This document shows, one piece after another, positions 1 through 64,000 of a stretch of DNA of 64,000 bases (its first letter is position 1; every line of letters begins with the position of its first letter). The DNA is from Gemmatimonadota bacterium. GTDB taxonomy: Bacteria > GCA-2686955. The DNA is taken from NCBI GenBank assembly GCA_002686955.1, contig NYZA01000120.1, forward strand, positions 12,719-76,718, in the 5' to 3' direction. A program made the translations under genes and the position numbers. Below the pieces are notes generated by a model. The model worked only from the letters and a program-made list of their open reading frames with translations. It searched no databases and was not told the origin of the DNA.

Positions 1-779
1 TCGGGATCTTCGTCGCTCCTCAATCGATGCCCTGGATCGCCGGCATGCTCTCGATCTGCGCTACGGGGCTCCTCGTTGCGGCCGCGAATACTCTGAATTG
101 CTATATCGAGCGAGATACCGACGCCCGCATGGAGAGAACGCGCAAGCGCCCACTTCCCGATGGTCGAATCCCCGCGAATTGGGCTTTGGGCGTGGGCCTC
201 ATGTCGGCAGCGATCGCCGTGCCGACACTCGTTCTGGCCGCCAATCGCCTGACGGCGACCTTGGGACTGGCCGCGTTGCTGATCTATGTGCTCGCCTACA
301 CACCACTCAAGCGTGTTGGTCCTTTTGCTCTTCAGGTGGGGGCGTTCGCGGGTGCGATGCCGCCCTTGATGGGATGGGCTGCCGCCACCGGAAGGATCGG
401 CGGCCTAGGTGCGGTTCTCTTCGCCATCCTCTTCCTCTGGCAAATGCCCCACTTCTTGGCCCTCTCTTTGCTCTACGAAGAGGATTACCGGCGAGGGGGC
501 ATAGCAACGCTCTCGGTTCGCCGCGGACCGGAGGTCGCACGGCGGAGACTCCCGATTTGGGCGGGAGCTCTCACCATCACGAGCCTTCTTGCCCTTCCCG
601 TCGGAGCCGCGGGACTTCTCTACGCAGTTCCCGCGTCCCTCGCGGGACTGGGGTTCGTGGCGGTCGCGTGGGCCGCTGGACGGGAATCGAGTGCTTCCCT
701 TTGGGCGCGGCGAGCGTTTCTGTACTCATTGGCATACTTGCCGATCGTGCTCGGCGCCCTGCTCCTGGATGCCCGGTGA
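1..779 (+). CDS. ctaB: Protoheme IX farnesyltransferase (heme O synthase), partial at left edge
   Basis: UbiA-superfamily membrane prenyltransferase that adds a farnesyl group to heme B to make heme O for heme-copper oxidases. The frame is open to the first bases of the window, so the N-terminus lies outside; about 258 residues are visible against roughly 290 usual. The family signature is clear: NCYIERDTDARMERT followed by RPLPDG, which is the first Asp-rich prenyl-diphosphate site, then LAYTPLKR and a second conserved region, WQMPHFLALSLLYEEDY. Several hydrophobic segments follow. The stop overlaps the start of the next gene (ATGA), so the two are probably translationally coupled in an oxidase-assembly operon. 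Confidence 0.93.
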   Translation, partial: GIFVAPQSMPWIAGMLSICATGLLVAAANTLNCYIERDTDARMERTRKRPLPDGRIPANWALGVGLMSAAIAVPTLVLAANRLTATLGLAALLIYVLAYTPLKRVGPFALQVGAFAGAMPPLMGWAAATGRIGGLGAVLFAILFLWQMPHFLALSLLYEEDYRRGGIATLSVRRGPEVARRRLPIWAGALTITSLLALPVGAAGLLYAVPASLAGLGFVAVAWAAGRESSASLWARRAFLYSLAYLPIVLGALLLDAR

Positions 780-1201
780 TGGCGCAGGCCCCGAGTCTCC
801 TATCTCAGGCCGAGGCCTTCTGGAACGCCGCTGCGCTCTGCCAGGTCGTCGGCGCCCTCTACGCGATCAACCAAGGAAAGCAGCGCCTGCATCGGGGACT
901 CATGATGGGAGCGATCGCCGCTTCATTCCTCTTCCTCGTCTTCTATGTGATCCGACACTACGTGGAAGGTACCGTGCATTTCACCGGACCCGATGCGATT
1001 CGGCCCTTCTATCTCTTCATCCTCTCGACTCACACCGTTCTGGCGGCAGTGGCGCTGCCGATTGTGTTGCGAACCGCCTATCTGGGTGTGAAGGGGAATC
1101 ACCCCAAGCACCGCCGCATCGCCCGCATCACGGTTCCTGTATGGCTATACACCTCGATCACGGGAATAGCGATATTCGGGATGATCTACGGGCTCGATTA
1201 G
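779..1201 (+). CDS. DUF420 membrane protein, probable cytochrome oxidase assembly factor
   Basis: Small integral membrane protein of 140 residues with about four transmembrane segments. The conserved DUF420 pattern is present: RHYVEGTVHFTG, then YLFILSTHTVLAAVALP, with His residues inside the membrane segments. DUF420 proteins such as CtaM of Staphylococcus are needed to mature heme-copper terminal oxidases, and this gene overlaps the heme O synthase by the ATGA arrangement, which supports that role. The ATG at 779 gives the usual family length; the same frame stays open further upstream but only as a shadow of ctaB. The exact biochemical role is unknown. Confidence 0.85.
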   Translation: MAQAPSLLSQAEAFWNAAALCQVVGALYAINQGKQRLHRGLMMGAIAASFLFLVFYVIRHYVEGTVHFTGPDAIRPFYLFILSTHTVLAAVALPIVLRTAYLGVKGNHPKHRRIARITVPVWLYTSITGIAIFGMIYGLD

Positions 1202-1341
1202 ACCCTTTCCCTTCCGGCCGCCACCACCCCCCTCGTGAAGCGCTATACTGAGCCGCTTCATTCTGATAGTGCCGAACCGACAGCAAGACCGAACTCGCCC
1301 GTGGGTCGGCAATCGGGCCGCAGGTCTGCAGGAGCATCCGC

Positions 1342-3603
1342 ATGAGCGCCGTCATGGCCGATATCTTCGGCCGAGCCCGCGAAGCTGGTAGGAGCTGTCT
1401 TTTCGAGCACGAGGTGTACGCTCTCCTCGCCGATCAGGGAATCGACACACCTGCTCACGTCTTCGTCCCGATCGGATCCAGCCCCTCATCCGAGGCGATC
1501 GAGTCGATTCCTTCGCCCGATGTCGTCCTGAAGATTGTCTCTCCCGTTCTCACCCACAAGAGCGATGTCGGTGGGGTGCGCTTCGTCGAGCGCGATTCGG
1601 TTGCGGTGATGTGGGCTCTAGAGGAAATGCTCGCCGATGTCGCGGAGAGAGCTCCCGACGCAGAGATTGCCGGCACTCTGATAGCGCAACGGATTGGCTT
1701 CGACGCCGATCTTCCCGGTGCGGAGTATCTGCTGAGCTGTCGTCGTGACGAGGCATTCGGCCCAGTGGTCGTATTTGGGATCGGCGGCTTGCTCACGGAG
1801 TGGTACGGACGGGTAACCCGTGGTGAGTCGAAGACGATTCTCGCGGCCACGGATGAGGCGGTGCTCCAAGCGGTGAGCGACATCGAGCGAACGCCGATCG
1901 GCGAAGTGGCGCTGCGGCCAGGCCGTCTGCATAGTGAGACCCCCGTATCGGCAGAAAACCTGTCGGCGGCTCTATCCGGTTTGGCCACACTTGCCCGACG
2001 TGAGATCGATGGCATCTGTCTGCTCGAATTAGAGATCAATCCGATGGCCGCCGTCGATGGTCGCCTTGTGGCCTTGGACGGATTCGCACGCATCGGCGAG
2101 CCGGCCCAACCCGATCGTCCCCCTAGACCGATTGCTACGGTGCGGGACCTCCTGCACCCGAGAAGCGCCGCGGTGATCGGCGCCTCGACGCGCGGCCAGA
2201 ATGCCGGGCGGATCATTCTGCAGAATCTCAAGAGATCGGACGGGATCGAATATGGTCACCTCTTCGCCGTTCACGAAAAGGCACGTCGGATCGACGGAAT
2301 CCACTGCTTCAAGTGCGTGGCGGATCTGCCGGAAAGAGTGGATTTGGCCGTTGTGGCACTTCCGGCCGAGGTGGCCGTCAGGGCGATCGCGGAGCTCGTC
2401 GATCTGGATAGAGCGCGCTCGATCATTCTGATTACCGGCGGGTTCGCAGAAACGGGAGACACTCGCCGCGCCAACGAGATCCGAGAGGGGATGAAGGCGG
2501 CCAGGATGCGAGATGATGGCGGGCCTGTCTTGGTGGGCGGCAATTGTCTGGGAATTGTCAGCAAGCGAGAATACAACACCTTTTTTCTCCCCTCGTACAA
2601 ATTGCCTCTGAGTGACGCGCCGGGAAGCAATCTCGTCGCGATCAGCCAATCCGGCGCCTATCTCGTGTCGTTTACCAGCAACCTCGACGGGATCATTCAT
2701 CCCAGGGCATCGGTGAGCTACGGCAACGAGATGGACCTTACAGCGAGCGATTTTCTAGAGTACTACCTGGAAAATGAACCCGATGTGACGGTCTTCGGTT
2801 TCTACATCGAGGGCTTTCCGCCGGGAGAGGGAGAGCGATTCGTTCGGCTGACCCGGCGAGCGACGAGGGCTGGAAAAGCAGTTGTCATCTACAAGGCCGG
2901 GCGCACGGAATACGGTGCGCGTGCCGCCGCAAGCCACACTGCCTCGATGGTGGGAAGTTACGAGGTCGCCCAAGCACTTCTCACCGATGCAGGCGCCATC
3001 GTGACGCCGACACTGAATCGCTTCGAGGATTACACCAAGGCTCTCACGATGCTCGATGGCCGCGCGCCCAAAGGAAAACGGGTCGCGGTCGTCACCAACG
3101 CCGGATTCGAGGCGGGCGCCGTCGGCGACCATCTATACGGTCTCGAGCTCGCGGAGTTCGAAGACGAGACGCGACGGCGGCTTTCCGAAGTGTTGCCCAC
3201 CATAGCCCATTCCGGCAACCCGGTGGACACAACGCCGATGGCCGATAGTGAGGCTTTCTCATCGAGCGTGGAGATCGTCGCGAGCGATCCGGGTGTCGAC
3301 ATGATTATCGTCTCGGCGATTCCGGCAACGCCGACTCTCGATATTCTTGCGCCGGATCTCAGCGGGGCGCATCGCGAAAATGTGTTTGCGATGGAATCAG
3401 TCCCCGCCCGCATCATTCGTACTTTTCAATCGATCGACAAACCGATGGTCGGGGCGGTCGATTCCGGACGCCTCTATGACCCGAGTGTGCTCATGCTTCA
3501 GCGTAACGGGATTCCCGTCTATCGAAAAATCGACCGGGCCAGCAGAGCATTGGCCGCTGTTTGGTGGGTTCGAGGGTCGCGAGATGTGGCGTCGGACAAC
3601 TGA
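1342..3603 (+). CDS. ADP-forming acyl-CoA synthetase family protein, ATP-grasp domain first
   Basis: A 753-residue enzyme of the NDP-forming acyl-CoA synthetase (Acd) family, which interconverts acyl-CoA + ADP + Pi and acid + CoA + ATP. Domain order from sequence: ATP-grasp (about 1-245, with PDVVLKIVSPVLTHKSDVGG), CoA-binding Rossmann (about 265-390, LLHPRSAAVIGAS), then two succinyl-CoA-ligase-like domains (about 400-750). The phospho-His region reads ASHTASMVGS near residue 535. In many family members the ATP-grasp domain is C-terminal, so this is a permuted order that also occurs in the family. An AGGAG ribosome site at 1330-1334 supports the ATG at 1342, and a TATACT at 1244-1249 could be a -10 box. 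The 3' end overlaps the convergent M1 peptidase by 85 bp. Confidence 0.88.
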   Translation: MSAVMADIFGRAREAGRSCLFEHEVYALLADQGIDTPAHVFVPIGSSPSSEAIESIPSPDVVLKIVSPVLTHKSDVGGVRFVERDSVAVMWALEEMLADVAERAPDAEIAGTLIAQRIGFDADLPGAEYLLSCRRDEAFGPVVVFGIGGLLTEWYGRVTRGESKTILAATDEAVLQAVSDIERTPIGEVALRPGRLHSETPVSAENLSAALSGLATLARREIDGICLLELEINPMAAVDGRLVALDGFARIGEPAQPDRPPRPIATVRDLLHPRSAAVIGASTRGQNAGRIILQNLKRSDGIEYGHLFAVHEKARRIDGIHCFKCVADLPERVDLAVVALPAEVAVRAIAELVDLDRARSIILITGGFAETGDTRRANEIREGMKAARMRDDGGPVLVGGNCLGIVSKREYNTFFLPSYKLPLSDAPGSNLVAISQSGAYLVSFTSNLDGIIHPRASVSYGNEMDLTASDFLEYYLENEPDVTVFGFYIEGFPPGEGERFVRLTRRATRAGKAVVIYKAGRTEYGARAAASHTASMVGSYEVAQALLTDAGAIVTPTLNRFEDYTKALTMLDGRAPKGKRVAVVTNAGFEAGAVGDHLYGLELAEFEDETRRRLSEVLPTIAHSGNPVDTTPMADSEAFSSSVEIVASDPGVDMIIVSAIPATPTLDILAPDLSGAHRENVFAMESVPARIIRTFQSIDKPMVGAVDSGRLYDPSVLMLQRNGIPVYRKIDRASRALAAVWWVRGSRDVASDN

Positions 3604-5381
3604 GGACGCCGTTCGACGGCAGAAACAATCTTCCGAAAGCCCGCCAGAACATAGCCGTCTGGATCGGGCTCGACGTCGGTAACCGTGCCGCTCACGTCGA
3701 ATAGAAACTGTTGCACGCTCGAGCTGTCCACGATGGTCGTGAATATGTCTGGAGCCCCCGCTCGATCGAGGCGCAGGGTGATCGGCATGCGGTAGGGATT
3801 GAACCCGGTCTGGGTTTGCGTGATCACCAATTCCACCCGCGTCGAATCGCCCGGCAGTGCCGTCAGATCGATTGCGTAGTCGTAGCGGGGTCTACCCGCC
3901 TCGTAAAGCCACGGATCGAAGAACCAATCCAGATCCTCACCTACGACGGCAGCCGCCAGCTCAGTGAACTGGGAGGTAACCGCGGAAGCGTGGGCGTAGG
4001 TCTCGCCCCACGTTCTCAGGATCTCGATGGTTCTTTCTCGTCCCACGATCCCCCGAAGCATATGGAGCACCCACGCGCCCTTGTCATAGACCGTGCTGTT
4101 GAAAGTGTAGTTAGGCGCATAGATCGGGCCGGAGAACGAGGGCCGAGCCGTCGCTTGCATGTAATCCAGATAGGCGGCTTCTCCCAGTAGGCCCTCGATC
4201 CAAATCGCCTCACCCCAGGTCGCGAAACCCTCGTTGAGCCAGATGTCGTCCCATGTGCCGCAAGTGACAAGATCCCCCCACCACTGGTGCGCGAGCTCAT
4301 GGGCGGCGATCCAGTCGTAGTAGTGAGTTCCGGTGTAGAGGCCGGATCCGTAACTCGTCAGCGTGGCGTGCTCCATGGCGCCACCCCATGGGAACTCGAT
4401 CTGACCGTACTTCTCCTCCGCGTAAGGGTAGTCGCCCCATTCGGTCTCGAAGATCGCCAACATTCCCGGAATCGCGCTCACATCCTCTGTTGCCTCGGTG
4501 ACCGTTTCCGGCCAAGTGTAGTAGGCCAGCGGCAGGGTTCCGCCGGACAGGAGCTCGTACGAGTCCTCGATGAGCACGAAATCGGTGGCCGTGATCGCTA
4601 CGAGATAAGGTGGGATCGGGTAGCCGATCGACCAGTTGTGTGTGGCGGTTCCGTTCTCGTTGTCGACGACTGATTGAAGCAGGCCGTTCGATCCAACCGT
4701 GAAGAGTGTGTCCATAGTGACCGAGATGTCGGCGGTTGCCTTGTCGTCGGGGCGGTCCTTGCACGGCCACCACGCCCGCGCCTCTTCCGGCTCCGAGAGC
4801 GTCCAGACCACCGGGGGGTTGCGATCCCAATAGATGCCGAATCCCCCGAAGCCGTCCGGGATCGGCGTTCCGTGATAGTCGACCGCGATGGTGGCGATCT
4901 GACCGGCGTGAAGGGGTGGATCGAGGGCGATCGCAAGCTGGTCCCCCACATGATCGAAAGGCTGAGTCCCAGCGCCGTTTCTGTCCACCCCGTCCACGTT
5001 CATATTGGCGGCGAGGTCGAGCTCGATTTCGTATACCGTGGGGCCGACCGGCTCGAAGACCACTTCGATCGTGCCGGCGACGACGCGATCGGCATCCCAG
5101 GGATCGATGTCGAGATCCAGGGCGTAGTGCAGCACATCGAAGCTTTCCTGCGAAGGGCTGGGCGGAGGACTCAGAATCGGAAGTTCGGGACGAGGAGTGA
5201 GCGGGGCGGATGCGGAACGATGCGCGTGCGCGGCGCGGACAACCCGATGATTGTGACGGATGCGGCGCGCCCAGTCAGAGTCTGCCGGGCGGCGCGGGGT
5301 GCTTTGGGCCAGGTTGCGTGCACCGGGAAAGGCGAGAGTCGCGGGGCCGAGCATGAACGCCAGGAAGCGGTAGAATCGCAC
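3519..5381 (-). CDS. Secreted M1 family metallo-aminopeptidase
   Basis: Zinc aminopeptidase of the gluzincin M1 family, 620 residues. An N-terminal hydrophobic stretch (residues about 5-25) looks like a signal peptide, followed by a Pro/Ser-rich linker and the N-terminal beta-saddle domain. The zinc site is HELAH at 361-365 with the third ligand Glu384 in LNEGFATW, the exact HExxH-x18-E spacing. The substrate-N-terminus motif reads GAMEH (334-338), not the textbook GAMEN. The region after the catalytic domain is short, as in many bacterial secreted members. The GTG start at 5381 has GGAG seven bases upstream. It probably degrades peptides in the periplasm or outside the cell. It is divergent from the phoH operon, and its 3' end is tail-to-tail with the acyl-CoA synthetase. 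Confidence 0.9.
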   Translation of the reverse strand: MRFYRFLAFMLGPATLAFPGARNLAQSTPRRPADSDWARRIRHNHRVVRAAHAHRSASAPLTPRPELPILSPPPSPSQESFDVLHYALDLDIDPWDADRVVAGTIEVVFEPVGPTVYEIELDLAANMNVDGVDRNGAGTQPFDHVGDQLAIALDPPLHAGQIATIAVDYHGTPIPDGFGGFGIYWDRNPPVVWTLSEPEEARAWWPCKDRPDDKATADISVTMDTLFTVGSNGLLQSVVDNENGTATHNWSIGYPIPPYLVAITATDFVLIEDSYELLSGGTLPLAYYTWPETVTEATEDVSAIPGMLAIFETEWGDYPYAEEKYGQIEFPWGGAMEHATLTSYGSGLYTGTHYYDWIAAHELAHQWWGDLVTCGTWDDIWLNEGFATWGEAIWIEGLLGEAAYLDYMQATARPSFSGPIYAPNYTFNSTVYDKGAWVLHMLRGIVGRERTIEILRTWGETYAHASAVTSQFTELAAAVVGEDLDWFFDPWLYEAGRPRYDYAIDLTALPGDSTRVELVITQTQTGFNPYRMPITLRLDRAGAPDIFTTIVDSSSVQQFLFDVSGTVTDVEPDPDGYVLAGFRKIVSAVERRPQLSDATSRDPRTHQTAANALLARSIFR

Positions 5382-5489
5382 GGGATGACTCCGGGTCGGT
5401 GTGGATCAGAGCTGACCACCCCCAGGTCAGACCCTTCCATAGTAGTCTCAAGAACTCGAGAGGGATCCCTCGACGCCGCAGGACCCCTT

Positions 5490-5518
5490 TTGACAACCCC
5501 CCCGGGCGCTGCTATATG
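5490..5518 (+). promoter_or_regulatory. Sigma70-type promoter of the phoH operon
   Basis: TTGACA at 5490-5495 is a perfect -35 box, followed after 17 bases by TATATG at 5513-5518. It points toward phoH and lies in the 260-bp divergent region between the M1 peptidase and phoH. A perfect 12-bp palindrome, GAGGGATCCCTC (5460-5471), lies about 20 bp upstream of the -35 box and could be an operator, though this is only inference. Confidence 0.55.
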
Positions 5519-5641
5519 TACCACCATAAGGGTGGATCGACAGAGCCGCGGAGGGGGGATCGAAGGCCGAGATTCGACCGGAACGAAATGGGATCCAAGA
5601 GAACACCAGAGGGGAGCCACCCCTGACCCAGGACTACTTCT

Positions 5642-6688
5642 GTGGGTAGGAATCAGAACGCGCCGGAGCTGCAAGACGCCGCCGATTCGACGCCGCGAAT
5701 CGCCCGCATACGACTGGACACCGTGCCGCCGATCGAGCTGCTCGGCAGTCGTGATATCTACCTGAAGCAGATCGATGCGGAGTTCGAGGCTCATATCTCC
5801 GCACGGGGTAACGAGATACTGGTTCAGGGCGAAGATGACGAGGTGGCGGAGGTCCATGCCGTCGTCGAACACCTCGTCGAGCTGATTTCGGCCGGGACCC
5901 CCCTTTCCCGCCAACGAGTGCGCTATGCCATCGAGATGATTCGCGATCGCAGGGCGCCCGAGCTTTCGCGGCTAGTAGACCGCTCGGAACCTCTGCGTCC
6001 CACCGCGGGCACACGCACCGTCGTTCCCAAGACGGTGACGCAGCAGGCCTACGTCGAGGCGATCCGCTCCCATGACGTCTCTCTCGGCATCGGTCCCGCC
6101 GGCACCGGAAAGACATATTTGGCAGTGGCTTGCGCGGTCGAGGCGTTGACCCGTGGGGAAGTGGAGAGGATCATTTTGACGCGCCCGGCGGTCGAGGCCG
6201 GAGAGTCGCTGGGCTATTTGCCGGGTGATCTTCGGGACAAGGTCGACCCCTATTTGCGCCCCCTTTACGATGCGCTGGGCGATATGATGCAGACCGATCG
6301 GGTCAATCGCCTGATGGAGAACGGAACGATCGAGGTGGTTCCCTTGGCCTACATGAGGGGGCGCACGCTCAATCGCTGCTTTATCATCCTGGACGAGGGG
6401 CAAAACGCCACGCGCTTGCAGATCAAGATGTTCCTCACGCGCCTGGGCAACCGAGCGAAGGCCGTGCTCACGGGCGACGTGACTCAGGTCGATCTCGACG
6501 ATCGCAGCAAATCGGGCCTGGTTCACGCGCGCAAGATCCTCTCCGATATCCCTGGTATCGCCGTTGTCGAGTTCGGCGAAGCCGATGTTGTTCGTCATGC
6601 TCTGGTGCGCAAGATCCTCGGGGCGTACGATCGTGACGGACAAGGCGAGAACGCCGAGCTCTCGGGACTGACCGAGTTCGATGTTTGA
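5642..6688 (+). CDS. phoH: PhoH-like ATPase (YbeZ type)
   Basis: A 348-residue P-loop ATPase of the PhoH/YbeZ family, which works with YbeY in rRNA maturation and ribosome quality control. An N-terminal KH-like region precedes the ATPase core: Walker A GPAGTGKT, then ILTRPAVEAGESLGYLPGDL, Walker B IILDEGQNAT, and the LTGDVTQVDL motif. The length is normal. It heads the phoH-pgpH-ybeY gene order found in many phyla. The GTG at 5642 is the first usable start after an in-frame TGA at 5624. No convincing Shine-Dalgarno sequence is close to it; a purine run at about 5610 lies too far upstream. A start slightly downstream cannot be excluded. Confidence 0.93.
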   Translation: MGRNQNAPELQDAADSTPRIARIRLDTVPPIELLGSRDIYLKQIDAEFEAHISARGNEILVQGEDDEVAEVHAVVEHLVELISAGTPLSRQRVRYAIEMIRDRRAPELSRLVDRSEPLRPTAGTRTVVPKTVTQQAYVEAIRSHDVSLGIGPAGTGKTYLAVACAVEALTRGEVERIILTRPAVEAGESLGYLPGDLRDKVDPYLRPLYDALGDMMQTDRVNRLMENGTIEVVPLAYMRGRTLNRCFIILDEGQNATRLQIKMFLTRLGNRAKAVLTGDVTQVDLDDRSKSGLVHARKILSDIPGIAVVEFGEADVVRHALVRKILGAYDRDGQGENAELSGLTEFDV

Positions 6689-6718
6689 TAGATCCGGACC
6701 GGGCATGAGATACCCCGC

Positions 6719-8998
6719 ATGACAAGCCGCTCGAAGCCGCCAAAACCCGGGCGGCGGGCGAGAGGTGCCGCGCGCGCCGAGTCGACCGTCGCGACGCGGA
6801 CTGTCTGGGCGTCTTTTGGAATCGCCCTCGTGGTCGTTGCCCTCTTGGTGGCGGCGCATCCCCACAGCGGGGCCGTTCAGATACACCCGCTCTTCGCCGC
6901 GGGTGAGGTCGCCGATAGAGAGGTGATCGCGACCCTGGACTTCGTTGTCGAGCGAGACGCTCAGACCATGGCCGCGGAGCGACGGGCAGCGAGATCCGCC
7001 GCGCCGATCGTTCTCGCGCACCGCGAGAGCGTTGAAATTGAACGTCGAGCCGTTCTCGACGCTTTCTACGATGATCTGGACGGCGGGCAATCCGACGCCT
7101 CGGAGTTGTCCCGTAGGTGGAGCTTCGGGCTTTCCGGCGAGGAGCTCGTGAGATTCTCCGGTCCCTCGTCCGGCGCCAAACGTCTTCGCCGCTACGTTGA
7201 TCGACTCGTCGAGAGACTCTTCGATCACGGCGTTGCCGATGCGAATTTCGATAGGGCGGATCGTCCGGTGGTGGTCCAGCGCGCCGGCAGAGAGATGGCG
7301 GTCGATGGAGCCGAGGTCGTACGAGCGGATCGCTGGGTCGAAGAGGTCGCGAATCGGGTCGCCCAGTTGACATCCGATCCCGATGAGAGGCACCTGGTCG
7401 CCACGCTGGTCGGCGCGATCGTCGAGCCTAATCTGATACTGGATGAGGAAGAATCGGGCCGGAGGGCTCGCGCGGCGGAAGCAGAGGTATCGAGAACCAT
7501 CGCAAGAGTGCGGCGAGGCGAGCGGATCGTCCGGGCCCACGAAGTCGTGACACCTTTGCAGGCGAGGAAACTGATCGCGTTTCGAAACGCGACAACGGGA
7601 CCCTCCGCATCCGCGGCGCTGCTGGAACGCCTGCACGGAGTTTTGATCCATGCCGGTGTCTTCGCACTGCTCATCTCATGTGTCGGAGCGTACCTCTGGC
7701 GCTACCGGCCCGATATCGCGGGAGATCCCAAGAAAGAGATCCTGGTTGGCGTCTTGATACTCATAGCGGCGCTGCCGTCCGCCCCGGTGGTCGCCGCGGG
7801 ATTCCTCGAGGACGTAGCTGCACCGGTGATGATCGGTGCGGTATTAGCGACCATTCTCCTGGATGCCCATGTCGCGATCGTGTTGGCCGTCGTCACTGTC
7901 TTTGTCGTGGCGTCCTACAGCGCCGGCTCAGCGCTATTCTCTCTCACGGCACTCATCGTTTCTCTTACTACGGTGTTCGCTCTCGAAAACATCCGAAAGC
8001 GCTCCTCTTACTATCGATCGATCCTCGCCGTGATCGGTGTTGGTATCGTGACAGTCTTTTTTGCGGATCAGGTCTACGGCGTGGCTCTCGAGCGGACCTT
8101 GGAGCGTGTCATTGGTCAGAGCGGCGCGGTTCTGATCTCCTTCATGGTCGCGCTTTTTCTGCTTCCCGCTTTCGAACGTTTCTCCGGTCTGACCACCGAT
8201 TTGACGCTGAACGAGTACTCCGATCTCAATCACCCCCTCTTGAGACAGCTCGCCGTTCGCGCCCCCGGCTCGTTCCACCACTCGATGATGATGGCCAATC
8301 TGGCGGAGGCCGCCGCAACGAGCATCGACGCGAACCCTCTTCTAGCGCGGGTCGGTGCCTACTATCACGATGTCGGCAAGATGTCGAAATCGGAGTACTT
8401 CATCGAGAATCAGTTCGGTTCGACAAACAAGCACGATCAACTCGCCCCCTCGATGTCGGTTCTAGTGATACAGAATCACATCAAAGAAGGGATCGAGATG
8501 GCCAGGCAGAATCGGCTACCCCAGGCGATCATCGACTTCATTCCGGAACACCACGGAACAAGTGTGATTTCATATTTCTACAACAAAGCGGTTTCCGCGA
8601 CATCTCTGGGTGAGGTTCGAATGGATGACTATCGCTACCCTGGACCCAAGCCTCACAGTCGGGAAACCGCGATCGTGATGATTGCGGATACCGTTGAAGC
8701 AGCCTCCCGCTCTCTCGATGATCCGACCCCACTGAAGTTGGAGCAGATGGTTCAGAAGAGCATTCGCGACAAATTCCTGAATGGGCAGCTCGACAACTCC
8801 GGACTGACACTAGACGACCTTCGCAGGATCGGCGAGGCATTCTCACCGATCCTCAATGGCGCATTCCACCAGCGGGTCGCCTATCCCGAAACGGATGAGG
8901 AGAAGATGAAAGAGCCGAGCCGCGGGCCTTCGAAGCGTACCCAGGACCGCCGCGGGAGCGAGTATGACTCCAAAACGACGGAGCGAGGGGCGTCCTGA
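6719..8998 (+). CDS. pgpH: PgpH/YqfF-type 7TM receptor with HD phosphohydrolase domain
   Basis: Membrane protein of 759 residues in the 7TMR-HD family. One transmembrane helix lies near residue 35, then a long extracytoplasmic region to about 300, a block of seven hydrophobic segments at about 305-495, and a cytoplasmic HD domain. HD residues are visible as FHHSMM near 518, YYHDVGK near 547 and EHHG near 610. PgpH of Listeria is a c-di-AMP phosphodiesterase, so this protein probably hydrolyses a cyclic dinucleotide; which one is inference. Its place between phoH and ybeY matches the order known in Firmicutes. The C-terminal 30 residues are charged and low in complexity. Its stop overlaps the ybeY start (TGATG). 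Confidence 0.9.
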   Translation: MTSRSKPPKPGRRARGAARAESTVATRTVWASFGIALVVVALLVAAHPHSGAVQIHPLFAAGEVADREVIATLDFVVERDAQTMAAERRAARSAAPIVLAHRESVEIERRAVLDAFYDDLDGGQSDASELSRRWSFGLSGEELVRFSGPSSGAKRLRRYVDRLVERLFDHGVADANFDRADRPVVVQRAGREMAVDGAEVVRADRWVEEVANRVAQLTSDPDERHLVATLVGAIVEPNLILDEEESGRRARAAEAEVSRTIARVRRGERIVRAHEVVTPLQARKLIAFRNATTGPSASAALLERLHGVLIHAGVFALLISCVGAYLWRYRPDIAGDPKKEILVGVLILIAALPSAPVVAAGFLEDVAAPVMIGAVLATILLDAHVAIVLAVVTVFVVASYSAGSALFSLTALIVSLTTVFALENIRKRSSYYRSILAVIGVGIVTVFFADQVYGVALERTLERVIGQSGAVLISFMVALFLLPAFERFSGLTTDLTLNEYSDLNHPLLRQLAVRAPGSFHHSMMMANLAEAAATSIDANPLLARVGAYYHDVGKMSKSEYFIENQFGSTNKHDQLAPSMSVLVIQNHIKEGIEMARQNRLPQAIIDFIPEHHGTSVISYFYNKAVSATSLGEVRMDDYRYPGPKPHSRETAIVMIADTVEAASRSLDDPTPLKLEQMVQKSIRDKFLNGQLDNSGLTLDDLRRIGEAFSPILNGAFHQRVAYPETDEEKMKEPSRGPSKRTQDRRGSEYDSKTTERGAS

Positions 8999-9447
8999 TG
9001 GCGATCCACCTGGCGTCAGATGCAGGTGTTTCCGACTATGAGATCAACACGAGCGATGTTGAGCGAGCGCTGAATCTCGTGCTGGAGGGAGAGAGACGGG
9101 ATTCAGAGCCCACGATCGACGTCGTTCTGGGAAGCGACGATCTGCTGGCCAGGCTTAACGAAACCTATCGAGGAAAAGCCGGCTCGACGGACGTTCTCTC
9201 ATTTCCACTGATGGATGGAGTGAAGGCACCCAATGATCTCTTGCTCGGCGAAATATATATATCGCTGCAGATGGCGTCCGAGCAGGCACGAGATACCGAC
9301 ACTTCGCTCGAAGTGGAACTCGCACGATTGGTAATCCACGGTGCGTTGCATCTCTTCGGCTATGATCATGTTAGTGACGAAGACGCTCAGATCATGGAGC
9401 CGCTCGGGGACCGATACCATACCGCTTGGAGGAACGGAGCGCCGTGA
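8998..9447 (+). CDS. ybeY: rRNA maturation endoribonuclease YbeY
   Basis: A 149-residue zinc-dependent single-strand endoribonuclease acting in 16S rRNA 3'-end processing. The UPF0054 signature HGALHLFGYDH near residue 114 supplies the three zinc-binding His residues, and the conserved GSTDVLSFP comes earlier. The length is typical. The ATG overlaps the pgpH stop and the stop overlaps the GTG of the next gene, so it sits inside a tightly coupled operon with phoH, its usual partner. Confidence 0.95.
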   Translation: MAIHLASDAGVSDYEINTSDVERALNLVLEGERRDSEPTIDVVLGSDDLLARLNETYRGKAGSTDVLSFPLMDGVKAPNDLLLGEIYISLQMASEQARDTDTSLEVELARLVIHGALHLFGYDHVSDEDAQIMEPLGDRYHTAWRNGAP

Positions 9448-10748
9448 CGGAGATGACCTCAATTCTGTTCGGCGCAGGCTCCGTTGTCGTTCTGCTCGGA
9501 CTGAGCGCGGTCTTCAGCGGCTCCGAAACGGCGATCATCTCATTGTCGTCAAACGACGTGGATCGCCTTCCCGACGAAGAGGGGGCGAGTGGGAAGGCGA
9601 TCGCCGAGCTGCGAGAGGATCCTACACGTTTCTTGGTGGGGGTGCTTTTGGGCAACACACTCGTAAACGTTGCGGCCTCGTCGGCGGCTGTTGGGCTTGC
9701 GCTGGCCGCCTGTGAGCTGGGAAACCTGCCTCCTTGGACCGGCGTCGTGGGCACGGTCGTGGTGATGCCACTTGTGCTGCTGGTGTTCGGTGAAGTGACT
9801 CCGAAGTCGATGGCGTTTTCGAATGCGCGCCGATTTGCTCTAAAGACCGCGGTCCCCGTTCATATATTCTTCCGCCTCTGTTCGCCACTGATCGGCGCTC
9901 TCCACCGACTTACGCGCCTCGGAAGACTCGTGGGGGGCCCAGGCGCGATCTCGTCGCCGGAAGAGATTCGCACTCTCTTGAGGGTCAGCGATGAAGAGGG
10001 GCTCATCGATTCCGACGAGCGTGAGTTGATCGACTCGGCGGTCGAGCTATCCGAGACACTCACGCGGGAGATCATGGTGCCTCGGCCCGATATGAAGGCA
10101 ATCGAAGTGACCGCTTCCCACGCCGAGGCGCTCGACATGATCGATTCCTCTCGCCTTTCGCGCTTGCCGGTTTACCGGGAGAGCGTCGATCAGATCATCG
10201 GCGTACTGCATGCCAAAGACCTGCTTCAATTCATCAACCGAGAAGACGAGTTCGTGCTGGAGGGAACGATTCGTCGCGCCCATTTCGTGCCGGAAGCGAT
10301 GAGCATCATCGATTTGCTGCAAGCCATGAAGGGCTGGAGCTCCCAGATGGCGGTTGTCGTGGACGAATACGGCGGCACATCGGGGCTGGTGACGCTCGAA
10401 GATGTACTTGAGGAGCTCGTCGGCGAGATATGGGATGAACATGACGAGGAAGAGGTTCTCCACGAATTGTTGGGCGATGGATCGATCGTGGCCGATGGGC
10501 GGATGAGCGTGGACGATCTCTCGGAGTTGGTCGGCGTCGACCTCGAGGGGGAAGGGTACGACACTGTCGGCGGGTTGATTCTCGATCGGATCGGAGATAT
10601 TCCGAAAGCTGGGCGGATTCTGAACGAGCGAGGCGTCACATTTCTAGTTGAAAAGGTAGTGCGAAACAGAATCAGGCGAGTGCGCGTCACATTGCCTGAA
10701 GCCGACGCGGTCGTTGATTCGGAGAAGGGCGAAAGGGGGGCGCCGTGA
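9444..10748 (+). CDS. CNNM/CorC family transporter-like protein, first copy
   Basis: A 434-residue membrane protein with an N-terminal CNNM (DUF21) transmembrane domain (about 1-170), a pair of CBS domains (about 190-320) and a C-terminal CorC_HlyC domain (about 340-425). Typical motifs are FSGSETAIISL, RLPVYRESVDQIIGVLHAKDLL and VVDEYGGTSGLVTLEDVLEE. Bacterial relatives (CorB/CorC, MpfA) are linked to Mg2+ export or tolerance, but older annotations call them hemolysins. The GTG at 9444 overlaps the ybeY stop and has GGAGG at 9428-9432; an in-frame TTG at 9426 is less likely. A paralogue follows at once. Confidence 0.9.
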   Translation: MTEMTSILFGAGSVVVLLGLSAVFSGSETAIISLSSNDVDRLPDEEGASGKAIAELREDPTRFLVGVLLGNTLVNVAASSAAVGLALAACELGNLPPWTGVVGTVVVMPLVLLVFGEVTPKSMAFSNARRFALKTAVPVHIFFRLCSPLIGALHRLTRLGRLVGGPGAISSPEEIRTLLRVSDEEGLIDSDERELIDSAVELSETLTREIMVPRPDMKAIEVTASHAEALDMIDSSRLSRLPVYRESVDQIIGVLHAKDLLQFINREDEFVLEGTIRRAHFVPEAMSIIDLLQAMKGWSSQMAVVVDEYGGTSGLVTLEDVLEELVGEIWDEHDEEEVLHELLGDGSIVADGRMSVDDLSELVGVDLEGEGYDTVGGLILDRIGDIPKAGRILNERGVTFLVEKVVRNRIRRVRVTLPEADAVVDSEKGERGAP

Positions 10749-11998
10749 TTGTAGGGGCATTGATCGCTTGGGCCTTCGCCTGCTCGTTCTTCTTTGCGGG
10801 CACGGAGACGGCATTCACGACGCTAAATCGCCTGCGGATCCGTACCTGGTCAGAGGGAGAAGGGAACCGCGCAGAGGCAGCCCGATCGGTCGAGGGGTTC
10901 ACGGCGGAGCCCGATCGATTCCTCACTACGACATTGGTCGGCAACAATATCGCGATAGTCGCGGTGACCGCTCTCGTGGGCTTCTTGTTGGAGCGAAAGC
11001 TCGCGGATGGAGATCTCGCGGGAGCGATCGACGCGCTAAATGTGTTGTTGGTGACACCGGCGCTGCTCGTTTTCGGCGAGATCATCCCGAAGTCGCTGGC
11101 TCGGCGCTACCCGAACCGGACAGCGCTGATCTCGATCCGACCTCTACGAGCCGCCCATTGGGTGTTGCGACCGATCGCGTGGCTCGTGGGGCGTATTGCC
11201 GGGCGCGTTCAAGCCACATTTCGTCTCCCGAGTGGTACGGCGCGCTTCGCGTTGCGTCGCGAAGATGTACTCGATCTCTTGAGAGGACAGGAAGAGGATG
11301 GGGCACCGGACGAAGAGGACAAGATCATCTCGGGGATCCTCGATTTTGGCAGTACGACGGTGCGCGAAGCCTGGACGCCGCGAACGCGCATGGTCTGTCT
11401 CGACGTCGATGCGGGGGAGGAAGAGATACTAGAGGTAATCTCAGACGGTCGCTTCTCGCGCTTGCCGGTCTTCAAAGAGGATGTCGACCATATTGTCGGG
11501 GTCGTGCATGCGCGCGATCTCCTGCTCGCTTCGAGAAAAGGCCCGATTCGGCTGGAATCCCATCTTCGTTCCGTTCTCTATGTTCCGGAGCAGAAGAAGG
11601 CGGATGAGCTGCTCGAAGCGCTCAAAGGGCGAAAAGAGCATCTCGCCGTCGTGCTCGACGAGCACGGAGGCACCGAGGGTATCGTGACGCTGGAAGATCT
11701 GCTGGAGCTTATCGTCGGCGATATTCGAGACGAGCACGATGCGCCGGACGACCTTCTGCGCCCAATCGACGATCGGGCGTGGACCGCAAGCGGGCAGATC
11801 GAGCTCGATGATCTGGAAGAACGAGTGGGGTTGGAGCTGCCGGAAGGGCAGTACGAGACCCTCGGCGGCTACGTCATCGACACGATGGGCCGCATCCCTC
11901 GCAAGGGAGAGGTGGCGTTGGCTCCGGGAGCGCGCATCACCGTGCTGAAGGCTTCCGATCGAGCGGTTCAGCTCTTGAGGGTCGATCTGCTGGACTGA
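10745..11998 (+). CDS. CNNM/CorC family transporter-like protein, second copy
   Basis: A 417-residue paralogue of the preceding gene with the same layout: CNNM membrane domain starting at FFFAGTETAFTTLNRLR, two CBS domains (RLPVFKEDVDHIVGVVHARD, VVLDEHGGTEGIVTLEDLLE) and a CorC_HlyC tail. The GTG start overlaps the stop of the first copy by four bases, so the two are probably made together and may form a heteromer (inference). With the downstream mgtE gene this gives three magnesium-related membrane proteins in a row. The plus-strand gene run is then broken by a 218-bp gap that holds a repeat element. Confidence 0.9.
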   Translation: MIVGALIAWAFACSFFFAGTETAFTTLNRLRIRTWSEGEGNRAEAARSVEGFTAEPDRFLTTTLVGNNIAIVAVTALVGFLLERKLADGDLAGAIDALNVLLVTPALLVFGEIIPKSLARRYPNRTALISIRPLRAAHWVLRPIAWLVGRIAGRVQATFRLPSGTARFALRREDVLDLLRGQEEDGAPDEEDKIISGILDFGSTTVREAWTPRTRMVCLDVDAGEEEILEVISDGRFSRLPVFKEDVDHIVGVVHARDLLLASRKGPIRLESHLRSVLYVPEQKKADELLEALKGRKEHLAVVLDEHGGTEGIVTLEDLLELIVGDIRDEHDAPDDLLRPIDDRAWTASGQIELDDLEERVGLELPEGQYETLGGYVIDTMGRIPRKGEVALAPGARITVLKASDRAVQLLRVDLLD

Positions 11999-12026
11999 TC
12001 GCCTGTCGGCCGAGGAACCTGTTGCG

Positions 12027-12212
12027 CTAGCCCGGATATCTCACGAGATTCCGTAGCGAGACCGTGCAGGTTCTTGTCCTGCCGGTGCTTCGCACCGTTT
12101 CGCGCGGAGGCGTGCTGGTTGCACGTCGCACAAAGCGAAACGGTGGGGGAAGCGCCGCCAGGGTGCGGAGATGCGTCGCCACAGCAGAAAGTTGGTGAGA
12201 TATGTGGGCTAG
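12027..12212. mobile_element. 186-bp MITE-like or IS-end element with terminal inverted repeats
   Basis: The ends CTAGCCCGGATATCTCAC (12027-12044) and GTGAGATATGTGGGCTAG (12195-12212) are inverted repeats matching at 16 of 18 positions. The outermost CTAG could instead be a 4-bp target duplication. The inside has several nested hairpins: GCAGG/CCTGC, CGGTGC/GCACCG, GTGC/GCAC, and the longer pair CACCGTTTCGC/GCGAAACGGTG. No protein is encoded. The right end supplies an in-frame ATG for mgtE. It looks like a non-autonomous element or a leftover IS end; a structured regulatory RNA is the main alternative. Confidence 0.55.
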
Positions 12213-12216
12213 GCTC

Positions 12217-13623
12217 ATGGGCGTCATTCCGGTCGAGATCCGGCGTAAGCTCTCACCCATGGACGGCCGCACCCCCGATCTGCCTTCGCGCGACGAAATC
12301 ATCGACCTCCTCAATCTGGGTGCCAAACCAGCGCTGAGAGAGGCGATTGCGCCGCTGCACGCCGAAGACGTGGCCGAGCTGGTGGAATCGCTCGGACCCG
12401 AAGTTGGGTCCCGACTTTTGGCGGCTCTGGAGAGTGAGGCCGCCGGAGAAGCGCTGGCCGAAATGCCGGACCAGGCCCGCGAGCACGTGCTCGAGGAGAT
12501 GAGCTACGAAGCGATCGCCGACGCGGTCGACACACTTCCCGCCGACGACGCGGCCGACGTCATCGGAGATCTCCACGGCGATCAGCGCATGCAGGTTCTG
12601 GGCGATCTCGACGTCCAGGAACCGAAGATGGTCGCCGAGCTCCTCTCCTACCCCGAGGATTCAGCCGGCGGGATCATGACGCCGGAAGTGCTGGCCGTGC
12701 CCTACGACAGCTCGGCGGCGGACGTGATCGAGCGCTTGCGCGGGGCGCCGACCGCCCACGACGACGTGTTCACGGTCTATGTCGTGGATGCGGACGGGCG
12801 GCTCGCGGGCCGGCTGCCGCTCCAGAATCTCGTGACCGCCGCTCTCGCGACACCCGTCGAGGCGATGATGGAAAGACCGCTCGTCTCCTGCCGGGTCGAC
12901 GAGGATCAGGAGCAGGTCGCCCAGATCATGGCCAAGTACAATCTGGTCACGATCCCGATCGTCGACGATTCCGAGCGTTTGGTGGGCAGGGTCACCTTCG
13001 ATGATGTCATCGATGTCATTGCCGAAGAGGCGACCGAGGACATCTTGCGGATGGCCGGCTCGAACGAACGCGAAGTCGCGGAGCGTTCGTCGATTCGGAT
13101 CGCACGCGTTCGCCTACCATGGGTCGTGGTTGGACTCCTCGGGGGACTCTTCTCGGGAGTGCTGATGTCTCGTTTCGAGTCGGTCCTTCAACAGGTGCTC
13201 GGCCTCGCCTTTTTCGTCCCAGCCGTCGCGGCATTGGGCGGCAACGTGGGGATTCAATCGTCGACGATCGTGATACGCGGCATGACCGTCGGGGACTACA
13301 CCTTCACGGGTGTTTGGACCCCGATCCTGCGCGAGATCAGGGTGGGGCTGGCGATCGGTGCCGTTTGTGGCGTTGTCGCGGCGGTCTTTGCGCAGTCGTG
13401 GCTCGGTGACCCGGGAATCGGGCTGATCGTGGGACTGGCGATGTGGGGGACGGCGCTTTGCGCGGCGATCGTGGGAGCCGGGCTCCCCTTCCTTCTCTCG
13501 CGTTTCGACGTCGACCCCGCCGTGGCGACCGGTCCTTTCATCACCACGGCGAACGATGTGTTGGGCGTCTTGCTCTACTTCTTGCTGGCAGCCGCGCTCT
13601 TCGGGCTGATCGGGCAGCCGTGA
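12217..13623 (+). CDS. mgtE: Magnesium transporter MgtE
   Basis: Mg2+ channel of the MgtE family, about 468 residues. Order: N domain of superhelical repeats (ETLPADDAADVIGDL-type motifs, here DTLPADDAADVIGDL), a CBS pair that senses cytoplasmic Mg2+, a plug helix (EEATEDILRMAG), then five transmembrane helices starting at RLPWVVVGLLGG with ALGGNVGIQSST near the pore. The end FITTANDVLGVLLYF is typical. The start is uncertain. An ATG at 12202 lies inside the terminal repeat of the upstream element, the ATG at 12217 lies just after it, and an ATG at 12259 is also in frame; none has a good ribosome site. The stop overlaps the recO GTG. Confidence 0.93.
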   Translation: MGVIPVEIRRKLSPMDGRTPDLPSRDEIIDLLNLGAKPALREAIAPLHAEDVAELVESLGPEVGSRLLAALESEAAGEALAEMPDQAREHVLEEMSYEAIADAVDTLPADDAADVIGDLHGDQRMQVLGDLDVQEPKMVAELLSYPEDSAGGIMTPEVLAVPYDSSAADVIERLRGAPTAHDDVFTVYVVDADGRLAGRLPLQNLVTAALATPVEAMMERPLVSCRVDEDQEQVAQIMAKYNLVTIPIVDDSERLVGRVTFDDVIDVIAEEATEDILRMAGSNEREVAERSSIRIARVRLPWVVVGLLGGLFSGVLMSRFESVLQQVLGLAFFVPAVAALGGNVGIQSSTIVIRGMTVGDYTFTGVWTPILREIRVGLAIGAVCGVVAAVFAQSWLGDPGIGLIVGLAMWGTALCAAIVGAGLPFLLSRFDVDPAVATGPFITTANDVLGVLLYFLLAAALFGLIGQP

Positions 13624-14390
13624 GCTCATATCTGGTCGAATTGGAAGGGATCGTCTGTGGCGGCCGACCCACAGGCGAGACGAGTCTTCTGATCACCATC
13701 TTGACCGAGAACCGCGGCAAGCTCACCGTCTACGCTCGTGGTGCACTTCGCGACCACCGTCGGATCGGCGGCGCCCTCGACACCTGTTCGCGGAGTGCGT
13801 GGAGTCTTCTCCCGCGTGGCGGCGGCGAGGACCGAATCCCCCTCGTCGACCAAGCCGATCTGATCGATGCGCACCCTTCGCTACGCCGCGACCTGGGTCG
13901 GTTGTTGCGGGCACTTTTCATGATCGAAACCGTGAGGCTCCACTACGGAGGAGGCGGGGCCCTCTACGATCACCTGGCGGCGGGGTTGGCCGCCGTCGAT
14001 CGGCGTCCACACACCGGCAGGGGATTTCTCTGGTGGTTCGTCTCGAGACTTCTGGAGCTCTCGGGCCATGCGCCGGAGCTCGCGCGCTGCGTCGTCTGCG
14101 CGAAGGGAGAGACGATCGTGGGCCTCGACCCTTCTGCGGGAGGAGCGATCTGTGGGGCGTGTGCTCCAGGCCGCGCCCGGACCATGGCTCTCGGGCCACA
14201 GGGTCTGAGGGTTCTGCGGGGCTTGGCCTCCGCGGGCGGCGTCGATCCGAGCGCAACGCGGGATCTGTCCCCCAAAACGTCCCGTGAAATAGGCTCGATA
14301 CTGAGGGCATGGATCGAATGGCCGGTCGGGGGCGACGTGCCTTTGCCCGCCCTTGACGCCCTTCAGCTGTTGGGATCGACCTCCAGATGA
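13620..14390 (+). CDS. recO: DNA repair protein RecO
   Basis: A 256-residue recombination mediator that loads RecA with RecR in the RecFOR pathway. It has an N-terminal OB fold (LVELEGIVCGGRPTGETSLL, then LTVYARGAL), a helical middle and a four-Cys zinc site, CVVCAKGE and AICGACAPG. The GTG at 13620 overlaps the mgtE stop, and the same frame is open upstream only as a shadow of mgtE. The stop overlaps the next ATG (ATGA). Length and order are normal for RecO. Confidence 0.9.
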   Translation: MSSYLVELEGIVCGGRPTGETSLLITILTENRGKLTVYARGALRDHRRIGGALDTCSRSAWSLLPRGGGEDRIPLVDQADLIDAHPSLRRDLGRLLRALFMIETVRLHYGGGGALYDHLAAGLAAVDRRPHTGRGFLWWFVSRLLELSGHAPELARCVVCAKGETIVGLDPSAGGAICGACAPGRARTMALGPQGLRVLRGLASAGGVDPSATRDLSPKTSREIGSILRAWIEWPVGGDVPLPALDALQLLGSTSR

Positions 14391-16453
14391 TGGCTCCCCT
14401 TCTCATCGCGTCGATCGTGGCCGTGCAGCCGATCGCGCGCCACGGCGGCGCGGTGCATCCCAGCGAGACCGACTGCACCCCCTGCGACGCACGTTGGGAT
14501 GTCGACCTATTCGGCACCACTCTCAGGAGTGGATCCGACCCCGGCGGCAGCCCCGTCGACAGTGTTCAGTGGGCGCTAGACCCGCTTCACGATGACGCGG
14601 TGGTCCGGCGCCTGGCCCTCGGCTTCGAGATGCCCTTCTACTACGATCGCTACGACAGCATCGCCGTTGGAGTGAACGGATTCCTGAGCTTTCTCGGCAA
14701 CGATCTACCTTCGATCGCGGGCGATCGGCCGGCCCCGCTCCCCTGCCCCGTGCAGCCTCACGCGAGCATTGCGCCCTTCTGGGCCGATCTCGCGCTCGGG
14801 AGTGTCGGCGCCCTCTTCTTCCGCACTACACCGGACTCGGCGCTCGTGGAGTGGCGGGGGCTCGAAGATGATTCGGGGGCGGGACCGTACACCTTCCAAA
14901 CCCGCATTTTCCCCAGCGGAGAGATTCGCTTGATCTGGATGGAGCTTCCGGCGCAGCTCACGGAGCATGTCGTTGGTGCAACGGACGCCCGCGGCGTCGA
15001 CGGACTGAGCGTCTCCGCAACGCCGGTCGCGGGCACCGCACTCACGATGACGCGTCCCGGCGATTTCGACGGGCTGGCGCTGCTCGAAATTGTGTTGCCG
15101 AAGCATTCCATTCCAGCCGGCACCATCGATCGCCCGACCATCCTCGTGGCGAACCCAGGGGATGACGCGATCGAGGGAGATCTTCTGGTTACGGTGACAC
15201 GCGTCGAGGATTCCCAGCTGGTCGCCACGCTTGCTCCCGATCCCGCGGTCCTTTCCTTCCCCGCCCGCTCGCAGACCGAAGTTCGCATGGAGTCGTGGAC
15301 CCCGGGTCCTCCGGGGCGATATCGCTTCGACGCGGCGGTGACACCGGGGCTCGCGATGTACGAATTGCGGGACGAGGTGCTGGCGGCGGCCACCCGCGAC
15401 ACGAGCGCGGTCCTCGGCGGATTCAAAGCGAGCGAGCTATCCGACGCGTACGCACTCCGCGATCCCGGCGAGTGGGCGATTCGCTTCCTGGCCGACTCCT
15501 TGGCGGGAGCCGAGGCATCACTCGTTCGGGTGTCGTTTTGGGAGGGGTGGCCCGACACCGAGGCGCAGGAATTCGAGATCGAGATCTTCGGAACGGGACC
15601 GGGTGGCGGTCCCTCCGACGAGGGGCTGCACTCCCCGGTCAGTGCGTCAGGTTCGGCCGGCTTCGTCGACGTCCCCCTCCCGCTCGGAGTAGCAATCAGC
15701 GACACTTTTTTCGTGATCATCCGCCAACCCCTTCCCTTTCCTGATTGCGACGCAGTTTCATCCGACGCGAGCCAAGATGTCACGCTCTATCCGCGTCATT
15801 GGGCGCGCAGCTGTGGCACGGACAACTGGGAGAAGCTCGAGTCTCCGGGCCTTGGCGGTGATCTCTTCGTGGAGCTCTATCTCAGCAGCCCCGTGGGTGT
15901 CGCGGGGGGAGCACCACCGGCCCCGCATTGGAAGATGGTCGAGGGGCGTCGAATACAGATCGATTGGGAGTATATCGAGGGAGCCCGGTCGTACCGTCTC
16001 TTGCGTGCCATGCCACCATCGGCGGACTGGACCGTCGTGGCGGAGCTGGGACCCCACGAGACTTCGTATGCCGATCGTCCGCCGCGCTCGCGCGGTGTTG
16101 TTCGCTATGCCGTCGCCGCCATCGACAAGAAGGGGCTTGCCCTGATCTCCGAATCGATCGACGTCCCGATCGGGCGTGGTCGTCTGCTTGCTCCGGCTCC
16201 GGTGCCGGCCAATCCGCGCGTCGAGATCGGGGTCGAGCTGCCGGAGGGCGCCGCCGGCGTGTCGGTCCGAGTGTACGATGTCGCGGGCGCTCTCGTGCGA
16301 ACGCTGCACGAGGGTGCGCTTCGCCCCGGCGTGCATAGATTCGTGTGGCAAGGCGAGAACGAGCGAGGCGGGGCCGCCCCCTCGGGTGTCTACCTCTTGC
16401 AACTCGATGCCGGTGGGGAGATCGACACCAGGCGGATCGTCCTTCTGCGCTGA
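14387..16453 (+). CDS. Secreted protein with C-terminal FlgD-like sorting/Ig module
   Basis: A 688-residue exported protein of unknown function. It starts MMAPLLIASIVAVQP, a short signal-like segment. Residues about 60-200 form a beta-rich region with FYYDRYDSIAVGVNGFLSF and SIAPFWADLALG, the pattern seen in nidogen-like extracellular domains. A fibronectin-like domain precedes the C-terminus (about 500-595), and the last 85 residues are a FlgD-like Ig module with VRVYDVAGALVRTL and PSGVYLLQLDAGG. Such tails are common on surface and secreted proteins of FCB-group lineages and may act in sorting. The ATG overlaps the recO stop. The substrate or partner is not known. Confidence 0.75.
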   Translation: MMAPLLIASIVAVQPIARHGGAVHPSETDCTPCDARWDVDLFGTTLRSGSDPGGSPVDSVQWALDPLHDDAVVRRLALGFEMPFYYDRYDSIAVGVNGFLSFLGNDLPSIAGDRPAPLPCPVQPHASIAPFWADLALGSVGALFFRTTPDSALVEWRGLEDDSGAGPYTFQTRIFPSGEIRLIWMELPAQLTEHVVGATDARGVDGLSVSATPVAGTALTMTRPGDFDGLALLEIVLPKHSIPAGTIDRPTILVANPGDDAIEGDLLVTVTRVEDSQLVATLAPDPAVLSFPARSQTEVRMESWTPGPPGRYRFDAAVTPGLAMYELRDEVLAAATRDTSAVLGGFKASELSDAYALRDPGEWAIRFLADSLAGAEASLVRVSFWEGWPDTEAQEFEIEIFGTGPGGGPSDEGLHSPVSASGSAGFVDVPLPLGVAISDTFFVIIRQPLPFPDCDAVSSDASQDVTLYPRHWARSCGTDNWEKLESPGLGGDLFVELYLSSPVGVAGGAPPAPHWKMVEGRRIQIDWEYIEGARSYRLLRAMPPSADWTVVAELGPHETSYADRPPRSRGVVRYAVAAIDKKGLALISESIDVPIGRGRLLAPAPVPANPRVEIGVELPEGAAGVSVRVYDVAGALVRTLHEGALRPGVHRFVWQGENERGGAAPSGVYLLQLDAGGEIDTRRIVLLR

Positions 16454-16478
16454 AACGGATCCGCGCCGGACCGACGGG

Positions 16479-17255
16479 TCAATCGTCGCCGAGCATCGAC
16501 TCGATCAGCTCGATCGCCTCCACGGCCTGCCCCTGGAAATGGTTGTTGGCATAGACAAAAACGTCTTCCGCTTCTTGTAGCATGCGACGGATTCGTGGCA
16601 CCCACTCCTTGAGCTCGTCGGATCGATAGCGGTAATCGTAGCGCTGCCAGGCATTGTCGTGCTCCCACCAACGTTCGGTGTTCCGTCCGTGCAGGCGCAG
16701 ATATCCGGGATTCGCGGTCACGATGGCCTCACGCGGCGGCAAGCCGGGGAGCGCGGGCAGATCCACACTCGCTAGAGCAACGCCGCGCCGACTCAGGCCC
16801 TCGGTGACAGAAGCGCGCACCCACGAGTCGTGACGCACTTCGACGACAGCAGCGCGCGTGTCAAAGGCCTCGAGCGATCGAGAGAGGTATCGCCGGTTGG
16901 TCGCCGTGTAGTGAAACGAGAATGGGAATTGAAGCAGGACCGGCCCACGCCCGAGCGGGGCGATCGCGTTGAAGAACTCGCTCAGGATCGGCACGGGATC
17001 TTCCCGCCGGACGTGGGTCACATCTCCGGGTGCCTTCACGCTGAATACGAATTCGTCACCGACCTTGGCTCGCATCGCGGCGTACGAGGACTTCGGCCCT
17101 ACGCGGTAGTAGGTCGAGTTGATCTCGACCGTGTCGAAGCGTTGCGCGTAGAAAGAAAGCCACTCCCCTTGTGGAACCCCGGGTGGATAGAAGGGACCGA
17201 CCCAGTCTTTGTATGCGTACCCGGAGGTTCCGAGTCGCAGGCGAGCGGGAAGCAT
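16479..17255 (-). CDS. DUF72 domain protein (YecE-like)
   Basis: A 258-residue DUF72 protein with a TIM-barrel-like fold predicted for the family. Clear signatures are LRLGTSGYAYKDWVGPFYPP at the start, FDTVEINSTYYRVG, then FVFSVKAPGDVTH, PVLLQFPFSFHY, YLRLHGRN and DVFVYANNHFQGQAVE at the end. The function of DUF72 is not established. It is convergent with the secreted protein before it and divergent from the thiouridylase-like gene after it, with only about 70 bp between the two starts. Confidence 0.85.
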   Translation of the reverse strand: MLPARLRLGTSGYAYKDWVGPFYPPGVPQGEWLSFYAQRFDTVEINSTYYRVGPKSSYAAMRAKVGDEFVFSVKAPGDVTHVRREDPVPILSEFFNAIAPLGRGPVLLQFPFSFHYTATNRRYLSRSLEAFDTRAAVVEVRHDSWVRASVTEGLSRRGVALASVDLPALPGLPPREAIVTANPGYLRLHGRNTERWWEHDNAWQRYDYRYRSDELKEWVPRIRRMLQEAEDVFVYANNHFQGQAVEAIELIESMLGDD

Positions 17256-17323
17256 GGAGCGATTCTACCCTTGGAGGATATGGTACACTGCGCAATTCTC
17301 TTCCCCTCACGAGATTGAGAACA

Positions 17324-18379
17324 TTGAGCTCCAAAAAGACAAAGCGTCGTCCAAAGGCCGTTGCCCTTCTATCGGGCGGACTCGACTCGACCTTGGCCCT
17401 TCGCATGATGAAAGACCAAGGGGTCGAGGTGCATGCGGTGAATTTCTACACCGGCTTCTGCGTTGTCGAGTCGAAACGGGGCCAGGGGCGTAAGAACAGC
17501 AAGGGGGAGCCGTACCGGAACGAGGCGCTACGCGCCGCGGCTGATGTTGGGGTCGAGGTAGAGCTCGTCGACATCTCGAAAGAGTATATGGACATGGTCG
17601 TGAGCCCCCGCTTCGGCTATGGGGCCAACGCCAATCCGTGCATCGACTGTCGCATCTTCATGCTGAAGAAAGCGCGAGAGATCATGGAAGAGGTTGAGGC
17701 AGATTTCATCGTGACGGGCGAGGTGCTGGGACAAAGGCCGATGTCGCAACGACGGCATCCGATGCAGGTGATCGAAAGGGCATCGGGACTCGAAGGCAAG
17801 ATCGTGCGTCCGCTCACGGCGCGCTCCTGCGCTCCTTCCGACGCCGAAAAGGAGGCGCTGCTCGATCGAGAGAAGCTCGGCAAGATAACCGGCCGCTCTC
17901 GCAAGCCGCAGATGCAGCTCGCGCGCGAGCTGGGCATCGAGGACTACCCATCGCCCGCGGGGGGGTGTTGCTACCTAGCGGACGAGTCCTACGCGAGAAA
18001 GTTCTACGACTATCTCGATCATCTGGACGAGCGCCACTTGACCGCACGCGATGCGATCGTTCTGGCCACAGGTCGCCATTTTCGAATCGGGAATCGCACT
18101 AAGGTGATCGTTGGCCGCGACGAAGAGGAAAACCGCGTACTCGAGACACATATCGGGTCGGAGACAAGGCTCTTTGCAAGAGACTTCCGCGGCCCGCTCA
18201 CTTTGCTCCAGGGTGAAACGAACGAAGGCAACTTGCGCATCGCGGCCTCTCTCGCCGCGCGCTACGGCGATGGCAAGCGGGAGTCCCAGGTACGCATCGG
18301 CCTCGAGACCGCTGACTCGGAGCGCACCCTGACCATCGCCCCATGCTTCGACGAGGATCTGGATCGGTGGAGAATCTGA
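17324..18379 (+). CDS. PP-loop tRNA sulfurtransferase-like protein with NFACT-R-like C-terminus
   Basis: Predicted ATP-pyrophosphatase of the MnmA/ThiI group, about 351 residues. The PP-loop is VALLSGGLDSTLALRMM; two cysteines lie in CIDCRIFMLKKA and two more in GGCCYLAD. The C-terminal third (GRHFRIGNRTKVIVGRDEEE and on) resembles the RNA-binding NFACT-R module found on a family of MnmA-like enzymes. It probably makes a thiolated base in tRNA, but which base is not shown. The TTG at 17324 is the best start; upstream codons in this frame run into the divergent DUF72 gene and look non-coding. The next gene is TusA, a sulfur carrier, which fits a sulfur-relay pair. Confidence 0.78.
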   Translation: MSSKKTKRRPKAVALLSGGLDSTLALRMMKDQGVEVHAVNFYTGFCVVESKRGQGRKNSKGEPYRNEALRAAADVGVEVELVDISKEYMDMVVSPRFGYGANANPCIDCRIFMLKKAREIMEEVEADFIVTGEVLGQRPMSQRRHPMQVIERASGLEGKIVRPLTARSCAPSDAEKEALLDREKLGKITGRSRKPQMQLARELGIEDYPSPAGGCCYLADESYARKFYDYLDHLDERHLTARDAIVLATGRHFRIGNRTKVIVGRDEEENRVLETHIGSETRLFARDFRGPLTLLQGETNEGNLRIAASLAARYGDGKRESQVRIGLETADSERTLTIAPCFDEDLDRWRI

Positions 18380-18615
18380 ATTCGGAGGCCCCGGTCGTCG
18401 ACGCTCTCGGCGAGCTCTGTCCGGTGCCGATCATCGAGATCGCCAAGGCGATCAAGGCGGTCAAGCCGGGTGGGTTGGTAAGGCTTCTGGCCGATGATCC
18501 CGGGGCCGAAAGAGACATGCTGGACTGGGCCAAGGCAACGCGTCACGAGATCGTCGAGCTTCTTCATGGTCCGGGCCAGCGGCTCGAAGTGCTCGTTCGT
18601 CATCGACACGATTAG
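18367..18615 (+). CDS. tusA: TusA/SirA-like sulfur carrier protein
   Basis: Small protein of 82 residues with the TusA signature CPVPIIEIAKAIKAVKPG, whose first Cys carries persulfide sulfur. The tail matches TusA folds (LLADDPGAERDMLDWAKATRH). The likely GTG start at 18367 overlaps the end of the PP-loop sulfurtransferase gene by 13 bp; an ATG at 18343 is the alternative. Its position suggests that it hands sulfur to the upstream enzyme. The link between this pair and the following smpB is only co-location. Confidence 0.85.
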   Translation: MENLNSEAPVVDALGELCPVPIIEIAKAIKAVKPGGLVRLLADDPGAERDMLDWAKATRHEIVELLHGPGQRLEVLVRHRHD

Positions 18616-18627
18616 GGAGTGCGGACC

Positions 18628-19098
18628 TTGTCGGGACGAAGTTTCAAGCTGATTGCCCGGAATCGGAAGGCCCGGCACGACTACGAAATCCTGGAGACCC
18701 TGGAAGCCGGAATCGCGCTCCTGGGAAGCGAAATCAAGTCGTTGCGCGCCGGAAAGATCAGCCTCCGGGAGGGGTACGTGCGCGTCGACGCCAACCAGGC
18801 GTGGCTGGTCGGAGGGCATATCAACCTCTACGAGGAGGCCTCCCGTTTCAACCACGACCCTCTTCGAGCACGGAAGCTGCTCCTCCATCGGCGAGAGATC
18901 GAGGGGCTCCGAGCCAAGATCGAAGAAAAAGGGCTCACGGTCGTGCCGCTCGCCGTATACATCAAGGGCGGTTGGGCCAAGGTCGAGATCGGCCTGGCGC
19001 GCGGCAAAAAGCACCACGATCGGCGGCACGAGGAGCGCCGGCGACAGGAAGAGCGCGACGCGGCGAGCGAGGCGGCGAGGATGAGAGGAAGGTCATAG
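18628..19098 (+). CDS. smpB: SsrA-binding protein SmpB
   Basis: tmRNA-binding protein required for trans-translation rescue of stalled ribosomes, about 156 residues. Diagnostic segments are ARHDYEILETLEAGIALLGS, EIKSLRAGKISLREGYV, ARKLLLHRREIEGL and the charged tail LARGKKHHDRRHEE. AGGGAG at 18614-18619 is well spaced for the TTG at 18628, while the GTG at 18619 lies inside that ribosome site, so the TTG is preferred. No tmRNA gene was recognised in the window. Confidence 0.92.
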   Translation: MSGRSFKLIARNRKARHDYEILETLEAGIALLGSEIKSLRAGKISLREGYVRVDANQAWLVGGHINLYEEASRFNHDPLRARKLLLHRREIEGLRAKIEEKGLTVVPLAVYIKGGWAKVEIGLARGKKHHDRRHEERRRQEERDAASEAARMRGRS

Positions 19099-19100
19099 TC

Positions 19101-20234
19101 GTGCGGATGCTTTTGGTGATCGCGGTCTTGCTCGCGTCTCAGGCCCGGGGGGCGAGCGTAGCGCTGGTCCAACCGATGGTCGCCGATTCTCTTCGCTTGC
19201 TCCAGCACCTCTCGACGACGCGCGTGGGCGATGTCGAGCTGGTGCGGATCTCCGATCTGGCGCGAATCGCGGGCGCCACGCGCTACTGGAGGGCGGATGT
19301 CCGAAAGGTCGTGCTCAAGAAGGATGCCCACAAGCTGCGGGTTGCGATGGACAATCGATACGCGGTCCTCGACGGGACGGCGATGAACCTGCGCGCCCCC
19401 GCTCACGGGATCGATGGGGAGCCGGGGATTCCCCTCGTGGCGGTGGTACCGGTCCTCTCGGCACTCACGGATGATCGCTTCGCCTGGAATGCGGAGAGGC
19501 GCGAGGTCGAGGTTCCGGCTTCGGTCGCGCTGCAGATGCGCCCCCCTTCTGCCGGTGCTGCTCCGGCGCCTGCTCCATTCGAGGGGTTCGCGGCGACGAT
19601 CCGGCCCATTCGGCTCGTTGTGCTCGATCCCGGTCACGGTGGGCTCGATGCCGGATCGATCGGTGCCAAGGGGGTGCGCGAAGCGACCGTAACGCTCGAC
19701 ATCGCGCGTCGCACGGCGAAGCTGCTGAGGGCAAGGAAGATCGAAGTCGTCTTGACACGAGACAGAGATCGAACACGTTCGACGATCGAGCGGGCCCAGA
19801 TCGCCAACGGCGCCGGGGCCGATCTTCTGGTCTCGATCCACGCCAACTCCTCCTGGGCGGCCGACGCGGAGGGATTCGAGATCTACTGCCTCGGCGAGGG
19901 AAGGATCCCGGAGACGAAATCGAGCGCATCGATCGATTTCGTGTCCTGGGATGTTGCGCAGTCCTCCCACGTCGCTCGCTCTTGCGATGTCGCCCGAGCG
20001 GTCCAGCTCTCCCTCGCACGTGAGCTGGGGCTGCGAAATCGCGGGGTCAATCACGCGCCCTTGCCACTCTTGCGCTGCGCGAACCTGCCCGCCATCGAGG
20101 TCGATGTCGGGTTCCTTTCACATCCCTCCGACGAAGCGCTCCTGGGAACAGCGGTATTCCGGGAGCAGGTCGCTCGTGCCGTCGCCGCCGGCATCGAGCA
20201 CTATGGCGCAGCGGATCAGGAGGCGATCCGATGA
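19101..20234 (+). CDS. N-acetylmuramoyl-L-alanine amidase (Amidase_3)
   Basis: Zinc-dependent murein amidase, 377 residues, that cleaves the lactyl-amide bond between MurNAc and L-Ala during cell separation. The N-terminus is a signal peptide (MRMLLVIAVLLASQARGAS). Residues about 30-160 resemble a copper-amine-oxidase-like N-terminal domain. The catalytic domain has LDPGHGGLDAGSIG with zinc His, the Glu of VREATVTLDIARR, DLLVSIHANS with a second His, and AIEVDVGFLSHPSDE. The GTG at 19101 has AGGAAGG upstream; an ATG two codons later is possible. The stop overlaps the next ATG. Confidence 0.9.
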   Translation: MRMLLVIAVLLASQARGASVALVQPMVADSLRLLQHLSTTRVGDVELVRISDLARIAGATRYWRADVRKVVLKKDAHKLRVAMDNRYAVLDGTAMNLRAPAHGIDGEPGIPLVAVVPVLSALTDDRFAWNAERREVEVPASVALQMRPPSAGAAPAPAPFEGFAATIRPIRLVVLDPGHGGLDAGSIGAKGVREATVTLDIARRTAKLLRARKIEVVLTRDRDRTRSTIERAQIANGAGADLLVSIHANSSWAADAEGFEIYCLGEGRIPETKSSASIDFVSWDVAQSSHVARSCDVARAVQLSLARELGLRNRGVNHAPLPLLRCANLPAIEVDVGFLSHPSDEALLGTAVFREQVARAVAAGIEHYGAADQEAIR

Positions 20235-20845
20235 CCCACGATCTCGATGTTCCGGGACGATCTAGATGGATCGCTCCATTCGTGTTGGTCGTCATCGGTC
20301 TGGCCCTACCAACCGGCTATTTGGCTTGGCGAGGGCTGCTGCCGGGGGGGGGTGAGACCCTGTCGGCGGCACGTGGCGCGGACGATCCGGCGGCCGAGAC
20401 CGGGGCGATGATGGAAGAGCTGCGACCGGTCGGCTCTGTCGTGCTCTACTTTTCGGATCGATCGGGGGAGAGGCTCATTTCGGAAATGCGCGATGTGGCC
20501 GGATCGGAAGATCCGAGCTCCAGGGCGGCATCGATCGTTCGGGAGCTGGCGGCGGGATCGCGCTCCGGCCTGGCCCGAACCGTGCCCGCGGATGTAGAAG
20601 TCCTCCATGTCTTCGTGGACGACGTGGGGGTCGTCTATCTCGATTTGAGCGGCGACCTGGTCGATCGGCATACCGGCGGCACGCGGGGCGAAATACTGAC
20701 TCTTCGCTCGATCGCCCGGTCGATCTCGGCGAACGACCCACGTGTGAGCGGGGTTCGGTTGCTCGTGGATGGGCGCGAGCTGGACTCGATCCACGGCCAT
20801 GTCGATCTGTCGCGAGAGCTCCGCATCGGCGTGGAGAGCGGTTGA
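20231..20845 (+). CDS. GerMN domain membrane-anchored protein
   Basis: A 204-residue protein with one N-terminal transmembrane helix (about 14-35) and a GerMN domain (about 66-195) recognisable from VVLYFSDRSGERLISE, a ValVHVF-type strand (VLHVFVDDVGVVYLDLSGDL) and LTLRSIARSISAN. GerMN is named from spore germination proteins but is widespread in non-spore-formers as an envelope domain. Here it lies between a murein amidase (ATGA overlap) and murI, so a role in cell-wall maintenance is a fair inference. No spore genes are seen. Confidence 0.82.
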   Translation: MTHDLDVPGRSRWIAPFVLVVIGLALPTGYLAWRGLLPGGGETLSAARGADDPAAETGAMMEELRPVGSVVLYFSDRSGERLISEMRDVAGSEDPSSRAASIVRELAAGSRSGLARTVPADVEVLHVFVDDVGVVYLDLSGDLVDRHTGGTRGEILTLRSIARSISANDPRVSGVRLLVDGRELDSIHGHVDLSRELRIGVESG

Positions 20846-20846
20846 A

Positions 20847-21647
20847 GTGGGCGCGATAGGGATCTTCGATTCGGGTGTCGGGGGATTGACCGTGGCACGC
20901 GCGATCATGGAAGAGCTTCCTGGCAGGCGGGTGATATACCTGGGCGATACGGCTCGCGTCCCTTACGGCCCGAAATCTCCTAGAACGATTCGGCGATTCA
21001 GCAAGGAGAACGGAGATTTCCTGGCCGACCATGGGATAGACGCTCTCGTCGTCGCGTGCAATACCGCGTCGGCGCTCGCCATCGAGGAGCTCCATTCTCG
21101 ATACCCCTTCCCGGTGTTAGGGGTCTTGGAGCCGGGTGTACGGGAAGGACTTCGGGCGGCGAAAGGTGGGCCCCTCGGCGTAATCGGCACCGTGGGAACG
21201 ATCAAGAGCGCTGCCTACCGGCTCGCCGCGGCACGGCTGGACTCCGCGGCGGTCGTCGAGTGCCGTGCCTGCCCACTCTTCGTGCCGCTGGCCGAAGAAG
21301 GGATGGTCGATCATCTTGCGACGGAGTTGATCGCCCGCGACTATTTGGAGCCGCTCACCACCGCCGGGATCCGAGCCCTTGTTCTTGGCTGCACGCACTA
21401 CCCACTGCTCGCACCGATCATTCAGCGGGTCGTTGGAGCCGACGTCACACTGGTCGACTCGGCCGATGCGGTCGCCAGAGAGCTGGTCGCGCGTCTTCCG
21501 GACGCACAGGCCGGGTCTGAAGCCACGGTGCCCCCATCGCCCAATCGCTTTTTCGTAACCGACATCGCCACCCGTTTCAGCGAAGTGGGAGCCCGTTTTC
21601 TCGGATCGGAGCTTCCCGCGGTGGAGCTGGCCGACCTTGTAGAGTGA
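20847..21647 (+). CDS. murI: Glutamate racemase
   Basis: A 266-residue cofactor-independent racemase that makes D-glutamate for peptidoglycan. The first segment is [19 protein letters not shown], followed by [11 protein letters not shown]. The two catalytic Cys residues are in [10 protein letters not shown] and LGCTHYPLL. The GTG at 20847 starts one base after the GerMN stop and gives the normal length. The stop overlaps a GTG that could extend rph by seven codons. Confidence 0.95.
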
Positions 21648-21664
21648 ACCGCGCAGGAGACCCG

Positions 21665-22393
21665 ATGGAACAGACCCCGATTCGTCCCGATGGACGCAAG
21701 CCCGATCAGCTGCGGCCCCTTCGACTCACGACCGATTTCATCGATCATGCCGAAGGGTCGGTCTTGGTCGAGATGGGGCGAACGAGGGTCGTCTGCACAG
21801 CGACCATCGAGAACAAGGTCCCGCCGTGGATGCGCAACGGTGACAGTGGTTGGCTGACGGCCGAGTACTCCATGCTCCCGCGGGCCGGCAAGGAACGGAC
21901 GCCGAGGGAATCGGTGCGCGGCCGGATCAAAGGGCGGACGCACGAGATCCAGAGGTTGATCGGGCGGAGCATCCGGGCCGCGGTCGATCTCAAGGAGCTG
22001 AAGGGGAAGACGATCTGCCTCGACTGCGATGTCTTGCAGGCCGACGGCGGCACGCGCACGGCCTCCGTGACCGGCGCGTGGGTGGCGACCGCCCTTGCGA
22101 TGCAAGGGGCCGCCGGCGCCAGAGGGGATTGGCGCGAAATCGTCCGCCACCCGGTGGCCGCGGTCAGCGTTGGCTCAGTACAGGGTCGGGTGCTTCTTGA
22201 CCTCTGCTACGAAGAGGATGTGCGGGCCGATGTAGACATGAATGTGGTGATGACTGGGGACGGAAGATTCGTTGAGGTGCAGGGGACGGCGGAGGGTGCG
22301 CCCTTCGATCGGGCAGCCCACGATCAGCTATTGGACTACGCGGCGGCCGGGATCGAGGAGCTGATCGGCCGACAGCTCGAGGCCCTGGGCTGA
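21665..22393 (+). CDS. rph: Ribonuclease PH
   Basis: Phosphorolytic 3'-to-5' exoribonuclease that trims tRNA 3' ends, 242 residues. Signatures are [70 protein letters not shown] and the phosphate-site [18 protein letters not shown]. An AGGAGA ribosome site at 21655-21660 supports the ATG at 21665; the GTG at 21644 is the alternative. Its stop overlaps the rdgB ATG, and rph-rdgB is a widely conserved pair. Confidence 0.95.
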
Positions 22394-23016
22394 TGAAGGG
22401 TCAAGGTGCGACCTTGGTGATCGCATCGCGAAACCGCGACAAGATCCGGGAGCTGGCGAATCTGCTCGAGGGACTGCCCCTGGCCGTTCGAGCGGCGGAG
22501 GAGTTCCCGGATGTGCCGGTGGTGATCGAGGAGACGGCACCCGATCTCCACGGCAACGCGCTGATCAAGGCTCGCACGGTGGCGAAGGCGAGCGGGCAAT
22601 GGGCGCTGGCCGACGACACGGGACTCGAGGTCGACGCGCTCGGTGGGGCGCCCGGAGTGGAGACCGCCAGATTCGCTGGGCCGGACGCCACGTACGAAGA
22701 AAATGTCGCGATGCTCCTCGAGAGGATGGCGGGCGCTGGGCCGGGGCGGCGCGGAGCGCGATTCCGCACTGTGGTGGCTCTCTGTGATCCAGATGGGAGA
22801 GCCACGACGGTCGAGGGGGTTTGTGAGGGGAAGATCAGCCGGACACCGGTGGGCAAGTCGGGGTTCGGCTACGACCCGGTCTTCGCTCCGGAGGAGGCGG
22901 GCGGGAAGACCTTCGCGCAGATGTCGATGCAGAGCAAGGGCGCGATCAGCCATCGCGGCCGAGCCATGGTCGCGGCGCTGTCGGAGATCGAGAGGCGAAT
23001 CTTGGGGCAAGGGTGA
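22393..23016 (+). CDS. rdgB: dITP/XTP pyrophosphatase (HAM1/RdgB)
   Basis: House-cleaning nucleotide pyrophosphatase of 207 residues that removes dITP and XTP from the nucleotide pool. Family motifs: LVIASRNRDKIRELANLL, the substrate loop HGNALIKARTVAK, ALADDTGLEVDALGGAPGV, and the C-terminal FGYDPVFAPEE, then QMSMQSKGAISHRGRAM. The ATG overlaps the rph stop. Last gene of a run that starts at the PP-loop sulfurtransferase; two tRNA genes follow. Confidence 0.95.
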   Translation: MKGQGATLVIASRNRDKIRELANLLEGLPLAVRAAEEFPDVPVVIEETAPDLHGNALIKARTVAKASGQWALADDTGLEVDALGGAPGVETARFAGPDATYEENVAMLLERMAGAGPGRRGARFRTVVALCDPDGRATTVEGVCEGKISRTPVGKSGFGYDPVFAPEEAGGKTFAQMSMQSKGAISHRGRAMVAALSEIERRILGQG

Positions 23017-23091
23017 GACGGACTTGCATTCCCGCCGTCCAGCTCACAAGATACGAAGACACGAAGAATCGATCCGACCACGGGATTCGGT

Positions 23092-23166
23092 CGGGGCGTG
23101 GCGCAGTGGAAGCGCACCTGCTTTGGGAGCAGGGGGTCGCGAGTTCAAGTCTCGCCGCCCCGACCA
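23092..23166 (+). tRNA. tRNA-Pro(TGG), CCA encoded
   Basis: Complete cloverleaf: acceptor CGGGGCG pairs with CGCCCCG; D stem GCGC/GCGC; anticodon stem CCTGC/GCAGG with loop TTTGGGA, anticodon TGG; T arm GCGAG-TTCAAGT-CTCGC. Discriminator A at 23163, then an encoded CCA at 23164-23166. Confidence 0.96.
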
Positions 23167-23191
23167 GCCCTCGGGTCGATCGAACCTTCAC

Positions 23192-23267
23192 GCCGGAGTA
23201 GTTCAATGGATAGAACGGCGGCCTTCTAAGCCGCATGTTGGGGGTTCGATTCCCTCCTCCGGTGCCA
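23192..23267 (+). tRNA. tRNA-Arg(TCT), CCA encoded
   Basis: Acceptor GCCGGAG pairs with CTCCGGT with one terminal G-U pair. The anticodon arm is GCGGC-CTTCTAA-GCCGC, anticodon TCT. The T loop TTCGATT is canonical. Discriminator G at 23264, then an encoded CCA. It follows tRNA-Pro by 25 bp, so the two are probably co-transcribed. Confidence 0.96.
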
Positions 23268-23274
23268 CTACGCA

Positions 23275-23307
23275 CGAGGGCCGCCGATTCGATCTCGGCG
23301 GCCCTCG
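23275..23307. terminator. Strong stem-loop after the tRNA pair
   Basis: CGAGGGCCGCCGA (23275-23287) and TCGGCGGCCCTCG (23295-23307) are a perfect 13-bp inverted repeat around a 7-base loop. It lies between the tRNA-Arg gene and the convergent ferredoxin gene. There is no T-tract on either side, so termination is likely but not certain. Confidence 0.6.
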
Positions 23308-23330
23308 GCCGGTCTCTGGCTACGGATCGG

Positions 23331-23675
23331 TCAACCCGCCAATCGGGCTCCCGGCTCTTCGCCTTCCGCCAACTGATGGTCGTCGTTGCGGAATCGTGAG
23401 GTCGACTCATCGAGCTCGCCGAAACCCTCGTCCGGGTGGATCTCCTTCGCGCGCTCGAAAAGCTCTGCTTCAGTCTCGATCTTGTTCGGGTCGGGGATGC
23501 AGCAGTCCACGGGACAGTTGGCCTGACAGGCCTCTTCGTCGTGGAAGCCGATGCACTCGGTGCATAGACTCGCGTCGATCACATAGATGTCATCGGCCTC
23601 TGAGATGGCCTCGTTCGGGCATTCCGGCTCGCACGCGCCGCAAGAGATGCAATCGTCGGTGATATAGGTCGCCAT
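23331..23675 (-). CDS. 2[4Fe-4S] ferredoxin (YfhL/Alvin type)
   Basis: Electron carrier of 114 residues with two cluster motifs: CISCGACEPECP near residue 9 and CTECIGFHDEEACQANCPVD near residue 38, followed by CC. The enlarged second motif with the FHDEEAC insertion and the acidic C-terminal extension are features of the Allochromatium-type (Alvin) ferredoxins. Single gene, convergent with the tRNA pair. No dedicated partner enzyme is adjacent. Confidence 0.9.
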   Translation of the reverse strand: MATYITDDCISCGACEPECPNEAISEADDIYVIDASLCTECIGFHDEEACQANCPVDCCIPDPNKIETEAELFERAKEIHPDEGFGELDESTSRFRNDDHQLAEGEEPGARLAG

Positions 23676-23909
23676 TTCGACAGGTCTCCGTCAATGAAGG
23701 AACTAGGCCGTTTCTTCCCACGCCGCCGGGGCTTGAAACGTGGCCGGGGTTTGAGCCGACCATCAACTCCTAGAATCCCGTTTTCATAGCATTGTCTTGG
23801 GGTCCGAGGCAACAAGATCCAGCGCTCTGCCCGTATTGACCGGGTGGCATTGCGCACCTAGCCTCGTTTCTCGATACTCGACTCGCAAGAAGCCGGAGTA
23901 GACCGATAG

Positions 23910-25136
23910 ATGAAACCTCCCGGCGACCCGGAGAGGGCGCGGAAGCATCTGGCCAAGACCGGGGCCCGGCTGACCTACGTGGATCCCGAGGGGAGGATTC
24001 GCGTCTTCATCCCCGGTCGCTCCAACCGAATGCTCGCGCTACCGGGGCGGCCGCCCGGACTTCCCGCGATGGACGGCGTCGAGACGCCGAAGTGGCCGAG
24101 CTGGAGCCCAACCGGCGAATGGATCGCGGCGGCAGGGGTCGCAGACGACGGAAAGACCGGCGGCGTCTTCGTGTTCGACGCGCATAGATCGCGCCGCTCC
24201 CGTTGGATCCCGCTTCAATCCGCACCGATGTACAGCTGCTGGCTGCCGGGCCACAAGGCGATTGGCGCCCTGATCTCCGAGAAGGATCGGCTGCATCTCT
24301 TCGCCCTCGACGCGACTCGACGCGTCGTCGTACCCCGCAGCATCGCGAAAGGGATGCCCCTGTTCTTTCACGCCCGGCCCGACGGGACGGAGATAGCGAT
24401 CCATACCACCGAGATGGCGACGGGGCCGGGGCGCCACGTTCGGATCTGGGACACACGGGAGGCTCCCGAGAGCTCGCTGGTGCTCACCCAAAGGGCGGGT
24501 CGTTTGAGAAGTCCGGTCTTTTCGCCCCAAGGCGCCCTCTTGGCCTACGGCGAGAAATCGGAGAGGGGGCGCGAGTACACCGACCTGTGCATCGTCGACC
24601 TGAAGGGCAAGAAGGTCCGCCCCCCGATCGCGTTCAAGGGGCCGGGCGCGGCCTCTTTCTCCCGGGACGGGCGGCACCTTGCCTTGGTGGCCGGTGAAGT
24701 CGGCAACATCCCGCTCTTCGGTCAGGCGGCGATCATCTCCGCTTGGGGCGGCGAGCCCTCGCCTCTGTACGAAGGCCCGATAGGCAGTATCGAGTGGGTG
24801 GACGACTCCCGGCTCATTGCGGTCGTGGCTGGGGAATCGGGAGTGCATTGGGTGCTATTCGATCGGCGGAGCGCTTCCTGTTCTCGGATCTCGCCACCGC
24901 TCAGCCCGACCCGCGACGCGCTCTTCTACGCCCATTTCTTCGATCAGTTCTCGCGGACCCACCCGCTCGTATCTGCCAACGGACGCTATGTTTCCTATGC
25001 GGCTCAGTACGGCGGGGAGCGCGCGGGCGTTGAACCCCACATCTTCTTGCTCGATCTCGAGAGATCCTCTACTCCGGAGATCGTCGGTCCCGGAATGATG
25101 CCGGCGTGGGAGCTGCCGGCTCTCATGTCCGAATAG
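23910..25136 (+). CDS. TolB/WD40-like beta-propeller protein
   Basis: A 408-residue predicted propeller made of repeated strands of the TolB/PD40 type, for example PKWPSWSPTGEWIAAAGV, RSPVFSPQGALLAYGEKS and GPGAASFSRDGRHLALVAG. It has no clear signal peptide or membrane segment, so it is probably cytoplasmic unless exported in an unusual way. It stands alone in a 234-bp upstream gap where I see no clear promoter. The function is unknown; such propellers usually bind proteins or peptides. Confidence 0.7.
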   Translation: MKPPGDPERARKHLAKTGARLTYVDPEGRIRVFIPGRSNRMLALPGRPPGLPAMDGVETPKWPSWSPTGEWIAAAGVADDGKTGGVFVFDAHRSRRSRWIPLQSAPMYSCWLPGHKAIGALISEKDRLHLFALDATRRVVVPRSIAKGMPLFFHARPDGTEIAIHTTEMATGPGRHVRIWDTREAPESSLVLTQRAGRLRSPVFSPQGALLAYGEKSERGREYTDLCIVDLKGKKVRPPIAFKGPGAASFSRDGRHLALVAGEVGNIPLFGQAAIISAWGGEPSPLYEGPIGSIEWVDDSRLIAVVAGESGVHWVLFDRRSASCSRISPPLSPTRDALFYAHFFDQFSRTHPLVSANGRYVSYAAQYGGERAGVEPHIFLLDLERSSTPEIVGPGMMPAWELPALMSE

Positions 25137-25152
25137 CGCGCGCACACGTCTC

Positions 25153-25917
25153 TCACCCCGTCGCGACCAGCCTCCTCACTGCCTCCGCGGCGCATTGAAT
25201 CGCTCGATCTTCGGTGTTGGCAACGACTTTCGAGTCTACTGCCTCGGAGGTCGTTCGGTTGACGATGACTCCAAGGACCGCTCCCGCGGCGAGTCCCATC
25301 GTTCGGGTTATTGTGAAGAGCGTGGCCGTCTCCATCTCGTACGACAAGCAGCCCAAGCGTTTCCATTCCTCGAGCGTTCCTTGGTGAGAGAGTGGTACGT
25401 AGCCCGTAAAGGAGTCGTAGCGCTCCTGACCCGGGTAGAAGGTGTCAGTCGATACGACCAGCCCCACGTGGTGGTCCTGTTTCCGCGACACCGCGGAGGC
25501 GATAAGCTCATTCACGAGACGGTGGTCGGCCACCGCGGGAAACGAAAGCGGTGCGTATTGCGAAGACGCACCGTCCAGTCGGACCGCCCCCGCTGCCACG
25601 ATTAGATCTCCAACTCCAACCGACGGCTGGATCGCACCGGTCGTCCCTATCCGCAGAAAGGTCCTGACCCCGAGACCCGCCAGCTCCTCGATTGCGATTG
25701 CCGCGGAGGCCCCTCCGATGCCGGTCGATGTCACTAGGACCGCAGTCCCTTGGAGATCGGCCAGAGCGCTCCTGAATTCGCGGTGGTGTGCAATCTCGAT
25801 CGGATCGTTGTCGAGCGTAGCGGCTATTCGAGGCACCCTGAAAGGATCGCCCGGCAATAGTACAATCTCAGCCCCACGAAGATCCTCACGCGAGAGCCCC
25901 AGGTGATAGGCGTTCAT
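25153..25917 (-). CDS. udp: Uridine phosphorylase
   Basis: Phosphorolytic nucleosidase of the NP-I family, 254 residues, which splits uridine to uracil and ribose-1-phosphate. It tracks the E. coli enzyme closely: HLGLSREDLRGAEIVLLPGD, HREFRSAL, RTFLRIGTTGAIQP, DTFYPGQERYDSF, SYEMETATLFT and VIVNRTTSE. AGGGA nine bases upstream favours the ATG at 25917 over the in-frame ATG at 25923. It lies directly downstream of a P-loop kinase gene with a short gap, so the two probably form a nucleoside-salvage operon. Confidence 0.93.
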   Translation of the reverse strand: MNAYHLGLSREDLRGAEIVLLPGDPFRVPRIAATLDNDPIEIAHHREFRSALADLQGTAVLVTSTGIGGASAAIAIEELAGLGVRTFLRIGTTGAIQPSVGVGDLIVAAGAVRLDGASSQYAPLSFPAVADHRLVNELIASAVSRKQDHHVGLVVSTDTFYPGQERYDSFTGYVPLSHQGTLEEWKRLGCLSYEMETATLFTITRTMGLAAGAVLGVIVNRTTSEAVDSKVVANTEDRAIQCAAEAVRRLVATG

Positions 25918-25929
25918 AACCATTCATCC

Positions 25930-26514
25930 CTAACGAAAGAGGTCGAGCTGATCGTCGATCTTATCTGAGACGGGCATGGGTTCCCCCCGGATACAGGCGA
26001 CGGTCGCCGCGCACGCGCTGGTGATCCACCGGTTACGTCCCAGTCCGGCCAATTCATGAACATCCACATGCATCTGCCTGATCAACGCCTGAATCTGACG
26101 ATCGATCGCCCGTTGAAAAGCGGGGTCGAGATCCCGCACGCCATCCATCGAGATGCGGCCGGTGGCCGGCACGCGGAAGAGCAGATCGTACGATCTGATC
26201 CAGCTTTCAACGAGTCGTTCGGTCGTCATCTGCCGGCCACTCGCCTGGCGCAGGTACGCGTAGTTGTCGAGCACGCTGCGATCGCAGACAACTACTTCGG
26301 ATCGCGCTCCCACTTCGATTTCGCGCGCGATCTGTGTGTGGAGGATCCAAAGCTGGGCGGAGAGGGTTGTGCTCTGATTGATCGGCAGGGGCGAGGAGCG
26401 TGCGACTTCCTTGACGATATCCGCATCGAGGCCCACCTTCTTAAGACGGGCCGCGAGTTCATAGCAGAGCGTGGTCTTGCCGACTCCGTGTGTTCCGATG
26501 AACGCCACTTTCAT
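25930..26514 (-). CDS. P-loop nucleoside/nucleotide kinase-like ATPase (AAA_28/NadR-like)
   Basis: Predicted P-loop kinase of about 194 residues. Walker A is GTHGVGKTTL at the very start of the protein, then VVCDRSVLDNYAYLR, a DR motif typical of nucleoside and NadR-type kinases, and a helical C-terminus. The ATG at 26514 puts the Walker A at the normal distance; the frame stays open 19 codons further but without support. Stop-to-start spacing to udp is 12 bp. The substrate is not known; with uridine phosphorylase downstream, a nucleoside or ribose derivative is a guess. Confidence 0.75.
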   Translation of the reverse strand: MKVAFIGTHGVGKTTLCYELAARLKKVGLDADIVKEVARSSPLPINQSTTLSAQLWILHTQIAREIEVGARSEVVVCDRSVLDNYAYLRQASGRQMTTERLVESWIRSYDLLFRVPATGRISMDGVRDLDPAFQRAIDRQIQALIRQMHVDVHELAGLGRNRWITSACAATVACIRGEPMPVSDKIDDQLDLFR

Positions 26515-26624
26515 GCCCACGAGAGTACCAGAGGCTACCTCGGGTGGCCAATGCAAGACGGCGAGTGCCACGTCCGAGTGGGCTCGATAGGGCCGCGAAT
26601 TCCACGCCGAGCAGGATGTAAGAT

Positions 26625-27866
26625 ATGAAGTCCACGCTGCCGTCGAGCCGCTCTGGACTGGGACGAATCGCTTTCATCGATTTCGCGAGGGCGACCGCGA
26701 TCGTGTTGGCGTTGTTGTCGCACACGCTGGCCGATTTCGGCGTGTGGAAGCTGATGGGAGCGGATCTTGCGCTCTTGCCTCATGCCTTCACGCGATCGGC
26801 CACGCCGACCTTCGTGCTGCTTTTCGGCATCATGCTGGAGCTCGTGTACTTCCCTCGCATCGATAAGTGGGGGATGGAGGGCGTCGCGGAACGATTGCGC
26901 CGGCGTAGTTTCCAGTGCTACGCGGCCTATCTCGCCACGGTAGCGGCCTGTGCGGTGGGCGGAACCCGTCAGCCGGTTCAGGCACTCATGGCCGCCTTTC
27001 TAGTGCGAGATGGTTACCTCGGCAACATACTGAAGTTCTATACCGTGGCCCTTTTGATGGCCATCCCCTTGGTGCGCTTCCGCCACAAGAAGGGGATGAC
27101 CTGGACGATGCTGCTGGCGGTGGGGATCTGGGCACTGGCCCCCGTCCTGGAGTGGTTGCCTTGGAAGGGACTGGGAATGCGGACCGATCCGCTGGCGGTG
27201 CGCTGCCTGGCCTCATTTTTCTTCGGCGTGGGAAGCGCGACTGGCCCGAGTGTTTTGAACGGGTTGACTCTGGTCATCCTGGGGATGGGTTTGGGAAACG
27301 TGCTTCGCAGGCACAGGCGCGGGGATCTGGCCAGTTTCTATGGGGTTTGCGTTCTCGTGGCGCTCTTCTGTGGGGCGATCGTGACCTACCTGATCGCGGG
27401 GTCCTCGGTGCTCGATGTGGCGCACAACTACGTCAATATTAAGGGGTACCGGAACAGCAACCATCCTGGCTACTACGCGATCGGAGCGATTTCGGCGATG
27501 GTCATTCTCGTGGCCTCCTCGCTTCTGTCTCCGATAGCCCGGAAGGTCCCATATCCACTGAGCGCACCCAGGTGCCTGGGTCAATCCTCGCTCTTGGCGT
27601 TCACCATGGGCAACATCATCCTCAATCTGAGGCCCCATTCGTGGAAGCCTTCCGGGGTTGGGGAGGGACTTCTCGCCTCCGCCTGCGTTCTCTTTGCGGT
27701 CACGGTCATCGTCCACATTCGACTGCAGGTCACCGCCTGGCTACACACGAGGCGCACCGTGCCCGTGGTCGAGCCCCCCGTCGCTCCGGCGGACGCAGCT
27801 ATTCCCATGCTCGCCGAAGTATCCGTCGCGGATGTGGAGGCGCGGCCCGTTGGGCCCGCGGTCTGA
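26625..27866 (+). CDS. OpgC-like/acyltransferase-3-like multi-pass membrane protein
   Basis: A 413-residue integral membrane protein with about ten hydrophobic segments. The start IAFIDFARATAIVLALLSHT has the R/D-x-x-R...H pattern of the acyltransferase-3/OpgC superfamily, which transfers acyl groups to sugars at the membrane; HNYVNIKGYRNSNHPGYYAI also fits OpgC-like proteins. The last 50 residues are a Pro/Val-rich tail. AGGA eight bases upstream supports the ATG. Divergent from the kinase-udp pair and convergent with ileS. The acceptor is unknown. Confidence 0.7.
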   Translation: MKSTLPSSRSGLGRIAFIDFARATAIVLALLSHTLADFGVWKLMGADLALLPHAFTRSATPTFVLLFGIMLELVYFPRIDKWGMEGVAERLRRRSFQCYAAYLATVAACAVGGTRQPVQALMAAFLVRDGYLGNILKFYTVALLMAIPLVRFRHKKGMTWTMLLAVGIWALAPVLEWLPWKGLGMRTDPLAVRCLASFFFGVGSATGPSVLNGLTLVILGMGLGNVLRRHRRGDLASFYGVCVLVALFCGAIVTYLIAGSSVLDVAHNYVNIKGYRNSNHPGYYAIGAISAMVILVASSLLSPIARKVPYPLSAPRCLGQSSLLAFTMGNIILNLRPHSWKPSGVGEGLLASACVLFAVTVIVHIRLQVTAWLHTRRTVPVVEPPVAPADAAIPMLAEVSVADVEARPVGPAV

Positions 27867-27917
27867 AGGTCGTTTCCGGCCGATCGCCAGACCCTGAAGG
27901 CCTCGAAGTAGCGCTGG

Positions 27918-30900
27918 TCAGGTCCGTTTCACAGAGACTTCGAGGGTCTTCCCATCGATATCGAAGGCGGAGGGGGCGTCCAGGGGTGCATCGAGCCATC
28001 GCTCCACCAGCGCCTCTCCGGCTATGTAGTCATCGAAGCGCTCGGCCGCCCGCAGCAACGCGGGATCACCCCCGAGATGAACCGCGATCCGTTCGACGTA
28101 CCCAAGATCCAGCTCTTTGCGGAGATTCTGCATCCGATTCACGATCTCCCTAGCCAGCCCTTCCTCGCGCAAATCGTCATCGAGATCGGTGTGCAATGCC
28201 ACGACGGCGACCGCCGACCCGGCGGCTTGAAAATGCTCCCGCGCCTGGACCTCTACGAGCACGTCATCGGGGCCCAGGTTGACCGCGGAGCCATCCGGCA
28301 GCTGCAGCTCCAGCCCTCCACGGAGGGTTTTCGCCCGCACTTCCGACGCGGGCATCGCCGCCAGCGCCGCCGCGCATGCCTTCACGCCACCGCCCAGCCG
28401 GCTGCCCAACGATTTGTAGTTCGGCTTGACTCGAAACTCCACGAAACGATCAGCATCGGAGGCGAAGTGAACTCGGCGTACATTCAGCTCTTCGGTGATC
28501 AAGCCCAGCATCGGCTCGAGTGAGGGCGCACGATCCCCGTCGGCCAGGACGACTTCGATCGCCGACAGCGGTTGACGCACCCGCACACCGACCTTCTTAC
28601 GCGCAGCCAAGGCAAGGCTGGTGATGTCGCGAACGAGTGCCATGTCCTGCGCCAGTGTCTCGTCGAGCAAGGCGCGATTCGGCTCGGGATAGGGCGTGTG
28701 GTGCACGGACTCGGGCGAATCGGGCTTCGGTCCTCTCACTAGATCGAGATAGAGCGCCTCCGCCAGGAAGGGCACGAATGGGGCGACGATCGCGGCGAGA
28801 TCGGTCAGCACTTCGTAAAGGGTCCACAGCGCATCGTCGGACTCCTTCCCCTCGGTCCAGAAGCGGCGTCTCGAACGCCGTACATACCAATTCGCCAACC
28901 CCTCGACGAAGCGTTGGATGTCCCGTGCCGCCTCGTAGAGTAGGAAAGCGTCCATTCGCTCCACTACGCGTTCGTTGAGCGCGGCGAGCTCGTGGTGAAT
29001 CCAGCGATCGAGTAGCGATCTCTCGGCCACGGCTCGAGGTGGAGCTTTCGTAGGATCGAAGCCGGCAATGTCGGCGTAGATGCAGAAGAAGGTATGGACG
29101 TTTTTCAGCCTCATCAAGAACTCACGTTGCGCGTTGCGGACCGCTCGTAGCGACAATCGAGTTCCCGAGCCGGGCGGGTTCGCTGAGTAGAAGAGCCAGC
29201 GAAAAGCGTCCGCCCCTGGCGCATCGAAGGGCGCCTTGAGAGTGACAGTGTCGCTCAGCCCAAGGTCCTTGATATCGTCGGGATGCAGGTGAACAGTGTC
29301 TTTCGTGGTAACTTCAGCCTGGACGACCTCGAGTGGACGTTCCGAGACGCCGTTCCTTCCGAGCGCGGTCATCCGCTCCTTCGAACCCAAGCTCAGCGAC
29401 TTCACCTGCGCCTGCATGAATCCGACTTGCCCCGGTGCGAGCTTCTCATCGGCAGCGACATTGAGGCGTGTGCGACCAAGCATCACCAAATCGGGACTGG
29501 TGTAGTTGCCCTTCGACTTCGATTCCTTTTTGCCGTCGGTGTCGGTGATATGCCCCAGCACGATGCAGGTCCTATAGGGGCGCGGGAAGCCGGGGGTCTC
29601 CAGTCCGAACTCCGAGCAGGTCTCTTCATCGAAGAGAAGCGTGGAGATCATTAGAAGGGAGTAGAACCATCCGCGTGTTTGGTCAACCGCCTCAGCTATG
29701 AAATCCGCGGGGAAGTTCGCCGCGAACGGCTCTTTTCCTTTATGGGGAAATCCCCATTGCGCGAAAGGCATGCAGCCGGCATCGAACCAACAGTCGATGA
29801 CCTCGGGCACGCGCGACATCTCTCCGCCGCAAGATCGGCAGGGCAGTTTCACGCCATCGATCCAGGGCCTATGCAGCTGCAGATGCTTATCCACGGCCGA
29901 ATCGAAGGCATCAGGATTCAGAGCCAGGATCTCCGCGGCGGAGGCCGGAGCGGTGCTTTCGCCGCATGCCCCGCATACCCAGATATTCAGTGGCGTTCCC
30001 CAGAACCTCTCCCGCGACAATGCCCAATCAACGTTGTTTCGAAGGAAGTCCCCGAATCGACCGTCTCTGATGTGTTCGGGGATCCAATTAACCGCGGCGT
30101 TGTTCTCGAGCGCCTCGCGATTGAGAGCTGTGGTGCGCACGAACCAAGCCGGCCGAGCGTACTGTATCAGCGGATCGTCCTCGGCTCTCCAGCAGAAGGG
30201 GTAGTCGTGACGCATGGTCTCTCGTTTGAAGAGCAGTCCCCGATTCTTTAGGTCGCGAATGATGTCTTTGTCGGTGTCCTTGCAGAAGCGTCCCTCGAGA
30301 AAGCCGGTTCCTTCGACGAAGTTCCCGTTGGGTGCGACGAGCTGGAGCATGCCCATGCCTTGCTCTTTTGCGATTCTGAAATCGTCTTCACCGAAAGCGG
30401 GGGCAGTGTGGACAAGGCCGGTGCCTGCATCGAGCGTCACATGCATGCCCGCAATCACCTTCCATTTGTCTCCACCAGTCGGCTCGGCGAACTCGTAGAG
30501 CGGTTCATAGCGCAATCCCGTCAGTTCCGCGCCAAGCACTGTCTTTTCGACTTTGCCCTCAACTTGATCTTGTCGTTCAGAAGCGACGATCAGCAAGTCG
30601 TCACCACAGCGGACGTAGGCGTATTCAAGCTCTGGATGAACCGATATCGCCACGTTCGACGGCAGCGTCCAAGGTGTCGTAGTCCACGTCAAAAGGTAAG
30701 TGTTTGGTTCATCAGTGACACGAAAGCGAACCGTGATCGATGGATCGTCGACTTCTCGGTAGCCCTGGCCGACCTCACCCGCGGAGAGCGTCGTTCCGCC
30801 CTGGGGCCACCACCAGACCACTTTGTGCCCTCGATACAGCAGCCCCTTTTCGAATAGACGGGACAGCGCCCACCATACACTTTCGACGTACTCTCGATGG

Positions 30901-31343
30901 TAGGTGACGTACGCTTTGTCAAGGTCGACCCAGAAGCCGGAGCGCTCCGTGAGTTGCTCCCAGTCGCGTGTGTAGGAAAAGACCGATTCGATGCATTTTC
31001 GCGCGAAAGCCTCGATTCCATACGCTTCGATCGCTTCGCGCCCATGGATTCCCAGCGTCTTTTCGACTTCTACTTCGACCGGTAGGCCGTGTGTATCCCA
31101 ACCGGCCTTGCGGTCGACATGGTAGCCGCGCATCGTCTTGTATCGGGGAAAGAGATCCTTGATGACACGGGTGAGTACGTGCCCGTTGTGAGGTGTGCCG
31201 TTCGCGGTCGGTGGGCCTTCATAGAAGACGAAGGAGGGGCGCCCTTTGGTTAGTTCGAGACACTTGTGGAATATGTCGTGTGTTTTCCAGTAGTCCAGGA
31301 CTTCCGACTCAAGTGCATGAGGAGGTTTCAGCTCACGGAACAT
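27918..31343 (-). CDS. ileS: Isoleucine--tRNA ligase, with insertion after KMSKS
   Basis: Class I synthetase of 1141 residues charging tRNA-Ile, similar in layout to the eukaryote-like IleS type. HIGH is PHNGH (51-55), the editing domain contains GTGLVHTAPAFGEDD, zinc-knuckle Cys pairs occur at about 457-460 and 502-505, and the KMSKS equivalent is KKESKSKGN (605-613). Between this motif and the conserved PGADAFRW (709-716) lie about 95 residues, where family members usually have about 15-20. The anticodon-binding and C-terminal domains follow normally. GAGGGG upstream supports the ATG. The gene starts 10 bp after the rmlB stop. Confidence 0.95.
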   Translation of the reverse strand: MFRELKPPHALESEVLDYWKTHDIFHKCLELTKGRPSFVFYEGPPTANGTPHNGHVLTRVIKDLFPRYKTMRGYHVDRKAGWDTHGLPVEVEVEKTLGIHGREAIEAYGIEAFARKCIESVFSYTRDWEQLTERSGFWVDLDKAYVTYHREYVESVWWALSRLFEKGLLYRGHKVVWWWPQGGTTLSAGEVGQGYREVDDPSITVRFRVTDEPNTYLLTWTTTPWTLPSNVAISVHPELEYAYVRCGDDLLIVASERQDQVEGKVEKTVLGAELTGLRYEPLYEFAEPTGGDKWKVIAGMHVTLDAGTGLVHTAPAFGEDDFRIAKEQGMGMLQLVAPNGNFVEGTGFLEGRFCKDTDKDIIRDLKNRGLLFKRETMRHDYPFCWRAEDDPLIQYARPAWFVRTTALNREALENNAAVNWIPEHIRDGRFGDFLRNNVDWALSRERFWGTPLNIWVCGACGESTAPASAAEILALNPDAFDSAVDKHLQLHRPWIDGVKLPCRSCGGEMSRVPEVIDCWFDAGCMPFAQWGFPHKGKEPFAANFPADFIAEAVDQTRGWFYSLLMISTLLFDEETCSEFGLETPGFPRPYRTCIVLGHITDTDGKKESKSKGNYTSPDLVMLGRTRLNVAADEKLAPGQVGFMQAQVKSLSLGSKERMTALGRNGVSERPLEVVQAEVTTKDTVHLHPDDIKDLGLSDTVTLKAPFDAPGADAFRWLFYSANPPGSGTRLSLRAVRNAQREFLMRLKNVHTFFCIYADIAGFDPTKAPPRAVAERSLLDRWIHHELAALNERVVERMDAFLLYEAARDIQRFVEGLANWYVRRSRRRFWTEGKESDDALWTLYEVLTDLAAIVAPFVPFLAEALYLDLVRGPKPDSPESVHHTPYPEPNRALLDETLAQDMALVRDITSLALAARKKVGVRVRQPLSAIEVVLADGDRAPSLEPMLGLITEELNVRRVHFASDADRFVEFRVKPNYKSLGSRLGGGVKACAAALAAMPASEVRAKTLRGGLELQLPDGSAVNLGPDDVLVEVQAREHFQAAGSAVAVVALHTDLDDDLREEGLAREIVNRMQNLRKELDLGYVERIAVHLGGDPALLRAAERFDDYIAGEALVERWLDAPLDAPSAFDIDGKTLEVSVKRT

Positions 31344-31353
31344 GGTTGGCCCC

Positions 31354-32379
31354 TCAGTCCTCTTTGTTCAGATCCGGGTACTGCTCGGCATAGTAGCGTC
31401 GAAACTCCTCGGATTCTTCCTTGATGGCACGCCACCACGCCTCATTGGAACTGTACCACTCCACCGTTTGGGTGAGGCCTTCATTGAATGAATGAGCGGG
31501 TTTCCAGCCGAAAACTTCCCTGAACTTCGAGGAGTCGACCGAGTGGGCGACAACATGGCCGGGCCGGTCGGTGACCATATGGATCAGCTCTTTGCTCTTT
31601 CCGAGCAGTTTCAAGAGCGCGTCGGTAACATCGAGAATCGAGAGCTCGACGCCGCTGGATACATTGAAGACCTCACCGAGGTGACCGGTGTCGTGAAGCA
31701 ATATATCGACCGCTTCACAATGATCTAGAACGTGAATCCAGTCTCTGGTGTTGCCACCCGATCCGTAGACTGGAACTGAACGGTCTTCCAGCAGATTGGT
31801 CGTGAAGAGGGGGATCAGCTTCTCGGGGTATTGGTAGGGGCCATAGTTGTTGGTGCAGCGGGTGATCACGACCGGCACCTCGAAAGTCTGATAGTAGGAG
31901 TAGGCCAATCGATCGGCTCCAGCCTTGGAGGCGGAGTAGGGAGATTTCGGATTGAGTGGAGAAGTCTCGAGTGAAGGGCCGTCGAGGGCGTCGCCATAAA
32001 CTTCGTCCGTGGAGATGTGGACGAATCTCGTGCAGGCATGCTTGCGAGCGGCCTCGAGCAGTACGAATGTGCCGTTGACGTCGGTCGAGATGAAGCTCCC
32101 GGCCTCCATAATGGAGCGGTCGTTGTGGGTCTCGGCGGCGAAATGCACGACCCATTCGTGCTCGGCCACGAGATGATCGACGAGCTCGACATCTTGGATG
32201 TCGCCGTGCACGAAATCGATGTTGCCCGCGGACTCGAGATCGGCGAGGTTCTCGCGCCTGCCGGCGTAGGTTAGAGCGTCGAGCACAGTAATCTTGTAGT
32301 CGGGATGTCGTTCGCAGAGCATGCGGGTGTAGTTGGATCCGATGAAGCCGGCTCCCCCGGTGATCAGGACGCTGCGCAT
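31354..32379 (-). CDS. rmlB: dTDP-glucose 4,6-dehydratase
   Basis: Short-chain dehydrogenase of 341 residues making dTDP-4-keto-6-deoxyglucose for deoxysugar synthesis. Rossmann motif ITGGAGFIGSNYTR, HFAAETHNDRSI, STDEVYGD, the catalytic YSASK, RCTNNYGPYQYPEKLIPLF and GNTRDWIHVLDHCEAV. The ATG at 32379 has GGAG six bases upstream; a GTG four codons earlier is possible. rmlA, rmlC and rmlD are not adjacent. It precedes ileS in the same direction. Confidence 0.93.
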   Translation of the reverse strand: MRSVLITGGAGFIGSNYTRMLCERHPDYKITVLDALTYAGRRENLADLESAGNIDFVHGDIQDVELVDHLVAEHEWVVHFAAETHNDRSIMEAGSFISTDVNGTFVLLEAARKHACTRFVHISTDEVYGDALDGPSLETSPLNPKSPYSASKAGADRLAYSYYQTFEVPVVITRCTNNYGPYQYPEKLIPLFTTNLLEDRSVPVYGSGGNTRDWIHVLDHCEAVDILLHDTGHLGEVFNVSSGVELSILDVTDALLKLLGKSKELIHMVTDRPGHVVAHSVDSSKFREVFGWKPAHSFNEGLTQTVEWYSSNEAWWRAIKEESEEFRRYYAEQYPDLNKED

Positions 32380-32420
32380 GATGGACTCCACATGGGATTG
32401 CGATAAGTGATGGGAAAAAG

Positions 32421-32450
32421 ATGCTATGAGGGCGGGGGTACGGCGGTCAA
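32421..32450 (-). promoter_or_regulatory. Possible sigma70-type promoter for rmlB
   Basis: On the minus strand TTGACC (32450-32445) is followed after 18 bases by TAGCAT (32426-32421), about 40 bp before the rmlB start and downstream of the ABC ATPase stop. The match is moderate. It suggests that rmlB-ileS has its own promoter rather than depending on the ABC operon. Confidence 0.35.
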
Positions 32451-32466
32451 GGAAGAGGGCAGCCGG

Positions 32467-33420
32467 TCAAGTCACATCCAGCACCGCGGCCTCGAGCCCC
32501 CGCCCGCGCCGAACCTCCAGAACCGGCGCTCCGGCATCCAGCAAGATGCGTAGCAGCGAAGGGATCGTGCCGATGTCGTTGGGATCGAAGCTGACCACGA
32601 GGGCATCCGCGCCCTCGGTCCAGTCGATCGCCCGAACGCTCCCGTGGTCGCCGATTCCTTGTCGAAGAGTCTCCACTTTCTCGCGATCGGTGCCCTGCGT
32701 CCAGCCGCCGGCGAGCACGAAGCGGACCTCGGCGTGAGATCTCGTGAGCACGGCCATGTCGCCTTCGTCAACCACCGCACCACCGCGCAGAATAGCGGCT
32801 CGGTCGCAGAGGGATTCCAGCTCGGCCAAGTTGTGACTCGAGACCAGTATCGTGGATCGGCCGCTGAGCGCGTCGATCGTTCGCCGTACGAGCGCGGCCG
32901 CTCTCGGGTCGAGGCCATCGGTCGGCTCGTCGAGAAGGACCAGCTCCGGCTCGCCCAGAAACGCCTGGGCGAGCCCCACTCGGCGCGCCTGGCCATGGCT
33001 CAGGGTCCCGATTCTGGCCCCTGCTTCATCTCTCATCCCGGTCTTTAGGAGTGCCTCGTGGGCAGCCTCTTTGGCGAGATCCGGCGTGAGGGCCAGGAGA
33101 CGAGCACAGTCTACTAGAAAGCGCGACACACTCTCGTGCCCCGGCAGTCGTGCCCCTTGGGGGAGCACCCCGATGCGCCCGAGCAGATCCTTGCGGCGTT
33201 GCGGCAGCTGTCGGCCGAACACCCGCACGACCCCCGCTCCCGGGCGCAGGAACCCACTCAGGATGCCCAGGAGGGTTGTCTTGCCCGCTCCGTTCGGCCC
33301 GATGACGCCGTAGACCAAGCCCTCCGCGACCCTGAGATCGAGACCCGCGAGCGCACGCACGGCCCCGTAGCGTTTCTCTAGGGCGGTCGCCTCGACCGCC
33401 CAATCAACCCGCTCAGACAT
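32467..33420 (-). CDS. ABC transporter ATP-binding protein
   Basis: ATPase subunit of an ABC-2 type exporter, 317 residues. Walker A GPNGAGKTTLLGIL, signature LSHGQARRVGLAQ, Walker B LVLLDEPTDGLDPRA and switch His in ILVSSHNLAELE. About 90 residues after the core form a C-terminal accessory region. The ATG at 33420 overlaps the permease stop by eight bases, so the pair is translationally coupled. The substrate is not predictable. Confidence 0.9.
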   Translation of the reverse strand: MSERVDWAVEATALEKRYGAVRALAGLDLRVAEGLVYGVIGPNGAGKTTLLGILSGFLRPGAGVVRVFGRQLPQRRKDLLGRIGVLPQGARLPGHESVSRFLVDCARLLALTPDLAKEAAHEALLKTGMRDEAGARIGTLSHGQARRVGLAQAFLGEPELVLLDEPTDGLDPRAAALVRRTIDALSGRSTILVSSHNLAELESLCDRAAILRGGAVVDEGDMAVLTRSHAEVRFVLAGGWTQGTDREKVETLRQGIGDHGSVRAIDWTEGADALVVSFDPNDIGTIPSLLRILLDAGAPVLEVRRGRGLEAAVLDVT

Positions 33421-34261
33421 CGCGCCGCTCGAGTGCCACCGCGGCCGCCCCCAGCAGACCGAGCGCGAAAGCAGCATGGATCGCGGTTCCGCCCACGACC
33501 TGGTCGGGGATCAAGAGTCGGCGCCAATGCGCATATGGAGCCAGGAGCGAGAAGTCGAACGAGACGGCTTCGGGTCCGGCGATCCAGACAAGGAAACCGA
33601 AGACGAGTGAGAGCACGCCGAAGAGAAGGGCAGTTCCGGGGCTCGAAGCCACGGTCGAAATCAGGATCGCAGCGCCGACGAAGACTGATCCGAAGACAAT
33701 ACCGACAAACCAGTAACGGAAGATGTGTGGGAGTGTCGCGATCCACCCGGGCTCTACTTCCCGAATCGCACCAAGAGCCAGCATGGCCATGGCGCACGCC
33801 CCCGTGAGCATCGAGAGCAGAGCGATCTGGCCCAGGGCCTTCCCTGCGAGATAGCTGGTGCGCCCGCAACGCGTCAATGTGTAGCGGATCGACCCCGACC
33901 GCAAATCATCCGCGATCGAGTCGTACGCCATAAGGGTTGCGAGGAGCGGTAGCGACAAATAAGAGGTCACCAAGAAAAAGAGTGCTGTCGCCGGCACGCC
34001 GGCCATCGCCCCCGCGAGCTCTCCCCCGGCTCCTTGGCCGAGCAGGTCGAACAATGAAGGCGCTTCGTTCCCACTCCCGAATCCGAGGAACGAGACGGAG
34101 AGATGGAACGTATCCTGCGCTCCGCTCAGGATCTTGGCGAGTATGTTGCCCCAGAATAGATAGAAGCCCAGATAGAGCGCGGCCAGCACCAAGCCACGCT
34201 TGCCTCGCATGACGCGTTTCGATTCCGCCCGGCACACGATCAGGCAGTGAAGCGCGTTCAT
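33413..34261 (-). CDS. ABC-2 type transporter permease
   Basis: A 282-residue membrane protein with six predicted transmembrane segments and the ABC-2 layout: a cytoplasmic N-terminus, a large loop after the first helix, then SIADDLRSGSIRYTLTRCGR, the typical ABC-2 motif before helix 3. Coupled with the ATPase downstream and starting 14 bp after the NfnAB-rubrerythrin gene, so all three may be one transcript. The cargo is unknown. Confidence 0.85.
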   Translation of the reverse strand: MNALHCLIVCRAESKRVMRGKRGLVLAALYLGFYLFWGNILAKILSGAQDTFHLSVSFLGFGSGNEAPSLFDLLGQGAGGELAGAMAGVPATALFFLVTSYLSLPLLATLMAYDSIADDLRSGSIRYTLTRCGRTSYLAGKALGQIALLSMLTGACAMAMLALGAIREVEPGWIATLPHIFRYWFVGIVFGSVFVGAAILISTVASSPGTALLFGVLSLVFGFLVWIAGPEAVSFDFSLLAPYAHWRRLLIPDQVVGGTAIHAAFALGLLGAAAVALERRDV

Positions 34262-34275
34262 CTCGATCGCAACAC

Positions 34276-37245
34276 CTAAAGGATCCCCGGCTTGCCCTGC
34301 GCGAAGCGGCGAAATCCCGTTGCCAACAGATCGATGTGTTCGATCTCCTCCGCCTCGAGCTCCTGGTAGAGCGTAAATGCGGGAGAGTCGGGGTCAAGCT
34401 TCTCGCGTTCTTGGGCGAAGAAGTCTCGTGCCCTCTCTTCCAGATGGATCGCCAGTTTCAGCACATCGATGCCGTCGTTCAGCGGCTCATCGAAACCGGA
34501 GTAGACGGCGACCTGAGCAGCTGTCATTCGTGCGCCTTCGACCCTCTCGGGCGGATCGACATGGTAGCGAAGCGCCAAGGTCTCCGCGTGCTCGCGCTCC
34601 ATGACGGCCAGACGCCTGAACAGCTCTCCGAGCTCCGCGTCGTCGACCTCGTCGGCATGGCTCTCATAGAAGGCGGCCGCACCCAGCTCGATCTCGAAGG
34701 CCTGCCGGATCGCCTTCATCGCGTCTGCGTCGGTCGCCTCGGCGCGCTCGTGCTCTTCTTCGACCGACATCGCGCCTCCGCAGACCGGGCAGAGACCGAA
34801 GGGGAATGCGAAGCCCTCATAGACTTTCTTGCAGCTCTCGCAGTGCCAGGTCAGCTCGGTCTCGGCGCAGCAGACATAGGTTTCGCGCCCCTCGAGTGGG
34901 CGGTGACACCGACTGCATACGAACGACATTTTGCTCTCATCGACCACATCGGCGTCTTCCAGCTCCGGAGCGTGCCATTCCCAGCGCTCGAGGTACTCGG
35001 CGATCGCCGCGGCTGCTCGGCGCCCGGCTCCCATCGCCAGAATTACCGTGGCTCCTCCGGTCACGATATCGCCGCCCGCGAACACACCTTCGATATTGGT
35101 GGCCTGCGTTTCAGGATCGGCGACGATGTAGCCGTTGCCTCTTGTATTCAAGTTGGGCGTGGATTGGGCGATGATCGGATTGGCTCGCGTGCCGAGCGCA
35201 TAGATCACCGTGTCGCACTCGATCGTCTCGATCTCGTCTTCGACCGCCCGCGGGCGCCGGCGGCCGGAATCGTCCGGCTCACCGAGCTCCATTACCTGGC
35301 AACGCATGGCCCGTACATCTCCCCCGTCTTCCGTTACGATCTCGATCGGACTGCGCAGCCAATGGAAGTGGATCCCCTCTTCCTCTGCGTGGCGCAGCTC
35401 CTCCAGGCGCGCGGGTACCTCCGCCTCGGTTCGACGGTAGACGCAGTGAACCGACTTCGCCCCCAGGCGCCGCGCGACCCGCAGGCAGTCCATCGCCGTA
35501 TTCCCGGCGCCGATCACCACCACGCGAGGCCCCATCGCCACCGGAGTGTCTTCCAGCGGGAACTGGTCGCCTCGCATCAGATTGACGCGCGTCAGAAACT
35601 CGTTCGCGCTGTAGACCTGCCCCGCGAATTCGCCGGGGATGCCGAGGAATACCGGGAATCCGGCGCCGGTCGCGATGAACACGGCGTCGTAGCCCATCTC
35701 GCCACGGAGCTGCGCGATGGAGAAGGTCTTGCCAACGATCTTGTTGAGCTCGATCTTCACGCCGGCTCGCTCCAGGCAGCCCAGCTCCTGCGCGATCACA
35801 CGCCGGGGGAGCCGGAACGCCGGGATTCCGTACGAGAGCACCCCCCCCGCCACGTGGAGCGCTTCGAAAATCGTCACCTCCGCCCCTCTTCGCGTCAGAT
35901 CGGCGGCGCAGGCGAGGCCACCCGGTCCCGATCCGACGATCGCCACCCGACCGGTCGATCTCCGGTGCTCCCCCGAGCATTTCAGGGGGCCCGCCGCATG
36001 GTCACCGACGAAACGCTCCAGCCGCCCGATCGCCACGGGCTCGACCTTCTTGCCGATGATGCACTGCGCCTCGCACTGGCTCTCCTGGGGGCAAACCCGC
36101 CCGCAGATCGACGGGAAGACATTCGCTTCTCGAATCACCGACAAGGCCCCGTCGATGTCTCGCACGACCACGTGGCGGATGAACCTGGGGATGTCGATCG
36201 AAACCGGGCAGCCGGCGACGCAGAGGGGGCGCACGCACTGAATGCAACGCTCCGCCTCGGTCACGGCGTCGGCCATGCCGTAGCCGAGGTTCACCTCCTG
36301 AAAGCTGGAGACCCGTTCTGCGGCGGGCCGTTCGGGCATCGGAATCGCCTTGGGAGGCAGGTCCTTGATCTTCTTGTAGTTCCGTTTTTCATGCCGGAAG
36401 AGCTCGGTCTCGATATTGCAAATCCGCGCGTAGTCCTCCTCCGCGTGTTGCTCGTGTCGTTTGAAGCGCTGCTGCCGGAGCATCAGCTCTTCGAAATCGA
36501 CCACGTGGGCGTCGAACTCGGGGCCGTCGACACAGGCGAAACGCACTTCGTTATCGACGGTTACACGGCAGGAGCCGCACATTCCGGTCCCATCGACCAT
36601 GATCGCGTTGAGGCTCACGACCGTTCGTATGCCGCTCTCGCGCGTGACCTCGGCGCAGGCCCGCATCATTGGCAGGGGGCCGACCGCCACCACCAGATCG
36701 GGTGGAGTTTCGGCGGAGATGACGTCGTGGAGCGCTTCGGTAACGAAGCCGGAGCGGCCGTACGATCCGTCGTCGGTGCAGACGATCAGTTCATCGCTGT
36801 GCGGGCCGAATCGATCTTCCCAGAAAACCAGGTCCTTCGAGCGGAATCCGATTATTGAGGTCGTCCGATTCCCCGCTTCGTGGAACGCGCGGAGTTGGGG
36901 GAAGATCGGTGCCACGCCCAGTCCCCCACCCACCAGGACCACATGCCCGACCTTCTCGATCTCACTCGCAAGTCCCAAGGGTCCGGCGAAGTCGGCCACC
37001 GTGCTTCCGGCATTGTAGTCATTGAGCATCTTTCGCGTGCTCTTGCCCACGGCCTGAACGACGATCGTAATCGTGCCCGCCTGCTCGTCATAGTCGGCGA
37101 TTGTGAGGGGAATCCGCTCGCCGCCCTCGTCGAGACGGACGATCACGAACTGCCCGGGCAGCGCCGATCGGGCGACATCGGGAGCATGCACGAGCCAGCG
37201 GAAAGTCGTGTCGGAGAATTGTTCTTTTTCGAGAATCTGGTACAT
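34276..37245 (-). CDS. NfnA-NfnB-rubredoxin-rubrerythrin fusion oxidoreductase
   Basis: One 989-residue chain with four modules. (1) Residues 1-250, NfnA-like ferredoxin:NAD(P)+ reductase subunit: FAD/NAD fold and a [2Fe-2S] site with Cys223, Cys226 and Cys238. (2) Residues about 265-755, NfnB/GltD-like subunit: [4Fe-4S] Cys residues in CIQCVRPLCVAGCP (334-347) and CGRVCPQESQCEAQC (381-395), FAD loop VGSGPGGLACAADL and NADPH loop VIGAGNTAMDC. (3) Residues 775-825, Cys pairs at 777/780, 792/793, 802/805 and 819/822; the last two pairs look like a rubredoxin knuckle. (4) Residues 840-980, rubrerythrin-type diiron domain with ExxH at 883-886 and 967-970. Modules 1 and 2 are commonly separate genes. 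The ATG at 37245 matches family N-termini; the frame extends 40 codons further without a ribosome site. Inferred role: NAD(P)H-driven peroxide reduction or bifurcation. Confidence 0.88.
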   Translation of the reverse strand: MYQILEKEQFSDTTFRWLVHAPDVARSALPGQFVIVRLDEGGERIPLTIADYDEQAGTITIVVQAVGKSTRKMLNDYNAGSTVADFAGPLGLASEIEKVGHVVLVGGGLGVAPIFPQLRAFHEAGNRTTSIIGFRSKDLVFWEDRFGPHSDELIVCTDDGSYGRSGFVTEALHDVISAETPPDLVVAVGPLPMMRACAEVTRESGIRTVVSLNAIMVDGTGMCGSCRVTVDNEVRFACVDGPEFDAHVVDFEELMLRQQRFKRHEQHAEEDYARICNIETELFRHEKRNYKKIKDLPPKAIPMPERPAAERVSSFQEVNLGYGMADAVTEAERCIQCVRPLCVAGCPVSIDIPRFIRHVVVRDIDGALSVIREANVFPSICGRVCPQESQCEAQCIIGKKVEPVAIGRLERFVGDHAAGPLKCSGEHRRSTGRVAIVGSGPGGLACAADLTRRGAEVTIFEALHVAGGVLSYGIPAFRLPRRVIAQELGCLERAGVKIELNKIVGKTFSIAQLRGEMGYDAVFIATGAGFPVFLGIPGEFAGQVYSANEFLTRVNLMRGDQFPLEDTPVAMGPRVVVIGAGNTAMDCLRVARRLGAKSVHCVYRRTEAEVPARLEELRHAEEEGIHFHWLRSPIEIVTEDGGDVRAMRCQVMELGEPDDSGRRRPRAVEDEIETIECDTVIYALGTRANPIIAQSTPNLNTRGNGYIVADPETQATNIEGVFAGGDIVTGGATVILAMGAGRRAAAAIAEYLERWEWHAPELEDADVVDESKMSFVCSRCHRPLEGRETYVCCAETELTWHCESCKKVYEGFAFPFGLCPVCGGAMSVEEEHERAEATDADAMKAIRQAFEIELGAAAFYESHADEVDDAELGELFRRLAVMEREHAETLALRYHVDPPERVEGARMTAAQVAVYSGFDEPLNDGIDVLKLAIHLEERARDFFAQEREKLDPDSPAFTLYQELEAEEIEHIDLLATGFRRFAQGKPGIL

Positions 37246-37704
37246 GGCGAATCGAGACCGCGTGCGTGGAATCTGCATGGGGGCCAGCTTCGTCTCGAAG
37301 CGTAGGAGCGAGCTCCAAAACCGCAAGCTAGCATGAGTCGACCCAGTCCCGAGGTCTCGATTCACCTCGCGTCCGTGGGCAAATCCCCCGACGGGTCGGC
37401 CGATCTGAGCGATTCCGCCCGCATGGCCCCGCGCGCGGCCGCCGCTCGGCTCTCGCCGTGATGGCCCGCCATCCCTCTTAATCGCTTGCTACGCGGTTGT
37501 TTCTGCTGTCAACGCCTCATCACCGATTCGATGGCATAGCGCTTGCCAGCAAACCGGTGTTGTCCCCCAAGAAGTACCTTCGCGCGAGTTTTCGGTCCCT
37601 CCCCTTCGAAATTGCGGCCGTTCCCCCAAGCCCCCAACGCAGTGGCGGTCGCGCCGAGTGCGCGATGCAAGTTGCGCCGCTTCGACGGCGAATAGGAGAT
37701 CTCG
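37246..37704. other. 459-bp divergent intergenic region
   Basis: No gene is supported here. It separates the minus-strand NfnAB-rubrerythrin gene from the plus-strand exported protein. The part 37246-37365 could be an N-terminal extension of the fusion gene but has no ribosome site. A sigma54-like sequence occurs at 37532-37547 and AGGAG at about 37688-37692 serves the next gene. I see no repeats. Confidence 0.6.
37532..37547 (+). promoter_or_regulatory. Possible sigma54 (-24/-12) promoter
   Basis: TGGCATAGCGCTTGCC has the invariant GG and GC of a sigma54 promoter at the correct 10-base spacing, with two departures from TGGCACRNNNNTTGCW. It points to the exported protein at 37705 and would give a leader of about 145 bases, nearly the same as the leader predicted for groES. 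Confidence 0.35.
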
Positions 37705-38184
37705 ATGAGAAAGAAGACCGCACTAGCGGCGGCGGTGACCGGGCTTCTCGCCCTTTCGACCGCGTCGAACGCAACCGTGCTGATCAAGAAGACGCTGGTG
37801 GATCTGGCCGGTGATGCCGATCTGATCCTCTCGGGAACGGTTACGGAGGTTTGGTCGGAGCAGGACGGAGCGTCGATAAGCACCTACGCGGACGTCCAAG
37901 TCATCGACCTGCTCAAGGGTGCAAGCGAGTCCGAGATCGTCACCGTCAAAGTGCCGGGGGGCGCGGTCGGCGACCTCTCCATGGCGGTCCCGGGAACGCC
38001 GGAGCTCAGCGAGAATCAAGAGGTCTATCTCTTCCTGAAAAATGAGATGGGCACGCTCACCAACGTCGTTGGGTGGGCTCAGGGCGCCTTCCACGTCGAA
38101 GACGGTGTCGTCCTCGAAGTGGGAGTTCCCCAGCGAGCCTTCGAGCGTCGAGTCGAAGCCATTCTCGGCAGTGCAGCCAACTAG
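37705..38184 (+). CDS. Small exported protein paired with matrixin
   Basis: A 159-residue protein with a signal peptide (MRKKTALAAAVTGLLALSTA, cleaved near SNA). The mature part is beta-rich with a recurrent extracellular pattern: ADLILSGTVTEVWSEQ, VIDLLKGASES, VTVKVPGGAVGDL and GTPELSENQEVYLFL. Proteins of this pattern often stand next to, or are fused with, secreted matrixin-like proteases, as here. AGGAG precedes the ATG. It could be a chaperone, inhibitor or substrate-binding partner of the protease; this is inference. Confidence 0.65.
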   Translation: MRKKTALAAAVTGLLALSTASNATVLIKKTLVDLAGDADLILSGTVTEVWSEQDGASISTYADVQVIDLLKGASESEIVTVKVPGGAVGDLSMAVPGTPELSENQEVYLFLKNEMGTLTNVVGWAQGAFHVEDGVVLEVGVPQRAFERRVEAILGSAAN

Positions 38185-38209
38185 CACCTGAAATAGGAGG
38201 TTCGAAGCG

Positions 38210-38770
38210 ATGCGAAGCACCACGACAATCATGACTTTGGCCGCACTGGCGTTCTCGGCGTCCACAGCCACGGCGTATACGTTTTGGGGCACCAAGGACG
38301 GCAATGGGCGGATGGACTGCTCCGCCAACACCGGCTACCAGAGCGGCGAGTACTCTGCGATCGAGCGCGGAGCCATCTCCTGGATCAACGTCTCCTGCTC
38401 CTCATTCCAGTTTCGCAGGGATTCTCCCCTCTTGATCAACCGAACGGTCCCGAGGCGCGATGGAAGCAACCACATCATCTTCGGCGACGCCGACGGCGCG
38501 CTGGCCGTTACCTGGTTGATGAACAATTCCTCGAGTCGCGAATGCGACATGATCTTGGAGAACAACATCAACTGGAACAACGGGCCCGGACCCTCGGGCT
38601 GGAACCAGTACGACCTCGAAGGTGTTGCCTGCCACGAGTTCGGCCATTTCCTCGGGCTTGGTCACTCCAACACAGCCGCCGCGACGATGTACTACGCGAT
38701 CGGTTCTGGCGACGACTCCAAGCGCTCGCTCCACAGCGACGATCAGAACGGAGTCTGCGCTCTGTACTAG
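38210..38770 (+). CDS. Secreted matrixin-like metalloprotease
   Basis: Metzincin of 186 residues with a signal peptide (about residues 1-22). The zinc site HEFGHFLGLGH matches HExxHxxGxxH and the Met-turn is in AATMYYAIGSG. It is the short, prodomain-less M10-like type. AGGAGG lies just upstream of the ATG, and the gene follows the small exported protein by 25 bp, so the two form an operon. A strong hairpin terminator follows. Confidence 0.88.
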   Translation: MRSTTTIMTLAALAFSASTATAYTFWGTKDGNGRMDCSANTGYQSGEYSAIERGAISWINVSCSSFQFRRDSPLLINRTVPRRDGSNHIIFGDADGALAVTWLMNNSSSRECDMILENNINWNNGPGPSGWNQYDLEGVACHEFGHFLGLGHSNTAAATMYYAIGSGDDSKRSLHSDDQNGVCALY

Positions 38771-38795
38771 ACTGGATCTCCGAAGCACCACCCCG

Positions 38796-38842
38796 ATCGG
38801 CCCGGTTCCCCTCACGAGAGACGGAACCGGGCCGATTCCATT
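38796..38842 (+). terminator. Rho-independent-like terminator after matrixin
   Basis: ATCGGCCCGGTTCC (38796-38809) and GGAACCGGGCCGAT (38823-38836) are a perfect 14-bp inverted repeat with a 13-base loop, followed by TCCATTT. It is placed 25 bp after the matrixin stop. Confidence 0.7.
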
Positions 38843-38929
38843 TCCCGCCGTTGCGTCGGTCGACATCGACTACGATTCGCTCTTCCCCGCGAACCCGAAT
38901 CTCAGGCTTTCGACCAGGTAAGGTGATCG

Positions 38930-40873
38930 ATGTGGGGCAGGATTGCGGTCACGTTTTTTCTGGTGGCCGAGGTGCTGGTGTTCCTTCCCCAGCATTACAG
39001 CCCGGTGCATATCAAGTCGGTGCTCTTCCACATCGGTGCACTCGTCGTGGCCGGTGCTTTGGTGATTCGGCCCATGCGTTGGCCGGCATCGCTCGATCGT
39101 ATCGGGCTCGCCGGCGCTTTGCTCGTGCTCTGGAGTGCGCTTTCGGTCGTATGGGCCTCTGATCATCGGATCGCGCTGGAGGCGACCGGCGATCTCGCGG
39201 CGCGGGCCACCTGGGCCGCCGGGGGTGCCATCCTTTTCGCGGCTTGGGGATCGAGAGTCGGCTCCCGCGTGTTCGACGGCCTGCTGGCCGCAACCGTGCT
39301 CGCCGCCGTCTACGGATTCGCTCAGCACCTCGGCTTCGACATCGTCGAGTATCGCGAACTGCCGTCCACACCGCGGGGGACACTCGGCAATCCGAACTTC
39401 CTCGCGGGACTTCTCGTATTGGTGCTGCCCTTGGCGATCGTGCGTCTGATCGAGCTCCGAGAGGCATCCAGGTCAGGGGCGGACGGGAACCTCGGCGTGT
39501 TCTTCGGGGTCGTGAGTGTGGTCGTGCTAGCGGCGGCACTGCTCACCAGTGGCACGACCGGGGCGATCCTCGCGGCGGGGCTCACCGCTCTCGCCTGGGC
39601 TGGCTGCTACCGCGCCGGCCGCGGCCTTCGGCTAGTGGGCGGCGTCCCGCTCGTGGCGATCTCAGCCTGGTTGCTCTTCGAGATCGTGATGGCTCTGCAA
39701 ACGGCTCCGAGCGAGTTGGAAGGCCTGGCTGGACGGATTCGAGCCGGGACCACCGAGACCCGGTTGGCGATCTGGGCGGGATCGGTGTCGGCCTTTCTCT
39801 CAGCCCCGGTCCTGGGTGTGGGCGCCGGCGGGTTTCCGGTCGCATTCGCGCTCCATCGTCCATGGGATTATCCACTCCGGGCGGTCAGTCTGAATACTCG
39901 CCATGCACACGACGAGCCGCTGGAGTTGGCGGTCGAGCTGGGCGTCATCGGGCTCGTGCTCGCCGCCTTGCTCGTGGCGGCGGCGGCGCGGGTCGCCTGG
40001 CGCGCCGGCAGCGATGTCCGCTCTGACCGGGATGCGCGGATCGGCCTGGCGGCGATTTTTGGTGTCGGAGGGCTTCTTCTGCACGGCTTGGTCGAAGTGG
40101 TCACACGGTGGACGGTGCCTGGTGCTTTGGCTTGGCTCGTTGGGGGGATGGGACTGGGGCTCATGCAGCGTTCGACCTCGCGCGAGGCGCGGACTTCCCC
40201 CGGGGCCTCAATGGAGTCGCTGGCGGCCGCGGGGCTCTTCCTGCTGATCATTCCCGCGGCCTGGGGAAGTGTGCGTGATCTCCGGATCCAGGCCGATCTC
40301 AACCGAGGCGAGCAGGCGCTCTACTCTCAGAGGCTAGATGCGGCACGCGCCTCGCTCGAGAGGGTAGTGGAGCATTCCCCTCGAGATCTGGAGGGTCTGT
40401 ACAAGCTCGCTTTCGTGGAGCAGGAGGCCGGCCGATTCGCCGATGCACTCGATCTGTACGATCGGATCGGCTCGATCTCTCCCGAGTTCTCCGAGATCCA
40501 TCTGAATCGCGGCGTCTCCCATCTGCGCCTCGGAAACCATGTAGCCGCGATGACCGAGCTCGAAAAGCACCACAATCGATCGTGTTCCGACATTGCCCTT
40601 TTCTATGCCGCGAGAATCGCACTGTCACTGGGGGATCCAACCCGAGCCCGCGCCCATCTCGAGGAGCTCCGCCGATTGCAGCGTATCTATCCAGCGGGCA
40701 GAATGCCGATCGGTTGGAAGCCATTCCTTCGCCGCATCGAGCCCACGCACCTCGACGCACTCGAGGACGCGTTGGATTACGCCCCGAGTATTCCGCAAGG
40801 CCGATCACTGGGAGTGCGGGGAGGGTCGAACACCGGGCCCCACCTGACCGTTCCCGGAAGCGGCGACCATTGA
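38930..40873 (+). CDS. O-antigen ligase family protein with C-terminal TPR
   Basis: A 647-residue membrane protein with about ten to twelve hydrophobic segments and the Wzy/WaaL-like core. Recognisable parts are LPSTPRGTLGNPNFLAGLL, then the periplasmic loop with TRLAIWAGSVSAFLSAPVLG, GVGAGGFPVAF and NTRHAHDEPLELAVELG. Residues about 455-610 form TPR-like helices (ALYSQRLDAARASLERVVEH, EIHLNRGVSHLRLGNH). It probably ligates or polymerises a surface polysaccharide or glycan. AAGGTGAT precedes the ATG. The last 69 bp overlap the convergent ASPIC gene. Confidence 0.82.
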   Translation: MWGRIAVTFFLVAEVLVFLPQHYSPVHIKSVLFHIGALVVAGALVIRPMRWPASLDRIGLAGALLVLWSALSVVWASDHRIALEATGDLAARATWAAGGAILFAAWGSRVGSRVFDGLLAATVLAAVYGFAQHLGFDIVEYRELPSTPRGTLGNPNFLAGLLVLVLPLAIVRLIELREASRSGADGNLGVFFGVVSVVVLAAALLTSGTTGAILAAGLTALAWAGCYRAGRGLRLVGGVPLVAISAWLLFEIVMALQTAPSELEGLAGRIRAGTTETRLAIWAGSVSAFLSAPVLGVGAGGFPVAFALHRPWDYPLRAVSLNTRHAHDEPLELAVELGVIGLVLAALLVAAAARVAWRAGSDVRSDRDARIGLAAIFGVGGLLLHGLVEVVTRWTVPGALAWLVGGMGLGLMQRSTSREARTSPGASMESLAAAGLFLLIIPAAWGSVRDLRIQADLNRGEQALYSQRLDAARASLERVVEHSPRDLEGLYKLAFVEQEAGRFADALDLYDRIGSISPEFSEIHLNRGVSHLRLGNHVAAMTELEKHHNRSCSDIALFYAARIALSLGDPTRARAHLEELRRLQRIYPAGRMPIGWKPFLRRIEPTHLDALEDALDYAPSIPQGRSLGVRGGSNTGPHLTVPGSGDH

Positions 40874-42532
40874 TCTGCCTTTCCCTTGCACGAGTGTCGC
40901 ATACCGATCCGCTTTCAACTCGTCGAAGCGCTCACTCTCCCCGCCCGTCCACCTGACCTCCACCGACACGATCTCAGCGTCGTCGCCGAGGCCGAAGTGC
41001 ATCCTTGGGTCGTTGCTCGATAGGTAGCTCGTTGCCCATTGGTTGACGGCGACTTGTGTCCGAGATTCGGATTGCACCGTGACCTTGGCCCCGATCGCCG
41101 ACCCGGGGCCCGATGTGCCGACGAGGCTGAATCCGATCCAGTGTCGCCGATTGCCGCCATCGTTCCTCAAAAGTGTGGCGGTCGCTTGTAGATCGACATG
41201 TGAAACTATGATGTCGAGATCGCCATCGTCATCATAGTCCCAAACCGCGGCGGATCGGCCGGATCGTTTCGACCTGAAGTAGTCGCTGACAGCGGGTCCG
41301 CTGTTCTCGAAATGACCCAGACCGTCGTTCTCCAGGAGCAACGGGGGCTGCAGAACGAGCTCCTCGGCTGTTCCATTGGTCGCGAAGAGATCGAGATCGC
41401 CGTCGTTGTCGTAGTCGAAGAGCGCGGCACCCCACTGCCCTTTGCCGCGAAACAGATCGGCTACACCGCTGCTCGCGGTGATGTCTTCGAAGGTACCGTC
41501 GCCGAGGCTGCGGTAGAGAGCGCCGTATCGAAGATCGGTAACGAGCAGATCGATCAGGCCATCTCCGTCGATGTCGCCGACCGTTCCGTGCATCGAACCG
41601 GTCGGCTCCCCACGGTCGTTCGCGGCAACACCCGCGCTTTCCGCCACCTCGGAGAAATGGTCGTTGCCTTCGTTGCGGAACAAGAAGTTCGGCTGATGGT
41701 CGTTGCCCTGGAAAAGATCGAGATCGCCATCATCGTCGTAGTCGAAAAGCGTGAGCCCCATACACTTCGACCGCGGATAGTGGAATCCCAGCGCCTCGGT
41801 TGCATCTACGAAACGACCGTCTGGGCGCCGGCGGTAGAAGATCGAGGGTTGCCCATCGTACTCGTTTGGGTGAGGCATCATATCGGGAGCCGTGGGGGAA
41901 AGGTACTCGGGGTCGAAGGCGAGGAAGTTCCCGAGCATGAGATCCAACAACCCGTCCCGGTTCTGATCCCAGAAAGAAACGCCGACACTCCACTTGGTGA
42001 ACCCGTTCAGCCGGCTGGGGCCCCGGAGCCCGAGCTCGTCGGTCGCATCTCGAAACAGACCGGTTCCATCGTTTTCGTAGAAGATGTTGGGGCCGTAATT
42101 GAGCAGATAAAGATCGATGTCGCCATCAGCATCGTAATCGATCGCACCCGCAGCCATGCTCCAATGTCCGTCATCGACGCCGCAGGTCTCAGCGACTTCA
42201 GTGAAGGTGCCGTCACCATTGTTCCGGTATAGGGAGTTGGCCATATTCGAATTCAGTCGACCGTAGGCATCGCTAATCCCTTCGAGAAAGGTCCCATTCA
42301 GCATGTACAGATCCATATCTCCGTCGCCGTCATGGTCGAATACAGTGATTCCGGAACCGCTGCTTTCCAAGATGTTCTCGTAGGTCGTATCGCCGAATGT
42401 GTAACGGAAATCGATCCCCGCTTCGAGAGTTGCATCGTTGAAGGTGAGATGCGCGGACTCGCCGCACGCGGATACGAGAAATGCCATCGGCGCCAGCGCG
42501 GGTCGGCGAAACCGGCCGAAATACCTACCCAT
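40805..42532 (-). CDS. ASPIC/UnbV lipoprotein with FG-GAP/VCBS repeats (CRTAC1-like)
   Basis: A 575-residue predicted lipoprotein. From the ATG at 42532 the N-terminus gives a lipobox, FLVSAC. The body consists of FG-GAP/VCBS calcium-binding repeats with Asp-rich loops such as DHDGDGDMDLYMLNG, DYDADGDIDLYLLN, DYDDDGDLDLFQGND and DIDGDGLIDLLVTD, forming a beta-propeller. The C-terminal ASPIC/UnbV domain begins at WIGFSLVGTSGPGSAIGAKV. CRTAC1-like proteins bind extracellular ligands. It overlaps the preceding exported methyltransferase by no bases (four-base gap), suggesting an operon, and its tail overlaps the O-antigen ligase gene. Confidence 0.85.
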   Translation of the reverse strand: MGRYFGRFRRPALAPMAFLVSACGESAHLTFNDATLEAGIDFRYTFGDTTYENILESSGSGITVFDHDGDGDMDLYMLNGTFLEGISDAYGRLNSNMANSLYRNNGDGTFTEVAETCGVDDGHWSMAAGAIDYDADGDIDLYLLNYGPNIFYENDGTGLFRDATDELGLRGPSRLNGFTKWSVGVSFWDQNRDGLLDLMLGNFLAFDPEYLSPTAPDMMPHPNEYDGQPSIFYRRRPDGRFVDATEALGFHYPRSKCMGLTLFDYDDDGDLDLFQGNDHQPNFLFRNEGNDHFSEVAESAGVAANDRGEPTGSMHGTVGDIDGDGLIDLLVTDLRYGALYRSLGDGTFEDITASSGVADLFRGKGQWGAALFDYDNDGDLDLFATNGTAEELVLQPPLLLENDGLGHFENSGPAVSDYFRSKRSGRSAAVWDYDDDGDLDIIVSHVDLQATATLLRNDGGNRRHWIGFSLVGTSGPGSAIGAKVTVQSESRTQVAVNQWATSYLSSNDPRMHFGLGDDAEIVSVEVRWTGGESERFDELKADRYATLVQGKGRSMVAASGNGQVGPGVRPSPHSQ

Positions 42533-42536
42533 GATC

Positions 42537-43268
42537 TCAGCGCTCGAAAACGAGGAAGTGCTGGTAGGGAAGAACATCTACATGGTCACTGACCAGGCGA
42601 AATCCCGCGCCGTTCATCAGTCGCAGGATCTCGGGTCGGGAGATCTTCATGGCTTCGGGAGGCCCCTGTGGAAGCTCTCCCTCGCGAAACTCGATCAGCG
42701 CGATCTTCGCGCCGGGCCGGAGCGCGCCCTGAAGTCGCTTCAGCCACGCGCTTTGTTCTTGCACGTGGTGCAAGACATCGCAGACGAAGACCAGATCGGT
42801 GCCCTCTGGGACGCTGGGATCGTCCAGAGCAGTGAGCACCGACTCGATATTCGAGACCTGGGTCGTAAGTGCTTTGTGGTGGATATGCCGGATCATTTCG
42901 GGCTCGATATCGATCGCCCACACCTTGCCTTTGGGTACGGCCGCGGCTAGGCGGAAGGAGAAGTAGCCCGATCCAGCGCCCAGGTTGGCGATCGTCTCGT
43001 TCCCTGAAAGAGCCAGCGCTTCGACGACCGAATCCGGCTTCTGCCATTCCGCACGATCGGGCCGTTCCAGGAATTCGATGTAAGTCTCCACTTCGGCGAA
43101 GGGCCGAAGGGCGTGCGGATCGACTCCATGCTTTCGCAGAGGGCAATCGATCGCAGGTTTCGTCGCGTGTGGCGCCGCTTTTTCGTCGATCGCGAAGGCG
43201 TTCGCCCCGGTGAGACAGATCAGGATCGCCACAATCGATCCGAAACTGGAGATCTTAGGGGAGTTCAT
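42537..43268 (-). CDS. Class I SAM methyltransferase with signal peptide
   Basis: A 243-residue protein with an N-terminal signal peptide (about 1-26, ending GANAFA) followed by a Rossmann-type methyltransferase. The SAM loop is ANLGAGSGYFSFRLA, the acidic residue after strand 2 is in WAIDIEPEM, and motif IV is DLVFVCDVLHHVQEQ. The lead-in FLERPDRAEWQKPD marks a family of methyltransferases that commonly carry export signals. It immediately precedes the ASPIC lipoprotein gene. The substrate is unknown, and how it would obtain SAM outside the cytoplasm is open. Confidence 0.82.
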   Translation of the reverse strand: MNSPKISSFGSIVAILICLTGANAFAIDEKAAPHATKPAIDCPLRKHGVDPHALRPFAEVETYIEFLERPDRAEWQKPDSVVEALALSGNETIANLGAGSGYFSFRLAAAVPKGKVWAIDIEPEMIRHIHHKALTTQVSNIESVLTALDDPSVPEGTDLVFVCDVLHHVQEQSAWLKRLQGALRPGAKIALIEFREGELPQGPPEAMKISRPEILRLMNGAGFRLVSDHVDVLPYQHFLVFER

Positions 43269-43405
43269 TCAGGGAGGGTGCTCCGACTTTGGATTCGCTG
43301 ACTATCAACCGCCGGTGGCTCGCGGCGGCGAGGTCCCGTCATCCTATCGCGAACCGGGCCTCGGTTCCGTGTGGATATCGGTTAGGGAGTGTGGGGCAAG
43401 AGCAC

Positions 43406-45565
43406 CTATGCAACCCAATGCTCGGCGCGCGGATCCCCTTCCGAGATCTCGATGCGAATGGTGTCATGCTCCGGAAATGAAACGGGATCATCGCCTTTGT
43501 CGCGATGCAGTATTAGACGCAGTGCCAGTTCCATTCCCGGTCTTGCTCCCAGCAAATCCAGTGGACACGCAAGCTCGAGACAGTTCGCATAGGCTACTTC
43601 TATTCCGGTGCCGGCGATCGGCGTCCAGAGATCCTCTCTTCCGTCGCCGTCTTCGAAGCGGGCTGTGATCGGGTCGGATTGTGAGGACATCTCGATGCAC
43701 AGGCGACGGCGGCACGGCTTCACGAACTCGATCGTTAGACGCGATCCAGGAGAGAGCACGCTGTCGAGCGAAGCGCCGTTTCCGCTGAGGAGCAGGTACA
43801 AGGTCGCGGGATCGAAGCCGAAACGAAGATGTCCAAATGGTGGCGCTTCATCGGAGCGATGCGCCGGCCCTTGCGGGGATCCGATCTCCGCCACTCCTCC
43901 CTCGAGCCACTCGAAATAGTGGGTGACCTCGCCGTCGATGATTGGGCGGAGATGCGCCCGCGGCATACGCACCCGGGGACCTTGTGCCGCAAGATTCGCG
44001 ATCGGCGCCAGGAGCTCGGCGGGAACGGGTTGTCCCACGAGCTCGTACACCCGTTGAAGGTGAGCACGGTAGAGGCGATCGAAAAGATCGAGATCGGGCG
44101 TATGGTGGTCCGGGCCGTACCACCAGTTCCAATCCGAGCCCTCCGCGATGTGAATCTGCTTCCAGGCCGCCGCTCGCGTTTCTCCGTCCAGCCCCTTCTC
44201 GTGGCGCGTCAGGCATTCGCGCGCTCTGGCGAGAAGATCCCAAGCATGATTGTCTTCCGCGTGACCGATCCAAACCGAGAAATCGGATCGAATCCATGAG
44301 CCGGCTCTTATTCGGCCGAGCTCCGCCACGGCACAGTCCCGCTCTTCCACCAGATCGCCGATCGTTCGGCATCGAATATCGGGAGCCGCCGCCAACGATT
44401 CGTAGAGCTGTCGAAGGAAGGGCGCCCCATCCTCGGGGAAATGCTCCCAGGCGTTCTCTCCGTCTAGAATGAGCGGAATGACACATTTGTCCGGATCGGA
44501 GCTTTGCGCCGCGCGCCGCCGTATTCGCGTCAACAGATCTTCGACCGCCTCGCTCGCGCCCCATTTCGAGTAGACGAATCCGATCCGATCCGAGAGCGTA
44601 TGGTCTCTGAAGACCATTGCGACATCTTCGAAGAGGTAGAGCTTCATGGGATCGGCGCGGGGATCGACCGATTGTTTCAGGACCTCTTCATCCGAAGCGC
44701 ACCACTTGAAGCCCTCCTCCCCTACAAGGCGCAGGGCTGATTCGCTGACAGAGCCTTCGGCCGGCCAGAGCCCAACGGGCTCGGTGCCGAAGTGTCGAAA
44801 ATATGTCTCCTTGGCCGCCACGATCTGAGAACGTGCGTCCTCGATATGCGCGAACGGAATCCGAGGTAGATCGATCGCCGGAAGCGCTTCTCGCGCGGAG
44901 CGATGATCGATCAGCAAGGGCAGAATCGGGTGGTAGAAGGGGGTCGTGCTGATCTCGAGTCGGCCGGCTTCGGCGAGCGATCGATAGGTAGGCACGATTC
45001 TGCCCAGTAGCTCCCGATGCAGATCGAGCACGCCCCGCACATCGGCCATCGTGAAATCGCGGTCCTTCTCGAGCAGCTCCGCGGCACAGGTGCCCCTTCG
45101 CAGAGTCGGATCGACCCAGGCGAGGTTGAAATGAACCGCGAGGTCGATGTAGTCCTGGGTGGAAAAACGAGGGGCCGCGTCGGCGAGCGATCGACGATCG
45201 TCTCCACGCTCGAGCAGAAGCTCGTAGTAGCGGGGCGAAGGGCGGATCATCGTCGGGCCGTGGGCGCTGAAGAAGTGGCGGAGCATCTTCTCGGCTTCTT
45301 CGGCGCTGAGGGAGTCAGCCCGGAGCGACCACTGCTCGAACTCGTCAATCGCACCTCCGCCGACATAGTCCTCGACCTGCTCGAGCAGAGAAGGCACGAG
45401 GTTGAAGTTCACCGCGACCCCGTCCACCGCCGCGGAGACGAGCGGCATGTCCACATAGTCCTTGGCGGCGTGCAGGCGCACCCAGGGCAGCTCGTAGATA
45501 CCGGTTTTCGGGTGCCGATAGTGTGGCTGGTGCATGTGCCAGAGAATGACGAGGTTGATCGGCAT
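43406..45565 (-). CDS. Glycoside hydrolase family 57
   Basis: A 719-residue cytoplasmic alpha-glucan-acting enzyme of GH57, probably an amylase, amylopullulanase or branching-type enzyme. Motif 1 is WHMHQPHY at residue about 9; the nucleophile region is GLWPAEGSVSE; the acid/base Asp lies in LILDGENAWEHFPEDG. A C-terminal domain (about 500-719) of beta type follows, as in family members with DUF1925-like parts. The gene is tail-proximal to the interrupted yhbY, whose read-through frame runs into its first 73 codons. The exact bond specificity cannot be read from sequence alone. Confidence 0.9.
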   Translation of the reverse strand: MPINLVILWHMHQPHYRHPKTGIYELPWVRLHAAKDYVDMPLVSAAVDGVAVNFNLVPSLLEQVEDYVGGGAIDEFEQWSLRADSLSAEEAEKMLRHFFSAHGPTMIRPSPRYYELLLERGDDRRSLADAAPRFSTQDYIDLAVHFNLAWVDPTLRRGTCAAELLEKDRDFTMADVRGVLDLHRELLGRIVPTYRSLAEAGRLEISTTPFYHPILPLLIDHRSAREALPAIDLPRIPFAHIEDARSQIVAAKETYFRHFGTEPVGLWPAEGSVSESALRLVGEEGFKWCASDEEVLKQSVDPRADPMKLYLFEDVAMVFRDHTLSDRIGFVYSKWGASEAVEDLLTRIRRRAAQSSDPDKCVIPLILDGENAWEHFPEDGAPFLRQLYESLAAAPDIRCRTIGDLVEERDCAVAELGRIRAGSWIRSDFSVWIGHAEDNHAWDLLARARECLTRHEKGLDGETRAAAWKQIHIAEGSDWNWWYGPDHHTPDLDLFDRLYRAHLQRVYELVGQPVPAELLAPIANLAAQGPRVRMPRAHLRPIIDGEVTHYFEWLEGGVAEIGSPQGPAHRSDEAPPFGHLRFGFDPATLYLLLSGNGASLDSVLSPGSRLTIEFVKPCRRRLCIEMSSQSDPITARFEDGDGREDLWTPIAGTGIEVAYANCLELACPLDLLGARPGMELALRLILHRDKGDDPVSFPEHDTIRIEISEGDPRAEHWVA

Positions 45566-45591
45566 ACTCGGTCCATCGGACCATCATTGCT

Positions 45592-46067
45592 TTACTTCTC
45601 CTTCGACGGTGGCCGGTAAAGGGTTCGCGCAAGAATAGCTTGTCATTTTGGCGCCCAGATGTGCCGCGGATCTGGTCGATCGCCGATCTTCGAAACCGGA
45701 GGAATAGCAGAGCCATTTCGAGGATTTCGGAGGTCGGCGATCGGCCGGAGACGTCGTACAGATGGGATGCCAAATGACAAGTCATTCTTGCGCGGACCCA
45801 AAGCAGAAAGGTCCGTCCGATCTGGCCGGCGCACTCCGCCTCGACCGCGGCGGCGAGGGCCGTGGCGACCTTGGGCCGTTCGAGAGGGCATTCCCGCGCG
45901 AGCCTCACCTTGATCAGCTCGTTGGCGTCCAGACATTCTCGGACCGACTGAATCACAGCTTCGGTCGGTCCTGCCTTTCCGAGGGTCACCGCGGCGGTCA
46001 ACCTCTGCCCGGCGCGGCGCAGCTCGGCCCGATCCCGACTCTGGAGCGGCAGCGGATAGACCCTCAC
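45592..46067 (-). pseudogene. yhbY: yhbY RNA-binding protein gene, 3' end interrupted by a MITE
   Basis: CRS1/YhbY RNA-binding protein, involved in 50S assembly. The reading begins with a GTG at 46067 directly after the GT4 stop and gives LTAAVTLGKAGPTEAVIQSV, then NELIKVRLA, up to GQIGRTFLL. There a 179-bp element interrupts it. Deleting the element and one copy of the TTT duplication restores TFLLYRPPSKEK and a TAA at 45592-45594, giving 97 residues, the E. coli YhbY length. The present frame reads through the element to 45345 as a 240-residue chimera. The core RNA-binding fold may survive. Confidence 0.85.
45621..45799. mobile_element. 179-bp palindromic MITE inserted in yhbY
   Basis: The ends are GGGTTCGCGCAAGAAT (45621-45636) and its near complement ATTCTTGCGCGGACCC (45784-45799); the inverted match continues inward to about 32 bp each side and, less perfectly, over most of the element, which can fold as one long hairpin (for example CGATCGCCGATCT against AGGTCGGCGATCG). 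AAA at 45618-45620 and 45800-45802 is a 3-bp target duplication. It encodes no transposase. No second copy was seen in the window. Confidence 0.85.
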
Positions 46068-47234
46068 TCAGCCTCTCCGAGCATCCAACAGCCCATCGTA
46101 TTCCTCTCGATAGAAAGCGGCCATGCGGTCCGCCGCGAAGAGCTCACGGGCACGGCGACGGCCGCCCTCCGCCAGTCGCCGCGCTTCGTCGCGGTCGCGG
46201 AGCAGCCGGAGGATAGCGTCGGCCAGCTCCTTCGCTCGGCGAGGCGGCACCAGAAGCCCACTCCGCTCGTGTTCGATCACCTCGTTGTTCCCCTCGGTGT
46301 CGGATGCGACCACCGGCACGCCGAGGGCCATCGCCTCCATCAGCACCAGACTCGAGCCCTCGCCGAAGATCGACGGGAGAACTTTGACGCTGAGCGAGGA
46401 AAGTAACTCGGGCACGTCCTCCCGGAAACCGATGGTTCGCACCCGTTCCGAAACGCCACGCTCCCGAACTCGTCGCCGCAGCACTTCCAGGTAGTCCTCG
46501 CCCTCGACCCAATCCCCGTGGCCGGCCAGCACCAGCCGCGCCTCGGGGAGCTCCTCGAGCACATGGGCCATGGCGTCGATCAGATACTCAGCCCCTTTTC
46601 TCGGGCGGAAGCTCGCCACCATGCCCACGAGCGGAGCGTGCTCCGATAGCCCGAGCTCGGCGCGCAAAGCGGGGCGATAGGGCGCCGCATCGATGAGTGC
46701 CGGATCGAAGCTGTTGTAGACCACGCGGATCTTCCTCTTTGGAACCCCGAGAGATCGGAGGTCGTCGGCAACGGCACGGCTTACCGCGATATATCGCGTC
46801 GTCAGAAACGATGTGATCCGCTCGACGATCGCGTTGACCCGCCCGGGCGATTGGGCGTTAGTGTCTCGGGAGATCGGTGCCTGCACGATCGTCAAGATCG
46901 GGACTCCACTGATCAGCCGGGCCAGGCGACCTATAAGGTTCGTTCGGGCCGTTTGGGTCACTATCAGATCGGGGTGGACCCGATCGATCACCTTCGCCAG
47001 CCTGAGCGCGACGCCCAGATCGGCCTTGCCGCGCATCGACATGATTTCAACCGGGATTCCGAGCTCTTCCACCCGTTCGCGGAGCAGGCCGTCGGCCAGA
47101 CAGACCAGTATGGGCTCGAAGCGGGAGCGATCGGTGTACTTGAGCAGCAGATAGAGCGACTGCTCGCCACCGCTCCAATGCTCGCCGTGAATCAGGTGAA
47201 GAACGCGCCGGGGAGGAGGAGCCGAAGAGCTCAA
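46068..47234 (-). CDS. GT4 family glycosyltransferase
   Basis: A 388-residue GT-B glycosyltransferase. N-terminal domain: RVLHLIHGEHWSGGEQSLYLL; linker and acceptor region TARTNLIGRLARL; C-terminal GT4 domain with VGMVASFRPRKGAEYLIDAM, ARLVLAGHGDWVEGE, and EX7E-type loop SIFGEGSSLVLMEAMALGVP. The TTG at 47234 overlaps the stop of the TPP enzyme (TTGA) and is the best start; the same frame upstream is a shadow. Its products probably belong to surface polysaccharide, but the sugar is unknown. Confidence 0.88.
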   Translation of the reverse strand: MSSSAPPPRRVLHLIHGEHWSGGEQSLYLLLKYTDRSRFEPILVCLADGLLRERVEELGIPVEIMSMRGKADLGVALRLAKVIDRVHPDLIVTQTARTNLIGRLARLISGVPILTIVQAPISRDTNAQSPGRVNAIVERITSFLTTRYIAVSRAVADDLRSLGVPKRKIRVVYNSFDPALIDAAPYRPALRAELGLSEHAPLVGMVASFRPRKGAEYLIDAMAHVLEELPEARLVLAGHGDWVEGEDYLEVLRRRVRERGVSERVRTIGFREDVPELLSSLSVKVLPSIFGEGSSLVLMEAMALGVPVVASDTEGNNEVIEHERSGLLVPPRRAKELADAILRLLRDRDEARRLAEGGRRRARELFAADRMAAFYREEYDGLLDARRG

Positions 47235-48883
47235 ACCGAGAGAGAGCCCGCCCGGAGCTCGTTCGCCCCGATCGGAACGTTGATCACGTAGGGACAATCC
47301 GCTTCGAGTCCGCGCCGGATCGCGGGACCGAGCTCGCCGGCGCTCTCGATCGCTTCGCCACCGCCGCCCATGGCGCGCGAGATGAGCGAGTAGTCGGTCG
47401 GCGCCAGGCCGGTCGCCACGGCCCGTTCTTCTCCGTACATCTGCACCTGTCCGCGCCGGATCTGCGACCAGGCGGCATCGTTGCCGACCACCGCGACGAA
47501 GGGGATCCCCTGTCGAACGCAGCTTTCTATGTCGAAGCCGTTGAAGCCCACGGAGCCGTCGCCCCATGCGATCACGACCGCTGCCTCGGGATGCGCGAGC
47601 TTTGCCGCCATTGCATAGCCCGGGCCCACGCCCAAGGTCCCCAGCGGACCGGCATCGAGCCAGCGGCCCGCTCGGCTCGGCCGGATCATGCCGGCCACCG
47701 ATGCAACGAAATCGCCACCGTCCCCGATGACGAAGGCGTCGTCGGGAATCGCTCGGGCGATCTCGGCTCCGACCCGGATCGGGTGCATCGGGAACTCGCC
47801 CCGCCCCGCCAACTCGTCCAGCTTCGATCGTTTCGCGGCGTCAGCGGCCCGAAGGCGCCCCAGCCATTCGCCCGACTCGTCGAGGGGCATTGCGTCGGTC
47901 GGCAGCGCCGCCAACATCCCTTCGAGCGCCAGTCCCACGTCCCCGGCGATCCCGACGCCGGCGGCCCGGTTCCTTCCGATCTCGGTCGGGTCGAGATCGA
48001 CGCGGATCAGCTCGAGATCTTGGGGCCAGGCAGGAGCCAACCCGTACCCGATCCGGAAATCGAGCGGAGTGCCGATCACGAGCGCGAGATCGGCTTCCGC
48101 GATCGCTCTTGCCCGCCCGCCCGTCAAGTACGAAGGGTGGTCGGGCGGCAAACAACCGCGGCCCTGGCCGTTCAAGAAAGCCGGCAGGTTCAGCCGATCG
48201 CAGAGATCGCGCAATCGACCGGCCGCGTCACACCAGAACACCTGAGAGCCCGCGACAACGACGGGGCGTTCCGCCGCCGCCAGTTTGGCCGCCGCCTCCT
48301 CGATCTTGGCGGGGTCCACACCGGTCCTCGGCCGGTCCGAAAGCGGGTCGCCGTCCGGCGTGTTCGTGGCTTCGAAGGGGGTCATCATCGTATCGAGCGG
48401 AACCTCGAGAAAGACCGGCCCCGGAACGCCGGCGAGCGCCTCCCGAAACGCCGCCGCGACGTACTCCCCCGCCCGAGCGGCCTCTGGCACACGACGGGCC
48501 CATTTGGTAACCGGCCCGACCATGGCGATGTGGTCGCTTTCCTGGAGCCCGCCCCGGTCTCTCAGCGCATGGGGCGCCTGGCCGCCGATAACGACCATCG
48601 GCGTGTTCGATTGCATGGCGTTCGCCATGCAGGTGAGGCCGTTCGTCACACCCGGGCCGGCCGTGAGCAGCGCCACACCCGGGCGCCGCGTGACCCGCGC
48701 CCACCCTTCGGCCGCGAAGCCCGCGCTCTGCTCGTGGCGAAGGTCGACCACCCTCAGCCCATGATCGAGGCAGCCCTCGTAGATCTCCATGATGTGTCCG
48801 CCACAGAGCGTGAAGACATGGGTGACACCTTCCGCCGCCAGGGCACGCGCGATCAGCTTGCCGCCGGAGAGCAGATCAGTCAT
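47231..48883 (-). CDS. Thiamine pyrophosphate-dependent enzyme, acetolactate synthase-like
   Basis: A 550-residue member of the ThDP superfamily with N-terminal PYR, middle and C-terminal PP domains. The conserved Glu is in LRHEQSAGFAAEGWARVTR. The ThDP-Mg site is GDGSVGFNGFDIESCV...VVGND, with the domain lead-in GPLGTLGVGPGYAMAA. The pattern GTLGVGPGYAMAA and QIRRGQVQMYG suits acetolactate synthase-like or 2-hydroxyacyl-CoA lyase-like proteins more than IlvB proper, and no IlvN is adjacent. The ATG at 48883 lies within the end of the beta-helix gene (8-bp overlap), so expression is coupled to it. Confidence 0.85.
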   Translation of the reverse strand: MTDLLSGGKLIARALAAEGVTHVFTLCGGHIMEIYEGCLDHGLRVVDLRHEQSAGFAAEGWARVTRRPGVALLTAGPGVTNGLTCMANAMQSNTPMVVIGGQAPHALRDRGGLQESDHIAMVGPVTKWARRVPEAARAGEYVAAAFREALAGVPGPVFLEVPLDTMMTPFEATNTPDGDPLSDRPRTGVDPAKIEEAAAKLAAAERPVVVAGSQVFWCDAAGRLRDLCDRLNLPAFLNGQGRGCLPPDHPSYLTGGRARAIAEADLALVIGTPLDFRIGYGLAPAWPQDLELIRVDLDPTEIGRNRAAGVGIAGDVGLALEGMLAALPTDAMPLDESGEWLGRLRAADAAKRSKLDELAGRGEFPMHPIRVGAEIARAIPDDAFVIGDGGDFVASVAGMIRPSRAGRWLDAGPLGTLGVGPGYAMAAKLAHPEAAVVIAWGDGSVGFNGFDIESCVRQGIPFVAVVGNDAAWSQIRRGQVQMYGEERAVATGLAPTDYSLISRAMGGGGEAIESAGELGPAIRRGLEADCPYVINVPIGANELRAGSLSV

Positions 48884-50603
48884 TGCGGGTATCCCCATAC
48901 CGGGGATCCATCATGCTCACACAACCCGAGTCCCCGACCGCGAGCCACAACAATCCCCCGGGGCCACCGTACGCCCCCAAATCGGGCGTCGCGGAATTGA
49001 ACGACCCGTAAGTACTGTCGACCGCCGACCAGGCGATTCCGTCCGGATCGCCCGTGCCTGCATCGATGCACGGAGAGTATGGATGCAACACCGATTCGAA
49101 GGGGCCGAAGTCAAGCAGAAAGGGGTCCTCCTCGAAATTCCCTTCCCCTTGCCAGCCGCCCTCGACACAGGAATAGACGAGATCCGGCGCGGTACCCAGG
49201 CTGTCCACCGCGGACGGGGAATTGTCCCAGAGGATGCAGTTTTCCGCGAAAGGAACGCCCGAACCGAAGATCGTAATGGCGCCGCTGGCAGAGTTGTCGG
49301 TCGAATTGTCGAGGATCGTGCAGTGGCGAATCGTCGGCGTACTCCAGAGCATCGCTCCGAACGCGCTGGACTTGAATGTGAAAGCTCCTCCCGTCGTTCT
49401 GGATACATTCTCTGTAACCACACAATTGCTCAACACGGGATCCGCATCGAAGGCATAGAGCGCGCCTCCACTTCCTCCGAACGGTCCCCACGCCCGATTG
49501 CCCTTGATCGTGCAAGCGTCGAAGAAGGCGCGGGATCCGGTGCAGTAGATGCCGCCGCCTTCGGGAGAGGTATCCGCCATCAACCAATTGTCTTGAATCG
49601 AGGATCGAACGAAGACAGGTGATGATGAAAGTATGTAGATGCCACCCCCTCGAGATTCAGCGACGTTTTCGGTGAATTCGCACTCAACCCATCTCGCCTC
49701 GGCATCATCCGCGAAAAGAACGTACGCGCCACCGCCAAAGCTAGCGGTGGCCCTGTTCTCTGAAAAAGTGCTTCGTTCGAATCGAGCCGCGGAGCGCCCG
49801 AGAACGAAAATACCTCCGCCGGCACGGGCCGTGTTGTTGTCGATCAGGCAGTCGGCGACCAGCGGCGCCGCACTCGAGAGGTAGACGCCGCCACCATCTA
49901 TTCCCGCGGTGTTTTCGGTGATGTTGCACCGGGCGAACCAGTTGCCGGTCGACTCGGCGACGGCCGAGCCGTCTCCCAGGCCGTAGACCGCCCCCCCGTA
50001 GGTCGCTTGGTTCTTGTCGAGCGTGCAATCCAGCACCCGCACGACCGACTCTTCGTCGAAGAAGATCGCTCCCCCGAATCCACCGTTCAGTGCGGCGTTG
50101 CTCGAGAAGGCGCATCTCTGAAACTCCGCCGTCGAGCTGCCCATGACAACGACTCCTCCCCCGCGACCACCGAAGGAATGGGCGGCGTTGTCCGAGATCA
50201 CACATCGCCAGATCGAAGGCGCAGCATGGTCGATGTGAATGCCCCCTCCATCTTCCGCGAATCCTCCGGTGATCGTGAATCCGAAGAGGATGGCACTAGG
50301 AAAGGTCGTATCGGGGGAAGAGAAGCTCACGGCCGAGGCGATGTCAAAGCCGTCGATTACGGTTCCCGCCACCGTTTCGTCATCCCAAGGATCGATCGAG
50401 GTCACGAACGGACCCTTCCCGGCGATGCTGATTCCGCCGCCGTAGGTACCCGGAGAGACGATGATCCGTTGGCGATCGACCGCCACGTCGACGGCCTCCT
50501 GCAGGGAGGGGAAGTCCGCCGGGACGTGAATGGGGGGCAGAGGTCCCGCCATCGCTCCGGTGGCTATCCATGGAAAGCTGAGAGTTTTTTTGATCGCGTT
50601 CAT
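48876..50603 (-). CDS. Secreted right-handed parallel beta-helix protein
   Basis: A 575-residue exported protein with an N-terminal hydrophobic segment (about 4-20). The region after PPIHVPADFPSLQEAVDVAV, then RIIVSPGTYGGGISI, is the usual entry to a pectate-lyase-like beta-helix. About ten coils of GGGIY-type repeats follow, for example DGGGIHIDHAAPSIWRC and RGGGVVVMGSSTAEFQRC, with many Asn and Gly. The C-terminal part (LVYSCVEGGWQGEGNFEEDP, then SPCIDAGTGDPDG) is common in choice-of-anchor proteins. Ligand or substrate unknown. First-coupled partner of the TPP enzyme gene. Confidence 0.82.
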   Translation of the reverse strand: MNAIKKTLSFPWIATGAMAGPLPPIHVPADFPSLQEAVDVAVDRQRIIVSPGTYGGGISIAGKGPFVTSIDPWDDETVAGTVIDGFDIASAVSFSSPDTTFPSAILFGFTITGGFAEDGGGIHIDHAAPSIWRCVISDNAAHSFGGRGGGVVVMGSSTAEFQRCAFSSNAALNGGFGGAIFFDEESVVRVLDCTLDKNQATYGGAVYGLGDGSAVAESTGNWFARCNITENTAGIDGGGVYLSSAAPLVADCLIDNNTARAGGGIFVLGRSAARFERSTFSENRATASFGGGAYVLFADDAEARWVECEFTENVAESRGGGIYILSSSPVFVRSSIQDNWLMADTSPEGGGIYCTGSRAFFDACTIKGNRAWGPFGGSGGALYAFDADPVLSNCVVTENVSRTTGGAFTFKSSAFGAMLWSTPTIRHCTILDNSTDNSASGAITIFGSGVPFAENCILWDNSPSAVDSLGTAPDLVYSCVEGGWQGEGNFEEDPFLLDFGPFESVLHPYSPCIDAGTGDPDGIAWSAVDSTYGSFNSATPDLGAYGGPGGLLWLAVGDSGCVSMMDPRYGDTRND

Positions 50604-50669
50604 ATTCGTGGACCGGGTTTCCGCCTCAACTCCGAATCAAGGGAAAATACACCAACTTTCGCCGGGCGA

Positions 50670-51737
50670 TCAGAGCGTGTCGTGAAACGCTTCCGTCACA
50701 TACCAGTTCGTCGGCTCGGCCAGAACCCGGCGACGCACCTGCTTCTCGTCGAAAACCCAGTAGACGAGCGGTTGCTCCCTCCCCTCCCAGTAGAACCCCG
50801 CATCGAGCAGTGCCGCATAGTGGGGTTCGCTTGCCGCGAGGTGGATTTCCAGCCACCCCACCCGGCCCAATGCCCATCTCGTGATACCCCTGGCCATGGC
50901 ACGCAGGTCGTCCGGATCGGTCGTACCGAAGAGATCGACGACATGCCAGGTCCCGTCGCCGGGTTCAGGCGTCCGAATCAACGCATAGCGTTGCACTCTC
51001 TCGCCCTCTTCCAACGCGAGAATCGTGTAGCTCCGTCCGGGCGCATCGTCGAATCGCCACCGAAGCCAGTCCAGGCCCCGCTCCTCGACGCATACATACT
51101 GATCCCGGCAGCGCTCCCAGAGATCCTCGAACCGCTCGTCGAAGCCTCGGACCTCCTTCACCTGCGCGCCACGCGGGTGAACCCAGCCCGCTTTCCGTTC
51201 TCGCAAGCGGAAGCCGATGCGGTGCCGGCGAGACGACAGGTTCGCTCTAAGGGCTTTCATCCAGGCCAGATTCTCGTACCCGAGAAGGCGTTTGCCGATC
51301 TTGTAAGCCGTGGGATTGGGAGCGCCGATTCCCCATGCGACTTCCCCCATCTTCGCCCACTTCCCCTGATTCTCGTAGAGGCGCATCTGCAATCGCCCTC
51401 CCCGGTAACGCTCCTGCACCATATTGTCGACCGGCACCCCGGTCTCGAACAGCTTCGCGCCGAGCTGAAATCGGCGAATCAGGCTGCCGTAGTGCCCGAC
51501 CACACTCCCGTTTCGGTCCACCGCCACGCTCGCCGCTGTCTCACCCAGATGTGCGCCGTTGAATTTCCAGTCCCACTCCGCGCGCCACTGCTCCGCCGGC
51601 ACCTTTCGGTCGGCCCCGAACACCTCGACGGCGAGCTCCGCGATGCCTTGCCGGTCCGAAAGGCGGCATGGACGGATCACGAGCCCCTCGAACTCCCAGC
51701 TCAGCGATCGATCGTTTCTGTGCGAAAGCAGATCCAA
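50670..51737 (-). CDS. GNAT family N-acetyltransferase
   Basis: A 355-residue protein with a GNAT fold in its first half: VIRPCRLSDRQGIAELAVEV, GSVVGHYGSLIRRFQLG, and the acetyl-CoA loop MVQERYRGGRLQMRLYE. The C-terminal half (about 190-355) is a second GNAT-like or Mec-17-like region with LDWLRWRFDDAPGRSYTILA. The TTG at 51737 has GGAG seven bases upstream. Divergent from the cyclophilin gene. The acceptor is not known; in the company of a GT4 gene and surface proteins, a sugar amine is possible (inference). Confidence 0.72.
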   Translation of the reverse strand: MDLLSHRNDRSLSWEFEGLVIRPCRLSDRQGIAELAVEVFGADRKVPAEQWRAEWDWKFNGAHLGETAASVAVDRNGSVVGHYGSLIRRFQLGAKLFETGVPVDNMVQERYRGGRLQMRLYENQGKWAKMGEVAWGIGAPNPTAYKIGKRLLGYENLAWMKALRANLSSRRHRIGFRLRERKAGWVHPRGAQVKEVRGFDERFEDLWERCRDQYVCVEERGLDWLRWRFDDAPGRSYTILALEEGERVQRYALIRTPEPGDGTWHVVDLFGTTDPDDLRAMARGITRWALGRVGWLEIHLAASEPHYAALLDAGFYWEGREQPLVYWVFDEKQVRRRVLAEPTNWYVTEAFHDTL

Positions 51738-51852
51738 AGTTCGACTCCGTCACGTTCCCCAGTTGTTATGCTCCCCGCCTTTCCGATGCAATCGACCGAA
51801 CGAAGATCCGCATCATAACGCGGCGTCAACCACGAAGCAGGAGTGCGAACCG

Positions 51853-52479
51853 ATGATCAAAACGAAGCTCTTCCGGGCCAGTGTCCTTCTGATCCCCATG
51901 ATCGCTCTCACCGGCTCGAGCAGCGCCGAAGGGGGAGCCGACGCCTGGCGCGGCAAGCGGGGGCTCTACGCCGTCTTCAACACCAACCACGGGCGTATCG
52001 TCTGCCGCCTATTCCCCGACAAGGCCCCGAAGACGGTAGAGAACTTCGTCGGGCTCGCCGAGGGCACCAAGGAGTGGACCCATCCCGGCTCCGGCAAGAA
52101 GATGACCGGTGAGCGCTTCTACGATGGTCTCATCTTCCACCGTGTCATCCCCCGATTCATGATTCAGGGTGGCGACCCCCTCGGCAAAGGCTTCGGCGGC
52201 CCCGGCTACCAGTTCGAAGACGAGATCGACCCGAGCCTGAAATTCGACCGACCCGGACGGCTGGCGATGGCCAACTCGGGACCGGGCACGAACGGCAGCC
52301 AGTTTTTCATCACCGAGGTGCCGACCGAGCATCTGAACGGCCGCCACACCATCTTCGGCCAGGTGGTTCTCGGCGAGGAGATCGCCACCAAGATCGCCAA
52401 CCTCCCCCGCAACACGCGCGATCTGCCGAACGAAGCGGTCGTCATGGAGAAGGTCGAGATCGTTCGGATCGAAGGGTAG
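51853..52479 (+). CDS. Cyclophilin-type peptidyl-prolyl cis-trans isomerase, exported
   Basis: A 208-residue cyclophilin with an N-terminal signal peptide (about 1-25). The catalytic fold is clear: VFNTNHGRIVCRLFPDKAPK, FVGLAEG, FHRVIPRFMIQGGDP, GPGTNGSQFFITEVPTEHLN and HTIFGQVV. It probably folds periplasmic proteins. AGGAG ten bases upstream supports the ATG at 51853; the open frame further upstream is a shadow. Its stop is directly followed by the end of the convergent UbiA gene. Confidence 0.93.
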   Translation: MIKTKLFRASVLLIPMIALTGSSSAEGGADAWRGKRGLYAVFNTNHGRIVCRLFPDKAPKTVENFVGLAEGTKEWTHPGSGKKMTGERFYDGLIFHRVIPRFMIQGGDPLGKGFGGPGYQFEDEIDPSLKFDRPGRLAMANSGPGTNGSQFFITEVPTEHLNGRHTIFGQVVLGEEIATKIANLPRNTRDLPNEAVVMEKVEIVRIEG

Positions 52480-53451
52480 CTACAAGGCGGGCATCTCTCC
52501 GCGGTGCAGCAGCCGCAGCGAGATCCATGCCCAGCCCAGCGGCAGCACGACGTAGGGCAAGAGCGCCCACCATCCAAGCGCTCCGATCAGCAGAATCGTC
52601 ACCGCGAAGAGGGTGGGCAACTCGTGCCGCGAAAACGCCTCGAGGAACTCCGATCGGCTCGCCGGGGGAGTCGAAAGAAGACGCCGAAAGCTCCTGATGG
52701 CCCCCCCTTGCGTGATCACCAGCGCCAATGCGGCCGGCACCCGAATCCCCTGAGGCAGCATGCCCACGCCCCAGATCGCCAGGCCGAGATGGAGGAAACG
52801 GAGCACCGTCACATAGGTTTGGAAGGGGGACGGAATGAGGATGCACGCTCCGTGTCTGCAGACGCCGAGCCAGAGGGCCGCGTTGCTCCCACCGGCGGCC
52901 TGGTCCTGCTCGAGGTCTTTCAGGTGCGCGAGCGTGTTCTGCACTACGAGCTGCAGAGTCAGCAGCCCTCCGACGATCCACGCCATCCGGTTCGCGCCCC
53001 CAGCCGCGGCCCCTCCTGCCCAGACGAGCAGCCCCATCGTCAGGGCAACCGCCCAGTCGGCGAAAGGCACACTCTTCGATGTTCGGTTGTAGAGATAGGC
53101 CGCGGTGACCGCCCCCGCGACGATCAGGCTCGCCTTCCCCGACACAGTCGCCATGAGCACGAATCCCACAACAAGCGCGCCGATCGCGACGATCGCCGCC
53201 GCTCGGGGCGACACGCTCCCTTCCACCAGTGGCTTGCCGGCCAAATCCGAGGCCAGCCGGTCCACATGCCTGTCGCGGAGCTCGTTGTGCACGAATCCGA
53301 AGATGTGGCAGCAGATACCGGCGCAGAAGAGGAGCAGGTCGCGGGTGGGGGAGAAGCCGCCCGACAACGATGCACCCATCACCGGCGCCAATCCCGTCAA
53401 GGGCGCGGTCTGAATGCGCGAGAGGCGTAGGATCGCCCCGATCTCTTCCAT
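52480..53451 (-). CDS. UbiA family prenyltransferase
   Basis: Integral membrane prenyltransferase of about 323 residues with eight to nine hydrophobic segments. The first Asp-rich motif is HNELRDRHVDRLASD and the second is DLEQDQAAGG, both needed for prenyl diphosphate binding. The MEEIGAILRLSRIQTAPLTG start is normal for the family; the ATG at 53463, four codons earlier, is the alternative, and longer upstream frames lie over the divergent TPR gene. The aromatic acceptor (quinone precursor, heme or other) cannot be told. Divergent from the TPR protein and convergent with the cyclophilin. Confidence 0.85.
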   Translation of the reverse strand: MEEIGAILRLSRIQTAPLTGLAPVMGASLSGGFSPTRDLLLFCAGICCHIFGFVHNELRDRHVDRLASDLAGKPLVEGSVSPRAAAIVAIGALVVGFVLMATVSGKASLIVAGAVTAAYLYNRTSKSVPFADWAVALTMGLLVWAGGAAAGGANRMAWIVGGLLTLQLVVQNTLAHLKDLEQDQAAGGSNAALWLGVCRHGACILIPSPFQTYVTVLRFLHLGLAIWGVGMLPQGIRVPAALALVITQGGAIRSFRRLLSTPPASRSEFLEAFSRHELPTLFAVTILLIGALGWWALLPYVVLPLGWAWISLRLLHRGEMPAL

Positions 53452-53545
53452 TTTTCTTATCATGTCATGGCGTCGAGCGAGGGTCGAAGAAGCGAAGTCC
53501 GAGGATACTGGATCGATCGAAGATCTCGCGGGCTTCCCATCCGTC

Positions 53546-55561
53546 ATGTCCACCATCCCTTCAACCGAAGCCAGAGCCCGCGCGGGAGCGAAGCGCCGGA
53601 GGGGGCGCCTTCGCGCCTCGTTGGTGAGGCGATCGGCTCTCTTGCTCCTGTTCATCGTGCCGTCGTCGACCCCGGCTTTCGCCCAAAAGAGCGCTCCAGC
53701 TGCCCCCGGCGAGTCGATCTCGCCCGACATCGCCTTCGTGCGCGGCTTCGAGTCGCTGCGCTATGGCGATCTCTCAGGCGCTCTCGCTGATCTGCGCGCC
53801 GCTTGGTCGGGGGGGCTGCGCACTCCGGTCGTTGCGCGAGTGTTGGGCGAGGCCGCGCTGCTCGACGGCAAGCCCGAGGTGGCGGACGAAGTCGTGCGGC
53901 GAGGGATGGAGCTCGACCCGAGCGACCGTCGATTGGGGCTGGTTGCGGTGCGTGTCCTGACCGCGGCTGGGCGCCCGGCCGACGCTCTGGATCTCGGATC
54001 GGGATTGGTGGGGGGAAGCGAAAGCAGCGATGATCCGACATTGTTGCTCGCGATGGCCGCCGCGGCCCGAGCGGCCGGTGACGACCGGGCGCGAAAGCGG
54101 CTCCTCGAGGCAGCGGCCGGATCGAAGCAGGGCCGCGAATCGGCGACGATCGGGTTGGCGGAGCTGGCATTGGAGCAGGGTTGCGCGGAGCGAGCAAAGG
54201 GCCTGGTCGCGACCCTCGATGCACATGATCTGCCGAGCGATGAGGCGCTTCGGCTAGCGGTATTGGAGCGATCGCTGCGGGGGAACGCGGAGGCCGAACG
54301 GGGGTTGCGATCGCTGTCTAGCGGAGATGCCGCCGCGGCGCCGGTCGCTCTTGTCCTCGCCGATCTGCTGCGGGACTCGTCGCGCACGGATGAGGCCGCG
54401 AGCGTGCTGCGCGATGCTCTGGCCGCCGGCACGGGGCAGCGCACCGATGTCATGGCGGCGCTTGCCGAACTGGAAGCGGAGCGGGAGGGGCTATCGGCCG
54501 GCGAAGATTGGCTCCGCCGGGCGCTGGCCGAGACCGCCGATCACCCCTCGCGCCGACTGCGGGTCGCCGGCGCCCTCGTCGCCTGCGGAAAACCCGCGCG
54601 GGCCTACGAGCTCCTGCACGAGCTGCGCACCGCGCTTCCGCGAGATCCCCGCCCCTGTCTTCGGCTTGCCGACATCGAACGCGAGCTCGGGGGGGGAGGA
54701 GAGCGGATGATAAGAGAGGCGTGGATCCGCCAGCCTCGATCGTTCAGCATTCGCATTCGTCATGCCCGAGCGCTCCGCGAAAATGGGGAGCCAGGTGATG
54801 CGCTCGAACTCCTAGCGGGCATCGAGTCCCCAGTCGCATCTCTGGAGAGGGCACGATGCCATCTCGATCTGAACGCGGCCGACGATGCGCTCGAGGAGTT
54901 GGAACGGGAGGGGGAAGGCGAGACTCCGTGTGCCCCCTCGTGGGAGGCCGATCTCTGGGCACTGCGGACGCGGGCCTACGCGATCGGAGGAGCTGTCGAA
55001 GAGGCTCGCCGGGCAGCGAAGAGCGCCCTCGCTTTGGCGGGAGATCGTTGGCTGATTCTCGAATCGATCGCGATCTCGCTCCATTCGGCCGGTGAGACGG
55101 AGCTGGAGATCGAAGTGCTGCGGCAGGCCGCGGAGCGCATCGACGAAGATCCCAATCTGCGCATCCGCATCGCTGAGGCATGGATGCGACGAGCCGAGCC
55201 GGACTCGGCCGGATTGGCGATCTCGTACGGGCGAAGCTCGGCGCCTTGGGATCTCTCATACGCCTTGTTCGAAGCGGAGCTCTTCGAGAACCGCGGGCGG
55301 GAGACGCGGGCCGGGGCACAGTATGCGGAGGTCGCGCGCGCCGGTCGTTTCATCGCGGCCGCCGAGCTCAAACGAGCCCAGATCCTTCGCGATATGGGGA
55401 TTCTCGAAGTGGCCCGCGAAGCAGCGGATAGCGCCACACGAATCGATCCGACCTGTTTGCCTTGTTGGGACGAGCTCTGGGACACGCTGGCGGAGCTCGA
55501 GCGCCCCGAGGAGGCCGTTCGCGCTCTATCTATGGCCGACTCGCTACGCGGACTGCGGTAA
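53546..55561 (+). CDS. Exported TPR-repeat protein
   Basis: A 671-residue protein built almost entirely of alpha-helical TPR-like pairs (for example GDLSGALADLRAAWSGG, PDALDLGSGLVGG, GEPGDALELLAGI). A long positively charged N-terminus leads into a hydrophobic segment (about 30-47) ending at PAFAQ, which looks like a signal peptide. The ATG at 53546 has no good ribosome site, and a TTG at about 53620 is an alternative that would give a more usual signal length. TPR proteins of this kind act in protein-protein contacts, often in envelope complexes. A stem-loop terminator follows 14 bp after the stop. Confidence 0.72.
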   Translation: MSTIPSTEARARAGAKRRRGRLRASLVRRSALLLLFIVPSSTPAFAQKSAPAAPGESISPDIAFVRGFESLRYGDLSGALADLRAAWSGGLRTPVVARVLGEAALLDGKPEVADEVVRRGMELDPSDRRLGLVAVRVLTAAGRPADALDLGSGLVGGSESSDDPTLLLAMAAAARAAGDDRARKRLLEAAAGSKQGRESATIGLAELALEQGCAERAKGLVATLDAHDLPSDEALRLAVLERSLRGNAEAERGLRSLSSGDAAAAPVALVLADLLRDSSRTDEAASVLRDALAAGTGQRTDVMAALAELEAEREGLSAGEDWLRRALAETADHPSRRLRVAGALVACGKPARAYELLHELRTALPRDPRPCLRLADIERELGGGGERMIREAWIRQPRSFSIRIRHARALRENGEPGDALELLAGIESPVASLERARCHLDLNAADDALEELEREGEGETPCAPSWEADLWALRTRAYAIGGAVEEARRAAKSALALAGDRWLILESIAISLHSAGETELEIEVLRQAAERIDEDPNLRIRIAEAWMRRAEPDSAGLAISYGRSSAPWDLSYALFEAELFENRGRETRAGAQYAEVARAGRFIAAAELKRAQILRDMGILEVAREAADSATRIDPTCLPCWDELWDTLAELERPEEAVRALSMADSLRGLR

Positions 55562-55574
55562 GGGTCCGGTCCGG

Positions 55575-55609
55575 AAAAAAGCCCCGGGAACCGAAATCCC
55601 CGGGGCTTA
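55575..55609 (-). terminator. Intrinsic terminator of groEL (shared with the TPR gene)
   Basis: AAGCCCCGGGG and CCCGGGGCTTTTTT on the minus strand form a strong stem with a 6-T tract, 44 bp after the groEL stop. The same hairpin lies 14 bp after the convergent TPR gene, so it probably serves both. Confidence 0.8.
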
Positions 55610-55652
55610 TCGAATCGCGCGGACGCAGGAAAGGCGCTAGAAGCCTGTTGCC

Positions 55653-57332
<1,680 letters not shown>

Positions 57333-57423
57333 TCACCACGGCCGTACCAGACGGGTGGTGTGGTTCGAGCCGAGGTCGTCTCGACTCCATCGCCGAAGCA
57401 CTGTCATCAGCGGGTGTTGAGGA

Positions 57424-57714
57424 CTACTCGAGTACGGCGAGTACGTCGGATTCGCGAAGGATCAATGCGTCCTCGTCGCCCTCGATCTTGATCTCGGTCC
57501 CGGAGTATTTTCCGTAGAGAACTTTGTCGCCCGTGCTGATCTCCATGGCGACGATCTCGCCATGGTCCGTTCGCCGTCCGGCTCCGACCGCAACAACGGT
57601 GCCCTCTTGGGGGCGCTCTTTGGCGGTATCGGGAATGTAGAGACTCCCCTTCTTCGTCTCGCTCTCTGTGTTGGGCTTTACAACGATGCGATCGCCCAGC
57701 GGTTTGATAGCCAT
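57424..57714 (-). CDS. groES: Co-chaperonin GroES
   Basis: A 96-residue co-chaperonin: [60 protein letters not shown] and [19 protein letters not shown] upstream supports the ATG at 57714; the frame stays open to 57867 but only as leader. The gene lies behind a sigma54-type promoter sequence rather than a CIRCE element. Confidence 0.97.
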
Positions 57715-57869
57715 GTTCGACGGTCCTCTCGCCGCTCTGTAAGCGGCTCCGATTTCAATTGGGGCCTGGGTTTCTCGCGGATCCTCGCCGGATTGGGAAG
57801 ACGCTCGAAGCAGGCTCGAGGGCGGACGGCCAGAGACCGAACCGCTTGAGTACACGAACCCAGGCAAAC

Positions 57870-57885
57870 TGCAAGCCGCGTGCCA
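57870..57885 (-). promoter_or_regulatory. Sigma54 (-24/-12) promoter of groESL
   Basis: On the minus strand, TGGCACGCGGCTTGCA matches the sigma54 consensus TGGCACRNNNNTTGCW at every position. Its -12 GC predicts transcription from about 57858, leaving a leader of about 145 bases before groES. No CIRCE inverted repeat (TTAGCACTC and complement) is present. Confidence 0.7.
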
Positions 57886-57936
57886 ATCATTGATGTCGCG
57901 ATTTCAACGACTTAGGTGCTCGACTGCCAATCCGGG

Positions 57937-57953
57937 GCTGCCAGAATGACAGC
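57937..57953. promoter_or_regulatory. Inverted repeat upstream of groES, possible enhancer-binding site
   Basis: GCTGCCAGAATGACAGC is an interrupted palindrome (GCTGnCA/TGnCAGC) about 80-95 bases upstream of the predicted start, the usual distance for a sigma54 activator site. A related half-site, TGGCAGTCG on the minus strand, lies at about 57922-57930. Confidence 0.45.
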
Positions 57954-57985
57954 TCGGGGCGGTTTAGGGCTGACAAGGCGGCCGG

Positions 57986-59494
57986 TCATCGAGCTCTGAG
58001 GAAGAGTGTCGTCCCGATCGCATCGTGCACCGTGTACGAGCGCGCCAGCTCTTCGAGCAAGCCACCCGCATAGCTCGTCATTCGCTGCTCGGGAGCGCGG
58101 GGGTGGTTCAAGAACGAAATCGACTCGTCGAGCAGTACGATCGGCACGCCCGCGTCCACGAGCCCCATGGCCAGAGCGCGTTCCGCGGTTGAGTCGGGCA
58201 GAACCGTTCGGTAGGCGTGGTGGCCCAGAACATCGAAGGCGGTCGGATTGGGATGCCCCGATAGGGGGTAGTAGAGCGCGTGCATCGGAAACACGAAGAT
58301 CGGATCGGCTGGATCGGTCGTCGATCCGATCAGATCGAGCACCGACGAAAGATGCTCCGCCCGGGCCTCGGTGACATGCACCGCTCCAAGCGCGGTCTGC
58401 ACTGGAACTCCCATGTCGGCCAGATGAAGCGGTGTGGCGGCCGTTGCCAAGTCATCGGAATAGGCGAGTTGATACACCAAGTAACCACATATCGCGGCGA
58501 TCCCGGTCGTGCCGAACACCCTTCTCGCTCCCCCGCGCCTAATGCCGTATCCGGCCGCGACCGTCGTCACCAGCAGCGACAGGGGCAGGGCCTGCACCAG
58601 ATGGCCGTAGTTCGAGTACCACCAGACGCTTTGCACCAGGCAAAGTGCTGTCGCCGCGAGCAGCGCCTCCCTCACTCGGCGACGCCGGATCGCCCAGAGC
58701 AAGACCATGGCGGCAGCCGCGAACGGCCAGAAATAGAACGAGAGCTCGACCGCTTCGGCGACTCCGTTCGCACCGATCAGATCAAGCGGATTCGGGTAGG
58801 GAACCGCCGCCCTGTTGGCGGTCGGTGCCGAAGCCATCGCCAAGGGCACATCGACAAAGCGCAGAGGGGAGACGCCGAGGGCACCGTGCACCGCCGCGAA
58901 GAGACCGAGCGAGATTGCTAAGAGCCCCGCGGCCCGGCTGGCTCGCTCCCGCACCGATCCCGGCATGGCGAGCACGGCCCCGGTAGACGCGATCGCCGCC
59001 AGGCCTCCGATGTCGTGCCGCAACAGGCAGGCCGCGCCGATCACGACACCGAGTGCGATGAACCGACCGCGGGATCGTTTCTCGATCCACCGAAAGGTCG
59101 CCCAGATGATCGCCAAGGGCACGAGCGCCAGCGACGATTTATGCCAATGCCCCGGCACGAGAATGAGCGGCGCGATTCCGAACGCCGCCAATGCCGGCGG
59201 CAGGAATCGCCGGGCGACGCTCCACGCCAAAACCGTCGCGATGCACCGGACCCCCAGCCACAACGCTCGGTAGGCGATCCAAGATCCCTTTCCCAGAGCC
59301 AGCGCCCCGGCCACCGCGTAGAACTCGCCCGGCGGGTAGATCACGGGGAAGTCGCGGCCCGGAACTTGGCCGTCTAGAATCCGCGCCGCCGCTCCCCAGA
59401 GCACGCCGTCATCGCTGAGCACCATTCCGCAACGGATCGCGGGCAGAAGATAGGCGACCGTTGCGAGTGCGACCGCCGCACTCCCCCATCTCAC
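57986..59494 (-). CDS. Multi-pass membrane glycosyltransferase (GT39/ArnT-like)
   Basis: A 502-residue membrane protein with about ten to eleven transmembrane segments. The N-terminal LSDDGVLWGAAARILDGQVP contains the Asp-Asp of the first periplasmic loop in GT-C enzymes, followed by GRDFPVIYPPGEFY. The C-terminal third is a soluble extracytoplasmic domain with DPADPIFVFPMHALYYPLSG, as in polyprenol-phosphate-sugar-dependent GT39-like proteins. The GTG start overlaps the stop of the radical SAM gene by four bases. The lipid-linked sugar donor is not known. Confidence 0.78.
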   Translation of the reverse strand: MRWGSAAVALATVAYLLPAIRCGMVLSDDGVLWGAAARILDGQVPGRDFPVIYPPGEFYAVAGALALGKGSWIAYRALWLGVRCIATVLAWSVARRFLPPALAAFGIAPLILVPGHWHKSSLALVPLAIIWATFRWIEKRSRGRFIALGVVIGAACLLRHDIGGLAAIASTGAVLAMPGSVRERASRAAGLLAISLGLFAAVHGALGVSPLRFVDVPLAMASAPTANRAAVPYPNPLDLIGANGVAEAVELSFYFWPFAAAAMVLLWAIRRRRVREALLAATALCLVQSVWWYSNYGHLVQALPLSLLVTTVAAGYGIRRGGARRVFGTTGIAAICGYLVYQLAYSDDLATAATPLHLADMGVPVQTALGAVHVTEARAEHLSSVLDLIGSTTDPADPIFVFPMHALYYPLSGHPNPTAFDVLGHHAYRTVLPDSTAERALAMGLVDAGVPIVLLDESISFLNHPRAPEQRMTSYAGGLLEELARSYTVHDAIGTTLFLRAR

Positions 59495-61074
59495 GCGTTG
59501 TACCAGCCGGGCTTCCAGAGCTTGTTCGCCGCCGCGAAACCCTCGAACTTCTTCTGCCCACGCATCGATCGAGCCAGATCACGAAGCACGACACGCCCGA
59601 TGGCGTAGGTGAACCACCGATGCAAGCGCCTCCGGATCGGATGCGGTGAGAGCATTCGGGAGAAATAGCGCAGTGGTCTCTTGGCCACGAAATTCTGTTG
59701 GCACCATTGCGTATGCCGCGAGACCTCTTCTCGGCTGAGATGTTCCGTCGGCATCACCGGGTAGAACATATCGTAGTTCTCATAGTCCCACTCTTCGATC
59801 CAACCTTTGTCCATCGCCTCGGACCACATCGGTGTTCCGGGGAAAGGTGTGATCGGGTGGAACGCCGCGAAATCGACATCGCATTCATGCGCATAGTCGA
59901 GCAACGCCCGGATCGACTCGGCTGTATCTCTTCTGAGGCCGGTGATGAATGTGCCGTGCCTGAAAACCTCTCGATGGTGGTCTCGGAGCAGATGAAACGC
60001 CTCTTTCACGATATCGTGTGTGTAGTTGGTCTTCTTCAGATAGTCGAAATCGGTTGTTTCCGAACGTTCCGCACCCAGCAACACATGTCGGAGCCCGGCG
60101 CGGGCCATCAACTTCAAAACACCTTTTTCGTGCTGTCGCACCAGCCCGTCGGCTCGCGTAAACGCCCACCAACCGAGCTTGTAGTCGCGTCGGATGATCT
60201 CTTCGCAAAACTCCGCGAGCCAGCGCTCGTCGACATTCCACGTAGCGTCCACCCAGAAGAGGTAGCGAATACCATGTTTCTCGTACAGCAGCTCCACCTC
60301 TTCGATGACTCGCTCAACGCTCTTCGAGCGGTAGAATTTCGAATGGACGAGCTTGCCGCCGATCATCTCGTGGCTGCCCTCTTGCACCCACCACGAGCAG
60401 AAACTGCATTCGTCGACGCAGCCGCGCGAGCGTTGAATCGTTGCTGCCCTTGGCCAGAGGTTGCCGAAGGGAGAGTAGAGCTCCAGGCTCGAAACGTCGT
60501 AGGCCGGGATCGGTAGATCGTCGAGATCTTCGATCGTCGGTCTCGGCGGGGTCTGCACGAAACGGTCGCCGTCCCGGTAGCAGATCCCCTTCACCTGAGA
60601 CAGATCGCCTCCATCACGCAGAGTCTGTAGAAGCTCGGTGAGCGTGATCTCCCCCTCGAACATCCCGATATAGTCGAGCGCCGAACACATCGTCATCGAC
60701 CACTCGGGCAGGTTCGAGTACATATGCCCGCCGCCGATCGTGACGATGTTCGGATCGATATCCTTCGCCAGCTCGAACGCCTTCAACCCCTCCTTGTAGT
60801 AGATCGTCTTCTCGCCGACGCAGAGAACATCCGGCCGCCGATTCTCGATCAACCCACGGAGCGATCCCCACCCAGTCCTCGTGGCGCAGCAATCGAGGAT
60901 CTCGATCTCCACCCCTTCCATATGGCGGCGAAGCCAAGCGGCCAGCGCCGGATAGCCCAGGGGCAGCAAGAAATTGTCGGATTCGTTGAGGATCGGCCAG
61001 AAATGGCGCGGCGGACGCAGGAAGAGAACCCGGATCGAGCTCTTACCCGCGAGGGGATTGGAAGAATGCGCCAA
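59491..61074 (-). CDS. B12-binding radical SAM protein
   Basis: A 527-residue enzyme with an N-terminal cobalamin-binding Rossmann domain (about 15-150, VLFLRPPRHFWPILNESDNF, then ILDCCATRTGW) and a radical SAM domain with SRGCVDECSFCSWW, the CxxxCxxC cluster motif. The tail after residue 430 is a C-terminal extension. This architecture covers methyltransferases, anaerobic cyclases and hopanoid and lipid enzymes. The TTG at 61074 is supported by AGGAGG six bases upstream. It probably acts with the membrane glycosyltransferase behind it on a lipid or glycan, but that is inference. Confidence 0.88.
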   Translation of the reverse strand: MAHSSNPLAGKSSIRVLFLRPPRHFWPILNESDNFLLPLGYPALAAWLRRHMEGVEIEILDCCATRTGWGSLRGLIENRRPDVLCVGEKTIYYKEGLKAFELAKDIDPNIVTIGGGHMYSNLPEWSMTMCSALDYIGMFEGEITLTELLQTLRDGGDLSQVKGICYRDGDRFVQTPPRPTIEDLDDLPIPAYDVSSLELYSPFGNLWPRAATIQRSRGCVDECSFCSWWVQEGSHEMIGGKLVHSKFYRSKSVERVIEEVELLYEKHGIRYLFWVDATWNVDERWLAEFCEEIIRRDYKLGWWAFTRADGLVRQHEKGVLKLMARAGLRHVLLGAERSETTDFDYLKKTNYTHDIVKEAFHLLRDHHREVFRHGTFITGLRRDTAESIRALLDYAHECDVDFAAFHPITPFPGTPMWSEAMDKGWIEEWDYENYDMFYPVMPTEHLSREEVSRHTQWCQQNFVAKRPLRYFSRMLSPHPIRRRLHRWFTYAIGRVVLRDLARSMRGQKKFEGFAAANKLWKPGWYNA

Positions 61075-61268
61075 CGGAGACCTCCTAACGTCCTACAACT
61101 CGCTGACAATCAATGAATTACCACTTGGGAGGCAGGGGCGTCAAGAGGTACCGGCACACGTGGGCAAAAACAAGAGTAATTTGATCGTATTTCCGCGAGG
61201 GGCCCGCGTCGCGCTCCTGAGAGCCCTACGGTGGAGAATCCGGCCTCCACCCCCTATGATCGTTCTCC

Positions 61269-61673
61269 ATGCTCGACGAAGCCGCCCTAGTAACGACCAT
61301 TCAAGATCGATGCCGCCCCCGGTCGATCGTTCTCTTCGGATCGTTCGCGACCGGCCGCGCGACCGACGCGAGCGATGTCGATATCGGCCTGCTCGGCTGC
61401 AATCTCGATGAGATCGACCGCCTCGACCTGGCGGAGGATCTCTCGAACACCCTTGGGCGGACCATCGACCTGGTCGCGCTCGATCAAGCCTCGCCGATCC
61501 TCGGCATGCAGGTGCTCCGTCAGGGCAGAGTACTCGCGGGGCGAGAGAGCCGCGCTTGGAAGACATTTCAGATGCGCACGCCCACCGCGTACGCCGATCT
61601 CAAGCGAGTGCGCCGACCGCAGGAACAAGCCCTCGAGGAGCATATAGATGCTCGATCGCGATCTAGTCGTTGA
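61269..61673 (+). CDS. mntA: MNT-type nucleotidyltransferase antitoxin
   Basis: A 134-residue minimal nucleotidyltransferase. The catalytic motif GSFATGRATDASDVD (24-38) fits GS-x10-DxD with Asp36 and Asp38, and Asp67 in TIDLVALD is the third carboxylate. In known MntA/HepT pairs the MNT protein AMPylates the HEPN toxin on a Tyr and so disarms it. It overlaps the HEPN gene by 26 bp. No ribosome site is obvious. The C-terminal 25 residues are Arg-rich. Confidence 0.85.
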   Translation: MLDEAALVTTIQDRCRPRSIVLFGSFATGRATDASDVDIGLLGCNLDEIDRLDLAEDLSNTLGRTIDLVALDQASPILGMQVLRQGRVLAGRESRAWKTFQMRTPTAYADLKRVRRPQEQALEEHIDARSRSSR

Positions 61674-62067
61674 GAAGTCCGCTTCGATCGATCGCTGCAT
61701 CACTCGAATCCGGAAGGTGACGGGCGGTGATCCGCGAGCGCTCGAAGGCCTCGACGTCGAAGACATTTGCGTTCTCAATCTCCAGAGAGCGGTTCAAACG
61801 ACGATCGATCTTGCCAGTCATTGGGTGGCCGCGGAGAATCTCGGAGTCGCCAAGACCCTGAAAGAGACCTTCTCGTTGCTCGAGCAGGCCGGCCGGCTCC
61901 AACCCGATCTGGCGGAGCGACTGAGAAAGATGGTCGGCTTCAGAAACATCGCCGTTCACGACTATCAGAAGATCTCCCCCCAGATTTTGGGCAAGATCGT
62001 GCGTCTCCACCTGGGCAATCTAGAAGCCTTCGCGTCGGCGGCCCTGGGCAGAACAGGGGGGGATTGA
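61648..62067 (+). CDS. hepT: HEPN-domain RNase toxin (HepT-like)
   Basis: A 139-residue all-helical HEPN (DUF86) protein. The RNase motif is R99-x4-H104-x-Y106 within GFRNIAVHDYQKI, with the Tyr that MntA modifies. Other parts, SHWVAAENLGVAKTLKETF and the surrounding helices, are standard. GAGGAG eight bases upstream supports the ATG at 61648, which lies within the end of mntA, as is typical for this toxin-antitoxin pair. Confidence 0.88.
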   Translation: MLDRDLVVEKSASIDRCITRIRKVTGGDPRALEGLDVEDICVLNLQRAVQTTIDLASHWVAAENLGVAKTLKETFSLLEQAGRLQPDLAERLRKMVGFRNIAVHDYQKISPQILGKIVRLHLGNLEAFASAALGRTGGD

Positions 62068-62095
62068 CGGGGGGATCAGGTGGCGGATCCTGGTC

Positions 62096-64000
62096 TCACC
62101 AAGCACTCGACACGATCCTCCCATTCCACTCCCGAACATAGCCCACCAACGAATCGCCGGCCGGCCAGGCCTCCCCCTCGCCGAAGGGGTACGAGCTCAT
62201 CCCGCCGAAGGGCAGCGGCTCCACGGTCGTCCCATGCGCCGTCTTCGGATCTCCGTCCTTGTCCCATCCCACGGAGTGGAAGAGGAAGCTGCGATTGAAG
62301 CCCTCTGGAAGCGGGGGAAGTGATGCGGCATCGAAGCGCAGGGCGATCTCTTCGCCATGCCCCATCACGACGAGTCGATCGTCCGCGCTCGTGACGAGCG
62401 GCAACACATCACCGAAACGGGTATATGCGCCCGTCATTCGCGGGTAGGGTCTGCGGAGGTCGACCTGCTCGTAGTCGAAGCCGTAGGGAACGGGGGTTCC
62501 CGCGTCGATCGCCCGGGAGTAACCACGAAACGCGAGCATGGCCTGGCTCGGCTCGATGCGGGTCGTGCGCCGCTGGATCGCCGTCGAAGTCGTATCGATC
62601 GCGATCCGGTCCCAGTGCAGGCGGAAGTTGGTGACGATTCGCACGCGCGGATCGCTCGGTTCGATCAGCTCACCGATCTCGTGAACGACAGTTTTTGGTC
62701 GTCCCCCGGGGAAGCCGAAGGGCGATTTGGCCGTCCGCCAGCCCCCCCGACCGTCGGGCACCTCGAGGCGCGGAGGCACCGCGACGTCGATCGCCTGGGA
62801 AGCGGCATAGTTTCCCGCCTCGCTCCACCAATACCCACCGTGCAGCACGAGCGCGACGCGCTTCGCACCCGGCTCGATCCCCAGATCGAGCTCGATCCAG
62901 TGCGTGCGCTCGGCGAGCCCCTGGTAGGCGGCGTGATGCGCCAGATCCGATCCGGTGTAGCGGCCGTCTTTGGCGCGCACGGTTTCGGTCCTGTCCACAC
63001 CCCGATCGTCGCGTGCCGAAAGGGGCGGGAAGAGCTCTCCGACGACGACGAAGGGCTCCGAGGGGTAGGGGGGAGGGCGCAATGCGTTGCTGGAAAAGGC
63101 CTTCGCTGCACCCGGCAGATCGATCGCCAGCAGTGCGATCTCGTCGATGTAGATCGTCTCGCGGAGCTCCTCGGTGAGCCGCAGCTCCAGGAATCGGTCC
63201 TTCGGCTCCAGCCTCTCCAGCGCGATCCGCTCCGAGGGGTTGGCCGGGAAATACACCCCCGGCGCGAGCGCCAGGCCGAGCGGGGCGTTGCCGAGGATGT
63301 CGGTCACGAACTCGAAGCGCTCCCCGTTCCATGCGTAGAGGAAGGGGCACGAACCGAGCAGAGCCGGATCCTGCTCGATATGAACCCGGCGCGCAGGTTG
63401 TGTCGAATCTTCCCAGACACCGTTCGGCCAGCGCACCTTTACCCGATCCGCGGTCCGCCGGCCACCCAATGCGAAATGGAGCGCCGCCGAGCGCCGTCCT
63501 CCGGACCCGGGCGCGGGATCGACGCGATCCGCCGCGAACAAGCTCCCCGCGCGCAGCTCCACTCGCGTGCCGATCCCCGATGCGTTGTCCTTGATCCCCG
63601 TGAGCCTCACCGACACGTGGTTCTCCGCCGCCGCCGTCGCGGCGTGCAACCGACACTTCCCGTCCCCCCCGAGCGCCACGATCGACGGGCCGGGGCCCCC
63701 CTGCATCCAGAGCGCCAGCACGCCACCGCCGCCCAGCCCCCGAACCGATCGCACTTCCCACTTATCCTCACCCGAGCGCAGCACCACGCACGCTTCGCCG
63801 CTCGGAGCCGCCACCAGCAGATCGGAGAAGCCGTCCGCATTCGCGTCCCAGGGCAGCAGCCGCCACTCTCCATCCCCGTCCCCCAGTCCCAGATCGATCC
63901 CACCGAGGCGCTCCAGACTCGCCCCCCCATAGATGCTCAGAGCACCCCGCCCGTCGACCACCGCAAGATCTCGCGCGTCGTCCCCCGCGAGATCGAGAAG
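62096..64000 (-). CDS. ASPIC/UnbV and FG-GAP repeat protein, partial at right edge
   Basis: At least 634 residues are visible and the frame stays open to the last base, so the N-terminus lies beyond the window. It begins within FG-GAP/VCBS repeats (LLDLAGDDARDLAVVDG, then WDANADGFSDLLVAAPS). The ASPIC/UnbV domain starts at NHVSVRLTGIKDNASGIGT and ends near VWEDSTQPARRVHIEQ. About 370 more residues of a large beta-rich C-terminal region follow, beginning CPFLYAWNGERFEFVTD, the usual companion of CRTAC1/ASPIC proteins. Second protein of this type in the window. Ligand unknown. Confidence 0.85.
   Translation of the reverse strand, partial: LLDLAGDDARDLAVVDGRGALSIYGGASLERLGGIDLGLGDGDGEWRLLPWDANADGFSDLLVAAPSGEACVVLRSGEDKWEVRSVRGLGGGGVLALWMQGGPGPSIVALGGDGKCRLHAATAAAENHVSVRLTGIKDNASGIGTRVELRAGSLFAADRVDPAPGSGGRRSAALHFALGGRRTADRVKVRWPNGVWEDSTQPARRVHIEQDPALLGSCPFLYAWNGERFEFVTDILGNAPLGLALAPGVYFPANPSERIALERLEPKDRFLELRLTEELRETIYIDEIALLAIDLPGAAKAFSSNALRPPPYPSEPFVVVGELFPPLSARDDRGVDRTETVRAKDGRYTGSDLAHHAAYQGLAERTHWIELDLGIEPGAKRVALVLHGGYWWSEAGNYAASQAIDVAVPPRLEVPDGRGGWRTAKSPFGFPGGRPKTVVHEIGELIEPSDPRVRIVTNFRLHWDRIAIDTTSTAIQRRTTRIEPSQAMLAFRGYSRAIDAGTPVPYGFDYEQVDLRRPYPRMTGAYTRFGDVLPLVTSADDRLVVMGHGEEIALRFDAASLPPLPEGFNRSFLFHSVGWDKDGDPKTAHGTTVEPLPFGGMSSYPFGEGEAWPAGDSLVGYVREWNGRIVSSAW

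Follow-up and report, generated by a model that had tools for sequence, protein, structure and literature searches.

A divergent PRK12775-family protein joining NfnA and NfnB to a rubredoxin-like and diiron tail, a candidate NAD(P)H-driven O2/H2O2 reductase

The window, a 64,000-nucleotide stretch of contig NYZA01000120.1 from a Gemmatimonadota bacterium, carries on its minus strand (the strand was left unstated in the earlier sequence-only reading) an open reading frame of 989 codons uninterrupted by a stop (34276–37245). Translation probably begins with the ATG at 37245, because homologues start at a MYxI motif; an alternative in-frame GTG would give a product of 1029 aa. Pfam domains in the 989-aa protein were DHODB_Fe-S_bind (residues 213–249), Fer4_20 (312–417), and Pyr_redox_2 (433–740), with a weak match to Rubrerythrin at 846–974 (25.6 bits; cut-off, 22.8 bits). 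Genes for an ABC-2 permease and an ATPase (32467–34261) begin on the same strand 15 bp past the end of the fusion gene and possibly form an operon with it. These ABC transporter genes have no obvious link to the fusion gene, and oxidative-stress genes were not found among the neighbours in the window. The window further encodes a small secreted protein (38210–38770) with HEFGHFLGLGHS, read from its sequence as a matrixin-like zinc protease motif, and an isoleucyl-tRNA synthetase-type gene (27918–31343); a gene of the latter type also occurs near the fusion in a Myxococcota-side relative (L105, 2207–5506), which may be a coincidence.

The N-terminal three quarters of the protein correspond to NfnA and NfnB. 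The NfnA-like module (residues 1–275; 36421–37245) consists of an FNR-type FAD/NAD(H) domain, with ERIPLT at residues 43–48, and a [2Fe-2S] site, while the NfnB-like module (residues 300–755; 34981–36348; 494 bits to 4ylf_B) has two [4Fe-4S] sites, a bifurcating-type FAD site, and NADP(H) loops. The ligands D218, C223, C226, and C238 of the [2Fe-2S] site (36532–36594) and C334, C337, C342, C346, C385, C391, C395, and E410 of the [4Fe-4S] sites (36016–36246) were invariant in all 28 sequences compared, as was R478, which aligns with the flavin-N5 Arg187 of Thermotoga maritima NfnB. We take E410 to be a cluster ligand from the homologous position in the structures of Nfn and dihydropyrimidine dehydrogenase. 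The set that defines NfnI (an Asp and three Cys for [2Fe-2S], two [4Fe-4S] clusters with one Glu ligand, and the N5 arginine) is thus present in full, and every cofactor ligand of NfnAB/NfnI (5JCA, 4YLF) and of the ‘pattern B’ fused Nfn (PRK12778) is kept, along with the shared motifs DGTGMCGxCRx10CV and ERxPxT. The former motif, here DGTGMCGSCR-x10-CV, is as given in a review of Nfn that distinguishes four structural patterns, A–D (PMC6405883); unlike the window protein, none of these has a rubredoxin-diiron tail. The NfnA part scored 305.8 bits against Pyrococcus furiosus NfnI (5jca_S) and 176.6 bits against Xfn, a difference that points to NAD(H) as its likely partner. Electron bifurcation by the fusion protein appears possible from this complement of predicted cofactor sites.

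Beyond NfnB, the tail opens with a candidate metal-binding motif, CxxC-x11-CC (C777, C780, C792, and C793; 34867–34917), present in 29–30 of 30 sequences, followed by a rubredoxin-like knuckle, WxCxxC-x13-CxxC (C802, C805, C819, and C822; 34774–34848), for which the rubredoxin portion of rubrerythrin 1b71 is a match. The spacing of this second Cys set, CxxC-x13-CxxC, is found in 30/30 sequences, is that of short-spaced rubrerythrin knuckles, and falls within the rubredoxin-type pattern CxxC-x(10–14)-CxxC. The chain ends in a ferritin-like four-helix diiron domain (34300–34728) with the ligands E853, E883xxH886, E936, and E967xxH970. None of the 14 tail ligands (eight Cys and the six diiron residues) differed in more than one of the 30 sequences. 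Only 35 of the 220 columns of the tail reach this level of conservation, and they include all 14 ligands, a pattern that is not due to chance (hypergeometric p = 5e-13). The layout proposed in the sequence-only reading, an FNR-like NfnA with Cys 223, 226, and 238, an NfnB with two FeS Cys sets, four Cys pairs between residues 777 and 822, and two ExxH motifs (883–886 and 967–970), in this order and in one chain, was therefore borne out residue by residue.

The identity given there to the diiron part did not hold. A model of the tail (pLDDT 76.5) placed the E, ExxH, E, and ExxH elements in sequence on four long helices, the arrangement of COG1633/ferritin-like diiron domains, and a fold search with this model matched ferritins, which ranked first, bacterioferritins, and the COG1633 protein 2oh3. 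The top 50 matches of this search included no rubrerythrin, an absence that is no evidence against such an identity. Among solved structures, 2fzf gave the best sequence-profile match to the tail (8.8e-12). We know of no function for the COG1633 proteins 2fzf and 2oh3. The class was instead decided by a residue test, in which the tail was aligned with three canonical rubrerythrins (one of them encoded in the genome of the window), one reverse rubrerythrin (L124), and two COG1633-type proteins. At position 939, the extra Glu of the helix C ExxE motif is present in the three canonical rubrerythrins, while 28 of 30 family sequences have Ala, and at position 856, the extra Glu of the reverse-type helix A ExxE motif is present in the reverse rubrerythrin, while the family has Ala, Gly, Ser, or Thr. 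The COG1633 proteins share the residues of the family at both positions and have neither extra Glu. With a profile of the diiron domain of the family, the COG1633-type proteins scored 58.7 and 48.2 bits, and no rubrerythrin exceeded 18.5 bits.

Both the canonical and the reverse rubrerythrin were rejected on the residues at 939 and 856, not on the fold search, and the diiron domain resembles the COG1633/ferritin type, with a predicted site of four Glu and two His. The term rubrerythrin is thus not supported for this part, with Ala at 939 and the better scores of the COG1633-type proteins. Of the suggested resemblance to reverse rubrerythrins, the position of the knuckle ahead of the helix bundle stands, but the extra Glu at 856 is missing. 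The family shares with rubrerythrins and reverse rubrerythrins the combination of a rubredoxin-like knuckle and a diiron four-helix bundle, but lacks the helix-C and helix-A Glu, so that the mechanism of rubrerythrins should not be assumed to apply unchanged. It shares with 2FZF and 2OH3 the E / ExxH / E / ExxH set, though these COG1633 proteins stand alone, without the eight-Cys relay. The genome of the window separately encodes a canonical rubrerythrin, in which the rubredoxin domain is C-terminal (L118; G000:C26:5642-5989). One fused homologue (L059, 8983–9618) lacks E936, E967, and the first CxxC/CC motif and keeps the rubredoxin-type knuckle.

The architecture is already known to annotators. 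The NCBIfam model NF009413 (PRK12775) covers residues 1–989 of the window protein over model positions 1–1006 (1493 bits), an identical whole-length architecture, while the next-best match, the two-part fused Nfn model PRK12778, covers residues 1–753 only. The score falls short of the curated equivalog cut-off of 1895 bits, which a homologue from Terasakiella sp. PR1 (L058) equals exactly and which L059 also fails to reach (1401 bits). On sequence grounds, the window protein is a divergent member of this catalogued family, a relative of the same architecture and not a certified equivalog. The title of the model, ‘putative trifunctional 2-polyprenylphenol hydroxylase / glutamate synthase subunit beta / ferritin domain-containing protein’, misdescribes the parts of the protein, and a literature search on the PRK12775/NF009413 family found no relevant paper.

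In a bacteria-wide draw, the junction was found in 2 of 386 genomes, that of the window and its family sister. A scan of genome contigs recovered the fusion in Terasakiella sp. PR1, a Deltaproteobacteria MAG (labelled Myxococcota in the tree), and the Gemmatimonadetes sister MAG. The tail was present in 16/248 genomes of the Terasakiella order and in 12/235 genomes from the phylum of the Deltaproteobacteria MAG. In all, 23 fused copies, including that of the window, occur in separate Rhodospirillales-type, Myxococcota, and Gemmatimonadota genomes. The four-part order thus recurs in full-length homologues from distant bacteria, and these independent genomes rule out an assembly join or frameshift as the origin of the fusion; the other outcome that would have undone the sequence-only reading, loss of the C-terminal Cys and ExxH residues among homologues, is contradicted by their retention in at least 29/30 sequences. 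The fusion is the sole match to the tail profile in the genome of the window, which therefore has no second copy. The viral contigs searched held no relative of the fusion protein, and the plasmids searched held no full-length match.

In six genomes, an NfnAB-fusion gene is followed directly by a stand-alone rubredoxin-diiron gene, and this coexistence of fused and operon forms indicates that the Nfn part and the tail belong together. When the NfnAB part was analysed by maximum likelihood, all 29 sequences fell in one clade (support, 100/99), apart from tail-less fused Nfn. Five of the split genes form a group (support, 86/71) nested within the fused Rhodospirillales-type clade, a placement that points to their origin by fission of a fused gene, while the sixth (L115) is the deepest, on a long branch. 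At L093, the NfnAB and tail genes are in the same frame with a stop codon between them (9445–9478), which looks like a recent fission. A stand-alone tail gene (L113, 9420–10199) was also observed with no nfnAB nearby and with complex I-type subunit genes upstream.

Gene neighbourhoods vary between lineages, with no conserved neighbour pointing to a substrate pathway. The sister MAG has an OsmC-like gene 13 bp downstream of the fusion gene, with a VIT1-family gene and a peroxiredoxin close by. Five of the six split loci (L091, L093, L099, L100, and L101) lie inside nif clusters (nifV, nifW, nifQ, modC), with the focal genes at about 6.8–10.1 kb (0.7–3.6 kb for L101). At L100, the gene pair directly follows nifV, which exceeds the cut-off of TIGR02660, and a gene whose best match is nifW, at a score under the cut-off; sequence-similar nifV and nifW occur at L093 and L099 and nifV at L091, and NifQ, an IscA-type gene, and ModC each occur at single loci of the clade. 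In three split-clade genomes, nifH is on the same contig, ~12–14 kb away. Across the 248 genomes of the Terasakiella order, nifH was found in 13/16 tail-bearing genomes compared to 59/232 others (Fisher p = 1.1e-5), and in 8/11 for fused copies alone (p = 0.002), with both p-values inflated by kinship among the genomes. Fused Rhodospirillales genes sit off the nifH contigs in these assemblies, and at two loci (L090, 12408–16668; L102, 12699–16923) the fused gene adjoins apbE and rnfA/B/C. No nifH over cut-off was found in the genome of the window, its sister, or the 12 Myxococcota-side genomes; the nif association is therefore lineage-specific, and was rejected as a universal rule.

The reading that we favour, at roughly even odds, is that of an Nfn scaffold turned into an NAD(P)H-driven O2/H2O2 reductase in a single chain, protecting O2-sensitive chemistry. 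The fused architecture, the ligands, the recurrence, and the operon/fusion linkage are observed, while the bound metals, the route of the electrons, their acceptor, and any retention of bifurcation are inferred. The two flavins of the NfnAB module would oxidise NAD(P)H, the electrons would leave through its Fe-S clusters to the rubredoxin-type Fe(Cys)4 site of the tail, and from there they would pass to the four-Glu/two-His diiron site, where peroxide (or O2) would be reduced to water. Such an enzyme would keep oxidants away from iron-sulfur and flavin chemistry that is O2-sensitive and of low potential. In the nif-linked relatives the protected target would be nitrogenase, and in the others the bifurcating flavoprotein itself. 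This reading is favoured by the complete NfnI cofactor set with its invariant N5 Arg counterpart, the closer match of the NfnA part to NfnI than to Xfn, the conservation of the rubredoxin-type and diiron ligands, the coexistence of fused and split-operon forms, the OsmC-like, peroxiredoxin, and VIT1-family genes near the sister-MAG copy, and the adjacency of relatives to nifV and nifW. There are also precedents. In CperHydR, a hydrogenase is fused to a rubrerythrin, and this chimera, which contains two rubredoxin centres, uses H2 to reduce H2O2 (PMC11926857). For RbrA, PMC6616624 cites Zhao et al. 2007 on a peroxidase that depends on FNR and protects nitrogenase. Like CperHydR, the window protein joins a redox module to a rubredoxin/diiron module in one chain, with two predicted Fe(Cys)4 sites, but CperHydR has a hydrogenase donor module and a true rubrerythrin diiron domain, and its peroxide reduction has been demonstrated while the function of the window protein is predicted. 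Counting against the reductase are the missing Glu of the rubrerythrins, whose peroxidase mechanism is established, the ABC transporter neighbours in the window, and L059, which keeps the fusion despite its lost ligands. A full-length AlphaFold model (pLDDT 51; alignment depth, 4) was too poor for inter-site distances, including that between the rubredoxin site and an NfnB cluster.

As the chief rival, we consider a bifurcating Nfn that mainly yields reduced ferredoxin (or NADPH), destined for nitrogenase in the nif-linked clade, with the tail acting as an O2/H2O2 guard and not as the main electron sink. The retained NfnI ligands and N5 arginine fit this, as do the five split operons in nif clusters, the co-occurrence with nifH, and the rnfA/B/C and apbE genes at L090 and L102, and the Nfn homologue AadN can feed nitrogenase in a Rhodopseudomonas palustris suppressor strain (PMC9973337). 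An electron-draining tail would, however, short-circuit bifurcation unless gated, and the genomes of the window and of the Myxococcota side have no nifH over cut-off. We consider this explanation less likely than the reductase. It is improbable, in our judgement, that both roles are joined in a fifth Nfn pattern, in which NAD(P)H would be bifurcated with ferredoxin on one branch and the rubredoxin-diiron tail as high-potential acceptor for H2O2/O2 on the other, recruited in some diazotrophs (as nifV-nifW-nfnAB-tail operons) to power and protect nitrogenase; if true, oxidant removal would directly pay for low-potential electrons.

The remaining alternatives turn on the tail itself. Flavin and [2Fe-2S] reductases serve diiron oxygenases, and the E / ExxH / E / ExxH set would suit an oxygenase or hydroxylase in which NfnAB is the reductase and the tail oxidises a small molecule with O2, as in COQ7 and desaturases; this is a long shot, with neighbours that vary by lineage giving no hint of a substrate pathway and a rubredoxin-type relay ahead of the diiron site being typical of rubrerythrin-like peroxidases. 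The chance is about as slim for a sensing or structural role, with Zn in the Cys sites and a tail that does no more than regulate the Nfn part. Eight Cys in four pairs are compatible with zinc ribbons too, and L059 retains the second Cys set after losing two diiron ligands, but the diiron ligands are retained in 29/30 sequences. Slimmest of all is the case for iron handling, with a ferritin-like tail that binds or oxidises iron and an Nfn part that reduces it, the task that ferredoxin and FNR perform with bacterioferritin. The ferritins and bacterioferritins among the best matches of the tail model and the VIT1-family gene near the sister-MAG copy speak for it, but with one tail domain per 110-kDa chain a 24-mer cage is unlikely, and an eight-Cys electron relay is foreign to ferritins.

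Should the tail work as proposed for the NAD(P)H-driven reductase, bacteria would possess a self-contained NAD(P)H-to-peroxide/O2 enzyme derived from an electron-bifurcating flavoprotein. The pairing of such a flavoprotein with a peroxide module has so far only been predicted, for another enzyme family, Rub-Bfu, in which a bifurcating flavoenzyme and a rubrerythrin-type protein would use H2O2 as a third substrate (PMC9304861). Both functions are predicted and both systems pair a bifurcating-type flavoenzyme with a rubredoxin/diiron module, but Rub-Bfu has a BfuBC core and separate genes, while the window protein has an Nfn core in one chain. A correct description of the PRK12775 family would by itself change database annotations, the current title being misleading. 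What is new is the link of this family to nitrogen fixation in one clade, where its place in nif clusters makes it a testable candidate for joint electron supply and protection of nitrogenase from oxidants in microaerobic diazotrophs.
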